Origin: Bacteroidota bacterium
GTDB lineage: Bacteria > Bacteroidota > Ignavibacteria > Kryptoniales > JAKASW01
Assembly: GCA_021789975.1 (NCBI GenBank)
Contig: JAJYIT010000015.1
Location: 1-64,000 of the forward strand
DNA length: 64,000 nucleotides
Direction of reading: 5' to 3'
Positions 1-64,000 of the stretch are shown here, one piece after another. Both the position numbers and the translations under genes were made by a program. The notes under the pieces are model-generated. The model saw nothing but the letters and a program-made list of their open reading frames with translations. It was not told the DNA's origin and searched no databases. Positions within the stretch are counted from its first letter, which is position 1, and every line of letters begins with the position of its first letter.

Positions 1-94
1 CTTGAGCTCGCACAGCTTAAGCAGCTCAGGCAACTCATCTGTCCGCATGACAATCAAACAGATTTTATCTCATACAGACTGGCAGCGTGACCTT

Positions 95-1096
95 CTATGA
101 TTTTACACAGAGATTGGGACTTGACCCGACGGCACTCCACATGAGTGTGATCATCACAAGAGCAATTGCCATTATAAGTGAGTAAATCGAATATGCCGGA
201 CGCCTGCCGAGTCTGTCTGCCACAAATCCGAACGAAAGGTAACCCAGCAGCCCTCCAGCCTGGGTTACAAGCATCCATACTGCAGACTTGACCATCGGGA
301 AGTTTCGTTGTTCATGGAGGTAACCCGGCAACCAGGAATATGTGAACCAGTATGCCGACATATCGAATATGGCGAGTATCAAAGATTGAGTGAACAGTCG
401 TCTGTACTCAGCGGAAAAGAGGAGAAGAAACTTGTTCCTCCCTTCCTGTTCAATCGTGCCAGCTCTGAAACCGTCTCGTGAGATAATCTTACGCCTACTA
501 AGCCAGACATCCGACTCGGGAAGCTTTCGTCGAATGAATGTAACGAGCAATGCTGGCAATATCGATATGAAGAAACATGCGCGCCAACCGATCGCCCCTT
601 CCAGAAAACCTCCGACCAATGTGGCAAGCACAATTCCAAATGGCGCCCCCGTTTGCATTACGGCAGCGTACCTGCCCCGCACTCTAGCCGGAAAAGTCTC
701 TCCTACATATGTCTGCCCGGTGGCCCACTCTCCACCGACTCCCATGCCAGTGATTGCCCGGAAGATAAGCAGTATCCAGAGGTTAGGTGCGAATCCGCTC
801 AGAAATGTCCCGATGCTATAAGTCAATATTGTGGCCTGCAGCACACTCTTTCTCCCCCACCTGTCGGAGAGTACGCCGAATATTACACCGCCAATTGCAG
901 TTGCCGCAAGAGAAGAGCCAAGGATATATGACAATTCGACTCTCGAAAGGTGAAGTTCGGCTCCAATAGGGATTAGTAAAAAGGTGAACAGGATCAAGTC
1001 GTAGAAGTCAAAAACCCATCCGGCCCAGCTCATTAAGAGAATTTTGAAGTGGACTTCGGTCGGCCTCTCCGATTCATTCAGAAGGATCTGCTCCAT
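95..1096 (-). CDS. MFS transporter, C-terminally truncated
   Basis: Major facilitator of the metabolite:H+ symporter type (organic or aromatic acid/sugar-acid carriers). The ATG at 1096 is chosen because GGAGGG lies just upstream; an in-frame start at 1183 only adds a basic, non-family extension. The classical motif A between TM2 and TM3 is present (GVLSDRWGRK) and repeated after TM8 (GFVADRLGRR), and TM4 carries RAITGMGVGGEW. The reading frame stops about 333 residues in, near TM9-10, whereas family members have 12 helices and about 420-450 residues. The alternative frames to the left edge do not restore TM10-12, so the gene is probably degraded at its 3' end. Substrate unknown. Confidence 0.75.
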   Translation of the reverse strand: MEQILLNESERPTEVHFKILLMSWAGWVFDFYDLILFTFLLIPIGAELHLSRVELSYILGSSLAATAIGGVIFGVLSDRWGRKSVLQATILTYSIGTFLSGFAPNLWILLIFRAITGMGVGGEWATGQTYVGETFPARVRGRYAAVMQTGAPFGIVLATLVGGFLEGAIGWRACFFISILPALLVTFIRRKLPESDVWLSRRKIISRDGFRAGTIEQEGRNKFLLLFSAEYRRLFTQSLILAIFDMSAYWFTYSWLPGYLHEQRNFPMVKSAVWMLVTQAGGLLGYLSFGFVADRLGRRPAYSIYSLIMAIALVMITLMWSAVGSSPNLCVKS

Positions 1097-1202
1097 AATC
1101 GCTCCCTCCGTTTCCCTGACAAAGTGCGTTTCTTCAGTTGACCTTCCCTCCTCCGGCGGTCCGAAGCGGGAAGGCAGTCTCAAATATTTTTGTATATGCT
1201 AA

Positions 1203-1736
1203 TTACGCATGTGACCTGAAGAAAGTCTTCCAAATAACGTAGAAGCCCGCAGCCACGACAGCAACGGGTATTGCGATATGAAGTGATTCCATGATGCTGT
1301 CGCTAAAGGGGGCATCGCCTCTGACTGCAAACAGGCCTGCCCACCCGATAGCAACAAAGAGAACGGCAATTATCAGAAGAGCAAACTCTTTAGGGTTCGA
1401 AAAGAACAGCATGAGGAATGCCAGGCCGGGGATAATCAGTGCCGAGGGCCAAATTCTGTTCCACGAGTCAGGTATGAAACGATACGAGACCAAAATCAGC
1501 AAAAGACCCACAAGAAATACGACCGACCCCCAGAACAGTTTTCTCGGGGCCGAAGCCGCGAAAGCTGATATAGCCTCGAAGCCTCCGACCAGCAGTATAA
1601 TAAAAGAGCCTATGCGAGTTAGATTCAGTTGGACAACTCCTGCACGGCTCAACAATAGCAGGACGCCAAGAACAAGCAGTAACATACCAATTACGAAAGT
1701 TCCGACGTGACTTCGTTCTCTTGTTTTCTGGTTCAT
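1203..1736 (-). CDS. Integral membrane protein (LiaF/DUF5668-like)
   Basis: A 177-residue protein made almost wholly of hydrophobic helices (about six) with little polar sequence: a short basic N-terminus, paired helices at about 12-60, 68-115 and 120-175. The pattern resembles the membrane domains that accompany PspC proteins in envelope-stress loci. A strong ribosome binding site (AAGGAGGTT) sits upstream of the ATG, inside the end of the upstream PspC gene, and the two genes overlap by ATGA, so they are translationally coupled. Function is not known; a role in membrane-stress sensing is inferred only from the neighbour. Confidence 0.7.
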   Translation of the reverse strand: MNQKTRERSHVGTFVIGMLLLVLGVLLLLSRAGVVQLNLTRIGSFIILLVGGFEAISAFAASAPRKLFWGSVVFLVGLLLILVSYRFIPDSWNRIWPSALIIPGLAFLMLFFSNPKEFALLIIAVLFVAIGWAGLFAVRGDAPFSDSIMESLHIAIPVAVVAAGFYVIWKTFFRSHA

Positions 1737-2467
1737 TGCTTAACCTCCTTTGGGATCACAAAAGCACATACAATGTAGAGGACAATCGCCAGACCAAACG
1801 ATGCAAAAGCGAGAAGAACAAAGACAAGCCTGACTATGGTGGGATCGGCCTCAAGGTATTCAGCCAACCCGCCGCAGACTCCTGCGATCTTCTTGTCTCT
1901 TACAGATCTGGCAAGTCGTTTTTTCTCCACTCCCGCGTATGTACCTTCGTCATGGACCTCGCCGAAGGTAACCGGTCCCGAAGGTGCGGTGGTACCGGGC
2001 AAAGATTCCGCGCCTTTCTTTTCCCTCCCTATCAGAAGCGCCCCACCTATCAAAATAAAAATCACCGGGAGCGCCAGCCTGCCGAAATAATGCCACAACG
2101 AGGCGACGGAAAATATTGAATAGTAGTTGAAAAGCAGTGTGATACCGATTATCACAATTATTATCCCTGCGACCAGGGTTGCCGTGGCGCCCGCCCCCGA
2201 GGCACGATGAGAAGACTCTGTAGATTCTGCCGGGTTTGCCTCAATGGGGGCAGCAGGAATAACAAGCATCGCAATGATGTAAAACAGAACACCTGCGCCG
2301 AAACTAATTATGGACATCGCTATAAGGACCAGCCGAATAACGCTGGCGTCAACTTCAAAGTATTCAGCTATCCCTCCACAAACCCCATCGATAATCCTCT
2401 CCGAAGTGGATTTGTATAGTTTGCGGCTCGCACCACCAGAAGCTGAATTTTGCTGGTCCATTGTCAT
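1733..2467 (-). CDS. Tandem PspC-domain membrane protein
   Basis: The 244-residue protein contains two PspC domains, at about residues 14-75 and 180-243, each with the hallmark DGVCGGIAEYF / AGVCGGLAEYL followed by a valine/isoleucine-rich helix and VIP. Between them are two further hydrophobic helices. PspC domains act in phage-shock and cell-envelope stress responses, usually at the inner membrane. Having two copies in one polypeptide is seen in Bacteroidota-type genomes. It is coupled by a four-base overlap to the downstream membrane protein. Confidence 0.85.
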   Translation of the reverse strand: MTMDQQNSASGGASRKLYKSTSERIIDGVCGGIAEYFEVDASVIRLVLIAMSIISFGAGVLFYIIAMLVIPAAPIEANPAESTESSHRASGAGATATLVAGIIIVIIGITLLFNYYSIFSVASLWHYFGRLALPVIFILIGGALLIGREKKGAESLPGTTAPSGPVTFGEVHDEGTYAGVEKKRLARSVRDKKIAGVCGGLAEYLEADPTIVRLVFVLLAFASFGLAIVLYIVCAFVIPKEVKQ

Positions 2468-2483
2468 TTATTCTGCGGATACC

Positions 2484-3065
2484 TCAATCTTTTTTCCCAA
2501 CGCCGATTTTTATGATCTCGTTTTCAGAAATAATATAATCAACTTTAATATCTGTGTCAGAGGGATCAATCTTCTCAACTATCTGAAAATTGTAAGCGAG
2601 AGCAACAACAGGTTTCAGTTGCGCACGAAGGAAATTATCGTAGTAGCCAAATCCCCAACCTATCCTATTACCCGACTTGTCCACTGCGATTACCGGTACT
2701 ACGAATAGGTCCACCTCCTCCAATTGAATTGGAGCGAACACCTTAGGCTCTTTTATATCGAACGGACCTTCGGTCAAATCGCCGATGTTCATCAACTCGG
2801 AAGTGCCGATCTTTCTCTCGTTCTTTTCAAGTATCACCGGTACTGCTATCCTCTTTCCTCGTGAAAACGATCTGGCGATCATCATAATCGTGTCTACTTC
2901 ATTTGGTTTCGAAGACACGTAGGTGTGCACGAGCCCCGCGTTGCGGTACTCCGGCAGATTCTCGAGGTGCCTCAACACATTTTTGCTTCTCTGAATTGCT
3001 TCTTCACCGTCGAGACCTTCCCGAAGTTTCAGAATTGTCTTGCGAATTTTCTCTTTCTGGTTCAA
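2484..3065 (-). CDS. 5-formyltetrahydrofolate cyclo-ligase
   Basis: ATP-dependent conversion of 5-formyl-THF to 5,10-methenyl-THF, a folate salvage step in the cytoplasm. The 193-residue length fits the family. The signature loop GWGFGYYDNFL (about residues 137-147) matches the conserved GxGxGYYDxxL of the folate/phosphate site, and basic N-terminal residues (MNQKEKIRKTILKLR) form the usual first helix. Translation apparently begins at TTG, preceded by AAGGGA at proper spacing; no ATG nearby gives a better start. The gene follows the downstream PspC gene closely (16 nt gap). Confidence 0.9.
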   Translation of the reverse strand: MNQKEKIRKTILKLREGLDGEEAIQRSKNVLRHLENLPEYRNAGLVHTYVSSKPNEVDTIMMIARSFSRGKRIAVPVILEKNERKIGTSELMNIGDLTEGPFDIKEPKVFAPIQLEEVDLFVVPVIAVDKSGNRIGWGFGYYDNFLRAQLKPVVALAYNFQIVEKIDPSDTDIKVDYIISENEIIKIGVGKKD

Positions 3066-3154
3066 TTAGATTTCCCTTACGATAATGGATTGTTCCCCGC
3101 ACACCTAAGTGCTACCAATGTACATGCTGGAATTGTCGGATGAATCAATTGCTT

Positions 3155-4051
3155 TCAGCTCCGCGGATTCTTGAACAACTCATAGATGACCGCAAAATCA
3201 TCCTCGCTGTACCCATAGCTCGAAACTAGTGAATAGAGATCACGGACCAGCGAATGGACCGGCATTATTGCGCCGACTTTCTCGGCGGTCTGGGTAATAT
3301 AGTTCAAGTCTTTGACCATCAGTCTGGTTGGGAACTGAGGCGCATAATCGGACGCCAGCATCTTCGGCGCTCTAAGCTCGTATACAGGAGACTTAACCGC
3401 ACTGGAGTTTATGATATTGGAAAATGCGGATCGGTCGATCCCCAGTTTTTCAGACAGGTTGACCCCCTCAGCAAGGATTGCGATCATGCCTGCAATGAAG
3501 TGGTTAACCACCAGTTTCATTCCACATGCTGACCCAAAATCCCCCACGTGAAATATGTATTTGCCCATTGCCTGGAAGACTTCGCGTACCTCGTCCAGAA
3601 CCCGCGGATCTCCCCCCACAACTATTGTGAGCTCTCCTTTATTTGCGACAGTCGTCGTCCCTATCACGGGGGCCTCAAGCGCTTTTGCTCCGGTGGCCTC
3701 GACAGTCGCGGAAAACTCGCGGGAGGCATCTGGTGTAATCGTGCTCATATTTATGAACACTTTCCCTTTGCCCAACGTACTGAGCACTCCGCCTTCTCCC
3801 GATAGTACATCATGGACGGCCTCGATGTTTGAAACCATGAGGATTATGACTTCCGCTTCCCTAGCTGCTTCAAGAGGCGATTTCGCGAGACGTGCACCCT
3901 GTTTCACGAGCTCCCTCGTTTTATCTCGAGTGCGGTTGTAGACTACGACCGGGAAGCCTTTCTTCAAAATGTTCATTGCCATCGGCTCTCCCATCAAGCC
4001 TGTGCCGATAAAAGCAACGTTCTTTGGGAATGATCCTTCCGACATGATCAT
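3155..4051 (-). CDS. NAD-binding 3-hydroxyisobutyrate dehydrogenase-family reductase
   Basis: A beta-hydroxyacid dehydrogenase of 298 residues. The N-terminal Rossmann motif (AFIGTGLMGEPMAMNIL, about residues 10-26) binds NAD(P); an arginine after the second strand (YNRTRDK) suggests NADP preference. The conserved catalytic lysine is in GMKLVVNHF, about residue 178. The family reduces small semialdehydes or glyoxylate/succinic semialdehyde, or oxidises 3-hydroxyisobutyrate; the sequence does not say which. No pathway partner is adjacent, so the substrate stays open. Confidence 0.8.
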   Translation of the reverse strand: MIMSEGSFPKNVAFIGTGLMGEPMAMNILKKGFPVVVYNRTRDKTRELVKQGARLAKSPLEAAREAEVIILMVSNIEAVHDVLSGEGGVLSTLGKGKVFINMSTITPDASREFSATVEATGAKALEAPVIGTTTVANKGELTIVVGGDPRVLDEVREVFQAMGKYIFHVGDFGSACGMKLVVNHFIAGMIAILAEGVNLSEKLGIDRSAFSNIINSSAVKSPVYELRAPKMLASDYAPQFPTRLMVKDLNYITQTAEKVGAIMPVHSLVRDLYSLVSSYGYSEDDFAVIYELFKNPRS

Positions 4052-4091
4052 TGCGTCTTTAATAAGTTAGTGATGATTGAAGAATTCGTCG

Positions 4092-4109
4092 GGCCGTGTG
4101 GGCACGGCC
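4092..4109. terminator. Perfect 7-bp hairpin between convergent-free gene ends
   Basis: GGCCGTG, a TGGG loop, and CACGGCC form a perfect 7-bp GC-rich stem about 85 nt downstream of the APC permease stop and upstream of the dehydrogenase start (minus-strand reading). No clear U-tract follows on the minus strand, so it is a possible terminator or mRNA-end stabiliser rather than a textbook intrinsic terminator. Confidence 0.4.
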
Positions 4110-4192
4110 GTTTCTCAACTCTTAAATGCTGTTGGTACCGAGTGCAATATGGATAATGACCGTATAAAATGCAAACCAATGAGTCGGACGAA

Positions 4193-6214
4193 TCAGATAT
4201 CCAATTTCATTTCGCCGGAGGGGCCAATAGTTCGCATTACCACATGGTGGTTTTCGTCTGCCTCCACCATTCCCCAATACAGCGCAAATTGCTGCATCTG
4301 GTATTCTACGGGATACCTCTCCGAGCTACCGAGGAACACTTCCTCAGCACCTATCTGAACAGTGGTGTGCGCGATGGCATAGCCTGCGTTGTTCGTCGGT
4401 ACCACGATCGGCAGAATAGTCTTGCCATACTTTTCCGCCAGCTTTATTACTTCGCTAAAGAGCTCCTCCTCAGGAATATCTATGGTCTTCGCTGCGGCGG
4501 TACTTTGACCCGGAATCACTTTGGCTGTCATAACAACGATATCAACTTCATCCGGGTCGTTCTCTTCCAGGCATCTCTGTAAATGATGCAATCGATTGGG
4601 TGCGCGTACTGCGACAAGCTTTCTTTTTTTGTGCTTGCATCCCACGGCACCTGCGGTGAGGGAATCTTGAGCGTAAACGTTGAACTTTTCGAGTTCACCG
4701 CCTCTGGCCTCGAAAATTTTCTTGTTGGCCCGCTCCGAGAATGCGAAGAGGCCGAAAAGTACCACCGTGAAAGTTACGCCACCTTCAGTCGCCAGTGGCT
4801 TGGTAAAGAGATTAGTGAAGCCGATACAAAACAGTACCAGGAAGACAAAGACGAGGCCTATCGGTACCTCGAAATTCCCAATCATGATATTCGGCGGGAC
4901 CTTCCACTCCCTGGGGCTTGCATCCCTGTAGCGGAGCATGAGGATTGAAAAAGTCGTCATCACAAAAGTCCAAACAACTCCGAAGGCGTAAGCTTCACCG
5001 AGCAAGAAAACGTCGCCGCGGCTAACGATTATTATGAAAAGCTGAGTAATGGCGAGCATATCGATTATGCGGTAGGAGGTTCCGTACTTCCCGTGAGGTT
5101 TTCTGAACCATTCGTGCAATACGCCGTCTTCGGCAACTCGATTGAGGACGCTGTTCGCGCCGATCAATGCCGTGTTAACGGCGCCAGCAAGTATCAGGAA
5201 GCCTACCACAACGACGAACATCTGAAGACCGAGGAGGGCGACATGAGGCCCGATAAGGTTCATGGCAAGCCCACTGAGCGCATTGTCATTGTACTTGCCT
5301 AATAGGTCTGCCTGGGGAATCAGCATCGCCCCGAACAGAGAATTCAAGCCTGTGAAAACAAAACTGAAGACGAACATGATCATGGCTGTGCGTTTCAGGT
5401 TCTTCAGTTTCGGAGATTCAATTTCGCGATAAACCTGGGCAAGGGTTTCCTCCCCGCTGACTGCCAGGATTGAATGTCCCATACCGATAATCACTCCCAC
5501 CACTCCGATTGTTTTGAGCCAACCAAGTCCGCTCAACCACCCCATCGCTTCAGGGGAAAGATGGACGGTGAATGGAGGAAGGTGAATGCCTTTCTCTGCA
5601 ATGCTGACGATAGACCAGACGAAGAAAACTACACTCAGTACCGAAGCTATTTGAAAAATTCTAAGTGCCTTTTCGCTGGATTCCTCAATCCCGATGATAT
5701 TCTTCCGCCAGAAATACAATTCAATCGCGACCGCAGCTATAACAGCAACCAGGTTTGGTGGAACCTGGTAAGCATATCCTGCGGAGTGAAGTAGTGAATT
5801 GATCAGACCTGCTAAGTACTGACCCGCGGACACTGCACTTATCGGCGCGGTGATTAGGTAATCGAAGACTAGAGCAGAGACTGCAACCTTGGCGAAATTG
5901 CTTCCCAGCGTTCTTCGGACCACACGATAGCTACCGCCTCTGACAAACATACTAGAAGATTCGATGTATACTGCCCGGATGCCGTACGCGAACAGCATTA
6001 CAAAGAGTATGAACCACGGCGCAGACGGTCCCACAGCCTCCTCTGCAATTCCCAGAGCGTAGAATGCGCTCGACCCAATGTCGGAAACAACCACCGCTGC
6101 TGCCCTCCAGTATGAAATAAATGAGAGCATAACGGTGGTTATTACAACCACTTTTACCTTCTTGAAATCAACCCCCTCAGAATCCTTCGGGACTTCTATA
6201 AACTCATGTTTCAT
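4193..6214 (-). CDS. APC-superfamily amino-acid permease with C-terminal UspA-like domain
   Basis: A 673-residue transporter. About twelve hydrophobic helices occupy residues 25-510, starting with SDIGSSAFYALG, the glycine-rich first helix that marks APC-superfamily permeases, and including GGSYRVVRRTLGSNF near helix 3. The last about 150 residues are soluble: an alpha/beta domain with DEVDIVVMTAKVIPG and PVEYQMQQFALYWG resembling universal-stress-protein modules that are fused to some APC carriers and may bind nucleotides. Substrate unknown, probably an amino acid or amine. A 164-nt gap separates it from the upstream peptidase gene, so it may have its own promoter. Confidence 0.8.
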   Translation of the reverse strand: MKHEFIEVPKDSEGVDFKKVKVVVITTVMLSFISYWRAAAVVVSDIGSSAFYALGIAEEAVGPSAPWFILFVMLFAYGIRAVYIESSSMFVRGGSYRVVRRTLGSNFAKVAVSALVFDYLITAPISAVSAGQYLAGLINSLLHSAGYAYQVPPNLVAVIAAVAIELYFWRKNIIGIEESSEKALRIFQIASVLSVVFFVWSIVSIAEKGIHLPPFTVHLSPEAMGWLSGLGWLKTIGVVGVIIGMGHSILAVSGEETLAQVYREIESPKLKNLKRTAMIMFVFSFVFTGLNSLFGAMLIPQADLLGKYNDNALSGLAMNLIGPHVALLGLQMFVVVVGFLILAGAVNTALIGANSVLNRVAEDGVLHEWFRKPHGKYGTSYRIIDMLAITQLFIIIVSRGDVFLLGEAYAFGVVWTFVMTTFSILMLRYRDASPREWKVPPNIMIGNFEVPIGLVFVFLVLFCIGFTNLFTKPLATEGGVTFTVVLFGLFAFSERANKKIFEARGGELEKFNVYAQDSLTAGAVGCKHKKRKLVAVRAPNRLHHLQRCLEENDPDEVDIVVMTAKVIPGQSTAAAKTIDIPEEELFSEVIKLAEKYGKTILPIVVPTNNAGYAIAHTTVQIGAEEVFLGSSERYPVEYQMQQFALYWGMVEADENHHVVMRTIGPSGEMKLDI

Positions 6215-6378
6215 GCTATCTAATCTGACAAAGGCATATAGTATCTAATCAGCATAATAAAACCAAATTGACTTTTTGTGTCTCGCGTGCTATCCAACAT
6301 TGATGGAGTGCCCCATCGGGGTGGTGGCTGACGTACTTTTCAAATCTGCAATATCAAATTTCAAATATTGGCTTCTCG

Positions 6379-8373
6379 CTACTTTTCAATTAGAATCTTT
6401 GAAGTCTTACTTCCGAAATCTGTATTCATCCTGACAAGATAAGCTCCCGATGCGAGTTGGGAGCCATCGAGAGTTATTGTGTAGATCCCAGCAGGTTGAA
6501 ATCCTTCACCAAGACTGTCCACCAGCCTTCCTATTATGTCGTAGACCCTGAACTCGACATGCGTATCCGCATCAATCTCATACTGGATCGCGCTCTTATC
6601 GCTGAAAGGATTCGGATATACCGAAAACTGAAATTTCGGAGACTGCTGAGTGGGATTGATCGAATCATGCCAGGCGACAACGCGAGACAGGATCTTATCG
6701 TTTGGATCAAATACAACCGAGTCTACAGGCGATTTAAATGGAAAGCTTGCCGCTTGATATGCCAGAGAGTCGACAAAACCGAGAGTCGTCTCTCTGCCGT
6801 CGGAATATACTGCAAACTCAACGGGCATCTTGAAGGTCGGGCCGTTAGTCTGCACCTGTTTGAGATATAATCTCAAATAGTTACCGCTCTCGACCGGCCT
6901 GTAAACAAAGCTGTAAACCGGATACCCGGTGCCGTAGATCCATTCGTTGAAGAACCAGTTCATATCCGCATGTGTAACTTGATTCACAACGTTCATAAAA
7001 TCCGATGTCACTGCATTTGCAAACTGGAAGTCTGCCCGGTAAGTTCTGAAAATCTCGAAGAACGTCGAGTCGCCGACAATATTCCTGAGCATGTTTAGGA
7101 CCCATGCCGCCTTGTAATATTCTGCCAACCCGAATATATATCCAGGCGGAGGAGCGTAGATGGCATAGTTGATCGACTTGTTCTCAATGAAATATTGAGC
7201 AGCGTAGTAACCCATTTCATTTCTGAAAGCCTGCAAGTCATCGTGCTGGAGCTGCATCGCCTCTGAGTATGTGGCAAAGCCTTCATTCAGCCAGATGTCT
7301 TTCCATGTCCCGAGCGTGACCATATCTCCCCACCACTGATGGGCCAGCTCATGCGCGACATCCAGCCGCCTGAATTCATAATTTCTATTGAGGGTTGTAA
7401 TCGTCTGATGCTCCATACCGCCGTATCCAAACGGCTCTACACCGGTCATTCCGTATTTATCAAAAGGATACTCTCCATACAATGAAGAGAAGAACTTAAT
7501 CATTGAGACAACGGTGTCTACGTTGCATTCTGTGTTGGAGGCGGCTGCCGATGAATCCTCAGGATAGACGTAGTACTGCACAGGGATTTTGGATCCATCA
7601 CTCTTTGTGTAGAATGCTTGTACCAGAGAGAATCTGGCCACAGTTGCGCACATTAGATATGTTGCAATCGGATAGTCCTCACTCCAATTGAAAGTAGTGG
7701 TACCATCCCCGTTGGACACTTTGCTAACCAAGGTACCGTTTGATGCCGCTGTAAATCCATCCGGGACTCTTATGGAGATCTCACAAAACGCCTTGTCGGA
7801 TGGATCGTCATAGCAGGGCATCCAGGCTCTGGCATCGCTCGGTTCGCTCATGGTGTAAGCTACGGTGTGTGGCACCACATTGCCGTTAACCTCTTCGCCT
7901 CTGTAGTAAAGATAGAATCCCTTTTGTAGCGAGTTGTTCGCTAATCCCGGGTTGTTGACTCGGTAATACAACGTTACTTTGCCTGTATCTCCTGCAGAGA
8001 GAGGGCTGTCCAGGTGGACATAGACCTTTCCTTCTGAAGTGTCGGTGCTTACACTCTTCCCGTCGGAAATTGCAGAATCAATCTGCAAATATATTGGATC
8101 AGTGTTTACGCCGATTGAATCAAGCGGACTCACAAGGTCAGGCACAAAAGTCATCTGCATGACACCGCTGAACCGGGTCGATACGCTGTCCAGCACTTCA
8201 GACCAATCAATGTAAAGCTTGTAGTTAAGCACATTGTACGAATGGCGCCCGGAATACTCTGATTTCATTATTCCGCGCGAAAAATTTGTGATGCGAACCG
8301 TTTGTCGATTCCGGACTAATTGAGAATAGGCAACTGAGAATGAAATCAAGAGAAACGCGAGCGCAGTTCTCAT
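6379..8373 (-). CDS. Secreted M1-family metallopeptidase with T9SS sorting domain
   Basis: A zinc aminopeptidase-like protein of 664 residues. A signal peptide (about 1-17) precedes the M1 beta domain. The catalytic zinc site is HELAH at 341-345 with the third ligand Glu364 in WLNEGFATYSEAM. The substrate-binding GxMEN element reads GGMEH (318-322), an unusual Asn-to-His change. The final about 80 residues (from FQFSVYPNPFSDKS) form a type A C-terminal domain with the YPNPF and GxYxV-like pattern that targets cargo to the type IX secretion system and the cell surface. The start overlaps the upstream EamA gene by four bases. Confidence 0.92.
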   Translation of the reverse strand: MRTALAFLLISFSVAYSQLVRNRQTVRITNFSRGIMKSEYSGRHSYNVLNYKLYIDWSEVLDSVSTRFSGVMQMTFVPDLVSPLDSIGVNTDPIYLQIDSAISDGKSVSTDTSEGKVYVHLDSPLSAGDTGKVTLYYRVNNPGLANNSLQKGFYLYYRGEEVNGNVVPHTVAYTMSEPSDARAWMPCYDDPSDKAFCEISIRVPDGFTAASNGTLVSKVSNGDGTTTFNWSEDYPIATYLMCATVARFSLVQAFYTKSDGSKIPVQYYVYPEDSSAAASNTECNVDTVVSMIKFFSSLYGEYPFDKYGMTGVEPFGYGGMEHQTITTLNRNYEFRRLDVAHELAHQWWGDMVTLGTWKDIWLNEGFATYSEAMQLQHDDLQAFRNEMGYYAAQYFIENKSINYAIYAPPPGYIFGLAEYYKAAWVLNMLRNIVGDSTFFEIFRTYRADFQFANAVTSDFMNVVNQVTHADMNWFFNEWIYGTGYPVYSFVYRPVESGNYLRLYLKQVQTNGPTFKMPVEFAVYSDGRETTLGFVDSLAYQAASFPFKSPVDSVVFDPNDKILSRVVAWHDSINPTQQSPKFQFSVYPNPFSDKSAIQYEIDADTHVEFRVYDIIGRLVDSLGEGFQPAGIYTITLDGSQLASGAYLVRMNTDFGSKTSKILIEK

Positions 8374-9314
8374 TTCGACGGCGCACCTTCGCTTCTGGAT
8401 CCGTCTACCACCTCGGTAGTATTCTTCTCTCCGACCAAGCTCATCATCAAGACTCCGACAAGGATCATTGCAGAACCGGCGAGAGTCCCTGACGGAGATT
8501 TTTCACCGAGGAACAGGGCACCCGAGATCAGGGCAAGGAGTGGAGTGATGAAAGAAGTCAACGACAGCATGACTACACTTATGTGCTTAAGCAAATAGAA
8601 ATACAATGCAAAAGCTACGACCGATCCAAACACCGCAAGGTACACAATAGAAAGAACGGTGGTGGGGGTTATCTCCACCGTGCTCCAATTCTCCACAAAC
8701 ATGCTTGTGAGAAGCAGTGTTATAGCTCCGAGCGCCATCGGAATCAGGTTTATGTAGATAGGGTCGATATCACTTCCATATTTCTTCACTCCCACGGCTA
8801 CGACAGCGTTCAGGAAAGCACTGAGCACCACCGCCAGTATCCCTTCAATGGTCCCGACTGATCCTATGTTCAGGTCATTCCAGAATATTACTATCAGGCC
8901 AGCAAAGCCAACTATGATCCCGGTGACTTTTGGCGGGGTGAGGTCCCGGGTTTTCAGATAGATCCTCGACATTACCGCCGCAAAGAATGGCATGACCGCA
9001 AACGTTACGGCGGTAAGACCAGATGTCACCCGCCCTTCCGCCCAATATACCAGACCGTAAGGCACGCTGAAGGATCCAAGACCAATCAAGACAAGGAACA
9101 AGGTTTCCCGCAAGCTGAACTTGTACTTGTATCCCCTAAACTTTAGAATTACCAATATCAGGACGGTGGCGATGGAAAACCGAAGCCCCGCACTCAAGAA
9201 TGGGGGAACACTGGATATAGACAGCTTAATAGCAAGCCACGTGGTACCCCAGATGACACAGATCATCAGGTAGCTGAATATCAATACTACCCTACTCGGT
9301 TGGGAAGTCAACAT
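8370..9314 (-). CDS. EamA/DMT-family transporter
   Basis: A 314-residue drug/metabolite transporter with ten hydrophobic helices arranged as two EamA repeats (about residues 10-140 and 160-295). The conserved WGTTWLAIKL in helix 1 and the proline/glycine-rich ends of each repeat support the family. These inner-membrane carriers export metabolites or amino acids; substrate unknown. It sits 1 nt from the upstream PAP2 gene and overlaps the downstream peptidase by ATGA, so the genes are co-transcribed. Confidence 0.85.
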   Translation of the reverse strand: MLTSQPSRVVLIFSYLMICVIWGTTWLAIKLSISSVPPFLSAGLRFSIATVLILVILKFRGYKYKFSLRETLFLVLIGLGSFSVPYGLVYWAEGRVTSGLTAVTFAVMPFFAAVMSRIYLKTRDLTPPKVTGIIVGFAGLIVIFWNDLNIGSVGTIEGILAVVLSAFLNAVVAVGVKKYGSDIDPIYINLIPMALGAITLLLTSMFVENWSTVEITPTTVLSIVYLAVFGSVVAFALYFYLLKHISVVMLSLTSFITPLLALISGALFLGEKSPSGTLAGSAMILVGVLMMSLVGEKNTTEVVDGSRSEGAPSK

Positions 9315-9315
9315 C

Positions 9316-10038
9316 TCAGAAACTGACGCTCAAACCTAGTGCTGAAGGACAAGCTGCCAGATGGATACCTAAGTCGTTACCGAGAATCTTTTTCCTTAGA
9401 CTGATCAACTCGGGACTCAAGAAGTGAATTGCAATAGCGGATGCGCTTCCGAGAATGGCACCTGCCAACACGTCGCTCGGGTAATGAAGACCCAAATAGA
9501 CCCTCCCATAACCCACGAAGGCAGCCCAGGCATAAGCCGGTATGTAAACATATGGTTTTGGGTAGCGGAGCGTCAACGCAGTCGCAATAGCGAATGCGGC
9601 TGTTGTATGCCCTGAAGGCATAGAATACTTGTCTGCAGTGTCCATGTGCATTACGTGAACCCCCGAAAGTGCGGCATAAGGTCGTTCACGTTTCACAACG
9701 AAATTCTTAATTGGATAGTAAAGGACGTATGCCAGGGCTTCAGATACGCCGATCATCATACCCGTGTCGAACGTGTTCGCATTTCGATCGGCTAAACCGA
9801 TCCCTGCGACGACAAACGGGGTACCAAACGCGATAGGTATCATGGCATAGTCATTTCCCCCTACCACGGAATTCAGAAAGGGAGAGCGAGAGTTGTTGAT
9901 ACTGCGGAATATGCTTACATCCCATTTCGGGGCCTGCGCGTAGACCTGTTGACTCGGATTGAGTGCCAGCACACAAAAAAAAGCGGCAATCCAGAGAAGC
10001 CCGGATTGCCGCCCATTAAGAGCAACTTTGATTTGCAT
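9316..10038 (-). CDS. PAP2-family lipid phosphatase
   Basis: A 240-residue type 2 phosphatidic-acid phosphatase-like enzyme. After an N-terminal signal sequence or helix (about 12-34), the three catalytic motifs appear in order: KRERPYAALSG, SMPSGHTTA, and GRVYLGLHYPSDVLAG. The histidines in motifs 2 and 3 form the phosphoenzyme centre. Family members dephosphorylate undecaprenyl pyrophosphate, phosphatidic acid or related lipids in the envelope. Its ATG overlaps the stop of the upstream lytic transglycosylase (TAATG), consistent with a cell-wall lipid role. Confidence 0.88.
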   Translation of the reverse strand: MQIKVALNGRQSGLLWIAAFFCVLALNPSQQVYAQAPKWDVSIFRSINNSRSPFLNSVVGGNDYAMIPIAFGTPFVVAGIGLADRNANTFDTGMMIGVSEALAYVLYYPIKNFVVKRERPYAALSGVHVMHMDTADKYSMPSGHTTAAFAIATALTLRYPKPYVYIPAYAWAAFVGYGRVYLGLHYPSDVLAGAILGSASAIAIHFLSPELISLRKKILGNDLGIHLAACPSALGLSVSF

Positions 10039-10760
10039 TACTTCTGCAAGACATTTCGATAAATATTATAATAATGCATTACATTTTCAACATAGCTTAT
10101 GGTTTCATGGTATCCGCCAAAGTACCCCCCAGTTGGCCTGCCAGCTGACCAAATGTGAGCGTGGAGCGGTGAATATCTGGAGGACAAGAGCGGAAGAGCC
10201 GATTTGATGGAAGCCCATCTATTAGGCGAATCACCTAGAAATCTCGCGACGGTCTCCGCATCTTGAACTCTGGTAAGTCCACAATTGTAAGCGGCAACGG
10301 CGAGTCTTATTCTGTTCGTCGGGTTCGTGTCAGGGAAATCTTCTAACAGATCATGCAGGTGAATCACCCCAAGTTTAATATTGTCTGTCGGATTTGAAAT
10401 GTCCGAGATGTTGTAGAGTGAGGCTAGATAGTAGCCGGTCACGGGCATGAGTTGCATGAAACCTTCCGCACCTTTATTGGAGATCGCAGCAGGATCAAAG
10501 GCGGACTCTTGTCTCAGGACGGCGAGCGCCAGACGCCAATCAACTCCATAGGCATTGCTAAAGTTCTGTAGTTCCTTCCCGTATTCGGTTAAGAAAACAT
10601 ATGTTGGCTGGTCTAGTTTGGTTATGGAGTTTTCCGGAACTATAGTGCTTTCATATGTGTACCGGGCGGCATCGGTTTCGCCCGTGAGCAAAATTGCCAG
10701 CCCTGCGATTACAACTGCGGCTAGCCTGACAGCAAGGCCGGGTTTGAGTCGTGCTTTCAT
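10038..10760 (-). CDS. Lytic transglycosylase (SLT domain)
   Basis: Peptidoglycan lyase of about 240 residues. The ATG at 10760 is preferred: it is preceded by a GGAGG site and begins a good signal peptide (MKARLKPGLAVRLAAVVIAG). The SLT core starts near residue 70 with DWRLALAVLRQESAFDPAAISNKGAEGFMQLMP; the Glu in RQESAFDP is the catalytic acid and GAEGFMQLMP is the second signature. AAYNCGLTRV completes the lysozyme-like fold. It cleaves the glycan strand in the periplasm with 1,6-anhydro-MurNAc formation. An upstream in-frame extension to 10877 lacks family similarity. Confidence 0.9.
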   Translation of the reverse strand: MKARLKPGLAVRLAAVVIAGLAILLTGETDAARYTYESTIVPENSITKLDQPTYVFLTEYGKELQNFSNAYGVDWRLALAVLRQESAFDPAAISNKGAEGFMQLMPVTGYYLASLYNISDISNPTDNIKLGVIHLHDLLEDFPDTNPTNRIRLAVAAYNCGLTRVQDAETVARFLGDSPNRWASIKSALPLLSSRYSPLHAHIWSAGRPTGGYFGGYHETISYVENVMHYYNIYRNVLQK

Positions 10761-11076
10761 TTTCCCTCCGTTCTTTTGTACTTGATCTACAACGCTTTGC
10801 GACGGATGTCGCTCCGTTCGCAATAATCGCCGAGCCTCAGATGTATTCCGATTTGGCCCCGGCACTTGACAGCACATCCATGTCCGTCAAGATTTGAATC
10901 CAAGCCATCGTAGGAAGCACAGTATAGTTTACGGTAAAAAGCTGAATTCACCAAACACTTATTTGGGGAAACGTGTCGTTGGTCACAACCCATCTTTTCG
11001 GCCCGGAACAGCACCTTCCGGACACACTTATCCCTCGCCCGCCCCCGTCCTTTCCCCCTGCGTCTTATCTATTTAG
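10761..11076. other. Intergenic region without a recognised gene
   Basis: About 315 nt between the small ORF and the transglycosylase. A 75-codon open frame exists on the minus strand (10787-11014) but shows no recognisable motif or good ribosome site. Short complementary words (GGAA/TTCC) around 11005-11020 can fold, but I could not match this to SRP, RNase P, tmRNA or a known riboswitch. The left part holds the ribosome site of the transglycosylase; a promoter for it presumably lies here. Confidence 0.5.
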
Positions 11077-11259
11077 TTACTTCTTGTCCGCGTATTTGTC
11101 GTAGATCTCCCGAAGCCGCTTCATTGATAACGAATCCAGGTCTTCTTCGTCCTTATCACGTTTTTGGTACATATCATAATCGTAACGATCCTTGGAGAGC
11201 ATCTTGCTTGTCTTGTACTTAAGGGCTTCTATCATCTTTTTCTGATCGGAAGCTAACAT
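11077..11259 (-). CDS. Small charged hypothetical protein
   Basis: A 60-residue, highly charged and helical protein (MLASDQKKMIEALKYKTSK...) rich in Lys, Asp, Tyr and Arg, without hydrophobic segments. A perfect AGGAGGTGA ribosome site 4-5 nt before the ATG strongly supports translation. It lies 3 nt after the GlmU-like gene, so it is the last cistron of the panD operon. No family is recognised; the lysine-rich nature could suit nucleic-acid or protein binding. Confidence 0.7.
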   Translation of the reverse strand: MLASDQKKMIEALKYKTSKMLSKDRYDYDMYQKRDKDEEDLDSLSMKRLREIYDKYADKK

Positions 11260-11262
11260 ACT

Positions 11263-12054
11263 TCACCTCCTGAAGACTTCGCTATTATTTTGGTACGCCT
11301 TTTCGGCTTCAAGGAGCTGTGCATTAGTATTGACGCCTCTTATTTCGTCAAAATGTTTTGCCAAAACGGCACTGACCTTCCTTCCGTGGTGCGCAAGATA
11401 TCCGAGAACATCGGTAACGTAATACTCATGCTGGGCATTGTCATTTTTCACCAAGTGTAAAGCCTCAAACAGCTCCTTTTTTTTGAACATGTAGATGCCC
11501 GAGTTTATCTCCTTTATTAGCTTTTGGTCGGCAGTTGCGTCCTTGTCTTCGACAATGCGATCGACAGACCCGTCAGGAAGCCTGACAATTCTACCATACC
11601 CGGTCGGATCATCCACCTGTGCGGTAAGCACTGTCAGAGCGGCACCAGTTTTCCAGTGCTCCGTCATGAAGTTCTTCATGGTGTCGAGAGTCAAAAGGGG
11701 TGTGTCTCCGTAGAGGAGGAGAAGATCTCCCCCCTCAAAACCTCTCAGTGGCTCCTCTGCCTGCAGAACTGCGTGCCCAGTCCCAAGCTGCTCCGTCTGT
11801 TCGGCGAAAGTGATCGAGCCGCCAAAGCTCTCCCGAAGATGGCTCATGACCAAATCTTTCATGTAACCGACCACCACCACTGTAGCCCCGCTGTCGAGAT
11901 TCTGCGATAACTCAACAACATGGTCGACCATTGGTTTTCCATTTACTTTGTACATGACTTTTGGGAAGTCGGGGTTCTTCATCCGCTTTCCCTTACCTGC
12001 AGCAAGAACTACGGTTACAAACGGCTTTGAAAATGGATCCATTTTCTCTCTCAA
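11263..12054 (-). CDS. GlmU N-terminal-like nucleotidyltransferase
   Basis: A 263-residue sugar-phosphate nucleotidyltransferase. The signature VVLAAGKGKRMKN (about residues 14-26) binds the nucleotide, QLGTGHAV and LLYGDTPLL are the uridine and Mg-binding segments of GlmU, and EINSGIYMF/VNTNAQLLEAE match its end. The left-handed beta-helix acetyltransferase half of full-length GlmU is absent, so it would only form UDP-GlcNAc (or another NDP-sugar) and need a separate acetyltransferase. The start overlaps panD by four bases (ATGA). Confidence 0.82.
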   Translation of the reverse strand: MREKMDPFSKPFVTVVLAAGKGKRMKNPDFPKVMYKVNGKPMVDHVVELSQNLDSGATVVVVGYMKDLVMSHLRESFGGSITFAEQTEQLGTGHAVLQAEEPLRGFEGGDLLLLYGDTPLLTLDTMKNFMTEHWKTGAALTVLTAQVDDPTGYGRIVRLPDGSVDRIVEDKDATADQKLIKEINSGIYMFKKKELFEALHLVKNDNAQHEYYVTDVLGYLAHHGRKVSAVLAKHFDEIRGVNTNAQLLEAEKAYQNNSEVFRR

Positions 12055-12455
12055 ATTTTGTGAGTGTTTCCCCGAACGTTCTCTTCGGGCAGATTACCTT
12101 TGATAATTCTTCTCAATCTGTTCTTAGCGTCCACCAAAGCCACCGTAGGTTCAAAGTCTTTTGCCTCATTCTCATCGAATTCGGCGTACGAAATGATAAT
12201 TATTTCGTCCCCGACAGCCCCCAAACGTGCGGCGGGTCCATTCAAGCAAATCACTCCGGAATCCTCATCACCAGGAATAATGTACGTTTCAAAACGAGCT
12301 CCGTTGTTGACGTTCACGACCTGGACTCTCTCATATGGAAGAATACCAGACGCTTTCAAAAGCGCTCTATCGACTGTCAGACTCCCTTCATAGTACAGTT
12401 CAGCCTGAGTTACTTTCGCCCTATGTATTTTTGCCCTGCAAAGAGTGAGTAACAA
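12051..12455 (-). CDS. panD: Aspartate 1-decarboxylase
   Basis: Makes beta-alanine from aspartate for pantothenate. The 134-residue proenzyme has the self-cleavage Gly-Ser in YYEGSLTVD (about residues 22-30), from which the pyruvoyl cofactor arises, plus Lys9 in AKIHRAKVTQ and the NGAR/ETY segment and LNGPAARLGAVGDEIIIISY typical of PanD. It begins the small operon panD-GlmU-like-60-aa ORF and complements panC about 6 kb away. Confidence 0.95.
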   Translation of the reverse strand: MLLTLCRAKIHRAKVTQAELYYEGSLTVDRALLKASGILPYERVQVVNVNNGARFETYIIPGDEDSGVICLNGPAARLGAVGDEIIIISYAEFDENEAKDFEPTVALVDAKNRLRRIIKGNLPEENVRGNTHKI

Positions 12456-12551
12456 GCGATCTCCTTAAATTTTGTTTCTATTACAATTTCGTCGGTAAGT
12501 TACCACTGGAGGCAAACGTTTTCAAGAAAAGTATCTTTACCATGACAGTGT

Positions 12552-13481
12552 TCAATCGGCCCTGGGCCAACAGCATCCGTCAAAAATAGATACCAGGAGA
12601 GCCATCCTGACCAGTATCCCGTTTCTAGTCTGACGGAAATAGGCGGCTCTCGGGTCCGAGTCCACTTCGCTTGATATCTCGTTTTGCCTTGGAAGCGGAT
12701 GCATTACTATGGCTCGGTTTGGCAAGAAGCGAAGCAACTCCCTGTCTATAAAAAAGCTTGAGTCGGTTCTTCCTTCCCTTTCAGTGCTTTCCAGCCGTGT
12801 CATATAAACCACATCAACTTCGTTGATAACATTCCTGAGATCCTCTTCTATTGTGAACCAGACCTTGTGGTGATTGAGATATTCGATAATGTCTCCTTTC
12901 ATTTGTAGGTGCGTCGGCGCTACGAAATACAATTTGACGCGCTCGAATTTGCCAAGGAGGTAAGCAAGCGATCTAACAGTCCTTCCCTCGGCAAGATTAC
13001 CGACCATGGCAACTTTTACTCCGTCAATTGTCTTGATTTCCCTGTGGATGGTGTAAAAGTCAAGGAGTGCCTGCGTCGGGTGTTGGCCTCCTTTCCCATC
13101 TCCCGCGTTTATGACGGGAACGGGGGAAACTTTCGCCGCATGCGCAGCACCTCCCATTTCGTTATGCCTAATAACAATTATGTCCGAATAGTTACCGACC
13201 ACCCTTACCGTGTCCTCAAGGGACTCTCCATGCATGAACGATGAGAATTGATTTGCATTCTCGGTCACGAGAACTTTTCCACCGAGCCTCATAACTGCAG
13301 ACTCAAAAGAGAATCGAGTCCTTGTTGAATGTTCATAGAACAACAACGCCACAATCTTGTTGCTGTAGTCTCTCGTCCCCCCTCTTGCCATAACAGGTTC
13401 CATCTCATCAGCCAGCTTAAAAATGTCCATGAGCATGGGAACGGTGAACTGTTGCGATTCGACAACGTGATTCAATTTCAT
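12552..13481 (-). CDS. pyrB: Aspartate carbamoyltransferase catalytic subunit
   Basis: Forms carbamoyl-aspartate from carbamoyl phosphate and aspartate, second step of pyrimidine synthesis. The start at 13481 (MKLNHVVESQ) overlaps the carbamate kinase stop (ATGA); an upstream in-frame extension is not family-like. Of about 309 residues, FYEHSTRTRFSFE carries the carbamoyl-phosphate site, GGQHPTQALLDFY the second site, YMTRLESTERE and VMHPLPR the aspartate site. In the 80s loop (SSFMHGES) the usual Lys84 is replaced by His. No pyrI regulatory gene is adjacent. Confidence 0.9.
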   Translation of the reverse strand: MKLNHVVESQQFTVPMLMDIFKLADEMEPVMARGGTRDYSNKIVALLFYEHSTRTRFSFESAVMRLGGKVLVTENANQFSSFMHGESLEDTVRVVGNYSDIIVIRHNEMGGAAHAAKVSPVPVINAGDGKGGQHPTQALLDFYTIHREIKTIDGVKVAMVGNLAEGRTVRSLAYLLGKFERVKLYFVAPTHLQMKGDIIEYLNHHKVWFTIEEDLRNVINEVDVVYMTRLESTEREGRTDSSFFIDRELLRFLPNRAIVMHPLPRQNEISSEVDSDPRAAYFRQTRNGILVRMALLVSIFDGCCWPRAD

Positions 13482-14431
13482 GTTCCCTCGCCTCCTCCCA
13501 CACCAACCACAAGTGTCCCAAAACAACCCAATACAGCATCGACAATGTGAGCAGGACTTGTAATAGCAACGCGCTTTCCGCCCTTTCTTAGGAAAAACAC
13601 CGCGGCTTCAATCTTGGGCCGCATGCTTCCTTGCGGGAACTCAGAAACCGATGCCTCTGCCTCGCTAAGAGTCATCTTTCTGATAGGAAATTGATCTGGC
13701 GTCGCAAAGTGACGATACACGAAATCGACGTCTGTCGAGATAACCAGTTCTTCAATTCCGAGTTCGCTTGCGAGAAGCGCTGAACTGCGATCTTTGTCGA
13801 TAACCGCTTCCACACCCGAAAGCTTACCATGATCTCTCGCTACGGGTATTCCGCCACCTCCGACGGCAATCACAATGATTTTCTCTTCAACGCATTTACG
13901 AATAGCATCTATATCAACGATGCCGATCGGTTCCGGCGATGGGACAATTCTTCTGTAGCCCCGCGCCGCGTCTTCCTTTATTTCCCAACCCAACTCCTGA
14001 CGTTTTCTGGTGGCATCACGTTCACTGTAGAAAGGGCCTATTGGTTTGATTGCCACGTCGAAAGAAGGTTCGGAGCCGTCGACCAGAACCTCAGTCACGA
14101 TCGATAAGACCGGGGTCTTAATCCCGCGTGCAGCAAGCTCGACACGGAGGGCATTTTGCAGGATGTAACCTATCTCCCCTTGGGTTACCGCAACGCAAAC
14201 GTCAAGCGGCTGAGCATATGTTTGGAATGAGCCCGCTTCCGATCTCAACAATTGCGACCCGACCTGGGGTCCGTTGCCATGGGTAATCACAAGCCCATAC
14301 CCCAATTCGGCAAGGTCTGCTATATGCGCCGCCGTACTCCGAGCATTAGCTCTCTGCTCTTCAATGGTACCTCGCTGACCTGCCCGAATCAGCGAATTCC
14401 CGCCCACAGCCACTAGAATCGTCTTGCTCAC
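13478..14431 (-). CDS. arcC: Carbamate kinase
   Basis: ATP + carbamate to or from carbamoyl phosphate. The 317-residue length is typical; ILVAVGGNSLIRAGQ (residues 4-18), VITHGNGPQVG and VIAVGGGGIPVARD are the amino-acid-kinase-fold signatures, with a long inserted subdomain characteristic of carbamate kinases. It is sandwiched between OTCase (upstream, 196 nt) and ATCase (downstream, overlapping). It may supply or consume carbamoyl phosphate for both; no carA/carB is in the window. Confidence 0.92.
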   Translation of the reverse strand: MSKTILVAVGGNSLIRAGQRGTIEEQRANARSTAAHIADLAELGYGLVITHGNGPQVGSQLLRSEAGSFQTYAQPLDVCVAVTQGEIGYILQNALRVELAARGIKTPVLSIVTEVLVDGSEPSFDVAIKPIGPFYSERDATRKRQELGWEIKEDAARGYRRIVPSPEPIGIVDIDAIRKCVEEKIIVIAVGGGGIPVARDHGKLSGVEAVIDKDRSSALLASELGIEELVISTDVDFVYRHFATPDQFPIRKMTLSEAEASVSEFPQGSMRPKIEAAVFFLRKGGKRVAITSPAHIVDAVLGCFGTLVVGVGGGEGT

Positions 14432-14627
14432 GTAATCGCCGCTAAATCAATCATCGATTAAGTCTTTTTAGCTCTCCTCCGACTGCCACGACAACTTCGC
14501 AATACTGGAGCCAACGTCGCGAGCCCATGTAGAGATCTTCCCCTTGGCATGACTCCGATTGCTTTCGGCAATGCGAAGCAGCAGGCTAAGAACACCATCA
14601 GGGTGCATCTTTAGTTTCTCACAACTA

Positions 14628-15593
14628 TCAACGACCCATCTTCCTCGATTTCTTTGCCGGTGAAGATCTTCCTCCACTCGAGCGGGTCACCGTATAAACG
14701 ATCGCCTTCTGAGAATGTAGTCTGTTCTCCGCCTCATCCCAGACTACAGACTGAGCCGAATCCATAACTTCGTCCGTCACCTCTTCACCGCGATGTGCCG
14801 GCAAGCAGTGCATAAAGACCGCCGATTTCTTTGCCAGCCCCATGAGTTCCTTTGTCACCTGGTACCCTTGAAACTCCCTCAGTTTTTTATCTTTCTCGTT
14901 CTCCTGCCCCATGCTTATCCAGACATCAGTGTAAATCACATCGGCGCCTTCGGCGGCCTCGGCAGGATCCCGGACAACTTCGATGCCGGCTCCGGAAGTT
15001 GCGGCATCTTCCCTCGAAAGTTCCATGACATCGGAAGGGGGTTCGTAACCATCCGGGGTAGCGGCGACAAAATTCATTCCCATCTTTGCAGACATCAGCA
15101 TGAGTGAATTGCAGACGTTATTTCCGTCTCCAATGAAAGCAAATTTTTTCCCCTTGACTTTGCCGATGTGCTCGATGACAGTCATGAAATCCCCTATCGC
15201 CTGACACGGGTGCTCATGGTCGGTAAGTGCGTTGATCACCGGGATCTTCATGAACCGTCCCATATCCACACAAGACTGGTGGGCGTACGTTCTGACCACC
15301 ACGGCATCCATCCAGCGTTCCAGATTCTTCGACACGTCGTGGACACTCTCACGCTTTCCGAGATTGATATCCGACTGAGTCAAGTAAACCGAATGACCAC
15401 CAAGCTGATTTATGCCGACATCAAAAGTTACGTGAGTCCGCAGCGACTGCTTCTCGAAGATCAGTGCGATCGCTTTCCCGCGAAGGGAGTCCTTGTACTT
15501 CTTCGGGTGTGCCTTCATGTCGGCTGATAATAGCAGAAGCTTGCGCAAATCAGAGGAAGACCAATCGGCAATACTCAGAAAATCTCTTTTCAT
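14628..15593 (-). CDS. argF: Ornithine carbamoyltransferase
   Basis: Converts ornithine and carbamoyl phosphate to citrulline (or the reverse in arginine catabolism). The ATG at 15593 (MKRDFLSIADWSS) is preferred, being preceded by AAAGGAC; the alternative at 15635 adds 14 residues. Diagnostic OTCase motifs are DHEHPCQAIGDF, DVWISMGQE and FMHCLPAHRGEEV. The carbamoyl-phosphate loop, usually STRTR, reads SLRTH here (about residues 49-53), an atypical variant that keeps the Ser, Arg and Thr contacting phosphate. The C-terminus is unusually basic (SSPAKKSRKMGR). Confidence 0.9.
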   Translation of the reverse strand: MKRDFLSIADWSSSDLRKLLLLSADMKAHPKKYKDSLRGKAIALIFEKQSLRTHVTFDVGINQLGGHSVYLTQSDINLGKRESVHDVSKNLERWMDAVVVRTYAHQSCVDMGRFMKIPVINALTDHEHPCQAIGDFMTVIEHIGKVKGKKFAFIGDGNNVCNSLMLMSAKMGMNFVAATPDGYEPPSDVMELSREDAATSGAGIEVVRDPAEAAEGADVIYTDVWISMGQENEKDKKLREFQGYQVTKELMGLAKKSAVFMHCLPAHRGEEVTDEVMDSAQSVVWDEAENRLHSQKAIVYTVTRSSGGRSSPAKKSRKMGR

Positions 15594-15637
15594 AAATTCT
15601 GTCCTTTGGGATTTGATACTTGTGAATTGATTCAAAC

Positions 15638-16969
15638 TCAGGATAATTTATGCTCTGTCAGAAAACCTTCCAATAATTCTTTGAGTCCGGGATTTGTTAT
15701 TTCGGCAAGATCATACCGCACGCGCACGGAGGGCTTATTTATCTTCACCACACGCCTAAGGTCAATCGGTGTACCAATTACCACTGAATCGCAATCCACA
15801 CTGTTGATGGTCGTCTCCAGGTCTTTCACCTGTTTCTCACCGTACCCCATCGCGGGGAGGATAGTACCCGTTTGAGGATATTTCCGAAAAGTCTCCGAAA
15901 TGGAATCGACCGCCCATTTTCGCGGATCAACTAATTCTTTTGCCCCGAATTTCTGGGCGGCAATAACACCGGCACCGTATGACATTCCGCCATGGGTCAA
16001 AGTAGGCCCATCTTCGACAACCAGAACCCTCTTGCCTCTGATCAAAGATTCATCTTCCACGGTGACGGGCGAAGCGGCTTCAATAATCTTTGCTCCTGGA
16101 TTGGCAGCCAGTATATTGCTTCTTACTCTGTCCACATTCTTTCGCTCGGCAGTCTCGACCTTGTTTATTACGACAACATCGGCAAGAAGGATATTGGTCA
16201 TTCCCGCGTAATACGAGAGTTCATGCCCTGGACGATGAGGGTCCGCAACCGTAATTGTCAGGTCCGGAAGATAAAACGAAGAATCGTTGTTCCCGCCATC
16301 CCAAACTATTACATCCGCCTCCTTCTCAGCCTCACGGAGAATGGCTTCATAATCCACACCGGCGTAGATGATAGTACCGTTGGTTATGTGAGGTTCGTAC
16401 TCCTCCATCTCTTCTATCGTGCAGAGAAACTTCTTCTGATCTTCGATGCTTGCATACCGCTGGACCTTCTGCTTCACCAGGTCTCCATAAGGCATCGGGT
16501 GACGCACGGCAACGACGCGTAGGCCTTTCGATCTCAAGAGATCGCAAACTCTTCTGGATGTTTGACTCTTCCCGGAACCCGTTCTCACCGCTACAACGGC
16601 AATGATTGGCACCGCGCTTTTCAACATCGTATGCTCTGCGCCGAGAAGTTCAAAGTCTGCGCCAAGAGCAACGACTTCAGATGCCTTACGCATAACATAG
16701 TCGAACGAGACGTCGGAATACGCGAAGACAGCACGTTCAATCCGGTCCTCTCTTATCAACCGAGGTAAATCGGATTCCGCATAGATCGGTATGCCGTTGG
16801 GATAGAGACTCCCGGCAAGCTCCGCCGGGTATCTTCGACCATCAATATTTGGAATCTGTGTCGCTGTGAATGCCACTACTTCATAATCCTGATTGCCCCT
16901 GAAGACAGTGTTGAAATTATGAAAGTCTCTCCCTGCTGCCCCGAGGATTACTACTTTTGTCCGCTTCAT
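15638..16969 (-). CDS. Cyclic-2,3-diphosphoglycerate-synthetase-like GTPase
   Basis: A 443-residue protein similar to archaeal cyclic 2,3-diphosphoglycerate synthetase. Residues 1-125 form a Rossmann-like domain (VVILGAAGRDFHNFN). A P-loop follows (VAVRTGSGKSQTSRRV, about residues 131-146), with DVIVWDGGNND and the nucleotide-specificity segment VVINKVE later. Bacterial members lack a proven thermoprotectant role and are often found beside carbamoyltransferases and carbamate kinase, as here (OTCase starts 44 nt downstream). A nucleotide-dependent role in carbamoyl-phosphate metabolism is an inference. Confidence 0.75.
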   Translation of the reverse strand: MKRTKVVILGAAGRDFHNFNTVFRGNQDYEVVAFTATQIPNIDGRRYPAELAGSLYPNGIPIYAESDLPRLIREDRIERAVFAYSDVSFDYVMRKASEVVALGADFELLGAEHTMLKSAVPIIAVVAVRTGSGKSQTSRRVCDLLRSKGLRVVAVRHPMPYGDLVKQKVQRYASIEDQKKFLCTIEEMEEYEPHITNGTIIYAGVDYEAILREAEKEADVIVWDGGNNDSSFYLPDLTITVADPHRPGHELSYYAGMTNILLADVVVINKVETAERKNVDRVRSNILAANPGAKIIEAASPVTVEDESLIRGKRVLVVEDGPTLTHGGMSYGAGVIAAQKFGAKELVDPRKWAVDSISETFRKYPQTGTILPAMGYGEKQVKDLETTINSVDCDSVVIGTPIDLRRVVKINKPSVRVRYDLAEITNPGLKELLEGFLTEHKLS

Positions 16970-17222
16970 ACCTTCTCCCTCTCAATGTTTGTGAAGAGTT
17001 GCTTGAGCTGTCCCGAGATGCAGGTCTATGCTTCAAGGGAACAAGTCGAAACTCAGGTTATGGCGATGATCGCAGCATCACTTAGGATTCCATTAACGGA
17101 ACTAATAGTCGTGAAGAAATGGAGATGCCGCCTGACCAATCATGATGTCAGAATCTTACAAGACCGTCCGTTGAATTTCAAGGGATTGGAACAGGCTGTT
17201 GCGTGGAGCGACCGGAATAACC

Positions 17223-17879
17223 TCAACCCAATTTCTTTATGAAGTCCCGCACTATCCTTGCAGTGATACCCCAAATCGTCCCCTCAGGTGTCGGGTAAAC
17301 AAAAACCTTATGCCGGAAGCCTCCCCATGGTTTCCTATATCTTTCAGGCAGTCCCAACTTCTCAGAAGGAAGAAGGACGATCTCCTTCCCCGTATTTTTA
17401 TCGACATAAGAAGGGTAGACTTCAACAATGACTTTGTATTCTTCAGGGGGATTTTCTTCAAAATAGGAAACAGGTAAAACAAAAACTCTTTCCACTTCAA
17501 CCGGGTTCTGACGAATATCAGCCAACTTCATGTCAGACGTTCCCACAAACACATCCACCAGTGCTCCCATTGGAGCAAACACAGAATCCAACTGACCTAT
17601 GATCTTAATTCTTTCCCTCGGTATGCCGAGTTCCTCATTCGTTTCCCGAATTGCAGCCGCTTCTTTAGAGCCATCAGTCTCATCATATTGTCCACCCGGG
17701 AATGAAATCTCCCCGCCCTGCCTGATGCCGGATGCTCTCTTCTCGAACAAAAGTTGGTATCCATCCCCCTGGGGAATTAGAAGAATGAGCACCACCGAAT
17801 TGAAATACTCATTTTCTCCTTCGAGACTGGGTGAATCGGGAAGGTTCCCGATCAATCTTTCAAGATCTTCAATCCTCAT
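17223..17879 (-). CDS. CoA pyrophosphatase-type Nudix hydrolase
   Basis: A 218-residue Nudix enzyme. The Nudix box runs from SFPGGQYDETDGSKEAA to IRETNEELGI (about residues 60-85), with the REtnEE metal-binding glutamates intact; the GGxxDxxD start is the form found in coenzyme A/NADH pyrophosphatases rather than MutT. A downstream WGGFRHKVFVYPT/IWGITARIV segment matches the CoA-pyrophosphatase C-terminus. It overlaps panC by ATGA, so an enzyme consuming CoA is coupled to one making its precursor. Confidence 0.85.
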   Translation of the reverse strand: MRIEDLERLIGNLPDSPSLEGENEYFNSVVLILLIPQGDGYQLLFEKRASGIRQGGEISFPGGQYDETDGSKEAAAIRETNEELGIPRERIKIIGQLDSVFAPMGALVDVFVGTSDMKLADIRQNPVEVERVFVLPVSYFEENPPEEYKVIVEVYPSYVDKNTGKEIVLLPSEKLGLPERYRKPWGGFRHKVFVYPTPEGTIWGITARIVRDFIKKLG

Positions 17880-18730
17880 TTCACCTTGAGCATCATATTG
17901 TCGATGAGCCTTGTTTGACCGAACCTGACCGCCAGCAGTGCGAGCACTTCATCGAGTGAGCCGGCGTCCTCTACTTTCTCGAAACTTGCCGGATTCACAA
18001 AGCTGACGTAATCAATCTTGCCTCCGGAGCCGCCCGCGATCATCTCCGTCATCTCCGCACGTATATCTCTCAGATTCTTCTTACCCGAAGCCAACGACGA
18101 TTCGGCGTACTTGAGCGAGCTGTAGAGTACCGCCGCCTTTTCTCTTTCTTCCGGCGACAGGTAAACGTTTCTGGAGCTCATTGCCAGACCATCTTTCTCA
18201 CGAACAATGGGAGCAACGATTATCTCCACGTCGAAGTTCAGATCGCGCACCATCTTCTTTATAATGAATGCCTGTTGTGCATCTTTCTGTCCGAAGACAG
18301 CGACGTGCGGTTCGACAATGTTGAAAAGCTTTGCCACGACGGTTGTGACGCCTTTGAAATGTGTCGGCCGAAATTCACCTTCAAGAATACTCGAGACCTT
18401 TTCAACTTCTACGAAGGCAAGATGCTCTTCCGGATACATCTCCGTATCCGCCGGAGCAAATATGAAATCGACACCTCTCTCACTCGCAAGTCTTGCGTCG
18501 CTTTCCAGCGTTCGCGGGTATTTGCCGAAGTCTTCCCCGCGGCCAAACTGAGTGGGGTTCACGTAGATTGACATGACCACGAGGTCGGAGGTCCTCTTTG
18601 CCATATCGACAAGGCTCAAGTGACCCTGATGCAACGCTCCCATGGTCGGAACGAGACAGATGCGTGCCCCATTCCGGGGCAGCTCTTCCCTGACCTCGCG
18701 CATTTCTTGGATAGACTTTACTACTCTCAT
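17876..18730 (-). CDS. panC: Pantoate--beta-alanine ligase
   Basis: ATP-dependent joining of pantoate and beta-alanine to pantothenate. The 284-residue protein has LVPTMGALHQGHLSLV (HxGH-type adenylylation motif, about residues 26-41), VFGQKDAQQAFIIKKMV (the KD loop) and MSSRNVYLSPEER (the SSRN substrate loop). It uses beta-alanine from PanD nearby. First gene of a two-gene operon with the Nudix hydrolase. Confidence 0.95.
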   Translation of the reverse strand: MRVVKSIQEMREVREELPRNGARICLVPTMGALHQGHLSLVDMAKRTSDLVVMSIYVNPTQFGRGEDFGKYPRTLESDARLASERGVDFIFAPADTEMYPEEHLAFVEVEKVSSILEGEFRPTHFKGVTTVVAKLFNIVEPHVAVFGQKDAQQAFIIKKMVRDLNFDVEIIVAPIVREKDGLAMSSRNVYLSPEEREKAAVLYSSLKYAESSLASGKKNLRDIRAEMTEMIAGGSGGKIDYVSFVNPASFEKVEDAGSLDEVLALLAVRFGQTRLIDNMMLKVK

Positions 18731-18779
18731 TATTATATCGTTAAGAACTTGAATACAATATCACACCGCAAAGACGGGG

Positions 18780-18829
18780 GAGGCGCAATGGACTTTTCCT
18801 GATTTGTTCCAATGTTTTACTTGCGCCTC
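18780..18829. repeat. 9-bp inverted repeat between arginase and panC
   Basis: GAGGCGCAA (18780-18788) and TTGCGCCTC (18821-18829) are perfect inverted copies around a 32-nt loop that itself has a TGGA/TCCA pair. It lies between the arginase stop and the panC start on the minus strand. It could be an arginase transcript end or an operator; no U-tract was evident. Confidence 0.4.
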
Positions 18830-18872
18830 GGCGACTCCGCGATGACAAAAGTCTGGCTCTCAGCGATCCCCA

Positions 18873-19778
18873 TTAGATGATCTTCTTTCCCAGCGCTGAG
18901 GCTACAACCTCGCATGCAAACTCGGCAGACTCATTCTTAATGTCAAGAATCGGATTTACCTCGGTGACCTCAAGTGAGCTCATGCACTCACAGTCAGCGA
19001 TCGTCTCCATTATCAAGTGTGATTCTCTGTAACTCAGGCCGCCCGGGGCCGGCGTACCAACACCTGCGGCAACAGAAGGATCCACGGAGTCTATGTCGAA
19101 GCTGACGTGGAGCAGATCGACATTGGCCCGCATTTCTTTCAACACCTTGCCAATTATCCTATGCGCACCATATTTGTCAATATCTGCGATCGTATAGTGG
19201 GCTATTCCTGTCCTCTTGACAATTTCCTTCTCGGCCTTGTCAATGTTTCGTACACCTATCAGTGCCGCATTTTTCGGATCGACCTTTCTGAAATCGCCAC
19301 CGATCGTAGTGAGCTCAACTGCGCCTTCACCGAGCACAGCCGCGAACGGCATCCCATGGATATTTCCCGAGGGGGTAGTCGTGTCCGTGTTCATATCGGC
19401 GTGTGCATCTATCCAGATTACTCCGAATCTCTTCTTATGTTTTCTGGCAAAATTGGCAAGCCCGGATATAGTCCCAATCGCGACTGAGTGGTCCCCACCA
19501 AGCACAAGCGGAAATTCACCCTCATCCATCACCTTCTCAATCCTATGCGCGAGGATTGTATCCACCCGCACTATTTCAGGCAGGTATTTCAGCTTATGAT
19601 TATCGATCTTCTGACTCTCAGGTACTTTTACCGGAATGTCGCCATCGTCAAAAACGGTGTGGCCGATATCAGTGAGGCGATCCGTCAGACCGGCAATCCG
19701 CATTGCGGAGGGGCCCATATCAACCCCCCTTCTTCCGGCACCGAGATCCATCGGAACACCGACAATTCTGATTCTCAT
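18873..19778 (-). CDS. rocF: Arginase
   Basis: Hydrolyses arginine to ornithine and urea with a dinuclear manganese centre. The 301 residues carry all metal motifs: LGGDHSVAIGT (about 93-103), IDAHADMNT (about 120-128) and SFDIDSVDPS (about 226-235); GVPMDLGAGRRGVDMGP is the family N-terminus. Together with OTCase and carbamate kinase it can feed arginine carbon into ornithine/carbamoyl phosphate. No urease genes are in view. Family confusion with agmatinase is possible but the N-terminal motif favours arginase. Confidence 0.9.
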   Translation of the reverse strand: MRIRIVGVPMDLGAGRRGVDMGPSAMRIAGLTDRLTDIGHTVFDDGDIPVKVPESQKIDNHKLKYLPEIVRVDTILAHRIEKVMDEGEFPLVLGGDHSVAIGTISGLANFARKHKKRFGVIWIDAHADMNTDTTTPSGNIHGMPFAAVLGEGAVELTTIGGDFRKVDPKNAALIGVRNIDKAEKEIVKRTGIAHYTIADIDKYGAHRIIGKVLKEMRANVDLLHVSFDIDSVDPSVAAGVGTPAPGGLSYRESHLIMETIADCECMSSLEVTEVNPILDIKNESAEFACEVVASALGKKII

Positions 19779-19911
19779 TCGCCTCTCAACTCTTGGGAGA
19801 TGACATCCTTCCGTTAAGAAGAAATGGACTTGAGAAGATCTCCCTGTTAGTATCGCGGTTGTTGTCCGCGTGCTTAGCTACCAATGATTTCCGGTTATCC
19901 GGCTTGCTTGG

Positions 19912-20751
19912 TCATGATCCCAGTAAATCCAAGAGCTGCGTAAGCTTCCCTTTCAGCTCTTTCCTATGAACGATCAGATCTACAAAACCCTTGTCCACGA
20001 GGAATTCGGATTTCTGGAATCCCTCAGGCAAATCCTTACCCACTGCTTGTTTGATAACCCGGGGACCGGCAAAACCTATCAAGGCACCCGGCTCCGCAAT
20101 ATTGATATCTCCGAGCATCGCAAAACTGGCAGTCACACCGCCGGTAGTTGGATCCGACAAAATGGAAATGTACGGGAGGCCGGCCTTATGCAGTCTTGTC
20201 AGGTACGCGCTTGTCTTCGCCATCTGCATCAGCGAGATCGCCGCTTCCATCATCCTTGCGCCACCGCTTTGGGAAATCAGGATCAGCGGGCTCTTGCTTC
20301 TAACAGCCCTCTCTATCGATCGCGCTACCTTTTCGCCCACGACGGAGCCCATGCTGCCCCCAATGAACTGGAAATCCATACAACCGAATACGACTTTGTG
20401 CCCGTCGATTGCGCCGGTCCCGGTACGGATGGAATCAACCAGACCCGTCTTCTTCCTGGCATCCGCTAACCTCGCCTGGTATGATTTCGTATCGGTAAAC
20501 TTTAGAGGGTCATTCGACTTAAGAGTCCTGTCTGTCTCCTTAAAAGTCTTCTTGTCGATGAGGATCTGGATGTATTCTTTGCTACCTATCCTGAAATGAT
20601 AGTCGCACTTGTTGCAGGTCCAGAGATTATCTTCAAGTTGAGATTTGTGCAGCATCTCACCGCACTTTTCACACTTGACCCACGAGCCCTCAGGTAGGTC
20701 TTTCTTTTCTGCCGATACGATGTTCTGTTTGGAACGTTTAAACCAAGACAT
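19912..20751 (-). CDS. accD: Acetyl-CoA carboxylase carboxyltransferase subunit beta
   Basis: Transfers CO2 from carboxybiotin to acetyl-CoA with AccA, first step of fatty-acid synthesis. The 279-residue protein has the N-terminal zinc ribbon (CEKCGEML ... CNKCDYH, about residues 27-53) and the crotonase-fold core with SQSGGARMMEAAISLMQMAKT and SDPTTGGVTASFAMLGDI (oxyanion glycines). It lies 31 nt after tsaB, in a run porX-tsaE-tsaB-accD. Confidence 0.96.
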   Translation of the reverse strand: MSWFKRSKQNIVSAEKKDLPEGSWVKCEKCGEMLHKSQLEDNLWTCNKCDYHFRIGSKEYIQILIDKKTFKETDRTLKSNDPLKFTDTKSYQARLADARKKTGLVDSIRTGTGAIDGHKVVFGCMDFQFIGGSMGSVVGEKVARSIERAVRSKSPLILISQSGGARMMEAAISLMQMAKTSAYLTRLHKAGLPYISILSDPTTGGVTASFAMLGDINIAEPGALIGFAGPRVIKQAVGKDLPEGFQKSEFLVDKGFVDLIVHRKELKGKLTQLLDLLGS

Positions 20752-20782
20752 CAGTCTTACTCCGCCTTCAGCCCGTCATCAT

Positions 20783-21484
20783 TCACACGGACGAGATTTT
20801 AGTTCGTTTCACAGCGACAAAATCCTTTATGTAAAGTGGAACCAGTGTCCTTAAATCGGCATAATCGCCGGCCGTCAGTTTCTGTGCGCCGATTAGAGCA
20901 ACCTCTGCCGCGGATGCCGCGACATATTTTAACTCACTCGCACCGAATTTCAAGCTGACTGACTCGATTTTCGAAAACGTATTAACGCCTTCACCAGCAA
21001 ACAAAACTCCTTCCTCGAATTCTTCTGCTATCGATGAACCCTCCGCAACATTATAACCCGACAGACGTTGCATCCCGTCACCGGAGAGCTTATAAGCAGA
21101 GTAATAGAACTCTTCTCCGCGGGCATGAAGAAGAGGTACCACCGTCCGGTCATCTACCAGGCTCTTCGTTTTTCCTGCAATTGCATCGAGCGTCGGCACG
21201 GCGAGCAGCCTGGATGAATGGGCGAATGCGATACCTTTCGCGACGCTAAGACCGATCCGAACGCCGGTGAAGCTGCCTGGCCCGCATGATACAGCTATCC
21301 CGTCGACATCGTTGTATCTCAGGTGAAGATTATCCAGTAGCTGGTTAATCACGAGTACCAGCTTTTCAACGTGCACCTGTTGAACGTTGAGAGACGCCTC
21401 GGCGAGCACATCCTGCCCGCTTACGATAGCTGCGGAACAGATCCGAGTCGCCGTCTCAATACCAAGAATGCGTGTCGTATTCAA
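20783..21484 (-). CDS. tsaB: tRNA threonylcarbamoyladenosine protein TsaB
   Basis: Partner of TsaD/TsaE in the t6A37 modification of ANN-decoding tRNAs. The 233-residue ASKHA-fold protein has ILGIETATRICSAAI at the start and GPGSFTGVRIGLSVAKGIAFA (about residues 69-89), the family hallmark. It starts at TTG overlapping the tsaE stop (TTGA), with AAAGGGAC upstream. The second half is less conserved, as usual for TsaB. Confidence 0.93.
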   Translation of the reverse strand: MNTTRILGIETATRICSAAIVSGQDVLAEASLNVQQVHVEKLVLVINQLLDNLHLRYNDVDGIAVSCGPGSFTGVRIGLSVAKGIAFAHSSRLLAVPTLDAIAGKTKSLVDDRTVVPLLHARGEEFYYSAYKLSGDGMQRLSGYNVAEGSSIAEEFEEGVLFAGEGVNTFSKIESVSLKFGASELKYVAASAAEVALIGAQKLTAGDYADLRTLVPLYIKDFVAVKRTKISSV

Positions 21485-21924
21485 TTGTCCCTTTTCGTCG
21501 AAGACAGGGTTATCTCACGTGAAGAGTCATCGATAACGGACATTCGCACGTCGAATCTTCTTACCGGCATCAACCCTTCGAGTTTCTCTGCCCATTCGAC
21601 GAGACAAATCCCGTCGGATTCCAGGTATTCATCGAAGCCGATGCCGAGAATCTCATCCATACTTTTCATCCGGTAAAGATCGATATGAAAAATGGGAATC
21701 GTACCATGATACTCGTTTACTATGGTGAATGTCGGGCTGTTCACAACTTCCGTTACTTTGAATGCCCGGCATACACCTTTTACAAATTGGGTCTTGCCCG
21801 CACCGAGGTCCCCGTACAGAGCGACCATGCTGCCGCGTTCCAACAGATGCGCAAACTCTTCTCCCGCCTTGACAGTCTCCTCCTCGCTCCTTGAAATGAT
21901 GACTTCCACTACTGGGAGATTCAT
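21481..21924 (-). CDS. tsaE: tRNA threonylcarbamoyladenosine ATPase TsaE
   Basis: P-loop ATPase of the t6A synthesis complex. In 147 residues: GDLGAGKTQFVKGVCRAF (Walker A, about 38-55), the SPTFTIVNEY switch, HIDLYRM and LVEWAEKL, all diagnostic. It is coupled to porX upstream (ATGA) and to tsaB downstream. Confidence 0.95.
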   Translation of the reverse strand: MNLPVVEVIISRSEEETVKAGEEFAHLLERGSMVALYGDLGAGKTQFVKGVCRAFKVTEVVNSPTFTIVNEYHGTIPIFHIDLYRMKSMDEILGIGFDEYLESDGICLVEWAEKLEGLMPVRRFDVRMSVIDDSSREITLSSTKRDN

Positions 21925-23492
21925 TTCGGATCGAGTGTAACAACCGGTAGGATCATTTCTTCGAGAGAGATTCCCCCGTGCTGGAAACTGTCGTGATACT
22001 GCTCCAGATATTTGTGATAATCAGTGGGGTAAACGAAATAGAAATCTTCTTTAGCAATTATGTAGTTAATCGTCACGCCGCGCCTGGGGAGCATGTAATC
22101 TTCGGGGTTCTTGACAAAGATAGCCTGCCTATCGTCGCACTTCAGGTTTCTACCGAACTTGTAGCGCAGGTTCGTCGACGCCTCACGATCTCCAAGCACT
22201 TTAGAGCCCCGCAGGCTTCTCACGCTGCCGTGGTCCGTAGTAACGATCAAGGTTGCATCAGTTTCGGCGACCGCTTTGAACAAATCCAACAGGTATGAGT
22301 GCTGGAACCATGACCTGGTGAGAGACCTGAAAGCGCTTTCATCAGGCGCGATCTCCTTCAGTATATCCGAATCCGAACGAGAGTGAGTCAGAATGTCGAC
22401 AAAATTCACTACGATGGCGGTCAGCGGTAAACGCGCAAGGCTGGAAATATTTGAGACTGTGTTTTTGCCGAATTCCGGATCGATGATCTTGATGTATTTA
22501 GGGTCGACCCTGAGTCTCTTTCTCTGCAAAAGGTCCGTCAGCAGTTCTTTTTCGTACCTGTTTCTGCTTGAATCGTCGTCCGATGTTCCCTTGTCCCAGA
22601 TCTCGGGGAATCTCTTCTCCATTTCGAGGGGCAGGAGACCGCTGAATATTGCGTTTCTGGAATATGGAGTCGAAGTCGGAAGGAGCGAATAGAAAAATTG
22701 TCGGTTGATTGCAAAAATGTCGCGTAAGAATTCTTCCATGATCAACCACTGATCATAACGCATGCAATCAATAACCATTAGAATTACCGGTTTGCCCGGC
22801 ACCATCTTCGGCATCACAAACGTTTCAAAAATTTCGTGGGATAGTTTAGGTCTGTCGGTCTTTTGATTAACCCACGTTTTATAGACGCTCTCGATGTACT
22901 TTCCGAAAGCAGCATTGGCTGCGTGTCTCTGGTCCATCAACGGTTGCCTCAGCCCGGTCTCCGGGTGTTCGTCAACCTCCATCTCCCAGTAGGTCAACTT
23001 CTGATGGATATCGATCCAGTCTTTATAGCCCAGGTCGCTATCGAGCTGATTTGATATTTCGCGGAACTCGGAGACATAATCTCTGGACACTCGCTCACTT
23101 GCGATTCGGTGACCGTCTATGATTTTTTTCGCTGCCAGAAGGATTTGACTGGGATTGACCGGCTTCGTAAGGTAATCACTTATTTTTTGGCCGATCGCAT
23201 CTTCCATCAACGACTCAGCTTCGTTCTTAGTAATCATGACTACCGGTATGTCAGGCGCGATACCTTTTATGACTTCTAGCGTGCTTAGACCGCCCATCCC
23301 GGCCATCATCTCGTCAAGAAGTATCAGGTCGTAATTCTCAGTTCTGAATTTCTCTTTGACAAGTTCAATGGCATCCTGACCGTTGGTCGCAGTATCGACT
23401 TCATAACCTTTGTCTTTAAGGAAGATTACATGCGGCTTCAGCAATTCTATTTCGTCGTCAACCCATAATATTCGTCTTTTGTCCCCAACCAT
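21921..23492 (-). CDS. porX: T9SS response regulator PorX
   Basis: A 523-residue regulator of the type IX secretion system in which PorX pairs with the PorY kinase and a sigma factor. The start at 23492 is preferred because GAGGAGTTGAG lies immediately upstream; the longer frame adds 19 non-conserved residues. Residues 1-125 are a receiver: WVDDEIELLKPH, phospho-acceptor Asp in LILLDEMM, and the Lys in LTKPVNP. Residues about 200-523 form a PglZ/alkaline-phosphatase-like domain with MVIDCMRYDQW and VTTDHGSVRS metal-site residues. Its presence supports active T9SS together with the M1 peptidase sorting domain. Confidence 0.92.
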   Translation of the reverse strand: MVGDKRRILWVDDEIELLKPHVIFLKDKGYEVDTATNGQDAIELVKEKFRTENYDLILLDEMMAGMGGLSTLEVIKGIAPDIPVVMITKNEAESLMEDAIGQKISDYLTKPVNPSQILLAAKKIIDGHRIASERVSRDYVSEFREISNQLDSDLGYKDWIDIHQKLTYWEMEVDEHPETGLRQPLMDQRHAANAAFGKYIESVYKTWVNQKTDRPKLSHEIFETFVMPKMVPGKPVILMVIDCMRYDQWLIMEEFLRDIFAINRQFFYSLLPTSTPYSRNAIFSGLLPLEMEKRFPEIWDKGTSDDDSSRNRYEKELLTDLLQRKRLRVDPKYIKIIDPEFGKNTVSNISSLARLPLTAIVVNFVDILTHSRSDSDILKEIAPDESAFRSLTRSWFQHSYLLDLFKAVAETDATLIVTTDHGSVRSLRGSKVLGDREASTNLRYKFGRNLKCDDRQAIFVKNPEDYMLPRRGVTINYIIAKEDFYFVYPTDYHKYLEQYHDSFQHGGISLEEMILPVVTLDPK

Positions 23493-23616
23493 CTCAACTC
23501 CTCTTCTATTTGTCGTAAAAAAGTTATCAACGTGCTTATTAAGAAACAAACCGCCGGATTGATGACGGATTTACTCTATTATGTGTATCTAATTTGAATT
23601 ATAGAATCAAGGGATG

Positions 23617-23757
23617 CCGGTAGTGGCTCAATTTCAATTCACACGTCACCCCGAACCCTGGACTGATACGCTCCAGGTCAGACTTGTTTCGGGGTCTAAA
23701 ACCAGACGTTGAACCGAGTTCAACATGACGGAATACATCAAAGTGAGCCATTACTGG
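23617..23757. repeat. Complex palindromic intergenic repeat
   Basis: A nested palindrome of about 141 nt. The outer arms are CCGGTAGTGGCTCA (23617-23630) and TGAGCCATTACTGG (23744-23757), complementary with two G-U pairs. Inside, CGTCA (23644) pairs with TGACG (23726-23730), CCCCGAA (23649-23655) with TTTCGGGG (23687-23694), CCTGG with CCAGG (23657/23673), and GTTGAAC with GTTCAAC (23708/23718). Such CGTCA...TGACG elements are dispersed intergenic repeats in many Gram-negative genomes. It lies upstream of both porX and the ilv promoter. Confidence 0.6.
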
Positions 23758-24004
23758 GATGCCATAATGAATTCTGTGTAGCGCCTGAACGCGATTCTGA
23801 ATTCCAGAGACAACGCCTCAAATCCTCGAACGAGTCAGGCACTTGGTGAAGGCAATGCTTGGCGAGGCGCAGAACTAACCTCCATTCCTCGTCTCACGGG
23901 ACCGAACTGATGCCTTCCGTGCAGCACTGGGTGAATGCCAATTCAACGCAAAAACTTGCTAAGTGTCGTTCCACATTTTATCAGGAATTTTTCCGATATA
24001 ACTA
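23758..24004. other. Non-coding stretch upstream of the ilv promoter
   Basis: No supportable gene or tRNA is seen here. It contains small complementary words (for example CCTCG near 23821 and CGAGG near 23868) and becomes AT-rich just before the promoter. A regulator site for the ilv operon could lie here but no clear operator repeat is visible. Confidence 0.4.
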
Positions 24005-24033
24005 TTGACATAGAGTACACAATTCGTTATTAT
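24005..24033 (+). promoter_or_regulatory. Strong sigma70-like promoter of the ilv-leu operon
   Basis: TTGACA (24005-24010), a 17-nt spacer and TATTAT (24028-24033) match the housekeeping consensus, and the distance suits initiation near 24040, eight bases before the leader peptide ATG. Confidence 0.7.
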
Positions 24034-24047
24034 GAATTCACAACAAA

Positions 24048-24212
24048 ATGACTGACGATAGTTCAACATACGGTCCTTCGGCTTCGGCGGCGAAAGCGCT
24101 TTCTTTGCCGGATATTGTCAGTCTCGATGTTCTAAGCCTCCTTTCCATTTCCGTCCTTATTCTCCTCCTCCTCCTTAGCGAGGGGAATATCCTACTCGGC
24201 ATTATTAGCTAA
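24048..24212 (+). CDS. Leu/Ile/Val-rich leader peptide of the ilv-leu operon
   Basis: A 54-codon open frame from ATG at 24048 to TAA at 24210. Its second half is rich in branched-chain residues: the last 19 residues are VLILLLLLSEGNILLGIIS, including CTC CTC CTC CTC CTT in a row. It lies just downstream of the promoter and about 190 nt before ilvB. This is the architecture of a transcription-attenuation leader in which ribosome stalling at scarce Leu/Ile/Val codons controls the following stems. The peptide has no other recognisable function and resembles no enzyme. Confidence 0.8.
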   Translation: MTDDSSTYGPSASAAKALSLPDIVSLDVLSLLSISVLILLLLLSEGNILLGIIS

Positions 24213-24311
24213 AACGCCGAAGGTTATTCCCCGAAGCAGCAAGTCTTAAAAAGTTAAATCCATAAAAAGGGAATAACCAAAAGCGTTAAGCTGTGTCGCA
24301 AGACGGCTTAG
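24182..24311 (+). promoter_or_regulatory. Branched-chain amino-acid attenuator (alternative stems)
   Basis: Three segments compete. Segment 1, GGGGAATATCC at 24182-24192, lies within the leader-peptide codons. Segment 2, GGTTATTCCCC at 24222-24232, can pair with segment 1 (one mismatch) or with segment 3, GGGAATAACC at 24269-24278 (perfect 10 bp). A fourth stem TTAAGC/GCTTAG with a GCAA loop (24286-24311) follows. Exclusive pairing 1:2 versus 2:3 next to Leu/Ile codons is classical attenuator logic. A clear U-tract is not seen, so the exact output (termination, or access to the ilvB start) is open. Confidence 0.7.
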
Positions 24312-24402
24312 AGGCTTAGGAGTTACTCTTTAACAAGACTGTAAAGCACGAAGTCCCGTTGCAGGGATTGTCGTAATCTGAAATAAATCTATGGAGACTC
24401 TA

Positions 24403-26136
24403 ATGAGCACCAATGAACTGACCGGCGCTGAGATACTGGTAAAATCGTTGATTGAGGAAAATGTCGAGTACATCTTCGGGTATCCCGGGGGTGCGGTGAT
24501 CGGTGTGTATGACGCCATGCACGACATGTCTCACATCCAGCATATTCTCACTAGACACGAACAGGGCGCGGTTCACGCAGCGGAAGGCTATGCGAAAGCA
24601 ACAGGCAAAGTGGGAGTCGTCGTAGTGACATCCGGTCCGGGTGCCACCAATACAGTTACCGGTATTGCAGATGCCTATATGGACTCCGTGCCGATAGTGG
24701 TGTTCACTGGACAGGTGGCAACACATCTGATTGGAAATGATGCGTTTCAGGAAGCGGATATAATCGGGATAACGAGATCAATAACGAAGCATAATTTTCT
24801 GGTGAAGAATGTCGGCGAGCTGGCTTGGACCATAAAGGCCGCCTTCCATATCGCTTCTACAGGAAGGCCCGGACCGGTCGTGGTGGACATGCCGAAGGAT
24901 GTGATGGCTTCGAAGACAACTTTCGTTTACCCAAAAGAAATAAAAATGCGAGGATATCATCCCTTCTATTTCGGTCATATGGGCCAGATAAACAAAGCGG
25001 TAGAGATTATAAACGCATCTCACAAACCTGTGCTCTACGTCGGCGGCGGCGTGGTTAACTCGAATGCGTCTAACGAGCTTGTCAACCTTGCAAAGAAGCT
25101 GAACGCTCCCGTCGCGATGACGCTGATGGGACTCGGCGCCTACCCGGGTGACGATGAACTCTCAATGGGGATGCTCGGAATGCACGGGACATGGTACTCT
25201 AACAAAGCAGTGGATGAATGCGACTGTTTGGTTGCGATCGGCTCGCGATTCGATGACAGGGTGACCGGCAACCCGGCCACTTTTTCCCCGAACTCGAAGA
25301 AGATACATATAGACATCGATCCATCAGCGATCAGCAAGAATGTCAAAGTGGATGTACCGATCGTCGGAGATGTCCGTCACGTGCTGGAGCGATTGACTCC
25401 GCTGGTCCAACCGCTTGATACGAAGGACTGGCTGAAACAGATCGACGGGTGGAAACGAGAACATCCTTTGCGTTACGAGAACGGTCCGGAAATTCGGGCA
25501 CAATATATCATTGAAAAGATCTACGAGTTAACTAAAGGCGAAGCCATCGTCACTTCGGACGTGGGTCAAAACCAGATGTGGACTGCTCAATTTTACAAAT
25601 TCAAGAATCCGCGCTCGAACATTACTTCAGGCGGACTTGGGACCATGGGATTCTCCTTCCCTGCATCGGTGGGCGCAGCCTTCGGCGTAAAGGACAGACC
25701 GGTCTTCAGCATCAACGGCGACGGCGGTATTCAAATGAACATTCAGGAACTGACTACTGCAGTCGGAAACAAACTTCCGATAAAGATTGTAATTCTCGAC
25801 AACGGCTACCTGGGGATGGTGAGACAATGGCAGGATCTCTTTTATAAGAAGCGATATACCCACGTCTCGCTCGGTACAAACCCCGACTTTGCAAAAATCG
25901 CCGAGGCATTCGGAGCTGCCGGCTTTGTCTCCGATAAGGCTGACGATGTAGTCCCGATCCTGAAGAAGGCGTTGAAAATCAATGATCGACCGGTTGTAAT
26001 CGATTTCAGAACTACCGAAGAAGACAATGTTTATCCGATGATCCCCAGCGGAGGAACATTCGCTCAAATCATGGACTATCCAAAATCAGTTGAGGAGATT
26101 CAAATGGCAAAGGCACATTCGGAGGCTGTGAAGTGA
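24403..26136 (+). CDS. ilvB: Acetolactate synthase large subunit
   Basis: TPP enzyme condensing two pyruvates (or pyruvate and 2-oxobutyrate), first common step to Val/Leu and Ile. The ATG at 24403 (MSTNELTGAEILVKSL) has GGAG six bases upstream and is preferred over ATG 24391, whose codons contain that site. Of about 577 residues, YIFGYPGGAVIGVYDAM and ARHEQGA (RHEQGAVHAAEGYA, catalytic Glu about residue 50) form the TPP centre, and NGDGGIQMNIQELTTA plus ILDNGYLGMVRQWQ the Mg-TPP-binding motif. First gene of the operon. Confidence 0.96.
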   Translation: MSTNELTGAEILVKSLIEENVEYIFGYPGGAVIGVYDAMHDMSHIQHILTRHEQGAVHAAEGYAKATGKVGVVVVTSGPGATNTVTGIADAYMDSVPIVVFTGQVATHLIGNDAFQEADIIGITRSITKHNFLVKNVGELAWTIKAAFHIASTGRPGPVVVDMPKDVMASKTTFVYPKEIKMRGYHPFYFGHMGQINKAVEIINASHKPVLYVGGGVVNSNASNELVNLAKKLNAPVAMTLMGLGAYPGDDELSMGMLGMHGTWYSNKAVDECDCLVAIGSRFDDRVTGNPATFSPNSKKIHIDIDPSAISKNVKVDVPIVGDVRHVLERLTPLVQPLDTKDWLKQIDGWKREHPLRYENGPEIRAQYIIEKIYELTKGEAIVTSDVGQNQMWTAQFYKFKNPRSNITSGGLGTMGFSFPASVGAAFGVKDRPVFSINGDGGIQMNIQELTTAVGNKLPIKIVILDNGYLGMVRQWQDLFYKKRYTHVSLGTNPDFAKIAEAFGAAGFVSDKADDVVPILKKALKINDRPVVIDFRTTEEDNVYPMIPSGGTFAQIMDYPKSVEEIQMAKAHSEAVK

Positions 26137-26624
26137 AGAAACATACGATCTCAATTTCTGTAGAAAACAAGTTCGGCGCACTCAACAGAATTGTCGGTCT
26201 CTTCAGCGCCCGCGGATACAACATCGACAGTATTTCCGTCGGTACAAGTGAAGACGATACCGTCGCCAGAGTAACCATAGTCTCAAAAGGAGATGACGAT
26301 GTTATTGAGCAAATAATCAAGCAGCTCAACAAACTCATTGATGTAACTAAAGTCGTCGATTTGACTTATGAGAGTTACGTGGAACGGGAGCTTGTCCTCG
26401 TGAAAGTGGCAGCAAACCGAAATTCAAGGACTGAGATTATGCAGATTTCCGAAATCTTCCGGTCGAAAGTCATCGATATCAGCCCCCGTTCAGTTACCAT
26501 AGAAGCTACCGGCAGCGAACAAAAAGTCAGCGCGCTCGTGAAGATGCTCGAGCCGTTCGGGATCAAGGAAATCGCGAGAACCGGCCGTGTGGCCTTGAAG
26601 CGTGAATTCGAAGGGGCAGTTTAG
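26133..26624 (+). CDS. ilvN: Acetolactate synthase regulatory subunit
   Basis: The 163-residue small subunit activates IlvB and confers valine feedback. Residues 1-75 form the ACT domain (TISISVENKFGALNRIVGLFSARGYNIDSISVG); the C-terminal domain ends with EIARTGRVALKREF, as usual. It starts at GTG overlapping the ilvB stop, with GGAGG at proper spacing. Confidence 0.95.
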   Translation: MKKHTISISVENKFGALNRIVGLFSARGYNIDSISVGTSEDDTVARVTIVSKGDDDVIEQIIKQLNKLIDVTKVVDLTYESYVERELVLVKVAANRNSRTEIMQISEIFRSKVIDISPRSVTIEATGSEQKVSALVKMLEPFGIKEIARTGRVALKREFEGAV

Positions 26625-26697
26625 TAGGACGTGCTATGCTGTTGACGACTGACGCAAGACGTTATATGAATCAAAATTAGAAAAGAGGAAAATCTAA

Positions 26698-27753
26698 ATG
26701 GCAAAGATCGATTTTGGCGGGACGATTGAAAATATTGTGACGCGGGAGGAGTTCCCGATGTCGAAAGCAAAAGAAGTGTTGAAAAATGAAGTCATTGCCG
26801 TCATCGGCTATGGTGTTCAGGGTCCCGCACAATCCTTGAACATGCGCGACAACGGATTCAATGTGATCGTCGGTCAGCGTAGCGAAACTAAAGATGGTTG
26901 GAACAGGGCTGTTAAAGACGGCTGGATTCCCGGGAAAACGTTGTTCTCAGTCGAGGAGGCTGCACAAAAAGGAACCATTATTCAATACCTGGTTTCAGAT
27001 TCTGCACAGAGGGCGATCTGGCCGAAAGTGAAACCGTATCTCACGAAGGGTAAAGCACTTTATTTTTCGCACGGGTTTTCGATTACATACAAAGACCAAA
27101 CCGGAGTTGTTCCACCGCCGGATATTGATGTAATAATGGTTGCTCCAAAAGGATCAGGAACGAGCGTGCGCCGCAATTACCTGGCAGGATCTGGCATCAA
27201 TTCAAGCTACGCAGTTTTCCAGGATGCAACAGGGAAAGCGACCGAGCGCACTCTGGCAGTGGGGATTGCGATCGGCTCCGGTTATCTATTCCCGACTACC
27301 TTCAAGCAAGAGGTCTACAGCGATCTCACAGGTGAGCGCGGAGTTTTGATGGGAGCACTTGCCGGCATAATGTCCGCTCAATATGAAACCCTGCGGGAAC
27401 ATGGTCACACTCCAAGCGAGGCATTCAATGAAACAGTCGAAGAATTGACACAGAGTCTGATACGCCTGGTAGATGAGAACGGCATGGATTGGATGTACGC
27501 AAATTGCAGCACGACCGCTCAGCGCGGAGCACTGGACTGGCTTCCGAAATTCAAGGCGGCTGTCGCACCGGTGTTCAAGCAATTATATGAGTCTGTTGCA
27601 AGCGGCGCGGAGACCAAAAGGGTTCTGGATTCGACCAGCGGCCCGGACTACAGGGACTCCTTGAACAAAGAGTTGAAGAAAATGCGCGATTCCGAAATGT
27701 GGGCGGCGGGTGCTGCTGTTCGTTCACTCCGACCGCAGAATTGGAAAAACTAA
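26698..27753 (+). CDS. ilvC: Ketol-acid reductoisomerase
   Basis: Converts acetohydroxyacids to dihydroxyacids with NAD(P)H and Mg. The 351 residues begin with the Rossmann segment VIAVIGYGVQGPAQSLNMRDNG; VGQRSE after the second strand is the cofactor-specificity loop, and VAPKGSG, SDLTGERGVLMG and ETVEELTQSL carry metal and substrate residues. It lacks the duplicated C-terminal domain of class II enzymes. ilvD, the next enzyme, is not in this operon or the window. Confidence 0.95.
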   Translation: MAKIDFGGTIENIVTREEFPMSKAKEVLKNEVIAVIGYGVQGPAQSLNMRDNGFNVIVGQRSETKDGWNRAVKDGWIPGKTLFSVEEAAQKGTIIQYLVSDSAQRAIWPKVKPYLTKGKALYFSHGFSITYKDQTGVVPPPDIDVIMVAPKGSGTSVRRNYLAGSGINSSYAVFQDATGKATERTLAVGIAIGSGYLFPTTFKQEVYSDLTGERGVLMGALAGIMSAQYETLREHGHTPSEAFNETVEELTQSLIRLVDENGMDWMYANCSTTAQRGALDWLPKFKAAVAPVFKQLYESVASGAETKRVLDSTSGPDYRDSLNKELKKMRDSEMWAAGAAVRSLRPQNWKN

Positions 27754-27824
27754 GTTGGATTGCACTCAATCGAGTATCAGAAAAATGAACTACACTTTCC
27801 ACGAATTTTTCGTCAGAGGTTGAG

Positions 27825-29432
27825 ATGGAGCACATCTACATTTATGACACGACTCTTCGCGACGGCACACAAGGCGAAGAGATCTCTTTCAGCGTCGAGG
27901 ACAAAATCAAAATAGCTTTGCGACTCGACGCTTTCGGAGTGAACTATATCGAAGGCGGATGGCCGGGTTCTAATCCAAAGGATATGGAGTTCTTCGAGAG
28001 AATGAAGAGCGTGCCGCTGAAAAGGTCGAGGCTCGCCGCTTTCGGCAGTACATGCCGCGCTTCATCAACTCCGGAAACCGATGACAACGTTAACCAACTG
28101 TTGCGAGCTGATACGCCAGCAGTCACGATATTCGGCAAGTCCTGGAATTTGCATGTCGTAGAGGCACTCGGCACGACGCTCGAAAGAAACATCGAGATAA
28201 TTTGCAGCACGGTAAAGTATTTGAAGGCAAATCACAAAGAAGTTATCTACGATGCCGAGCACTTCTTCGATGGATACAAATCCGATCCATCATACGCGGT
28301 TAAGACTATCCAGGCAGCAGAGGCAGGCGGCGCCGATATTGTCGTGTTGTGCGATACGAACGGCGGGAGCATGCCGTACGAGATAGAGACAATTGTAAAA
28401 TCCGCTGCGGAGGCGATCAAAATACCGATTGGAATTCATGCTCACAACGATGCGGAGCTGGCAGTGGCAAACTCGCTGGCCGCCGTAAGAGCCGGTGCAG
28501 TTCACGTACAGGGAACGATAAACGGATTCGGTGAACGATGCGGCAACGCCAATCTGTGTTCGATTATCCCAAACCTGCAGATCAAAATGGGATTTAGTGC
28601 CGTCGCGCCTGAAAGGCTGAGTGCATTGACCGAGCTTTCGAGATTCGTGAGTGAAGTCGCAAATTTGCAGCCGCGCAAGAATCTACCATACGTCGGCCAG
28701 AGCGCCTTCGCCCACAAAGGCGGGATCCATGTAAGCGCCGTTATGAAATCAGCACGCACTTATGAGCACATCGAACCGCAGGTAGTCGGCAACTCACGGC
28801 GCGTTTTGGTGAGCGATCTGTCAGGAAAGAGTAATGTGCTTTACAAGGCGCAAGAACTCGGAATCAAGATCGCCGGCAACAACGGACAGGCAAGCTCGAT
28901 CGTGGGCCAGCTAAAGGCACTGGAGAACGAAGGATATGTCTTCGAAGACGCGGACGCTTCACTCGAGATTCTCATTCGGAAAGAAACCGGTGAGGTGAAA
29001 ATGCCTTTCGAACTCGAATCTTTGCACATAATCATCGAAAAAGATGCGAACGACGGTATTTCACGAACAGTTGCCACTATAAAGCTAAGAGTTGGAGACA
29101 AGATCGAAATGACTGCGTCGGAAGGCAACGGACCAGTGAATGCACTTGACAATGCACTTCGCAAGGCGCTTCTGCAATTCTATCCACAGCTTGCCGAGAC
29201 GAAATTATCGGACTACAAAGTTCGTGTCGTTGATGGTGGCGATGGAACCGCGGCAAAAGTGAGAGTTTTGATAGAGACCACCGACCAGGATTCCAATTGG
29301 GATACGGTCGGCGTGTCCGAAAACATTATCGAGGCGAGCTGGAAAGCGCTCGTTGATTCGATAGTCTACAAAATGATGAAGGATAATGACAGAAGTAAAA
29401 CAAGCAAAAGACACGTGGAGTTGACAAAATGA
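27825..29432 (+). CDS. cimA: (R)-citramalate synthase
   Basis: Condenses pyruvate and acetyl-CoA to citramalate, the threonine-independent entry to isoleucine. The 535-residue protein has YDTTLRDGTQGEEISFSVEDK at residues 6-26 (citramalate-type TQGE instead of LeuA EQSP), the GIHAHNDAELAVANSL metal site and HKGGIHVSAVMK, plus a C-terminal regulatory LeuA domain (about residues 400-530). Distinguishable from the paralogue leuA downstream by these motifs. Its stop overlaps the small ORF that follows. Confidence 0.92.
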   Translation: MEHIYIYDTTLRDGTQGEEISFSVEDKIKIALRLDAFGVNYIEGGWPGSNPKDMEFFERMKSVPLKRSRLAAFGSTCRASSTPETDDNVNQLLRADTPAVTIFGKSWNLHVVEALGTTLERNIEIICSTVKYLKANHKEVIYDAEHFFDGYKSDPSYAVKTIQAAEAGGADIVVLCDTNGGSMPYEIETIVKSAAEAIKIPIGIHAHNDAELAVANSLAAVRAGAVHVQGTINGFGERCGNANLCSIIPNLQIKMGFSAVAPERLSALTELSRFVSEVANLQPRKNLPYVGQSAFAHKGGIHVSAVMKSARTYEHIEPQVVGNSRRVLVSDLSGKSNVLYKAQELGIKIAGNNGQASSIVGQLKALENEGYVFEDADASLEILIRKETGEVKMPFELESLHIIIEKDANDGISRTVATIKLRVGDKIEMTASEGNGPVNALDNALRKALLQFYPQLAETKLSDYKVRVVDGGDGTAAKVRVLIETTDQDSNWDTVGVSENIIEASWKALVDSIVYKMMKDNDRSKTSKRHVELTK

Positions 29433-29659
29433 ACGCCCAGACGAGGATCGCTGTGCTCGAAAAAGCATTGAGCGATGAAATGCAAACGATCAAAGAGTAT
29501 AACGATCATGCCGAAGTAGCCGAGGATGTGGAGACCAAAAAGCTCTTCCGTTCGCTCGCCAGTCAGAAGTACGAACATTATCTGCAGATTGAAAGACATT
29601 TACGGCAGCTAAAAGCAAACAACGACATTACAGATGCCATCAACAGCATGTTCCAATAA
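29429..29659 (+). CDS. Small helical protein between cimA and leuA
   Basis: A 76-residue, all-helical protein coupled by a four-base overlap to cimA. The pattern EKALSDEMQTIKEYNDHAE then SLASQKYEHYLQIERHL, with Glu and His spaced as in ferritin/rubrerythrin helices, suggests half of a four-helix bundle, possibly dimeric and perhaps metal-binding. No family is firmly recognised. Its conservation in position inside a leucine/isoleucine operon is the main hint of a related role. Confidence 0.65.
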   Translation: MNAQTRIAVLEKALSDEMQTIKEYNDHAEVAEDVETKKLFRSLASQKYEHYLQIERHLRQLKANNDITDAINSMFQ

Positions 29660-29686
29660 GAGCATGTAGAGGGAAGGAGTGACGTT

Positions 29687-31246
29687 ATGAAGGAGAACAT
29701 ATATATTTTCGACACCACGCTGCGCGACGGAGAACAGTCACCGGGATGCAGCATGAACCCGAAGGAAAAGGTCAAGATGGCACGGCAGCTCGAGGCACTC
29801 AACGTCGATGTCATCGAAGCAGGATTCCCGATCGCATCTGAAGGTGATTTCGAAGCTGTCAGGGAAATCGCACGCTCGGTGAAAGGCCCCACCATTGCCG
29901 GACTCTCCCGCGCTACGCCGGTTGATATTGATCGCGCTTACGAGGCTCTCCAATACGCTTCCAAGGCAAGAATACATACGTTCATTGCCACCAGCGACAT
30001 CCATCTGAAGTACAAATTAAAGAAGTCCCGTGAGGAAGTGCTTGAGCAATCCATCAAGGCGGTTGAACATGCGAAGCGGCTCACCCAGGACGTCGAGTTC
30101 AGCTGTGAAGATGCGAGCAGGACAGACATCGACTACCTTTGCAGGGTAATTGAGGCCGTCATTGCGGCAGGTGCGACCGTTGTCAACCTCCCGGACACCG
30201 TAGGTTATGCAATACCTTCAGAGTATGGAGACCTCATCAAGACGATCCGCGAACGCGTCAAGAACATCGGCAACACGGTGCTTAGTGTTCACTGCCATAA
30301 TGACCTCGGGTTGGCAGTGGCAAATTCCATCGCTGCAGTCATGAACGGCGCCCGCCAGGTAGAATGCACGATCAACGGAATAGGCGAACGTGCAGGCAAT
30401 GCTTCGCTTGAAGAGTTTGTGATGGCGCTGCGCACCAGACCCGACTCACTTCCCTTCCAAACCGGCGTGATTGCAGAAGAGATATATAAATCAAGCAGAC
30501 TTCTCTCCAGCCTTACCGGCATGATGGTACAGCGCAACAAGGCGATCGTTGGAGCCAACGCATTCTCCCACGAGGCAGGCATCCATCAGGACGGAATAAT
30601 CAAGAGTCGAATGACCTATGAGATAATGACGCCTGAATCTGTCGGGATAAAACATTCCACGCTGGTTCTCGGAAAACATTCCGGCAGGCATGCGCTCAAG
30701 AAGAGATTCGAAGAACTCGGATACTCACTCTCTACTGAAGAGCTTGACAATGTCTACCGCGAATTCACCGGACTGGCAGACAAGAAGAAAGAGATACTTG
30801 ACGACGACCTTGTCGCAATATTGAACAACGAAGTTGAGAAAGACGAATTCAGTTACGTGCTCGCAAGCCTCCAGGTTATGACTGGCACTGGAGTGAGATC
30901 CACCGCCGTGCTTGAATTATCCGACGGGCGACAGAGCCACGTGGATTCTGCGACCGGCGATGGGCCAGTAGATGCGGCATACAAAGCGATTGAGAGAATT
31001 ACGAAGATGAACGGCCAGCTGGTTGATTACACCATCAGCTCCGTGACGTGGGGCGGCGATGCAGTTGGCGAGGTCTTCGTGAAAGTAATCTTCAACGATG
31101 TTGTCTTTACCGGACATGCCGCGAGCACAGACATAGTTACCGGGAGCGTCGACGCATACCTGCAAGCGGTCAATCGCGCCCTTTCAGCAAGAGCGGCAAA
31201 ATCGGCAGATGATGAGATTGTAAGAAACCAGGCAAATGCAGTATAG
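29687..31246 (+). CDS. leuA: 2-Isopropylmalate synthase
   Basis: First committed step of leucine synthesis from 2-oxoisovalerate and acetyl-CoA. The 519-residue length is standard. [21 protein letters not shown] (metal Asp, substrate Arg) is LeuA-type, [18 protein letters not shown] carries the metal histidines, [12 protein letters not shown] the acetyl-CoA loop, and [15 protein letters not shown] begins the C-terminal allosteric domain. A GGAAGGAG site precedes the ATG. Confidence 0.96.
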
Positions 31247-31291
31247 CAAAAAAGAATAACGGAGTAATAAGAAGCTGAGAGATAGTGATGA

Positions 31292-31370
31292 GATGCCGGA
31301 TTCCGACTTTTTTCGGTTGCCTAATCCCAGTCACGAGTCGGGCAACGACTCATTTCAGCAAGACGGCATC
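31292..31370 (+). repeat. Nested hairpin in the leuA-leuC gap
   Basis: GATGCCG (31292-31298) and CGGCATC (31364-31370) are perfect inverted copies enclosing a second perfect hairpin, GAGTCG/CGACTC (31335-31340 / 31346-31351) with a GGCAA loop. It fills most of the 178-nt gap and could be a processing or partial-termination site that lowers leuCD expression. Confidence 0.45.
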
Positions 31371-31424
31371 GGATACGAAATCATTGTAGAAACTAAACTC
31401 TAAGAACCCAGGAATTACACGATC

Positions 31425-32723
31425 ATGTCAATGACAATAACAGAGAAAATTCTTGCCGGTCACTCGGGCAGGGACAAAGTCACTCCGGGCGAAAACGTTT
31501 GGGTCGACGTCGATATCCTGATGACCCATGACGTCACCGGCCCAGGCACAATTTCAATTTTCAAGGAAGAATTCGGCAAAGAAGCAAAGGTGTGGGACCG
31601 CGACAAAGTTGTGGTGATACCCGATCATTACATCTTCACTGAAGACCAGCATGCAAAGCGAAACGTCGTCTTTCTGCGAGACTTCGTAAAGGATCAGAGG
31701 ATCGATAACTTCTATGACGTCGGCACATCCGATTACAAAGGTGTGTGCCATGTTGCACTACCCGAAGAAGGATACACACGGCCAGGAGAAGTCTTGTTCG
31801 GGACCGATTCGCATACATGCACTGCGGGCGCCTTCGGAGAGTTCGCAACGGGGATCGGGAACACCGATGCCGCCTTCATTCTCGGAACCGGGAAACTCTG
31901 GGTTAAAGTGCCGCAAACCATGCGGTTCGTCTTCGACGGCGAATTGCCGGAATATCTGATGGCGAAAGATCTTATCCTCCGAATTATCGGTGACATCGGA
32001 GTAGACGGTGCGTCTTATGCCGCAATGGAATTTGCGGGAGATGCCGTTCACGGTTTGAACATCGAGGAGCGGATGACACTGTGCAATATGGTCATAGAGG
32101 CCGGCGGAAAGAACGGAGTCATCGCGCCGGACCAGACCACCATCGACTTTGTGAAGAGTCGAAGCGAGAAAAATTTCACCCCGGTTCAAAACGACCCGGA
32201 TGCGAGGTTCGCGCTGGAGAAGAAATTCGACGTGTCGAAAATAACCCCGTTGGTTGCGAAACCTCACTCACCGGAAAATGTCGAAGCAGCTGAAAACCTT
32301 TCCGACGTTATAGTCGACCGGGTTTACATCGGTTCATGCACCGGCGGAAAGTTGACCGACTTCAGAGCTGCTGCACGCGTTCTCGACGGTAGGAAAACCG
32401 CGGTAGATACTTTCATAGTCCCGGCAACAACAGACGTTGCCAGAGGCTTGCGCGAATACAAACTCAACGGAAAGACTCTTCTCCAAATTTTCGAGGAAGC
32501 AGGCTGCAGAATTGGAAACGCAAGCTGCGGAGCATGCCTCGGAGGACCGGACGATACTTTCGGCAGGTTGAATGGCCAGGAGATCTGCCTTTCAACCACC
32601 AATCGTAATTTCCCCGGTCGAATGGGTTCCAAGAAAGCACAGGTCTACCTGGCTTCCCCGCTCACCGCGGCAGCTACTGCCATAACTGGAAAAATTACGG
32701 ACCCACGAAAATATCTTGCTTGA
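31425..32723 (+). CDS. leuC: 3-Isopropylmalate dehydratase large subunit
   Basis: Iron-sulfur isomerase of the leucine pathway. In 432 residues the cluster cysteines are in GSCTGGK (about residue 305) and CGACLGGP (about residues 366-373), and GTDSHTCTAGAFGEFATGIG carries active-site residues. The length fits the compact HacA/LeuC2 type. LeuC and LeuD are encoded consecutively. Confidence 0.94.
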   Translation: MSMTITEKILAGHSGRDKVTPGENVWVDVDILMTHDVTGPGTISIFKEEFGKEAKVWDRDKVVVIPDHYIFTEDQHAKRNVVFLRDFVKDQRIDNFYDVGTSDYKGVCHVALPEEGYTRPGEVLFGTDSHTCTAGAFGEFATGIGNTDAAFILGTGKLWVKVPQTMRFVFDGELPEYLMAKDLILRIIGDIGVDGASYAAMEFAGDAVHGLNIEERMTLCNMVIEAGGKNGVIAPDQTTIDFVKSRSEKNFTPVQNDPDARFALEKKFDVSKITPLVAKPHSPENVEAAENLSDVIVDRVYIGSCTGGKLTDFRAAARVLDGRKTAVDTFIVPATTDVARGLREYKLNGKTLLQIFEEAGCRIGNASCGACLGGPDDTFGRLNGQEICLSTTNRNFPGRMGSKKAQVYLASPLTAAATAITGKITDPRKYLA

Positions 32724-32777
32724 AATGATGGTTTCAAAGAGTATAACGAAATACATCCAGAGTCCAACAGTGGTTTT

Positions 32778-32799
32778 ACTACGTGGGACTCCACGTAGT
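32778..32799 (+). repeat. Perfect 9-bp hairpin in the leuC-leuD gap
   Basis: ACTACGTGG, loop GACT, CCACGTAGT form a perfect 9-bp stem in the 150-nt gap. No U-tract follows. It may stabilise or process the polycistronic mRNA. Confidence 0.5.
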
Positions 32800-32873
32800 C
32801 GCTGTGCGAGGTTGCGAAACTGAAAGTACTATCAGCGGAGTTTAAAGACTACAAGTCAGGAGATTTACAGACA

Positions 32874-33479
32874 ATGCCAGGAAGCAAAATTATTGGAAAA
32901 GTATATGTTGTCGGTGACAATGTCGACACAGACCAAATCATACCCGCGAAGCACCTTGTTTACGACACGCATTCTCCCGAGGAGAGGAAACTCTTCGGTA
33001 AGTATGCGATGAGCGGAGTGCCGGAAGACAGATCAGGACTACCGGAAGGAAGTGTGAAATTCGTAGACGAAGGTAAATACGAGTCCGTCTTCAACATAAT
33101 TGTCGGGGGCAAGAACTTCGGTTGCGGTTCGTCAAGAGAGCACGCGCCGTTGGCACTTCAGGTTGCGGGTGTAGCAGCTGTTGTTGCTCAGACCTACGCT
33201 CGGATATTCTACCGGAATTCTGTAGACGGCGGATTCGTGATGCCGCTTGAATCGGTGGACAATATATTCAAGTCATTCGCCACCGGCGATCAAGTTGAGA
33301 TAGATCTTGATGCAAACAAAATCACGGACATAAGAACTGGAAAATCATTTGGGCTGCGATCACTAGGCGATGCGGCGGACATCATTCACGCAGGCGGACT
33401 CTTTGCCTACGCAAGAAAGATCGGGATGATCAAAGAATCGGACAAGACTGCGACAAAGAAAGTGGGCGCTAATGTTTAA
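32874..33479 (+). CDS. leuD: 3-Isopropylmalate dehydratase small subunit
   Basis: Swivel-domain partner of LeuC. The 201-residue protein has DNVDTDQIIPAKHL (about residues 15-28) and NFGCGSSREHAPLAL (about residues 81-95), the family signatures binding the substrate. Slightly longer than the about 165 residues of compact LeuD, with a basic C-terminal tail. The stop overlaps leuB by eight bases. Confidence 0.95.
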   Translation: MPGSKIIGKVYVVGDNVDTDQIIPAKHLVYDTHSPEERKLFGKYAMSGVPEDRSGLPEGSVKFVDEGKYESVFNIIVGGKNFGCGSSREHAPLALQVAGVAAVVAQTYARIFYRNSVDGGFVMPLESVDNIFKSFATGDQVEIDLDANKITDIRTGKSFGLRSLGDAADIIHAGGLFAYARKIGMIKESDKTATKKVGANV

Positions 33480-34539
33480 GATCGCAGTAATACCGGGCGA
33501 CGGTATAGGCACGGAAGTCACTTCACAGGCGGTTCGAATCCTAAAGAAGGCATCCCGCATATTAAACGAGCAAATCGATTTCGTCGATCTGAAGGCCGGC
33601 GGTATTGCTATAGACACCTTCGGCAAACCACTCCCGGAGCAAACGCTTTCTACCGCTCTGGCGTGCGACGCTGTACTTCTCGGAGCCGTGGGCGGTCCAA
33701 AGTGGGATAATTTGCCGTACGAGTTGAAGCCGGAGCAGGCACTCCTCGGTCTGCGCAAATCTCTGGAGCTGTATGCGAATATCAGACCTGCAATTATGTT
33801 CGATGCTCTGACCGCTTCTTCCTCTTTGAAACCGGATATCGTTAAGGGAATAGACATGGTCGTCGTCAGGGAATTGACGGGTGGAATCTACTTTGGCCGG
33901 CCCGCTGGAATACTTGAGGAAGACGGGATCCGTCGTGGTGTAAACACAATGACGTACTCGGAGCCCGAGATTGAAAGGATCACCCACACGGCATTCAAGC
34001 TGGCAAAATCGAGGAACAAACACGTCACTTCCGTGGATAAGGCAAACATTCTCCATACATCCATGCTATGGCGAGAGATAGTCAACAAAGTTGCGAAGGA
34101 AAATTATTCCGATGTCCGTCTCGACCATATGTACGTCGACAATGCTTCGATGCAGCTGATTCGAAACCCTAAGCAATTCGATGTGATACTAACCGAGAAT
34201 ATGTTCGGAGACATACTGAGCGATGAAGCGTCGATGCTGACAGGCTCGATCGGAATGCTTCCGTCTGCAAGCATTGGCGGCAAGCACGCCCTCTATGAAC
34301 CTGTGCACGGCAGTGCTCCCGATATCGCCGGCAGAGGATTGGCAAACCCCGTCGCAAGTATACTCTCAGCGGCGATGCTGCTTGAATATTCTATCAAACA
34401 GAAAGAGCTTGCGAGAAAGATATTCCAGGCAGCCGAGAAAGTGCTGAACGAAGGTTACAGGACGGCAGACATCGCAACGGATGGCACGACCAGACTAACG
34501 ACCGAGCAGATGGGCGAGAAGATAGAAGCTGCTATCTAA
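33472..34539 (+). CDS. leuB: 3-Isopropylmalate dehydrogenase
   Basis: NAD-dependent oxidative decarboxylase of the leucine pathway. The 355 residues show [16 protein letters not shown] at the N-terminus, the [14 protein letters not shown] loop, [16 protein letters not shown] and the [25 protein letters not shown] signature with metal aspartates, and [20 protein letters not shown]. Last cistron of the operon; ilvD and ilvE are not in the window. Confidence 0.96.
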
Positions 34540-34836
34540 ATTAAAGTCAGCTTCTGGGGTGGACTGCAGCATACGAAGGTACCCCCTGCCATCCTACCAA
34601 TAACTATGTAAGAACAATGGAGCTATTTGCCGGGGCAAAGTCCAAGATTGACCAAGGCAAACAAAATCCTCATGTCGAAGAAGGTCAAGTCAACGGAGCT
34701 TTCACCGAGATGGAGAGCCTCGATCCGGGACAAGAAGATGGGTCTTTGTAATTTTCTCCTGCCATAGAGGCAGAACAATTTTTCATTGCGTCAGTTGCAA
34801 CCTTCCACGCAAAGCCTTTATATTGTCAGGTTCTAA
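34540..34836 (+). promoter_or_regulatory. Gap before spmA with a probable promoter
   Basis: TTGCAA (34795-34800), an 18-nt spacer and TATATT (34819-34824, in TATATTG, close to the Bacteroidota TAnnTTTG -10) form a plausible promoter for spmAB. A 44-codon open frame (34617-34751) lies upstream but lacks a ribosome site and any family resemblance, so it is not called. Confidence 0.45.
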
Positions 34837-35784
34837 ATGCTAAACTACGTCTGGATCGCACTCGTTGCCATAGGGGTTATTGCAGCCGCTTCAAGTGACA
34901 TCTACGATGCCTCAACAAACAGGTACCGTAATGGCGAATGGTTCGAAGTCAGGTATGACAGTATCTCCGCCGAGGCAGGGACGGTCTCTTTCACGAAAGA
35001 GTATTTCGACCACTTCTATGACGTAAACATGGGGGGGTCGGACACGCTTGTCTTCCCCGCTACTTTAAGCTCAGATTCTGTTAGGATCACGCTCGGCGCA
35101 GAGACGCCGGAAATCTGGACAACGATTGCAAAGACTGCGGGCAGCGAGAAGAGGTTAGATGCGGTCATCAGGAGACACACGGATGGATATTTATTCGTTG
35201 TCTTTCCGATTACGTCTCTTGTCAGAACGAAGGCCGTCCTCGATGCCGTAATAAGTTACAGCTCACTCGCGGTAACGATTTCCCTTGCGCTTATCGGTGT
35301 CATGGCATTCTGGCTCGGCATAATGAAACTTGGAGAGGATAGCGGGCTCATCAACATAATTGCCAGGGTCATGAAACCCGTAATGGCCAGAATTTTCCCC
35401 GAGATACCACCCGATCATCCCGCAATCGGGGCGATGATAATGAACATCGCCGCCAACATGCTCGGACTCAACAACGCGGCAACACCTCTCGGACTGAAAG
35501 CGATGGAAGAGCTGGAGAAGTTAAACCCGAACAAGGGTACCGCGAGCAACGCAATGGTGACTTTTCTCGTGATAAATACCGGCGGCCTTACGATTATCCC
35601 GGCAACGGCTATTGCAATCAGGGCAGCTCTCGGTTCTAAAGATCCGACTGTCATTCTGATGACGTCGTTCTTCGGAGCCGGGCTCGCAACGATCGCAGGA
35701 ATTGCGGCAGCAAAAATTCTTCAGAGGCTGAAGCCATACAGAATCGAAAAAGTAGCGAAAGCTGCGGAAGCGGAGAACAAATGA
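34837..35784 (+). CDS. spmA: SpmA-like membrane protein with N-terminal extension
   Basis: A nucleoside-recognition (Gate) domain membrane protein of 315 residues. The SpmA core occupies about residues 140-310 (FWLGIMKLGEDSGLINIIARVM, NMLGLNNAATPLGLKAMEEL, MVTFLVINTGGLTIIPATAIAIR). Residues 20-120 form a polar, probably extracytoplasmic insert absent from the about 196-residue Bacillus protein. SpmA/SpmB are known for spore dehydration but occur in many non-sporulating bacteria, where their role is unknown. Overlaps spmB by four bases. Confidence 0.85.
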   Translation: MLNYVWIALVAIGVIAAASSDIYDASTNRYRNGEWFEVRYDSISAEAGTVSFTKEYFDHFYDVNMGGSDTLVFPATLSSDSVRITLGAETPEIWTTIAKTAGSEKRLDAVIRRHTDGYLFVVFPITSLVRTKAVLDAVISYSSLAVTISLALIGVMAFWLGIMKLGEDSGLINIIARVMKPVMARIFPEIPPDHPAIGAMIMNIAANMLGLNNAATPLGLKAMEELEKLNPNKGTASNAMVTFLVINTGGLTIIPATAIAIRAALGSKDPTVILMTSFFGAGLATIAGIAAAKILQRLKPYRIEKVAKAAEAENK

Positions 35785-36317
35785 TCAAAGAGATTTTCGA
35801 GGCCATCTCGGTCCTCGCGATTCCGCTTATCATTCTCGGGTTCGTCGCCTTTGCAACGAAGAAGAAAGTGCCTGTTTATGAGTCTTTTGTGACCGGAGCA
35901 AAAGGAGGCTTCGAAGTAGCTGTCAAGATTATTCCGTACTTGGTGGCTATGCTTGTCGCCATAGGTATATTCCGGGCAAGTGGAGCGATGGATTTGCTCG
36001 TGAAGGGCCTTTCTCCTTTGGCCCATCTTATCGGGATGCCGCCGCAAGTTTTACCAATGGCAATTCTCCGCCCACTTAGCGGGAGCGGATCGATGGGTCT
36101 CATGACCGACATCATGAAGAGATACGGCACGGATTCATTCATCGGGGTGCTGGTGTCGACGATGTACGGCAGCAGCGAAACAACTTTTTACGTGTTGGCC
36201 GTTTATTTTGGCGCTGTCAATATTTACAAGACGAGGCACGCAGTAGCCGCCGGTCTGATCGCGGATGTCGTCGGTATGCTTGGCGCCCTCCTCATTTGCA
36301 AAATACTGTTTCACTGA
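35781..36317 (+). CDS. spmB: SpmB-like membrane protein
   Basis: The 178-residue partner of SpmA, with FVTGAKGGFEVAVKIIPYLVAMLVAIGIFR, LRPLSGSGSMGLMTDIMKRYG and STMYGSSETTFYVLAVYFG, the family's signature helices and re-entrant GSGS loop. The pair probably forms one inner-membrane complex. No sporulation gene is nearby, and the context (electron-transfer and envelope proteins) gives no function. Confidence 0.88.
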   Translation: MIKEIFEAISVLAIPLIILGFVAFATKKKVPVYESFVTGAKGGFEVAVKIIPYLVAMLVAIGIFRASGAMDLLVKGLSPLAHLIGMPPQVLPMAILRPLSGSGSMGLMTDIMKRYGTDSFIGVLVSTMYGSSETTFYVLAVYFGAVNIYKTRHAVAAGLIADVVGMLGALLICKILFH

Positions 36318-36333
36318 TCAAAGACGGTCGTGC

Positions 36334-37659
36334 ATGAAATTACTTTTAATGCTTTTCCTTGCAACCCTTATTTCATCTCAGGTTTCTGAAAGCCAAACAT
36401 ATCCCAGTCCCATACTTGCGCCGGGTCAGAGCGAAATATCTGGCGGGATGGGCATCTCATGGATAGACGGAACTCCCTACTATATGATCGGTGTCATACC
36501 CAGCCTTTCTTTCGGAAAGCTCGGAATCGGGCTCGACCTGACACTTCGATTGAACAGTGCCGATGGAACCATTCGACGCGTCGACTGGGCCGGCGGAGCT
36601 TATCGAAAGATCATCAGATATCTCAGCTGGGGACAGAAGCATGATCCGATTTTTGCGAAGGCAGGCCAACTCGACGGCACGACGATCGGACATGGTTTCA
36701 TTATGTATGATTACACCAACAGCCCGAGCTACGACAACAGAACAATTGGTGCAGAGCTGGACATGGACTTTTCAAAATTCGGATTCGAAGCCATGTACGG
36801 AGATTTTCATACTCCGGGTGTAACGGGCGGAAGAGTCTACGTCCGGCCGCTGAAGTTCACCGAGATAGGGGATCTCCAGGTGATCGGAGGGCTGGAGCTT
36901 GGCGCCACGTATCTTACCGACCAGGATGAGAACTCCAACGTCGGGCTGGTCATCGGCAAGAGTTTCGTCCCGCCCGCTCCTTACGTCCCTGAAGACAGAG
37001 GCACGCTCTCTGAGTACGGGCTCGACTTAGGCATGCCGATCCTCCGGACGGCACATTTTAGCTCAGACATTTACTACGACTTCGCGCAGATCTACCATCA
37101 TGGTCATGGCAGCGGAATCGGCATCAACGGCAATTTCAGTGGACTCGGCATTCTCGATATATCCGCAACAGTTGAGCGACAGTTCATCGGGAGGCATTTC
37201 ATCCCTGAATACTTCGACCATTTTTACGAGCTTGAGAGATACAACCCGCAAAACATTCCCGGCTATATCAGCAAGGCAGAGATACTCGACAGCACCTCTG
37301 CTTCAGAGGGATGGTTCGGTCATCTTACGCTATCTTTGATGAGCAAACTCAGATTAGTCGGTACTTTCCGATCAATCAACAATGATCCCGAAGGAGGCCT
37401 ACTGCATCTTCAAGCAGAAATCCCTGAGCTTCTACCACATTTCGCACTCACTGCAGGCTACGACAGATACGGTATTCTCTCCTTTTCGGACATATTCACA
37501 CTTAATGACCAATCACTTTTCTACGCGTTCTTCGGTTATAAGCCCTACCCCTTCATGACAATCGGTCTGAATTATTTCTGGACTTACTACCTGGTTGATG
37601 GAAACTATGTGGTACAAAGAAGGATGGAGCCAAGCGTCATGGTGAATTTCTCCTTCTAG
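36334..37659 (+). CDS. Outer-membrane beta-barrel protein
   Basis: About 441 residues. The ATG at 36334 begins a signal peptide (MKLLLMLFLATLISSQVSES); the upstream in-frame extension overlaps spmB and is not used. The mature protein alternates polar and hydrophobic residues in many short strands with Gly/Tyr/Phe-rich turns and ends in a C-terminal aromatic strand (PSVMVNFSF), typical of outer-membrane barrels. Strand-rich sequence such as HFSSDIYYDFAQIYHHG contains a His cluster. Family and cargo unknown; the genomic neighbour is a dihaem cytochrome. Confidence 0.65.
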   Translation: MKLLLMLFLATLISSQVSESQTYPSPILAPGQSEISGGMGISWIDGTPYYMIGVIPSLSFGKLGIGLDLTLRLNSADGTIRRVDWAGGAYRKIIRYLSWGQKHDPIFAKAGQLDGTTIGHGFIMYDYTNSPSYDNRTIGAELDMDFSKFGFEAMYGDFHTPGVTGGRVYVRPLKFTEIGDLQVIGGLELGATYLTDQDENSNVGLVIGKSFVPPAPYVPEDRGTLSEYGLDLGMPILRTAHFSSDIYYDFAQIYHHGHGSGIGINGNFSGLGILDISATVERQFIGRHFIPEYFDHFYELERYNPQNIPGYISKAEILDSTSASEGWFGHLTLSLMSKLRLVGTFRSINNDPEGGLLHLQAEIPELLPHFALTAGYDRYGILSFSDIFTLNDQSLFYAFFGYKPYPFMTIGLNYFWTYYLVDGNYVVQRRMEPSVMVNFSF

Positions 37660-37712
37660 TTTCGGAACCTTTATGTTTCTTCGTTCTGTTAACTAAGACA
37701 AACGGAGAAAAA

Positions 37713-38129
37713 ATGGTAAAGAACACATGGCTTGCAGTTGCACTCCTGGTTTCAGTCGGAGCAGGAAGTCTGATGATCCATAACGTTGTTTTCGCAAATA
37801 CAAAGCCGAAGGAACCGAGTTTCGCCAAGAACCTCCAGGTACTTACGTTCCTCAAATCAAAGCAGCAACTGAAAGGCTGGATGCACATGATAAAGACCAG
37901 TCTTGGAGTCAACTGCGATTATTGCCACAACACCAACAATTTTGCCAGCGATGCAAAGCCTCCAAAGAGAATAGCTCGCGTGATGCTGAAGATGCTCGTC
38001 CAGATTAGGAAAGATTATTTTGCATTCCCAAACGCACAGAAGCCGACGTGTTTTACCTGCCATCAGGGACACAAGAAGCCGGTCAATGCGCCCGCAGAAG
38101 GATTTAAGGGATTCCCAGGACAGATTTAG
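37713..38129 (+). CDS. Secreted dihaem cytochrome c
   Basis: A 138-residue c-type cytochrome with a signal/anchor helix (about 5-28) and two haem motifs, CDYCH (68-72) and CFTCH (113-117). Each is preceded by a helix with methionine (WMHMIKTSLGVN and VMLKMLVQIRK), the arrangement of the photosynthetic-reaction-centre cytochrome fold where helix Met supplies the sixth ligand. It would shuttle electrons in the periplasm. Lying between two outer-membrane barrels, it may pass electrons to or from the outer membrane. Confidence 0.85.
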   Translation: MVKNTWLAVALLVSVGAGSLMIHNVVFANTKPKEPSFAKNLQVLTFLKSKQQLKGWMHMIKTSLGVNCDYCHNTNNFASDAKPPKRIARVMLKMLVQIRKDYFAFPNAQKPTCFTCHQGHKKPVNAPAEGFKGFPGQI

Positions 38130-38230
38130 TAGATAGCAAATGAACTTGAGAGCAAAGAGCCGCTTGAGCCGGAAATGCAATCCTGAGATGGCTGAATGAT
38201 GGAGTCATTCGATAATGGAGGACTGGATCA

Positions 38231-39370
38231 ATGAAGAGATTGGTAAAAGGCACCTTTTCTGCCGCGATAATTTTATTCCTCAGTACGACGGCATTTGCAC
38301 TGCCGAGGTTCGCCATCATGACCGGCATGCAGTGCCTCAATTGTCATGTCAATCCGACCGGCGGTGAGCTCCGGAACAGCTACGGAGGCTCCGATTTTGT
38401 CGACAGCCATCTCACCCTCATTCCCGCACATAGCAGTGATTTCGAATTCAATCCCAAATTGGGCCAAGACATCCTGATCGGCGGTGACGTCCGATTTCAA
38501 TATCTTTACGATGGCCAGAGTAAGAGTTCCACCTTCCAATCCATGGAAGGAGCGATCTATTTGTCTATCCATCTTTTTACCTCGACTCGTTTATATGCCA
38601 GGTATGATTTCGCGAACGCCTCTGTCCTTGGTCCTGCCGCATACGAACTTTACGGTTTGTATACGTTTAGTGGTGGAGATACCTGGATCAAAGTCGGGGC
38701 TTTCGAACCTTCATATGGGGTCCGCCTGGACGATCATACCGCATATACGCGCGGCGGAAACTACGGAATTCTTCAGGGCATTCCGCTTGTCGGCCTAATA
38801 TTTTCTCCAGATTATCGTGACCTGGGCATCGAGGCAGGCTCCAAATGTGGCAGCTTCCTGTTGACCGCCGATATCACAAACGGAGACGGTCTCAGTAATT
38901 TCAACTTCGCTTCACAAAAGGCAGCTATTGGCCGGGTAGAGTATCTTTTGCATGGCGCGATCAACCTCATGCTTGGAGCTTCAGGATACTATACGGGCGG
39001 TCTTAAAATGTACGGAGTCCAAGGGGGCATCGGCATTGCAAAGCGGTTGTCCATCATTGGCGAATTCGACTGGGCCAAGTCCCTACCTACTGTAGTTCCG
39101 ATGAATGCGACGTCAAATGCAGCATTCGTCGAGGCAAGCTATGAAATAGAGAACGGCTTGTTCGGTTTCGGAAGATTCGACTACTTCAAAGAATTCGTGG
39201 GAGGGCCGACTTACTACCGGTACGTCATCGGGACCGACATTTATCCGATTCCACACTTGGATCTCATGCCGGAGGTGAGATTCAATACTACGAATGTGGT
39301 CGGTTCGCCCGGCTACTACGGCTCACACCCGGTAGTCGAAGCATTAATACAATCTCACATTTATTTTTGA
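38231..39370 (+). CDS. Outer-membrane barrel with N-terminal haem c motif
   Basis: A 379-residue protein: signal peptide (about 1-23), then a CLNCH haem-binding motif in MTGMQCLNCHVNPTGGELRNSYGG (about residues 34-57), then about 300 residues of barrel-like strands with a C-terminal aromatic end (EALIQSHIYF). A haem tagged at the mouth of a porin-like barrel is known from some metal/extracellular electron-transfer and thiosulfate-related proteins, but I do not recognise the family. The gap before it is 100 nt. Confidence 0.72.
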   Translation: MKRLVKGTFSAAIILFLSTTAFALPRFAIMTGMQCLNCHVNPTGGELRNSYGGSDFVDSHLTLIPAHSSDFEFNPKLGQDILIGGDVRFQYLYDGQSKSSTFQSMEGAIYLSIHLFTSTRLYARYDFANASVLGPAAYELYGLYTFSGGDTWIKVGAFEPSYGVRLDDHTAYTRGGNYGILQGIPLVGLIFSPDYRDLGIEAGSKCGSFLLTADITNGDGLSNFNFASQKAAIGRVEYLLHGAINLMLGASGYYTGGLKMYGVQGGIGIAKRLSIIGEFDWAKSLPTVVPMNATSNAAFVEASYEIENGLFGFGRFDYFKEFVGGPTYYRYVIGTDIYPIPHLDLMPEVRFNTTNVVGSPGYYGSHPVVEALIQSHIYF

Positions 39371-39564
39371 TCCTTCCCGGTCGGGAGCGATATCCTGACC
39401 CTGTCCGACCATAAATACCCGTACCATCTTACTGCCAACAAATAGCTGGCATCCTGCATCCTGGTGCTGAAAGCATAAGTCTCAAGCAACACTGAGGTTA
39501 CAAAAGTCCTCACCTTCTTTGTTTCCTTACATTTCTACAGCGATAATTAGTCAGGAATACCTGA

Positions 39565-40224
39565 GTGAACAACAGAAGCCGAAATAGATTTTTTCCAATA
39601 CTCGTAGACTTACAAAATATTCCTTGCCTGGTAGTCGGTGGAGGAAGGGTAGCACTAAGGAAAGTAAACGGGCTCCTCGCGTTCGGTGCAAAAGTTACAG
39701 TGGTCGCTCCCAGGGAATGCGCGTCTTTGACAGAATTACTTCAACGACGCCGAATCGAAATAATCAGAAAAGCATACTCAAAAGAGTTTATAAAGGGAAA
39801 GAAGATAGTATTCAGCGCCACTTCAAATCGCGCAACAAACAGGCGTGTCAGCTGTGATTGCAAGAGAGCCGGTATCCTGGTCAACGTGGCCGATGATCCG
39901 GAGCTATGCGGCTTCATCCTGCCGGCTAATTTGATTATGGGAAGCCTGTGCATCTCAATCTCTACACAGGGAAAAGCTCCATTCTATGCAACTGAAATGA
40001 AGAGCAGACTTGCCGGTTCGATTTCCCCTCGGACTGAACAGATCCTTGATCTGGCTGCCGACTTCAGAAAAGCTCTGCTCACCAGAAACGGGACTGTTCC
40101 AGCGAGTGCGAAGACGAAAGCTTACAGAGCATTCCTCTCGACTGACTGGGAAAGCCTCCTTAAACTCGGAGGTAAGAAGAAGTCCATGGAGAAAATGCGA
40201 GCCATTCTAGATGAAATCGAATAA
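39565..40224 (+). CDS. Precorrin-2 dehydrogenase/sirohydrochlorin ferrochelatase (Met8/CysG-N type)
   Basis: NAD-dependent oxidation of precorrin-2 and iron insertion to siroheme. The 219-residue protein starts at GTG and has PCLVVGGGRVALRKVNGLLAFGAKVTVVAP (Rossmann motif, about residues 20-49) and ATSNRATNRRVS, and FILPANLIMGSLCISISTQGKAPFYA (the SSGGxSP-like substrate region reads STQGKAP). It is paired with cobA one gene on. Siroheme serves sulfite reductases, matching the sulfur genes nearby. Confidence 0.9.
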   Translation: MNNRSRNRFFPILVDLQNIPCLVVGGGRVALRKVNGLLAFGAKVTVVAPRECASLTELLQRRRIEIIRKAYSKEFIKGKKIVFSATSNRATNRRVSCDCKRAGILVNVADDPELCGFILPANLIMGSLCISISTQGKAPFYATEMKSRLAGSISPRTEQILDLAADFRKALLTRNGTVPASAKTKAYRAFLSTDWESLLKLGGKKKSMEKMRAILDEIE

Positions 40225-40249
40225 CCCCTGAATTTTCTTAGGCGTCGTC

Positions 40250-40837
40250 ATGGAAAAAACCAGAGAATCACTCAAGAGGAAACTGATATTCGCATTCTCC
40301 ATAATCATCGTTCTCGTATTTTGCAGCTCGGCACTCGGCTGGCTCATCGCGAATGATATCGAGAGCCATGACCGGATTACTGAAACCATCCACCTTTTCA
40401 AGGAACAAGAGCTTCAACTGCGAAGGGAGGAAAAGAACCTTCTGATAAGGGGTTACTCGACGGAGCGGTTTGCCCAGTGGCAGACGACAAAAGAAAACTT
40501 TCATAGTACTCTGGGACAGTTGATCGGTCAGAAGGCACTCCTCCCCGATGAAATCGACCAGCTAAAAACAATCAACTCTCAATCGTCTAACACTTATAAA
40601 GAGTTTTTCAGCAAGCTTCAATCTAACGCTCTCGGCGAGAAAGAGATTTCATACTACGATCAGCAATTCAAAGAGGTAGGAAGGACTTCACTCCGGATTA
40701 TCGACAACATTCTTGCCAAAGAGCAGGCACAGACCAGGGCAATGAATTCGAGATCTCAGCTTCTCATCGGTTTGTTTGCGCTGGTATTCATTGGAACGAC
40801 TTCCTTCCTCGTAATAAACGTACTTAGAAACTTGTAG
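40250..40837 (+). CDS. Two-TM membrane sensor without output domain
   Basis: A 195-residue protein with TM helices at about 11-33 and 172-192, enclosing a periplasmic helical domain of about 140 residues rich in coiled-coil-like helices (FKEQELQLRREEKNLLIRGYS, LKTINSQSSNTYKEFFSKL), the shape of HBM/CHASE3-type chemoreceptor and histidine-kinase sensor domains. Nothing follows the second TM except LRNL, so no kinase, HAMP or methyl-accepting domain exists. It sits inside the siroheme/TauE operon, perhaps as an accessory sensor of the pseudo-kinase at 45904. Confidence 0.7.
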   Translation: MEKTRESLKRKLIFAFSIIIVLVFCSSALGWLIANDIESHDRITETIHLFKEQELQLRREEKNLLIRGYSTERFAQWQTTKENFHSTLGQLIGQKALLPDEIDQLKTINSQSSNTYKEFFSKLQSNALGEKEISYYDQQFKEVGRTSLRIIDNILAKEQAQTRAMNSRSQLLIGLFALVFIGTTSFLVINVLRNL

Positions 40838-40865
40838 GCAAAATTTCATTTGCCGGGAAACTGAT

Positions 40866-41642
40866 GTGGGAAAAGTATATCTCGTAGGAGCCGGGCCCGG
40901 CGATCCGGGACTTATCACAGTAAGAGGTCTCGACGCCTTAAGGCAGGCAGACGTTGTGGTGTACGATAGATTGGTGAGCGAGGAGATCCTTTCATACTGT
41001 AAGGAAGACTGCGAAAGAATCTTCGTCGGGAAAGAGAGCGGGTATCATTCAATTGAACAGGAACAAATCACAAATATCCTTATAGCTAAGTCCTCTGCAG
41101 GTTCAGTTGTGGTTCGCTTGAAGGGAGGTAACCCGTTCATCTTCGGACGCGGCTCAGAGGAAAGTCTCGCGCTTAATGAAGCGGGTATCGAGTTTGAAAT
41201 TATACCGGGTCTCACCTCCGGCTTGTCTGCTCCCGTTTGCAGTGGAATCCCGATAACTCACCGGGGACTCATAACACAATGTGTTCTTGTAACGGCACAT
41301 GAGTCTCCCGACAAGAAAGGCTCACAGGTTGAATGGGACAAACTGGCACGACTCAAGAATACTTCACTTATCATCTACATGGGCGCGTCCCGTATTGAAA
41401 GCATATGCAACGAACTCATGAAGAATGGGATGGCGCCTTCTATGCCCACAGCGGTCATCGAAAACGGCACTTTGCCTGAACAGCGAACAATCACCGGTCG
41501 GTTAGACCAGATAGCCCGGAAATTCAGCTCTCACAGTTTCCACGCTCCGGCCATCATCATGGTGAGCCCGACGGTAGCACTCAGAAACCGAATCCTGCAG
41601 CATGAACAGGAAGAACGGTTATTAGTCGGTGAATTTCTTTGA
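40866..41642 (+). CDS. cobA: Uroporphyrinogen-III C-methyltransferase
   Basis: SAM-dependent double methylation of uroporphyrinogen III to precorrin-2, entry to siroheme. The 258 residues start at GTG with VYLVGAGPGDPGLITVRGL (SAM loop), VVYDRLVS, VVRLKGGNPFIFGRGSEE, and GIPITHRGL, the complete SUMT signature. Together with the Met8-type gene it completes siroheme synthesis. The gene overlaps the next frame by 14 nt. Confidence 0.95.
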   Translation: MGKVYLVGAGPGDPGLITVRGLDALRQADVVVYDRLVSEEILSYCKEDCERIFVGKESGYHSIEQEQITNILIAKSSAGSVVVRLKGGNPFIFGRGSEESLALNEAGIEFEIIPGLTSGLSAPVCSGIPITHRGLITQCVLVTAHESPDKKGSQVEWDKLARLKNTSLIIYMGASRIESICNELMKNGMAPSMPTAVIENGTLPEQRTITGRLDQIARKFSSHSFHAPAIIMVSPTVALRNRILQHEQEERLLVGEFL

Positions 41643-42108
41643 CGTCTACCTGCCTCTCGCCGGAGTCCATTCCAATCTCCTGGTACTAGTTTGGGTCGGG
41701 TTCTGCGTGGAAGTTATGGGAGTTGTTTTTGGCCTCAGCATTGGTTTCATAACCAATGCAGCCCTGAATATTTCCAGATTCCACATGACTTTTCCGATCG
41801 GAACTGGGATATCCAACATTTTTGGCAAATTCCTCTCCGCCATGAGAAAACTTCACAAGATGGGCAGGGAAGATTGGAAACTCGCATCCATAGCTGTTGT
41901 CGTATCACTTCTAAGCTTTGAATTCGCGTCCAGAGTGGTGATCACACTGGAGACTGCAAGAGACGTCGGCGAAGTCGTGAGATGGGTATATGTAGCCATA
42001 CTAGGAGGGTTCGGCGGTTTTATGTTTTACGATTGCTTCGCTTTGCAGAAAAGGCAAACCGCACGCGAGGCAATCGGCGCAGTAAAGGAGAATTTCGAAA
42101 AAGCGTGA
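41629..42108 (+). CDS. Half-length, degenerate TauE/SafE paralogue
   Basis: A 159-residue frame starting at GTG that aligns with the N-terminal half of the three downstream TauE/SafE copies: the MNFFDVYLPLAGV start, ISRFHMTFPIGTGISNIFGKFLSAMRKLHKMGREDWKLAS and ARDVGEVVRWVYV. The signature GGFFGVGGG of the copies has decayed to GVVFGLSIG, and the second half (repeat 2) is missing. It is probably a relic or a half-transporter without its own pore motif; it is not clearly a pseudogene since the frame is intact and overlaps cobA. Confidence 0.7.
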   Translation: MNFFDVYLPLAGVHSNLLVLVWVGFCVEVMGVVFGLSIGFITNAALNISRFHMTFPIGTGISNIFGKFLSAMRKLHKMGREDWKLASIAVVVSLLSFEFASRVVITLETARDVGEVVRWVYVAILGGFGGFMFYDCFALQKRQTAREAIGAVKENFEKA

Positions 42109-42137
42109 GACAAAAAAGGGGGCAATGCGGGGAAAGG

Positions 42138-42272
42138 ATGGGCACTTTCAACATCTATCTCACGTTGCAGGAAATCATTTCACGTTACTCAGAAAGCCAA
42201 TTAAAAATTCCGCAGAAGAGAGGCACAACCAAGTTGAGACAAGGGAACCACAAAATGAAATTTGAAGGGTGA
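42138..42272 (+). pseudogene. Vestigial TauE/SafE start fragment
   Basis: A 44-codon frame whose first codons read MGTFNIYL, matching the MSFFNIHL/MDILNIYL starts of the neighbouring copies, then diverging into unrelated, polar sequence. GGGGAAAGG precedes the ATG. It is best read as the 5' stub of a deleted fifth copy that was left when the array expanded or contracted. Confidence 0.5.
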
Positions 42273-42275
42273 CAG

Positions 42276-43319
42276 ATGAGCTTTTTCAATATCCATTTGC
42301 CTGTCGCCGGAATAGAGTTCAGCGCTCTTCTATTGATTCTCATCGGCTTTTGTGTCGGGGTACTTGGCGGTTTTTTCGGAGTCGGCGGTGGCTGGATGAT
42401 CACGCCTGCCCTGAACATTTTCGGATTTCACATGGCATTTGCGATCGGGACGCCGCTCGCAAATATATTCGGGCAATCGATTGGCGCAGTCCGAAAACAT
42501 CACAGGATGGGGAACGTCGATTGGAAATTGGGGCTGATCTCGATCATAAGTTCTGTTATCGGTGTAGAGATCGGATCTAGGGTCATAATTTCTATGGAAC
42601 GCGCTGGCGACGTAGGGTCCATCGTCAGATGGTGTTACGTTTTTCTTCTGGCCGGACTCGGTATGTACATGCTCTACGAGTACTTCGTACTCCATCCGAA
42701 GCAATTGAAATTGGCCGAGGACATCGGAGAGAAAGCCGTCGGTCACACGACAGACAGTTCCAAAATCTCGGACAAACTCCGTCGGCTCAATGTACCACCC
42801 ATGATTGCGTTTCCGGCATCCGGCATAGACGGCGTTTCGATTTGGATCATACTTTTAGTCTTTCTGATTACCGGCTTTCTATCAGGCTTCATGGGAGTAG
42901 GCGGCGGATTCATAATTTTGCCCGTGCTCGTTTATCTGATCGGTCTTCCAACAACCATAGCGGTCGGCACCAGCCTCGTCACGGTTCTCTTCACCTCAGC
43001 TTACGGATGTTTCACATATAGTATGAAAGGCAGGGTTGAACTCCTGGCAGCTTTCATAATGCTGATCGGGGCATCCATCGGGGCACAGGTGGGCGCAACT
43101 GCAATCAAGTACATCAAAGGATTCGGGATCAGGCTTTTGTTCGCAATAATGGTCATCTTTGCCAGTCTATCCGTGCTGACGGAGCAATTTTACAAGATGG
43201 CTGGCAAGCATATTTTTCAGGCGCTCGCAGGAATCGTCTTGATGGGAACAGCTTTAGCGATGACGGCACTGATAATCGGTCGGATCGTGCTCGAAGCAAA
43301 GAAAGAACGCAAAGCATGA
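42276..43319 (+). CDS. TauE/SafE permease, copy A
   Basis: A 347-residue inner-membrane permease for anionic sulfur compounds (family exports sulfite or sulfonates; SafE-like types act on sulfoacetate). Eight to nine helices form two repeats: GGFFGVGGGW (31-40) and GFMGVGGGFIILPVL (repeat 2, about residue 205), with FGFHMAFAIGTPLANIFGQSIGAVRK following repeat 1. A 45-residue, Lys/Glu-rich cytosolic linker separates the halves. The siroheme genes upstream and sulfur genes further on support a sulfur-oxyanion substrate, but none is proven. Confidence 0.85.
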   Translation: MSFFNIHLPVAGIEFSALLLILIGFCVGVLGGFFGVGGGWMITPALNIFGFHMAFAIGTPLANIFGQSIGAVRKHHRMGNVDWKLGLISIISSVIGVEIGSRVIISMERAGDVGSIVRWCYVFLLAGLGMYMLYEYFVLHPKQLKLAEDIGEKAVGHTTDSSKISDKLRRLNVPPMIAFPASGIDGVSIWIILLVFLITGFLSGFMGVGGGFIILPVLVYLIGLPTTIAVGTSLVTVLFTSAYGCFTYSMKGRVELLAAFIMLIGASIGAQVGATAIKYIKGFGIRLLFAIMVIFASLSVLTEQFYKMAGKHIFQALAGIVLMGTALAMTALIIGRIVLEAKKERKA

Positions 43320-43424
43320 AATCTTCTCTCCTAATCAACGAACCTGATACCGACATCGGATTGGATCGTGCGGGAAAAGTCCAGCTGCATATTGAAAAAT
43401 TAAATCGTCGCGCGGGTTCTGCTT

Positions 43425-44477
43425 ATGGACATTCTTAACATTTATCTGCCGGTCGCAGGCATAGAGTTTAACGCTCTGCTCCTTATTGCCATCGGACTTT
43501 GTGTAGGCGTTCTTGGCGGATTCTTTGGTGTCGGCGGAGGATGGATCGTCACTCCTGCATTGAATATATTTGGCTTCCATATGGCGTTTGCAATAGGGAC
43601 AGATCTTGCGAATATCTTCGGGCAGTCGATTGGCGCGGTAAGAAAGCACCAAAAGATGGGTAACATCGATTGGAAGTTGGGAATGATATCGATTATCACC
43701 TCCGTCATCGGTTTGGAGATCGGGTCCGAGACAATCATCTCGCTTGAAAAAGCGGGCGACGTTGGTTTCATAGTCAGATGGTGCTATATGTTCCTTCTCT
43801 CCACGCTCGGCTGCTACATGTTGTACGATTATTTCGTTTTGCTTCCAAAATCGCAAGAATCAAAAGGCACCGATAGAGGAAGCGATTCGGCCGACCAATC
43901 GAGTAAAGGTCGTAACAGAGTCTCATCTCGGCTTCATAGGATCGCGATACCTCCTGTAGTTTCATTCCCCGCATCAGGAATCGAAGGAGTTTCACTCTGG
44001 ATTGTTCTCCTTATTTTTCTATTCACGGGATTCCTTTCAGGCTTCATGGGTGTCGGAGGCGGCTTCATGATAATGCCTGCTCTTGTGTATCTCATCGGAC
44101 TGCCGACAGCGGTAGCCATCGGGACGAGTTTGATCACGGTTTTGTTCACTGCCGCTTACGGATGCTTCACCTATGCGGCAAAAGGCCGCGTGGAGCTCCT
44201 TGCCGCTTTCATCATGCTCATCGGGGCTTCTATCGGGGCCCAGCTCGGAGCTACGGCGGTAAGATACATCAAAGGCTATGGAATAAGACTTCTCTTCGGA
44301 ATCATGATAATTTTTGCTGCGCTCTCCGTGGCGACAGAACAATTCTACAAGATTACCGGAGAGCATTTCTTCCAATCACTTGCAGGCATAGTTCTCATGG
44401 GAACGGCGCTCACCATGTCGGCAGTAATACTTGTGAAATTGAAAACAGAATCAGCTAAAGAAAAGAATAGCCGATAG
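43425..44477 (+). CDS. TauE/SafE permease, copy B
   Basis: A 350-residue paralogue of copy A, highly similar through both repeats (GGFFGVGGGWIVTPALNIFGFH; GFMGVGGGFMIMPALVYLIG). Differences concentrate in the linker (residues about 140-170, rich in Ser/Asp/Lys) and the C-terminal tail. Separated from copy A by 105 nt with no recognisable promoter. The high similarity to copy A implies recent tandem duplication. Confidence 0.87.
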   Translation: MDILNIYLPVAGIEFNALLLIAIGLCVGVLGGFFGVGGGWIVTPALNIFGFHMAFAIGTDLANIFGQSIGAVRKHQKMGNIDWKLGMISIITSVIGLEIGSETIISLEKAGDVGFIVRWCYMFLLSTLGCYMLYDYFVLLPKSQESKGTDRGSDSADQSSKGRNRVSSRLHRIAIPPVVSFPASGIEGVSLWIVLLIFLFTGFLSGFMGVGGGFMIMPALVYLIGLPTAVAIGTSLITVLFTAAYGCFTYAAKGRVELLAAFIMLIGASIGAQLGATAVRYIKGYGIRLLFGIMIIFAALSVATEQFYKITGEHFFQSLAGIVLMGTALTMSAVILVKLKTESAKEKNSR

Positions 44478-44515
44478 AACCTATAAAAGCGATCTGAAAA
44501 AGAAAGGGCAAGAGA

Positions 44516-45565
44516 ATGTTCGACATACATCTACCCATCGCTGGCATCGACTTCAACATCCTGCTTCTTATATTGATCGGCTTCTGTGTGGGAGTTCTTG
44601 CAGGATTCTTCGGAGTTGGTGGAGGCTGGATCGTTACACCGGCTCTTAACATTTTCGGTTTTCACATGGCATACGCGATCGGCACGGATCTCGCGAATAT
44701 ATTTGGGCAATCGATTGGCGCCACAAAAAAGCACAGCAAAATGGGAAACATAGACTGGAAGCTGGGTTCAATTTCAATCGTTGCTTCAGTTGTTGGACTG
44801 GAGCTAGGCTCTCAGCTCATTCTTAAACTTGAAAAGATAGGAGATGTGGGTTCGATCGTTAGATGGTGTTACCTCTTCCTAATGTTCAGCCTGAGTGTCT
44901 TAATGTTTTATGATTACTTTAAGACGAATCCGAAACGCGTCAAGGTCAATTCAAAAAGCTCAGACGCAAAAGGAGGAACAGATCCGCCTTCGACACGCAG
45001 CAAATTGGCGGAACGGCTGCACAAAATAAACATCCCGCCGATGCTCTCTTTCCCCACTTCCGGGATACAGTCGGTCTCGCTCTGGGCAGTGCTTCTAGTC
45101 TTCGCGTTCACCGGTTTTCTATCGGGATTCCTGGGAGTTGGCGGCGGGTTCATTAGGATGCCTGCCCTGGTCTACCTGATCGGGGTACCGACCGCAATTG
45201 CAATCGGCACAGACTTGATGACAGTTCTGGTAAGCGGTGCCTATGGGTGTTTCACCTACGCGATGAAGGGACGAGTCGAGATCTTCGCTGCCTTCTTCAT
45301 GCTTATCGGGGCATCTATAGGTGCGCAGATAGGTGCAACCGCAGTCAAATATGTGAAGGGGTACGGGATCAGGCTGCTTTTCGCAGTAATGATCGCTTTC
45401 GCCGGATGCTCAATTGCACTCGAACAGGTGTACAAAATAACCAGCGTGCCTGCTTACCAGACTGCGGCGGGATTTGTTTTGATGGGCACTGCCGTATGCC
45501 TCACGCTAATTGTAATCATAAAGCTGACGGTAGAGTTCAGAAGAGAGAAGCGAATTAGATCCTAA
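44516..45565 (+). CDS. TauE/SafE permease, copy C
   Basis: A 349-residue third copy; AGFFGVGGGWIVTPALNIF in repeat 1 and GFLGVGGGFIRMPALVYLIG in repeat 2. It differs from A and B at several pore-proximal residues (for example Arg in GGFIRMPA, where A and B have Ile/Met) and in the linker, so a changed substrate range is possible. Followed 11 nt later by a small membrane protein with a strong ribosome site. Confidence 0.87.
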   Translation: MFDIHLPIAGIDFNILLLILIGFCVGVLAGFFGVGGGWIVTPALNIFGFHMAYAIGTDLANIFGQSIGATKKHSKMGNIDWKLGSISIVASVVGLELGSQLILKLEKIGDVGSIVRWCYLFLMFSLSVLMFYDYFKTNPKRVKVNSKSSDAKGGTDPPSTRSKLAERLHKINIPPMLSFPTSGIQSVSLWAVLLVFAFTGFLSGFLGVGGGFIRMPALVYLIGVPTAIAIGTDLMTVLVSGAYGCFTYAMKGRVEIFAAFFMLIGASIGAQIGATAVKYVKGYGIRLLFAVMIAFAGCSIALEQVYKITSVPAYQTAAGFVLMGTAVCLTLIVIIKLTVEFRREKRIRS

Positions 45566-45576
45566 AGGAGTTCACA

Positions 45577-45900
45577 ATGTCAATCACAAAACTGGCTGCA
45601 CCTCTTGCAATAGCTTTGGCAATTTCATTTACATTGCCGATCATCAACCATCAATACCAGACTGCCTACGCCTCAGAGACCGGCAACTCTCAGGAAACGG
45701 AACTGAAGCATAAAATCGACACTAGCAAACTTTCGGGGGTCGATTATTGGATTGCGGATATGTACAACAATGACAGAGTCATGTACGCAGTCGTAGTAAC
45801 CCTCGTTATGGCGGTCCTCGGAACGAGCATGGCATTTTTGACAGACCTTGTTTTGAAAGCGCTCGGACTGGAGGTCTCGAAAATCTCACACCGGGAATAG
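45577..45900 (+). CDS. Small membrane protein linked to TauE array
   Basis: A 107-residue protein preceded by AAAGGAG. Residues 5-27 form a hydrophobic signal or anchor, 28-62 a polar, probably periplasmic segment (SETGNSQETELKHKID), and 68-95 a second helix, then a short basic tail. Such small proteins accompany TauE-type permeases in some sulfate-metabolising bacteria and may act as an accessory subunit. Family not recognised. Confidence 0.7.
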   Translation: MSITKLAAPLAIALAISFTLPIINHQYQTAYASETGNSQETELKHKIDTSKLSGVDYWIADMYNNDRVMYAVVVTLVMAVLGTSMAFLTDLVLKALGLEVSKISHRE

Positions 45901-45903
45901 TTT

Positions 45904-47460
45904 ATGCCGAATGAGCTGAAGCACCTTTCCCTGTCCACGCGTATCTCTATTTTGATGGGACTGATTATCCTGGTGATGATGGGGACATTCTCTGCGTTCA
46001 GCTTAATGAAACAAGAGCAGGAGTCGTTTCGCGCTCTTACACGAAACACGCTTCTCCTTAGCCAATCAACCGAGAAGATACTCAGGTTCAGCATGCTGAA
46101 GAACAGGCGCGACGAAATATCCAATTCCCTGAAGGATATCGTCCGCGAAAGGGGAATACTTTCGGCGCGGATACTCAACAACAACGGAGTGGTGAAGTTT
46201 GCCTCGCGACAATCGGAAGTCGACGAACAGATCCCTCTAACCGACCGACTCTGTAGAAACTGCCACGGGGGCGCGGAGAAACCTATTGCTCACAAATCGA
46301 CGGGGTATTACTCTCAATATTTCGACAAAGCAAGGGAGGTAGTATACAGTTCACTGCCAATATACAACTCACCTGGATGCTTTCAGAGCATGTGCCACTC
46401 CGCGGAAACCCGAAGCAACACTCACGCGGCTGGCAAGTCATCCCCCGCAATTGGCACCGGATCAATTCACGATTCAACTCAGGCAATCCTTGGATTTATT
46501 GAGATGGAAGTCTCAGCCCAAGAGGTAATCTCTGATCTCGACAGAACACGTTGTCAACTTATCCTGCTCACTGTAATTATTGCGGTCTTTTCTGCGACTA
46601 TGGCATACTTCTCGGTCAATTGGCTAGTCGGCAGACCAGTGAGGAGGCTGGTCGAAGGGACGAAGAGAGTGGCACACGGAGATTTCGGTCAAGAAATCCG
46701 CCCGGGGAAAGGTGAGATGGGCGTTCTCGCCGACTCTTTCAACCAGATGCAAAGACAGCTCTTATTGTCTCAAGAGGAGCTCATCGAATCAGAGAAACTG
46801 GCATCGGTTGGAAAGATCGCAGACCAGGTTGCAAATCAAATAAACAACCCTTTGACGGGAATCTTGGTCTTTTCCGAAGATTTGATCGACCGTGAAAATT
46901 CGAACGACCAATTGAAAGGAGATTATCAGACTATTCTTCGACAGGCAATGAAGATCAGAGAAAGCGTAAGAAACATCTTGTCGCTGGCGCGCCGGGAAAC
47001 TCCGACTTTCCGTTCCGTTGACATCGCCGCCGTCATAAAGCATACGATTTCTGTTCTTGAACGACTGGTAAATTTCCGTAACATCCAGCTTCTCACTCAC
47101 CTGCCTAACACGCTGCCGGAAGTGACTGTAGACCCTGGCTTGCTGGAACAAGTCTTTTTGAACCTTCTTATCATCTCATCGGAGAGCATGCCCTCCGGCG
47201 GAGTAACGGAAATATCTGCTTCGCATCGCCGGGAAGAAGCAACTCTTGAAATCCGAATTGATGACACAGGCGAAGGGATTCCATCCGGGGCTCTTGACTT
47301 GCTTTCCCACGGAGACAAAAAAATGGACCTGCAGACTATTGATAGAACTGGAGTAAGCCTCGCAGTTTGTAAAGACATCATCGCACTTCACAAAGGCACA
47401 CTATCTCTAGCATCGAGACCAGGCAGAGGTACAACGATTACTGTGGTGTTGCCGGCATAG
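45904..47460 (+). CDS. Haem-binding sensor with degenerate histidine kinase (pseudo-kinase)
   Basis: A 518-residue membrane protein. TM1 is at about 18-38; the periplasmic domain contains CRNCH (117-121) and CFQSMCH (159-165), haem c attachment sites of CX2C and CX4C types. TM2 is at about 218-236, a HAMP domain follows (about 240-290), then a DHp domain. The invariant phospho-accepting His of the HEINNP motif is Asn (NQINNPLTG, Asn311), the N-box lacks its Asn (LLIISSESM, 421-429), and the G2 box is altered. The ATP lid keeps DDTGEGIP (453-460). It therefore probably binds ligand and signals without autophosphorylation. Start overlaps the downstream receiver by one base. Confidence 0.85.
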   Translation: MPNELKHLSLSTRISILMGLIILVMMGTFSAFSLMKQEQESFRALTRNTLLLSQSTEKILRFSMLKNRRDEISNSLKDIVRERGILSARILNNNGVVKFASRQSEVDEQIPLTDRLCRNCHGGAEKPIAHKSTGYYSQYFDKAREVVYSSLPIYNSPGCFQSMCHSAETRSNTHAAGKSSPAIGTGSIHDSTQAILGFIEMEVSAQEVISDLDRTRCQLILLTVIIAVFSATMAYFSVNWLVGRPVRRLVEGTKRVAHGDFGQEIRPGKGEMGVLADSFNQMQRQLLLSQEELIESEKLASVGKIADQVANQINNPLTGILVFSEDLIDRENSNDQLKGDYQTILRQAMKIRESVRNILSLARRETPTFRSVDIAAVIKHTISVLERLVNFRNIQLLTHLPNTLPEVTVDPGLLEQVFLNLLIISSESMPSGGVTEISASHRREEATLEIRIDDTGEGIPSGALDLLSHGDKKMDLQTIDRTGVSLAVCKDIIALHKGTLSLASRPGRGTTITVVLPA

Positions 47461-47849
47461 TGAATATGCAGGAGAAAGTAAGCGTTCTTGTTATCGATGC
47501 GGAGGAAATAATCGTTGCCTCTATCGCGAAGGCGCTCGGACGCGGGCAAGTTCCGAAGTATGAAGTAATCGGAGCTAACACCCCGCTGGACGGATTGAAG
47601 CTCATGAGAGAACGCCTATTCGATATCATCATAATGGATATGGCTTTGCCGGGCGTGGATGGATTGGAAGTATTGAGACGGATAAAGAGTACTAATCCAT
47701 CAGTGCACGTGATTGTAATGTCCGGATACTCTCCCGACAGGTCGTTCTTGAATACCGTCATGGCCTCAGCAGATGCTTTTCTTCCAAAACCGTTCACATA
47801 CGGAGAGATAGCATCTTCAATTTCTCTTATATTACCCGGAGGAGGCTGA
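47460..47849 (+). CDS. Stand-alone receiver-domain protein
   Basis: A 129-residue CheY-like protein. The phospho-acceptor Asp is in IIIMDMALPGVDG (about residue 59), with VMSGYS (Ser switch) and PKPFTYGEI (conserved Lys) present; the first acidic pocket is reduced to VIDAEE. There is no output domain. It starts at GTG (ATG two codons on is possible) and would receive phosphate from some kinase other than the apparent pseudo-kinase upstream. Confidence 0.85.
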   Translation: MNMQEKVSVLVIDAEEIIVASIAKALGRGQVPKYEVIGANTPLDGLKLMRERLFDIIIMDMALPGVDGLEVLRRIKSTNPSVHVIVMSGYSPDRSFLNTVMASADAFLPKPFTYGEIASSISLILPGGG

Positions 47850-47924
47850 GGGGAGGAGAGTTAGAAAGACTTTGCTGCCCCGACTTCCATACATTCTCAT
47901 CTGAGAACCAGACAAAGTTGAAAA

Positions 47925-50583
47925 GTGACTTTTCTCAGCAAAATATTCAACCGACATAAGTCGGAAGCGCTCACCTTCAAACAGAAACTCCATCATTTTC
48001 AGAGCTTGTTGTTTGCGAATGATGAAGCACTGAAGATGATGGGAAATCTAAGCGAAATAGTTTCTTCTGGAAGACCATTCTCTCGAAAGGAAATATTTCC
48101 GATCTACGCGGACATAATTAAGAACACGCGTGGGGCAACAGACAACCTTTCTGCCATGAGCGGAGGCAAATACCGGAGTGTGATCAAGCGTGTCGAGACG
48201 ATCAAGAGCGAATGCGAAGCCATTCTTGCACCTGCTCCCTACTGCCCCGAGAGGTGGGATTGCGATAAGCCTAACTGTACCGACTGTGAGAAACGACGGA
48301 TGTTCTCGCCGGATATGCCATACTCTTATGAATTAGAGAAAATAAGGGAGAATCATACCAGAGAAATTGGCGGAAAGATGAGCCGCCTCTGCGAAATCCA
48401 TAACAAACTCGGAATACCGACTCCTGACGGGTTTTGTCTGACATCCCGATGTTTCGAAGATTTTTTTATGGAGAAAGACCTGTACTCTCGGATAGATGAT
48501 GCAATATCGTCGATTGATTTCAATGACAACGAGCAAGTCAAACAGGCAAGCCGCGTAATACAGGCACTCATAGTCGGCTCGACTATACCCGAGACAATTG
48601 AGAAGACAATAATGGGAGAGTACGATCACCTCGCAAGCAAGCACGGCAATATTCTCGTTTCCGTAAGGTCGAGCGCAATAGGCGAAGACGATCCGCACTA
48701 CTCATTTGCCGGACTTCACTACACAGCACTCAATGTCAGCAGGGCAAACCTCGTAGATGCCTGCTTCGAAGTGCTGATCTCGAAATACCTTCCACAGTCG
48801 CTTGTTTACCGCTACATGACCGGGCTGCGGGACAGCGATATGCCGATGAGCATCGGCTGTCAACAGATGATCGATTCAAATGTGAGCGGCGTTCTCTTCA
48901 CCAGGGATCCCATGGGAGGTTCGAAAGAGGCTATCATAATTCAAGCGGTAAGAGGACTCGGCACTAAAGTGGTGGACGGTAGCGTGGAAGCTCAACAGTT
49001 TATCGTGTCACGATCTAACGATCACGAAATCTTGGGATTCAAACCTGGAGACCAGGACTACCGGGCCGCACTCCGAAACACGGATGGTCTCTACGACGAG
49101 GAAATCCCCGAAGCTCTCAAAGGAGTCCCATGCTTGAGCCAGAATCAAATCGACATGATCGTGAATCTTGCGTTGAGAATAGAGAATCACTTCGGCAGTC
49201 CCCAGGACATTGAATGGGCCATAGATGGTCACGGCAGGGTGTTCATCCTTCAATCCAGGCCCCTTGCTGTTTCTGAAATAGCATCTGTGGTGTTGGATGT
49301 CGAGGACGCATCAGAAAGAGATGGAATTAGCAGGCGGGTCCTGATCGACGGCGGCGAATGCGCCAGTCCGGGAGTGGGTTCCGGAAAGGTCTTTGTTCTA
49401 GAGAAGTTCAAGGATCTTGTAACCTTCCCGACTGGTGGAGTTTTGGTTGTCAGAAAGACATCGCCCGAACTGACGAGTGTACTCCACAAAGTTACCGGCC
49501 TCGTGGCTGATGTCGGCAATACAACGGGTCACCTGTCAATCATCGCACGTGAGCTGCAGATACCCGTTCTGGTGAACACTCATGACGCGACATCGCGCCT
49601 GACCAACGGTACGCTTGTAACGGTCGATGCAACCGCCAACAAAGTATATGATGGCTCAACTACTGGAATGAGATCGGGGTCCGACTTCTTCCTGGCAGGC
49701 GACGGTATTTTCTCAAAGAGTCCGATGTACAAAATCTGGAAAAATGTCTCGCAATTGATTATTCCTTTGAATCTAACAGATCCCGATTCGTCTCAATTTG
49801 TACCCGACAACTGCAAGACGCTTCATGACGTCACTCGTTTTGCGCACGAATATTCGATGAGAGAAATGTTCTCTTTGTACGAATCTGCAGAGAATGAATA
49901 CAAGCAAGCCTACCCTTTGAAGGTTCCCTGTTCCACTAGATGTTCATGTCATAGACCTCGGCGGGGGTATTAAAGACTTTCAAGGGAGAAAAGAGATCAC
50001 ACCGGACGACATTGCATCAGCACCATTTCAGGCACTGATAAGCGGCATGACGGCACCGGGTGTCAGGTGGGCGGGTCCACTCCCCATTGATATCAAAGGT
50101 TTCACAAACCTTCTTATGTCGAATGTCGTCGATCCTGGCAGAAGCGGAATGACCCTGGGGAGCAGAAGTTATGCTATCGTTTCAGACTCCTATCTGAATT
50201 TCTCATCAAGATTAGGTTATCACTTTTCCCGTCTCGATGCATACGCGAGCGAAGAGATCAATAACAACTACATAAATTTTGATTTTCGCGGTGGTGCCGC
50301 AGATCCGCTTCGGAGGATGAGAAGAGCAAGAGTAATAGCCAGGATCCTTGAGCTGTCTAATTTCTCGGTTACTTCGGAGAACGACAACGTCCTCGCGACA
50401 GTGAGAAAGATCCCAATGCCGGAGATTCTACATCTGCTCACCGAAATCGGAAGGCTGATGGGGGCAGTGAGAAATGCAGATGTGACTTTCATAAACGACG
50501 ATAACGTGGATGAGTTCGTCGAAGCGTTTATCGCCGGTGATTCTTCTCCGGCGTTAAGGTTTTCAGAAAAAAGGTCGAATTAA
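47925..50583 (+). CDS. PPDK/PEP-synthase-like protein, split by a frameshift at 49926-49928
   Basis: A frame of 682 codons (GTG start 47925) ends at 49973; a second frame carries on to 50583. Removing one C from the CCC at 49926-49928 gives a continuous KVPVPLDVHVIDLGGG, so one indel splits a gene of about 885 residues. Order: N-terminal segment with Cys97, 107, 113, 118 and 121 (possible metal site), ATP-grasp domain (VRSSAIGEDDPHYSFAGL; DIEWAIDGHG, ILQSRP), then the phosphohistidine domain (VGNTTGHLSIIARELQIPVLV), then an unfamiliar C-terminal domain (TAPGVRWAGPLPID) in place of the pyruvate-binding barrel. Known PPDK family members phosphorylate pyruvate; the substrate here is unknown. Sequencing error or true lesion cannot be told apart. 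Confidence 0.75.
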
Positions 50584-50618
50584 TCTGCCGATAGTTGCGA
50601 TCCAAAGGTGTGAGAGGA

Positions 50619-50823
50619 ATGAGATTCACATACGGGATTCAATCGTTTAAGGAACGGAGTCATTGCATTTCAAAAGGACCAAGGACTCGCAGTCAGCATC
50701 TCGGGAAAATCGAAAACTGATCTGATAATGACGATGTCAGAACTGATTCTGCCCGATATGCCGGACCCAAAGATTGTCCTGCGACTGAGGATAAGTAATC
50801 ATTTCGGAAGGAGAGTAACCTAA
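50619..50823 (+). other. Possible small gene with internal frameshift
   Basis: An ATG at 50619 preceded by AAAGGTG opens MRFTYGIQSF, but the frame closes soon. A second frame, open from 50623 to a TAA at 50821-50823 and ending ...RLRISNHFGRRVT, has normal codon use and overlaps the next gene's ATG (TAATG, coupling-like). One indel near 50650-50670 would join them into about 66 residues. Family unknown; weakly supported. Confidence 0.3.
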
Positions 50824-51650
50824 TGGCCATTATTACCATATCGAGGGGTACATTCAGCGGAGGGCAAAAGCTCGCCGAATGTCTCGCGATGAAGCTAGGA
50901 TATCAGTCTTTGAGCCGGGAGATTCTGGTCGAAGCCGCTGAGAAATACGGCATATCGGAGAACGAACTGGCACACGCAATGAAAGCAAAACCCGCGATCA
51001 TGGAACGGCTTTCACTGAACATCGACAGGATCCGTTATCTTTCTTTCATCCAGGCGACTCTGAGCGAGCATGTGAAAGACGACAACGTCGTTTATTATGG
51101 TCATTCGGGTCATCTATTGCTGAAAGACGTGTGCAAGGTAATCAAAGTCAAAGTCATCGCGCCCATGGAACAGAGAGTGGAATTTGCCATGCAGCGCAAC
51201 CGCATGTCACGAGACGAGGCAATCGTCTACATCAAAAAGATGGACGAGTACAGGAAGAAGTGGACGAAATTCCTGTATGGAATCGACTGGAACGATCCGT
51301 CACTTTATGACGTAATCATAAACCTCAGAGACACAACAATCCAAACCGCCTGTGCGGTGATCAGTGAAATGACAAATGCACCAGAATTTCAGCTCACTGA
51401 GAAATCAAAAGTCGCCTTAGCTAACCTTACACTCGAAAGTCAGGTAAAAGCCCGGCTAGCCTCAGATAAAGCTACGAAAGATTATATGCTGAAAGTCACG
51501 GCTGAGAACGGGAACGTCCGAATCAGTGGCCGTGTCAACAACCTTGAGGATGCCAACAGAATTAAGAGCATTGTTTCGAAAATTCCCGGAGTCAAGAATG
51601 TAGATTGCAACTGTGCGGAGTACTATATCAACGACGATGTGATACTTTGA
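50823..51650 (+). CDS. Cytidylate-kinase-like/BON fusion, copy 1
   Basis: A 275-residue protein of the cytidylate-kinase-like family (residues 1-185) fused to a C-terminal BON domain (about 210-270; NVRISGRVNNLEDANRIKSIVSKIPGVKNV). The N-terminal loop reads GTFSGGQKLAE: the Walker A lysine is replaced by Gln, so phosphotransfer is doubtful. Later ITISRG, RNRMSRDEAIVYIKKMDEYRKKW form the remaining kinase-like core. The gene has an AAGGAG site and pairs with a second copy at 54455. Function unknown. Confidence 0.75.
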   Translation: MAIITISRGTFSGGQKLAECLAMKLGYQSLSREILVEAAEKYGISENELAHAMKAKPAIMERLSLNIDRIRYLSFIQATLSEHVKDDNVVYYGHSGHLLLKDVCKVIKVKVIAPMEQRVEFAMQRNRMSRDEAIVYIKKMDEYRKKWTKFLYGIDWNDPSLYDVIINLRDTTIQTACAVISEMTNAPEFQLTEKSKVALANLTLESQVKARLASDKATKDYMLKVTAENGNVRISGRVNNLEDANRIKSIVSKIPGVKNVDCNCAEYYINDDVIL

Positions 51651-51656
51651 TTTCGA

Positions 51657-53204
51657 TTATTCCGACAGGAAGTGCTCAACCGCCATTTTCGTACGCCCCT
51701 TTTTGGTTACTGACAGGATCGCCGAAATCAGATTAAGCACCGCAAACGATACAGTTACGATCACAAATCCCCGCATGAACCCGTCCTCCCTCAATTGGTG
51801 AGGGACTGTTGGCATGTTTATGTGGTGATATCCTCTCGCCCCTAAATAGCCGGCAGTAATCGTTGTTATTATCAGTCCCGACACATCGATGCCGAATATT
51901 CTACCGCTGGCTCGCATCATGTTCAGAATTCCACCCGCACTCCCAAGCCGTTCCTCAGACACGCAACTCATCACCGCGCTATTGTTGGGCGGTGTGAACA
52001 AGCCCATACCCAGACCCAGAGTTGTGAATTCGGCAATCAGGACTATGATCTCGGGATTACGACCGGAGAAGATCATGAAGAAACATGCCACGGTGCAAAT
52101 AAACATTCCAATTGATGTCATCACTGCCGGTCCATATTTGTCAGAAAGCGCTCCAGCGAACGGAGCTACAACCGACATTGTAATCGGGATCGGAGTTATC
52201 AAGGCACCTGCTGTAAATGCAGAATATTTCGCGATATTCTCAAGGTAGAAAGGCATGATGAAAAGGATGCCAAACAGAACATAGTAAGAGAAGAAACCCG
52301 TGACATTCCCGGCCCAGAAGTCATAGATCTTAAACAGATCGAAGCTGATCATCGGGAACAAAAACTTCATCTCGGTTATGACGAACAAGCTGAAGAACAC
52401 CAGGAAAAGGAAGAAGAACGCGAGTATGGTGTCCGATTCCCATCCCAACTTCCTCCCTTCGTTAAGAGCCAGCACGAGGAAGAGTAAGCCGGCGGCAAAG
52501 CACATGCAGCCACCATAATCCATCTTCTCCTTTGCACTACTCTTCTTGTCCCTCGGCCGCACATAGAATGCTGCAAGTGTTCCAAGAATACCGATGGGAA
52601 CGTTGACGTAGAAGATGGAACGCCAGTGGGTGCCGAACAGATTCAGACTTATGAGAAGCCCGCCGAGAAATGGCCCGATTGCCATCGAAATTGCCTGCAC
52701 CGCGCCCTGGATGCCAATGGCCTTGCCGAGTTCATTTCTCGGAAATGTTTGAGTGATAATCGCAACCGAGTTGGCCTGAAGCAGTCCACCGCCTACCGCC
52801 TGTATGACTCTCGAGATTATCATGAACTCCATGCTGGGCGCCAGCCCGCAGAATGCAGAGCCTATTGTAAAGACTATGAACCCAAGGTTATACATCTTAG
52901 TCCTGCCGAACATATCGGCAAGTCGTCCGAAGAGCGGCAGAAAAATTGTCAGCGTGAGCATGTATGCCATTGCAACCCACTCGTCGAGCGAAAGGGAGAC
53001 ATGATAATACTTCCTCAACGTGGGTAATGCTATGTTCTCGATACTGACGTCGAGTGCAGACATAGCAGCACCAATCAAAACTGTGGTGAGGATGAACCAT
53101 CTCCAATTCGGATTGGCGGAAAAGAGTGGCGCCCGCTCCCGAGGGAGACCGTTTTTTCCCCGGATGGACCTGTCGCGTTGATTTTCTACAAACGGATTGC
53201 TCAC
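51657..53204 (-). CDS. DHA2-family (EmrB/QacA) MFS exporter, 14 TM
   Basis: A drug/metabolite:H+ antiporter of about 515 residues. The GTG at 53204 with a GAGGG site is preferred because it begins just after the upstream stop; the longer frame overlaps the DUF1634 gene. Motif C (AVGGGLLQANSVAI, about residues 108-121 of the longer frame) and motif A (GRLADMFGRTKMYNLG) are present, with 14 helices. Substrate unknown. The two gene ends at 51650 and 51657 converge with only six bases between and no visible shared terminator. Confidence 0.85.
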   Translation of the reverse strand: MSNPFVENQRDRSIRGKNGLPRERAPLFSANPNWRWFILTTVLIGAAMSALDVSIENIALPTLRKYYHVSLSLDEWVAMAYMLTLTIFLPLFGRLADMFGRTKMYNLGFIVFTIGSAFCGLAPSMEFMIISRVIQAVGGGLLQANSVAIITQTFPRNELGKAIGIQGAVQAISMAIGPFLGGLLISLNLFGTHWRSIFYVNVPIGILGTLAAFYVRPRDKKSSAKEKMDYGGCMCFAAGLLFLVLALNEGRKLGWESDTILAFFFLFLVFFSLFVITEMKFLFPMISFDLFKIYDFWAGNVTGFFSYYVLFGILFIMPFYLENIAKYSAFTAGALITPIPITMSVVAPFAGALSDKYGPAVMTSIGMFICTVACFFMIFSGRNPEIIVLIAEFTTLGLGMGLFTPPNNSAVMSCVSEERLGSAGGILNMMRASGRIFGIDVSGLIITTITAGYLGARGYHHINMPTVPHQLREDGFMRGFVIVTVSFAVLNLISAILSVTKKGRTKMAVEHFLSE

Positions 53205-53211
53205 CAAACCC

Positions 53212-53604
53212 TCAGTGCACGGCCAGGCTCGTGACAAGTATTGCCATCACTACGAGCGACACAGCGGCCATCTTCTTGTCCCCCTTTCCGGCGAAGTACA
53301 CAAACGCCGCTGCCACCGCGAGTAGCGGCGTCAGCACAAGACTGACCATCCCAAGTGTCACGAAAAAAAGAGGCCCCGTCGGAATGTTTCTGCTTCTCAC
53401 AAGCGCATTTATCAATATGAAGAAATTCGACTTATGAATGAAATCGCCTCTCTCCGTCAGAAGATTCAGGCCGCCATCTGGGTGGTGAGATAATACGATC
53501 CCGGTTATAACGAATGCCGAGGCTAGTATTATTCCAACCCCGAATATCCAGCTCATCACTGTCTCAAGTCGGGTGCTGTCCGTTCTCACTTTCGTCAGTG
53601 ACAT
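53212..53604 (-). CDS. DUF1634-type membrane protein
   Basis: A 130-residue protein with three hydrophobic helices (about 17-38, 80-102, 110-128) and a polar loop containing HPDGGLNLLTERGDF. DUF1634 proteins regularly sit next to TauE/SafE permeases, as here: the ATG overlaps the TauE stop. A role as accessory subunit of the permease is inferred from this association. Confidence 0.8.
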   Translation of the reverse strand: MSLTKVRTDSTRLETVMSWIFGVGIILASAFVITGIVLSHHPDGGLNLLTERGDFIHKSNFFILINALVRSRNIPTGPLFFVTLGMVSLVLTPLLAVAAAFVYFAGKGDKKMAAVSLVVMAILVTSLAVH

Positions 53605-54442
53605 AGCGATACAATCCCTTTGCCCAACATTTGTACGATGAGGACGGAAACGACTGTAAAGAAAAGAACTCTGAGGAATGAATCAGACAACGAATTCAGC
53701 ACCCTGCCGCCGAGGATACCCCCGATCGCAGTTCCAACTACCATTGGAGCCATCAGCATGAGGTTCAGAAACCCGCAAGACAGGTAAACGCTTGTTGCCG
53801 CCAGAGCCGTCATTCCGATTATTAGGTTGCTCGTTGCACTCGACACCTTTGGCGGTAGTCCCAGGATATTTTCCTGAACCGTCACTTTGAAGGCTCCTGC
53901 ACCTATCCCAAGCATACCGGCGGCGAGTCCTGCTGTAAACATTCCGCACCCTCCCCACAGCCCGTTTCTCGCCCTGTAGTTGACCATCTGCTTTCTAACA
54001 CCGTCGCGGTACTCGCCACCTAAATCGAGGTAATGAGAGACACCGTCCCGATCCTTTGAAGAAGACAGAATACGTTCCAGGAAAATTCTCTTGAAGATTC
54101 CAACTCTCATAAATGATGTGAGGAGAAAAGCCGCGAAAAAAAATAAAGGTAGACAGGAGAAATGACTTTTGTTATGGTAGCTCCGAGGATTGCACCGGTA
54201 ACGGTGAATAGCTCCAGATAAAGAGCTATCCTTACGTTTGCGATCTTGTTCCGGAGATTGAAAATACTTGAACTTGCCGAAGTGGCTATAATGGTGGCCA
54301 TGGTTGATGCTACCGCCTCCTTCATCGGGACGCCGAAGATCACGAGAATGGGGACAAGAATACTCGCACCTCCAAGACCCGTGAGAGAACCGAGTATCCC
54401 CACCAGGACCGATATGATAATCAAGAATGGAACGCTAAACAT
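53595..54442 (-). CDS. TauE/SafE permease, split by a frameshift in an A8/T8 tract
   Basis: Two frames, 54107-54442 (start MFSVPFLIIISVLVGILGSLTGLGG) and 53595-54110, abut around eight A's (plus strand 54136-54143). One more T on the minus strand would join ISPVYLYFF with FAAFLLTSFMRVGIFKR into a continuous protein of about 282 residues. The N-terminal half carries the TGLGGASILVPIL signature, the C-terminal half GMLGIGAGAFKVTV. It belongs to a different TauE subfamily from copies A-C, being the shorter type typical of DUF1634 partners. It may be phase-variable or a sequencing artefact. Confidence 0.75.
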
Positions 54443-54454
54443 GGACCTATCTCC

Positions 54455-55270
54455 TCACCAATGAGGCCAGACTTCAATCTGTGAATTGACTTGTTTGACG
54501 CCCGGCACTGCGGTGATCACTTGTTGCGTTTTGTCGGCATCTTCCGAAGAGCTTACAGTGCCGCTTATCGTGACGACTCCGTCAGCGGCATCTATCTCGA
54601 TACCGGCATCTGCGACTCCGTTCTTGACGGCATTGCAGGCAAGAAGCGCTCTTACTTCAGTAGCAAGGTCCAAATCTCTGAGCGCCTTCTGCGATGCCTC
54701 TGTAGATTTGAACTGATCAAGGGTTGCTACGCCGGACACAACTTCGCACGCTTCCGTTATGCCGATCTGATCTATGTTCACTACCAGGTCGTATAAAGCC
54801 GGATCGTTCCAATCCGCCTGGTAAAGGAACTTTGTCCATTTGCTCCGCTCGCTGTCGACCTTCTCGATGTAATCGACGGCATCCTTCCTGCTCATTTGCT
54901 GGCTGTTCATCAAGGAGCCTATGCGGAAATCCAGGCTTGCGATGACTCTCACTCTGATCAAGTGAGGAGCGCCCTTCAGCAACAGGTGCCCGGCATTTCC
55001 ATGGTAAACCACCTTTTCGTCCATGACCTCCCTGACCAATGCTGCTCTCAGACAAAGCATGTAATGAGACCTCTCCCGTGTCAGACGTTCGAGAAATCCC
55101 GGCTTCTTGGTGAGTGCGTCGACAAGCTTTTGTTCAGGGATGTCGTACCGTTTCGCCGCATCCACGATTGTTTCTCTTGAGACGCATCGGTAGCCAAGCC
55201 TGACTGCAAGACACTCGGCGAGCGTTTTGCCGCCGCTGAAAGATCCCCTTGATATGGTAATGATTGCCAT
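54455..55270 (-). CDS. Cytidylate-kinase-like/BON fusion, copy 2
   Basis: A 271-residue paralogue of the gene at 50823, with the same domain order: kinase-like part (1-190) and BON domain (about 205-268; VVTISGTVSSSEDADKTQQVITAVPGVKQV). Here the N-terminal loop is GSFSGGKTLAECLA, a complete Walker A motif (GxxxxGKT), unlike copy 1. It is followed by the TauE gene, so a TauE plus kinase-BON pair occurs on both strands. Substrate unknown; BON domains often bind membranes or phospholipids. Confidence 0.75.
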   Translation of the reverse strand: MAIITISRGSFSGGKTLAECLAVRLGYRCVSRETIVDAAKRYDIPEQKLVDALTKKPGFLERLTRERSHYMLCLRAALVREVMDEKVVYHGNAGHLLLKGAPHLIRVRVIASLDFRIGSLMNSQQMSRKDAVDYIEKVDSERSKWTKFLYQADWNDPALYDLVVNIDQIGITEACEVVSGVATLDQFKSTEASQKALRDLDLATEVRALLACNAVKNGVADAGIEIDAADGVVTISGTVSSSEDADKTQQVITAVPGVKQVNSQIEVWPHW

Positions 55271-55325
55271 TTCAATCTCTTGAGTTTGGTGCGAAACAAT
55301 CCCGCGGCCTCAAGGCAACTTCTGA

Positions 55326-55718
55326 CTAGCGCCGGATAAGGCCCACAGCCAATACTATCAAAACGAACACCGCAATTAATGAGAAATCGACATTCCTCGC
55401 GGTGGAAAGGCACATGCACGACAGAGCTGATGCAAGTACAAAAATGACCAGCACACCGACAATTAACAGGCTAAGCAGCAGCATCGTACCTCGGTGAACA
55501 TCTCGGCCCCGAAGGATGCATCGCATGAGACCGAAGAAACGCTGACGACTCAGTGCCCCCGCTCTTTCATCCGCCAGACCAAATATCCCCCTCGCCTGGT
55601 GGAGCAGAACCACGCTTACAATCACGAACATTGAGACAAATAAAACCACTACCGCCAAAAGGTAACCAGTGATCAACTCACTTTCGGGTGCGCCCGAAAT
55701 TATTGATAGCAGGTTCAT
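55326..55718 (-). CDS. DUF1634-like membrane protein, second copy
   Basis: A 130-residue three-helix protein (about 18-42, 82-105, 113-128) with the same outline as the gene at 53212 and a polar loop GIFGLADERAGALSRQRF. The similarity is to hydropathy and length, less to sequence. It lies between qmoC and the second kinase-BON gene. Confidence 0.6.
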   Translation of the reverse strand: MNLLSIISGAPESELITGYLLAVVVLFVSMFVIVSVVLLHQARGIFGLADERAGALSRQRFFGLMRCILRGRDVHRGTMLLLSLLIVGVLVIFVLASALSCMCLSTARNVDFSLIAVFVLIVLAVGLIRR

Positions 55719-55779
55719 CAGGGAGCAATCCCTCCATGTGCTGCTTGCAAAATACCGAACCGGGTCCGGAATTCAGTCG

Positions 55780-56964
55780 TTACGCTGACGCGACAGCCCG
55801 GCCCGACCCGACCGGCTGAGCGGCAGATTCATTATGCGCTTTGCTTTTAACAGACGCTACGTAGATTGCGAGCGGTCGATACAGCAGGTGTCCCCACTTT
55901 CCAAACGGCACCTCGACGACCAGCATCGGGACAACGATCGCCATGTGGATCATGTACATTACATATGTCGGCATCGGCAGATCCATTACCCTGAAAATGT
56001 GAAGCAGGATTCCCGTAAGAGCCGCAAGCAGGAGCAGGATGGGAAACAGCCAATCAGAGAAATGGCTGAACTTGTGCATCTCTGTTCGTTGCTTCATGCG
56101 ATCCACGATAATCCACGCGGTTGCTGTGAGAAGCACCGCGGTTGCATAGTAACCAAGTGTACTGGTCCACTGGACGCTGGTGTTGTTGACCTGGAACCAC
56201 GGCAGAAACACTACCACAAGGGTGAACATGATTGCGTACCCACTGACGAGAAGAAGATGGCGAATCCAGTTTAACTTCGCGTCGCCGCTGGCGCACTCAT
56301 TCCACCGCTTCTGTGTCAAGCCTTGAATTACAAATTGTGGAAGCTGAGAGAAATAATAACGAAGCGGAATACTCTCGCCACTGGTAAGTCCCACAAACAT
56401 TCGGGCAGCATTCGATATAAGGAGTAACCCCAATCCAGCCGCCATAATTCTATCGCCGACATCGACAATGCCGACCGGCGCAAACATCTGAAGCATGACA
56501 GTGGATAACGGTGCAGATCCTGATCGACTCAGCAAACCGAACCCGAAATCATGCGGCATGGTGAACATAAGGACAACTGCCGCGGCCACGGCAGCCAAAA
56601 CGCCGGCTTCCCAGTAAACGGATCTGTACATCAGACGCGAAATGCCGGTCCAGTCATACTGCGATGTGAGATATCTCCTGGCGGCCATCATGGACTCCCC
56701 AGGGTCGGCCTGACGCGGGCATCTCTTTGAACAATCACCACAGTAGAAGCAGAGCCACGGCCCCGGATCTTCGAGCAGTTCCTTCTTCATGCCCCACTGT
56801 GCGAGCAACATCTGCTTTCTCGGGAAGCTATTCTCACTGTTTGAAAGTGAACAGACAGCCGTGCATGTGGCACACTGGAAACATTTCTTGAAGCTTTCGC
56901 CGCCGAAGTGCTCCATATAGTTTATAAACTTCTGATCAGGCTTAGCAAGGTTTCTCTCGCTCAT
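55780..56964 (-). CDS. qmoC: QmoC-like quinone-interacting membrane oxidoreductase subunit
   Basis: A 394-residue fusion of an HdrC-like iron-sulfur domain and an HdrE/NarI-like haem b membrane domain. Two [4Fe-4S] sites: CFQCATCTAVC (about residues 28-38) and CFYCGDCSKRCP (about 72-83). Six hydrophobic helices occupy about 115-375 with several helix His residues (for example HLLLVSGYAIMFTL, FRHFSDWLFP and IHMAIVV). It passes electrons between quinones and QmoAB next to APS reductase. Here it follows the Zn-ribbon and YkgJ genes instead of directly following qmoB. Confidence 0.9.
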   Translation of the reverse strand: MSERNLAKPDQKFINYMEHFGGESFKKCFQCATCTAVCSLSNSENSFPRKQMLLAQWGMKKELLEDPGPWLCFYCGDCSKRCPRQADPGESMMAARRYLTSQYDWTGISRLMYRSVYWEAGVLAAVAAAVVLMFTMPHDFGFGLLSRSGSAPLSTVMLQMFAPVGIVDVGDRIMAAGLGLLLISNAARMFVGLTSGESIPLRYYFSQLPQFVIQGLTQKRWNECASGDAKLNWIRHLLLVSGYAIMFTLVVVFLPWFQVNNTSVQWTSTLGYYATAVLLTATAWIIVDRMKQRTEMHKFSHFSDWLFPILLLLAALTGILLHIFRVMDLPMPTYVMYMIHMAIVVPMLVVEVPFGKWGHLLYRPLAIYVASVKSKAHNESAAQPVGSGRAVASA

Positions 56965-56979
56965 GAATGCTGTGCTTTT

Positions 56980-57807
56980 CTAAGGTTGTGGTGCAGCTAC
57001 CGATGATGCTGCCCGTGGCGTGGGACGGTAATCCGATCTTAACCGCATCGTTTTCTCCCCAAAAAGAGAAAATCTCAGCCAGTTGATCCCGAACTTCAGA
57101 AGTTCTTCATCATCCTTCCGAATTTCCACGATCGTTTCTTCATCAACATCAAACCTTTGGAGGAAGCTGCTCTCAAGAACAAATTCTCTGAACTTATCGA
57201 TGTTGTAGCAAACCATGTAGAACATCTCAAGTTTTGCTGGCGTAAGCTGTTTCCTCTCTCGGAAAAACTCATGGAGAGAGATTTCCTTGAACAGCTCACC
57301 CATTTCTGAGTACCTCTCCACCCCCTGATCTTTTATCCAACGATCAACAGTCCAACTCTGGTTTTCGTGATAACCCTGACAAACTGGTTCCTGTATCATG
57401 AAATAGAACTCTTCACCCTTGCGTTCACCTTCATCTTTAGGTGAAGCAACCCCCAAGGGAAACATTCTGCAGGACCAGGGTCTGTCCTGATACACAGTGC
57501 AACCGTCTGTTCCCACGAACGGACAGGTTTTATTCTCGTCCTGCCTCATCTTCAGCATGACAACAGGATGGTTTTGATTTTCATCGATGGGGAGAAAGGT
57601 ATACTTATCTAAGAACTCCTGCGACGATATTTTCAGTCGGTTCTTCAACCGGATTATGTCATATGGCGTCAGGAATATATTGACGTCGCTGCAACACATA
57701 TTGAAGCAGCTGATGTCCTTATGACACTTAAAGTTGAAGCATCCCTCCCTGCTCATCCGCGGATATTCCTTAAGGACCGTTTCTTTCAGTATCTCCAGCT
57801 CTTTCAT
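56980..57807 (-). CDS. YkgJ-like Cys-cluster protein
   Basis: About 275 residues; ATG at about 57807 (MKELEILKET) is preferred because the longer frame overlaps the upstream gene. It contains the Cys-rich core of the zinc/iron-chelating YkgJ family: CFNFKCHKDISCFNMCCSD (about 23-41 of this start), then CPFVGTDGCTVYQDRPWSCRMFP and CQGYHENQ. These cysteines may bind a metal cluster. Lying between aprA and qmoC suggests an assembly or electron-transfer accessory for the APS reductase/Qmo complex; this is an inference. Confidence 0.8.
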   Translation of the reverse strand: MKELEILKETVLKEYPRMSREGCFNFKCHKDISCFNMCCSDVNIFLTPYDIIRLKNRLKISSQEFLDKYTFLPIDENQNHPVVMLKMRQDENKTCPFVGTDGCTVYQDRPWSCRMFPLGVASPKDEGERKGEEFYFMIQEPVCQGYHENQSWTVDRWIKDQGVERYSEMGELFKEISLHEFFRERKQLTPAKLEMFYMVCYNIDKFREFVLESSFLQRFDVDEETIVEIRKDDEELLKFGINWLRFSLFGEKTMRLRSDYRPTPRAASSVAAPQP

Positions 57808-57827
57808 AGGAATCGCTTTCAGATTTG

Positions 57828-58091
57828 CTATTCGATAATTGAATCTTTCAGCGCGTCTTTTGACCACACAGGGAGTGGCCCCGCGTCGTTCGTGACCGGG
57901 TCAACCTTGTACCGGTAGGAAATATTTTGATTGTACTGCTTTCTCATCCATTCCCATCCGTGGATGAAGTATGGACAATCGTCATTAAAGCAGACAAAGA
58001 GATACTCCACCTCCCAGGAGGATTCGGGCGGACATCTCCACTTTTTCAACGCTGTCTTACAATGTGGACATACTCTTGCTTGTTCGTTCAT
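57828..58091 (-). CDS. Small zinc-ribbon protein
   Basis: An 87-residue protein with CPHCKTALKKWRCPP and CFNDDCPYF, giving paired CxxC and CxxxxC motifs for one zinc. The rest is aromatic and basic (HGWEWMRKQYNQNISYRYK). Similar small ribbons are found near APS reductase operons in several sulfate-metabolising bacteria. It lies downstream of the hairpin that follows aprA, and its stop region overlaps the longer YkgJ frame. Confidence 0.7.
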   Translation of the reverse strand: MNEQARVCPHCKTALKKWRCPPESSWEVEYLFVCFNDDCPYFIHGWEWMRKQYNQNISYRYKVDPVTNDAGPLPVWSKDALKDSIIE

Positions 58092-58112
58092 ACGAGCTGT
58101 CGCTCCGTCATG

Positions 58113-58143
58113 AAAAAGAGGGGAGCAACTGCTCCCCTCTTCG
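58113..58143 (-). terminator. Intrinsic terminator or attenuator after aprA
   Basis: On the minus strand GAAGAGGGGAGCAGTTGCTCCCCTCTTTTT: a perfect 10-12-bp stem AGAGGGGAGCA/TGCTCCCCTCT with a short loop and a trailing T-run, placed 10-40 nt after the aprA stop. It probably limits read-through from aprBA into the Zn-ribbon, YkgJ and qmoC genes, giving graded expression. Confidence 0.8.
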
Positions 58144-58154
58144 TGGTGACGATC

Positions 58155-60029
58155 TCAATTGACTATTGATATAATGGGCTTAGAGAAGACTTCCCATTTG
58201 TTGTCCTTCGGAATCCACTTCATGTTCACAAATACCTTCCAATCTTTCTCGTCCATGGAAGGCTTGTCTGCCCTGAAGTAGTAGCCGGGCCAGCGAGTCT
58301 CTTCTCTGAACAGTATCGCCCGGACGTGAGCCTCAGCTTGCCACATCCTGTGAATGTTCTCCCAGCAGCGCATCAGCTCATGAAGGTCCTCCGCCGCCAA
58401 CTTCGCAGAGTCTTCCTTCAGGTATTGAAGCAGGTCGAGGCCTTTCTCCAGCAGCGCCTTACTGGTCTTGAATTGCGAAGACACTCCGCCGGCGTATTCG
58501 TCCATGATCTTCTGCAGTCTGAACATGAACATCTTCGGTTTGATGTAATTGGGATTCATTTCAGGATCGGTCGAGGCCTTGCCAAACTGCTCGAACATCT
58601 CAAGCGGTTTCAGGATTTCGGCCTTCAAGGCATCGATCTGACGCTGATCATACTTTCGCGAATCCGGATGATCCATGATGTAGTCGATCGCAGCTTTTGC
58701 AGCTATTCTTCCCTCGGCATGGGAGCCGGAAGAGAATTTGTGGCTCGATGCACCGGATGCGTCACCGGCGCAGAAGATCCCCGGAACAGTAGACATATTT
58801 GCGTAGCCCCAGAAGTATTCCTGGGGTGCCAGATCCTTCGGACCGCTGACCCACGCACCCGAGGCACCGGAGTGTGACCCGATGAAATAAGGCTCGGCGG
58901 CGGCGATCTCTGATGGTTTTTCTTCGGGAGCAGTGTTGGTACCCGCCCAGAGAATGGCCTGTGAAATGGTCATATCAAGAAAGTCTTCCCAGGCTTCACC
59001 TTCCAGCTCTTTTATTTTTTTCTTCGCGGCCTTCTCGTCACCTGACTCCGACGCGATCTTGTTGATTGCTTCTTCGGTCCGCATGTATATCGGACCTTTG
59101 CCGTCCATGACGTCGAGCATCATAAGCCAATTGCGCAGGTTTGCGGGAACAGGTTTCACTTTTCCATACGGCACCCATTTCTCAAGCTCGTCTCTTCTCT
59201 CTGCCATATAGTCGCCGCCCATCCCGTTCGTAGCTCTCGACTTGAAGAGCAGGAACCAGGCACCGACAGGACCGTACGCGTCTTTGAAACGAACTGGAAT
59301 AAACCGCACCTCCTGGCATGTCATTTCTGCGCCGGCTTTCAAAGTGAAGTAAGCGCTCGACCCCGAATTCCATGGCGGATACCATGCTCGCCCCAGACCT
59401 TCCCCCGAAGATCTCGGTTTGAACACGTGTACCGCCCCGCCCATGGCGACCAGGACGGCCTTCGCTTTGAAGATATAGAATTTCTCCTCGCGCACACTGA
59501 ATCCGACTGCACCTACGCATACATCGCCATCCATCAGAGGTCCGACGATGAAAATTCTTTCGTAAATGTTCTCGGCGCCCAGTGCGTTCTTTGCTGCCTC
59601 CGCGACCACGACCTTGTACGACTCGCCGTTGATCATCAACTGCCATCTTCCCTCGTGGACATAATTACCTTCTGCGTCTTTCCATATCGGCAGTCCCCAC
59701 TTTTCGAACAAATGGACCGTTGAATCAACATGTCTTGCTATGTTGTAAACCAAATCCTCGCGCGTAATTCCCATCAGATCGCTGCGGACGTATTTCACAT
59801 AATCCTCGACGGTATTTTTTCCGTCCTTGATACCGACATACTGGTTGATGGCCGAGAGTCCCATTGCAACCGCACCGCTTCTATCGACTGCGGCTTTGTC
59901 CACAAGCGTGACTTTAAGACCATGTTGTTTTGCCCAGTAGGCGGCTTCGACTGCTGCACCGCAAGCGGCCATTCCGCCGCCAACGATCAGTAGATCAGTC
60001 TCCACTACTTCTGTTTTCATGTCAGCCAT
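58155..60029 (-). CDS. aprA: Adenylylsulfate reductase subunit alpha
   Basis: FAD subunit of dissimilatory APS reductase, converting APS to sulfite and AMP or the reverse. The 624 residues begin with the dinucleotide motif DLLIVGGGMAACGAAVEAAYW (about 13-33), followed by VDRSGAVAMGLSAINQYVG and the FAD/substrate segment CAGDASGASSHKFSSGSHAEGR near the C-terminal third. Slightly shorter than the about 640-660 residues of Desulfovibrio and Archaeoglobus. Coupled 16 nt after aprB. Confidence 0.95.
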   Translation of the reverse strand: MADMKTEVVETDLLIVGGGMAACGAAVEAAYWAKQHGLKVTLVDKAAVDRSGAVAMGLSAINQYVGIKDGKNTVEDYVKYVRSDLMGITREDLVYNIARHVDSTVHLFEKWGLPIWKDAEGNYVHEGRWQLMINGESYKVVVAEAAKNALGAENIYERIFIVGPLMDGDVCVGAVGFSVREEKFYIFKAKAVLVAMGGAVHVFKPRSSGEGLGRAWYPPWNSGSSAYFTLKAGAEMTCQEVRFIPVRFKDAYGPVGAWFLLFKSRATNGMGGDYMAERRDELEKWVPYGKVKPVPANLRNWLMMLDVMDGKGPIYMRTEEAINKIASESGDEKAAKKKIKELEGEAWEDFLDMTISQAILWAGTNTAPEEKPSEIAAAEPYFIGSHSGASGAWVSGPKDLAPQEYFWGYANMSTVPGIFCAGDASGASSHKFSSGSHAEGRIAAKAAIDYIMDHPDSRKYDQRQIDALKAEILKPLEMFEQFGKASTDPEMNPNYIKPKMFMFRLQKIMDEYAGGVSSQFKTSKALLEKGLDLLQYLKEDSAKLAAEDLHELMRCWENIHRMWQAEAHVRAILFREETRWPGYYFRADKPSMDEKDWKVFVNMKWIPKDNKWEVFSKPIISIVN

Positions 60030-60045
60030 GACTTTTCCAACCTTC

Positions 60046-60489
60046 CTAATGCTTTATTGTGACTACTTGTGGAAGTCCCAGTGAATCCGGCTCCGTAAAG
60101 AGCGTCGGGCTTTTGATGTTGCCGTCTTTCGTTTTCCACCCACCGTCGGGGGCTGCTTTTCCTTCCTCCGTGGTACGGATGGGAAACTTGAACCGCTTAA
60201 GAGTCCCGTTACGGAACTTAACGGTCCACATTATTGAGTCGGTGCTCCTCATCGGGGTGACTGTTGCACCAAGCGGAACGAAGTCCGCATAGCCGCGTAT
60301 TTCAATTGCCTGCGTCGGACAAATTTTCACGCAGTTGTAGCATTCCCAGCACATCTCCGGCTCGCGATTATAAGCCTTCATGATGTCCTTGTTAAGGGCC
60401 ATCAGATCGTTCGGGCAAATGTACTGGCATGCCGTCTTGTCTAACGCTTTGCACCCATCGCATTTATCAGGGTTTACATAACTCGGCAT
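60046..60489 (-). CDS. aprB: Adenylylsulfate reductase subunit beta
   Basis: The 147-residue electron-transfer subunit with two [4Fe-4S] clusters: CDGCKALDKTACQYICP (about residues 9-25) and CWECYNCVKICP (about 48-59). The acidic/aromatic C-terminal part contacts AprA. A strong AAAGGAGG site lies upstream of the ATG. It passes electrons to and from Qmo. Confidence 0.95.
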   Translation of the reverse strand: MPSYVNPDKCDGCKALDKTACQYICPNDLMALNKDIMKAYNREPEMCWECYNCVKICPTQAIEIRGYADFVPLGATVTPMRSTDSIMWTVKFRNGTLKRFKFPIRTTEEGKAAPDGGWKTKDGNIKSPTLFTEPDSLGLPQVVTIKH

Positions 60490-60739
60490 GAAATTACCTC
60501 CTTTATGATTTCATTTAATTGAAAGAAATTCTTGATGTTCGGACGAGAAACCATCTACTATTTGATGTCTTATGCAAATACTGTATCGGGGCCACGATTG
60601 TAAAAAAGAGATACCGTAATCTCCACGAACCCTAAAAGAGGGACTTAATGTCATTCCTTCCGGATTAATTTCTGCCGCCATGTCTCCTTCTACCATCATT
60701 TCATGCCCTCGTGATTCAGACCTTACGAAGTATGTTCCT

Positions 60740-61981
60740 CTACTTTTTCAGTTTGTCCGAACCTTCACCGGTGGCAAACTGGTGCATCTTGATTTCAACT
60801 TTCTCGTCAAGCTTGGAATAGTAATCGTGAAGGATCGCAAGAACCTCCGGGCGGCTGAACTCGGCGGGTACCTCGCTACCTTCCGACAATGCTTTTCGCA
60901 AAGCCGTTCCGCTGAGGAACAGGCGGTCTTCCTTCTTGTGAGGACATGTCTTCATCGAAGCCATACCACCGCACTTGAAGCACCAGAACGTCCAGTCGAT
61001 CGGAAGTGGTTTCAACAGCAACGCATCCTCGGGTATCTCATAGAAGATCTTCTGCGCATCGAATGGACCATAATAGTTTCCCACACCTGCATGGTCGCGT
61101 CCGACAATGAGGTGACTGCATCCGAAATTCTGCCTGAACAGGCCATGGAGCAGCGCTTCTCTCGGACCGGCGTATCTCATGTCAAGCGGGTAACCTCCGC
61201 ACAGGACAGTGTCCTTGACAAAATAATTCTCAACCAGAACGTCAATGCATTTCGCTCTTACTTCGGCCGGTATGTCGCCTGGTTTCAGCTTTCCGACGAG
61301 CTGATGGATATACAACCCGTCACTAACTTCCAGCGCGATCTTCGCAAGGAATTCGTGGGAGCGGTGCATGGGGTTGCGCAATTGAAGAGCCGCAATTGTC
61401 CTCCACCCTTTCTCTGCAAAGATCTTCCGGCTTTCTGCGGGTCTTTGGTACAGTCCTGCAAACTCCTTGGGGAAATAGCTTTCGGAGAGAACCTTGACCG
61501 TACCCCCTACGTTCCATGGTTTCTGTTGCATCACCATCTTCACGCCGGGGTGTTCCGGATCGTCGGTCTTGAACACCTGCTTGCATTCAAAATTCTTATC
61601 GATCTGGTACTTGTCGCTGACTTTCATCGTGCCCATAACTTCTTCGGTCTCATCACTCACAAGTGTAATCTCATCCCCGATCTTCAGGGCCTTTCCGTCT
61701 TCGTCGGAAACTGAGATTGTAATCGGGATCGGCCAAAACAGACCGTCATTCATTTTCATGTCGACGCAGACACCTTGCCAGTCATCATGTCCCATAAATC
61801 CGTTCAAGGGCGTGAAGCCGCCGATACCCAGCATTATCAGGTCACCGGTCTCGCGGCTTGTCATGCAGATTTTCTTTAGGCCTGCTGCCCTTTTCAACTC
61901 CTCATCCTTTTCCTTGCCACCCAAGAGAAGAACCTTGAGCTCGTCGCTTCCGTGCGGACGCACTAATGTAGTAGCCGGCAT
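60740..61981 (-). CDS. sat: Sulfate adenylyltransferase
   Basis: Homo-oligomeric ATP sulfurylase: sulfate + ATP to APS + PPi, used in sulfate activation or, in reverse, in ATP formation from APS. The 413 residues show [19 protein letters not shown] (QxRN and HxxH motifs, about residues 200-218), [13 protein letters not shown], and [12 protein letters not shown], with C-terminal cysteine residues in FWCFKCGGM typical of the bacterial dissimilatory type. No APS-kinase domain. Separated from qmoB by 153 nt and from aprB by about 250 nt. Confidence 0.95.
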
Positions 61982-62134
61982 AAAATCCCTTTCATTTAAG
62001 AATGTTACGTCTCTTGATTTCCATTATCGCAATCGCAATTGCACATCGTATTGATTACTGCAAAAACATATCGGAACACCGACGGAGAATCAACGAGTGC
62101 GACAAATTCTGTATTCCTTATGTTGACCAAGTGC

Positions 62135-64000
62135 TCACATTCCTTTGTATGGGTTCGGTCCCAATTCCCTCACTTCCTCAACAAAACTGTTGAAGATCTC
62201 GGGGAGTTTTTCATACTCATCAATCGATAGGGTAAGCAGCTTTACCCTTTCAGGCTCAAGCACAAGCTGCTTAAGTTTCTCCTGGACATTTGTCATTCGT
62301 TTGTTCGCAAGCTCACTGCCGTGGATGAAGTGACACTGGTAGTCCACTCCATATTTGCAGCCGAGCATAAGGACTCCATCGAACCCTTTCGATAGTGCAT
62401 CGGCGATCCAAACAACGTTAACCGAACCGAGACATCGAACCGGGATAACACGAACGTTAGGATCATACTGGAGCCGGTACTTTCCCACGACATCCAACGC
62501 AGGATAGGCGTCGTTCTCGCACATGAACGCCAGTATCCTTGGCTTGTCCTCGTCCTCGTCAGGTATGTCTATGGCCTTTATCATGGATGAGATCATCTGA
62601 ATGGAATAATCCTTGAAGGAAATTATTCTTTCCGGACATGCGCCCAGGCAGATGCCGCATCTTCGACAGCGATTGAGATGGGGCTTTGGAGTTCCCTTCT
62701 CATCCTCGTCCAGAGTTCCGAATGGACACTCCTCCGTACACCTTTTGCACTGTGTGCACCGCTGCAAGAAGAACTCAGGATAGGACATGTCGCCAGACCG
62801 GGGATGGACGGCTTTCCCCGCTTTTATCGCATGAACAGTCTGAATCGCTTTGAGCGCGGCGCCGTACGCATCGTTCTTACTCGCGAGGAAATCCATTGGA
62901 GCGCGTACGGCACCAGCTGCATAAATACCGGTTCTTCTCGTCTCGTATGGAAAACAAATATAATGCGAATCTGGGAATCCATATTTTAGCGTCGGAAGAT
63001 CGGTGCCCTGTCTGTACGTAAGGTTCAAAATCTTTGATCCGACTTCGGCCGACGCCGCTGCTCTTTTGCCGTCCAGCGTCACGCCATCGGCATCGGAGAA
63101 GGGGGCATCTGCCTCAACATCATATGGAAGTGAAGTCGGCACCATGCCCGTCGCCAAAACAACCAGATCAGACTCAATCCTGATATCGCCTCCAAACAAA
63201 GTGTTATCGACGTCGACAAGCAGAGAGCCAGTCATAGACTTGCTAATGCCTGCGAAGTCACCTTTGGTCAAGAAAACACGATCTTCGCTCTGTACCCTCT
63301 TATAGAACAGTTCATGTTGGGCAGTGGTACGGATGTCCCGATATACGATATAGATGAGAGCCTGTGGAAATCTCTGTCTGATATAAAGAGCCTGCTTTAG
63401 CGAGGCAGCGCAGCATATGGTTGAACAATACGGCAGGTGACTCTCATCCCGCGAACCAGCGCACAGGATGAACGTAACACTCGTTATGGGCTTCCCATTA
63501 AGAATGCCTGTTTTGTTTCCGTGGTTGAATCTCTTTTCGAGCTCAACTCCTGTTATGACATTCTCATAGGTACCGTACCCGTAATTGCCAAGCTTCTTGG
63601 CATCGTAGGGTCTCCAGCCGGTGGCTTGAACAATGGCACCTACTGTCAGCAGCTCGGTCCGGGCACCGCCCTTGATTCTCAGGACGACTTCGAATCCACC
63701 TGGTTGTCCGGAAATCTTCTCGATCTGGCACGATGTCGTCACAGTTATCTTGTTGATCGACTCCACCTCAGATATAAGCTCATCTATCCTCGGAGACTGT
63801 GGCTCCGTGTAGGGTGGTTCATATGGGGCAATCTTGTCAAATTTGACAGCCCACCCACCCAACTCATTTTCTTTTTCCGTCAACACTACCGAATACCCGG
63901 CCTTTGCAGCGGCTAGAGCGGCAGTCAGGCCGGCCACGCCGCCTCCGACAACGAGAATGGTCTCGTTCACATCGCTTGTCGCTGGCGCAGGTGGTTCACT
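62135..64000 (-). CDS. qmoB: QmoB-like HdrA/MvhD fusion, 5' partial
   Basis: Flavoprotein subunit of the quinone-interacting membrane-bound oxidoreductase. At least 611 residues are inside; the frame stays open to the window edge upstream of the GTG at 63970 (SEPPAPATSDVNET...), so the N-terminal part continues outside. Residues then show the FAD motif LVVGGGVAGLTAALAAAKAG, two [4Fe-4S] motifs CTQCKRCTEECP and CRRCGICLGACP, then an MvhD-like tail (ILAFMCENDAYPALDVVG, GCKYGVDYQCHFIHG). qmoA is not visible and would lie upstream. The stop is 153 nt before sat. Confidence 0.92.
   Translation of the reverse strand, partial: SEPPAPATSDVNETILVVGGGVAGLTAALAAAKAGYSVVLTEKENELGGWAVKFDKIAPYEPPYTEPQSPRIDELISEVESINKITVTTSCQIEKISGQPGGFEVVLRIKGGARTELLTVGAIVQATGWRPYDAKKLGNYGYGTYENVITGVELEKRFNHGNKTGILNGKPITSVTFILCAGSRDESHLPYCSTICCAASLKQALYIRQRFPQALIYIVYRDIRTTAQHELFYKRVQSEDRVFLTKGDFAGISKSMTGSLLVDVDNTLFGGDIRIESDLVVLATGMVPTSLPYDVEADAPFSDADGVTLDGKRAAASAEVGSKILNLTYRQGTDLPTLKYGFPDSHYICFPYETRRTGIYAAGAVRAPMDFLASKNDAYGAALKAIQTVHAIKAGKAVHPRSGDMSYPEFFLQRCTQCKRCTEECPFGTLDEDEKGTPKPHLNRCRRCGICLGACPERIISFKDYSIQMISSMIKAIDIPDEDEDKPRILAFMCENDAYPALDVVGKYRLQYDPNVRVIPVRCLGSVNVVWIADALSKGFDGVLMLGCKYGVDYQCHFIHGSELANKRMTNVQEKLKQLVLEPERVKLLTLSIDEYEKLPEIFNSFVEEVRELGPNPYKGM

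Follow-up and report, generated by a model that had tools for sequence, protein, structure and literature searches.

A conserved leucine-rich leader ORF with competing RNA helices upstream of the ilvB-to-leuB genes in a Bacteroidota genome

Proteobacteria and Actinobacteria supply the best-known cases of leader-peptide attenuation. In E. coli, trpL and leuL each combine a leader ORF carrying control codons with competing helices, and the element described here resembles them in both respects. As late as 2010, the authors of a Firmicutes case knew leader-peptide systems only from Proteobacteria and Actinobacteria before their own (PMC2965389). The actinobacterial ilvB and leuA leaders are similar in that a leader peptide with a run of Leu codons precedes branched-chain amino acid genes (PMC1262725); some actinobacterial leaders (cys) are also devoid of obvious terminators, and Rho was suggested to act there (PMC1262725). 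The LEU element of Actinobacteria has its Leu codons paired with the leuA Shine-Dalgarno sequence (PMC1262725), whereas here the predicted partner of the Leu codons is a segment of the leader ORF itself (segment 1, see below); the predicted probability that the ilvB Shine-Dalgarno is paired with the Leu run is 0–0.26 in 11 genomes, and pairing of the LEU-element type was thus not found. Within the same broad phylum, hints of leader-peptide attenuation ahead of amino-acid operons have been mentioned for Flavobacterium psychrophilum, in passages that name no sequence or operon (PMC9723704). A search of the open-access literature found no published description of the present element.

The element lies on the forward strand of the window, by which we mean the whole stretch of 64,000 nucleotides that was analysed. 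A promoter, TTGACA-17-TATTAT (24005–24033), has its −35 hexamer TTGACA at 24005–24010 and, after a 17-nt spacer, its −10 hexamer TATTAT at 24028–24033; it is conserved in same-genus genomes. The start codon of a 54-codon leader ORF (24048–24212, forward strand), conserved in 12 same-genus loci, follows 14 nt 3′ of the −10 hexamer. An earlier note on this DNA had described a near-consensus promoter followed within 15 nt by a 54-codon peptide, which agrees with the 11 of 12 consensus matches and the 14-nt gap. Its claim of five consecutive Leu codons and a Leu/Ile/Val-rich tail is likewise borne out: the control codons CTC CTC CTC CTC CTT (segment 0) occupy 24162–24176, and the tail of the ORF reads VLILLLLLSEGNILLGIIS, being rich in Leu and Ile. 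The leader also is, as had been remarked, much longer than proteobacterial leaders (54 codons versus 14 in trpL and 28 in leuL of E. coli), and 45–66 codons are usual in the phylum, where most leaders fall in this range across divergent lineages and far exceed the E. coli trp and leu leaders. Stalling at rare codons was considered and rejected, since among the Leu codons of the operon CTC is used most often (0.29). The leader ORF has no match to Pfam or NCBIfam models, and Rfam covariance models, at relaxed and gathering thresholds, gave no match in the region, the whole window or 20 related loci. When other copies were sought in the genome, the single strong match was the window locus itself; no leaders were seen ahead of hisG, trpE and ilvD in the same genome.

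Three forward-strand segments, lying in and after the ORF, can pair in alternative ways. Segment 1 (GGGGAATATCCTACTCGGC, 24182–24200) lies within the leader codons and contains the Leu codons at 24192–24197; segment 2 (GCCGAAGGTTATTCCCC, 24216–24232) begins 4 nt after the leader stop codon; segment 3 (GGGAATAACC followed by AAAAGC, 24269–24284) is separated from it by an A-rich, G-poor linker (24233–24268), which forms the loop of helix 2:3. In helix 2:3, GGTTATTCCC (24222–24231) pairs with GGGAATAACC (24269–24278) over a perfect 10 bp. In helix 1:2, GGGGAATATCC (24182–24192) pairs with GGTTATTCCCC (24222–24232) with one U·U mismatch, and TCGGC/GCCGA extends the helix to a total of 16 pairs. 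Both alternatives, including the single mismatch in 1:2 and the perfect 10 bp of 2:3, had been proposed in the earlier note and were confirmed. The Leu codons of segment 0 can in addition pair with the 5′ part of segment 1 (CTCCTC/GAGGGG), a 0:1 hairpin predicted in most members of the genus; the predicted state combining 0:1 with 2:3 and the state with 1:2 differ by no more than a few kcal/mol. A further predicted hairpin, 3:4 (24277–24320), starts in the 3′ end of segment 3 and has no U-tract; its minimum free energy in the window is −15.3 kcal/mol (z −2.2; genus mean z −1.0). A second small hairpin, AGTCCC/GGGATT (24352–24369), precedes ilvB, and the region ahead of ilvB has a mean z of −1.5 in the genus.

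Downstream, eight co-directional genes on the forward strand, named by NCBIfam models, jointly cover isoleucine, valine and leucine synthesis. They encode the acetolactate synthase large subunit (ilvB, 24403–26136; TIGR00118, 809.7 bits) and small subunit (ilvN/ilvH, 26133–26624; TIGR00119), ketol-acid reductoisomerase (ilvC, 26698–27753; TIGR00465), citramalate synthase (cimA, 27825–29432; TIGR00977), 2-isopropylmalate synthase (leuA, 29687–31246; TIGR00973), members of the isopropylmalate dehydratase large (leuC, 31425–32723; TIGR01343/TIGR02086) and small subunit families (leuD, 32874–33479; TIGR02087), and 3-isopropylmalate dehydrogenase (leuB, 33472–34539; TIGR00169). The ilvB Shine-Dalgarno sequence GGAG (24393–24396) is conserved upstream of the residues MSTNE. 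From gene order and shared strand we infer that ilvB-ilvN-ilvC-cimA-leuA-leuC-leuD-leuB form one transcript under control of the leader.

Within the genus, ten other genomes carry a complete ilvB preceded by this leader, one more (G009) carries the leader, and 12 loci with a readable leader were compared. The tail and segments 1–3 are kept in all 12. The Leu run, segment 1, the stop codon and segments 2 and 3 are nearly invariant in the alignment, whereas the linker and all sequence 3′ of segment 3 drift; segment 2 is identical throughout save for one inserted C, and the Leu run counts five codons in the window species and four in other members of the genus. Over the final 18 leader codons, synonymous codon identity reaches 85%, versus 44% in ilvB of the same genomes, which indicates that the nucleotide sequence of the leader tail is itself constrained. 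The sole freely varying codon position, the third base of a CTN codon (24194), sits in the bulge of helix 1:2, and 99% of the cells of this helix are paired in the 12 sequences. In a sister family of the same order (f2, loci L017–L023), ilvB lies in another gene context and has no such leader directly upstream.

Beyond the genus, we scanned 60 ilvB upstream regions of the phylum and, for comparison, 77 ilvB loci from a general genome collection for a leader with a Leu/Ile/Val-rich tail followed by an inverted repeat within 16 nt. This strict scan matched 36 of the 60 phylum loci versus 5 of the 77 from elsewhere. The five outside matches mostly resemble chance, and therefore a few of the 36 may be chance matches too; conversely, some lineages of the phylum with a clear leader miss the strict scan. 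A scan of the class with a single fixed motif gave matches in the genus and a related genus, plus a single one in another family, and nowhere else. Where ilvD is the first gene of the operon, the leader is placed before ilvD. One lineage that has the element is that of L033, a Rhodothermus MAG. Across 36 representative loci, seven of them from the window's genus, Leu, Ile and Val make up 68% of the last 17 leader codons versus 29% of the rest, and the linker has a mean composition of A 0.40, C 0.22 and G 0.14.

The pairings themselves are also maintained. The earlier note had pointed to the Leu-rich tail and the stems as features to look for in relatives; both are kept in the genus, and helix 2:3 covaries across the phylum. 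Among 28 phylum sequences aligned in register, all 11 pairs of 2:3 show two-sided changes, with 44 two-sided cells versus 12.3 in shuffles, a value reached by none of 500 shuffles. Because the register was set by each sequence's own best helix, the percentage of paired cells is biased upward; this bias is no explanation for compensatory changes at fixed positions of the helix. For helix 1:2, segment 2 pairs better with the leader codons of its own locus (mean −13.2 kcal/mol) than with those of other loci (−9.4 kcal/mol; 0 of 2,000 permutations), and for helix 3:4 the corresponding phylum permutation test lends weak support (17 of 2,000 permutations). Comparison of related sequences thus establishes a conserved leader ORF with a Leu/Ile-rich tail, together with the predicted, mutually exclusive helices 1:2 and 2:3; the ORF carries codons for the amino acid that would be regulated and is predicted to be translated.

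In some loci a GTATATCTG-like element recurs shortly after segment 3, ahead of the first gene's start (L134, L135, L139, L140 and L142 of family f10; L166–L168 and L172 of family f43). It may represent the 5′ arm of a hairpin beside the Shine-Dalgarno sequence or an internal promoter. As an internal promoter after segment 3, GTATATCTG was rejected on its spacing from TTGACC, which is merely 13–14 nt. Bacteroidota-type promoters follow the consensus TTG-N16–18-TAnnTTTG, and by this consensus the element may be read as a promoter of that type.

To relate the helices to translation, a ribosome was positioned on every codon in turn and the RNA 3′ of it was folded in transcripts ending at segment 3, assuming footprints of 13 or 16 nt; equilibrium folding of this kind is blind to kinetics. 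Folding with the downstream arm or terminator included was discarded as an invalid test, since trpL and leuL then always fold the terminator. The E. coli trpL control reproduces its known behaviour, the antiterminator having a probability of 0.92 at the Trp codons and of 0.40 or 0.00 at the stop codon (13 or 16 nt). For the genus, 2:3 has a predicted probability of about 0.99 once the ribosome is on or past the last Leu codon and of 0.82 or 0.49 at the stop codon; for other phylum loci the values are 0.98 in the tail and 0.71 or 0.32 at the stop codon (13 or 16 nt each). Like trpL, the locus is thus predicted to favour the antiterminator-like helix at control codons and to weaken it at the stop codon, where in this genus a 13-nt footprint would block 2:3 in part only. 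While the ribosome occupies the first codons of the Leu run (−51 to −42 relative to the stop codon), by contrast, the genus probability of 2:3 drops to 0.3–0.4 and that of 1:2 is predicted at about 0.7, because this position leaves segment 1 available to segment 2; a stalled ribosome would cover segment 1 from the final one or two Leu-run codons or from CTA-CTC, and would leave it uncovered at the first three codons of the run. In these predictions the textbook attenuation geometry described in the earlier note is seen in the formation of 2:3 with a ribosome in the tail and its weakening at the stop codon, and not throughout, because a ribosome stalled early in the Leu run would favour 1:2.

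Given that related switches recur across the same phylum, the leucine-rich leader with its competing pairings is very probably a real amino-acid sensor. We think it probable, with moderate confidence, that this sensor is a ribosome-mediated attenuator of the ilvB-to-leuB operon with non-canonical, perhaps Rho-assisted, termination. Such an attenuator would sense charged leucine tRNA (and isoleucine). Under scarcity of Leu-tRNA, the ribosome would pause in the tail, either at the last codons of the Leu run or at CTA-CTC inside segment 1, and by covering segment 1 would allow 2:3 to form and transcription to continue. With plentiful leucine it would proceed to the stop codon, 4 nt before segment 2 and 9 nt before the 2:3 core, where it would hinder 2:3 and leave segment 3 free for 3:4; after release of the ribosome, 1:2 would keep segment 2 away. 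Transcription would then most likely end before ilvB, by a hairpin without a U-tract or by Rho, this being the least certain step. The A-rich, G-poor linker would suit Rho loading, and an unstructured loop would need the same composition.

For the output step there is an alternative, namely that the same sensor acts on translation and an alternative structure 3′ of segment 3 keeps ribosomes from entering the first gene, without ending transcription. No U-tract terminator was found on the forward strand of the leader region, as the earlier note had remarked, and absence is usual in the phylum: terminator-like sites before the first gene are lacking in 31 of the 36 representative loci, including the present one, and present in five, as would be expected of a translational output. 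Such an output is also easier to imagine in several other lineages, where the first gene begins 15–26 nt past segment 3 and hairpin 3:4, judged by eye, adjoins the start codon. In the window's genus, however, ilvB starts about 125 nt 3′ of segment 3, and as the ribosome moves from the Leu run to the stop codon the predicted exposure of its Shine-Dalgarno sequence (0.41–0.54) and AUG (0.55–0.60) is nearly flat. This near-independence of predicted ilvB start exposure from the position of the ribosome argues for a transcriptional output, and the earlier suggestion that the leader controls access to ilvB finds no support in this genus. The missing U-tract is moreover compatible with termination, because of the 20 operon ends that mechanical rules define in the window (positions 1–64000) only one has a canonical hairpin with U-tract (after 58155–60029, minus strand), and because rho is present in the genome. 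Two rho-like genes were seen in this genome (G000), a full TIGR00767 match (C37:102244–103545, 679.9 bits) and a shorter one below the cut-off (C51:907–1956, 408.8 bits). On balance we regard a translational output as unlikely, though less so than the readings that follow.

The logic of the switch could also be inverted, with 0:1 as the default and 2:3 as the OFF state, so that a stall at the start of the Leu run would open 0:1 and the resulting 1:2 would break 2:3 and turn the operon ON. The prediction of 0:1 in most of the genus, the small energy difference between the two overall states and the predicted predominance of 1:2 with a ribosome at the first Leu codons all suit this arrangement; yet 0:1 is invariant and hence has no covariation support, Leu/Ile/Val codons in other lineages continue as far as the stop codon, at positions where stalling favours 2:3, and the long-looped 2:3 does not resemble a terminator. 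On the strength of ribosome-position folding, the textbook logic is favoured, and the inverted logic is an improbable but possible one for this genus. It is very improbable that a regulatory protein or some other factor binds the RNA while the ORF is incidental, as was suggested for the LEU element of Actinobacteria (PMC1262725): a GGTCAATCCC/GGGATTGACC-like sequence is indeed kept across distant lineages beyond the need for pairing, but the ORF, its Leu/Ile/Val codons and the short spacing from stop codon to segment 2 are kept as well while the peptide sequence changes. Least of all do we expect the ORF to encode a small membrane protein co-transcribed with the operon, a reading prompted by the resemblance of the hydrophobic tail to a transmembrane helix and opposed by the strong constraint on synonymous sites in the tail, by the lack of any family match and by the persistence of RNA pairing across families whose tail sequences differ.

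Returning to the favoured attenuator, its proposed action is like that of a classical transcription attenuator up to the terminator step, and it is not classed as one because an intrinsic terminator, a defining feature, is absent. Unlike proteobacterial attenuators, the element has no hairpin followed by a U-tract, has the extra 0:1 pairing of its Leu codons and has its start codon near the promoter. We give even chances to a broader proposal, that leader-peptide attenuators of branched-chain amino acid operons form a class spread over several classes of the phylum, with leaders of 45–66 codons, a conserved 2:3 helix and no intrinsic terminators, acting, according to lineage, through Rho or translation initiation. 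The element escapes the models of Rfam, Pfam and NCBIfam and is therefore a ready target for annotation. A covarying and widespread version of leader-peptide control, in a phylum far from Proteobacteria and Actinobacteria and in a genome with few canonical terminators, would let one ask how ribosome stalling is read without a U-tract.
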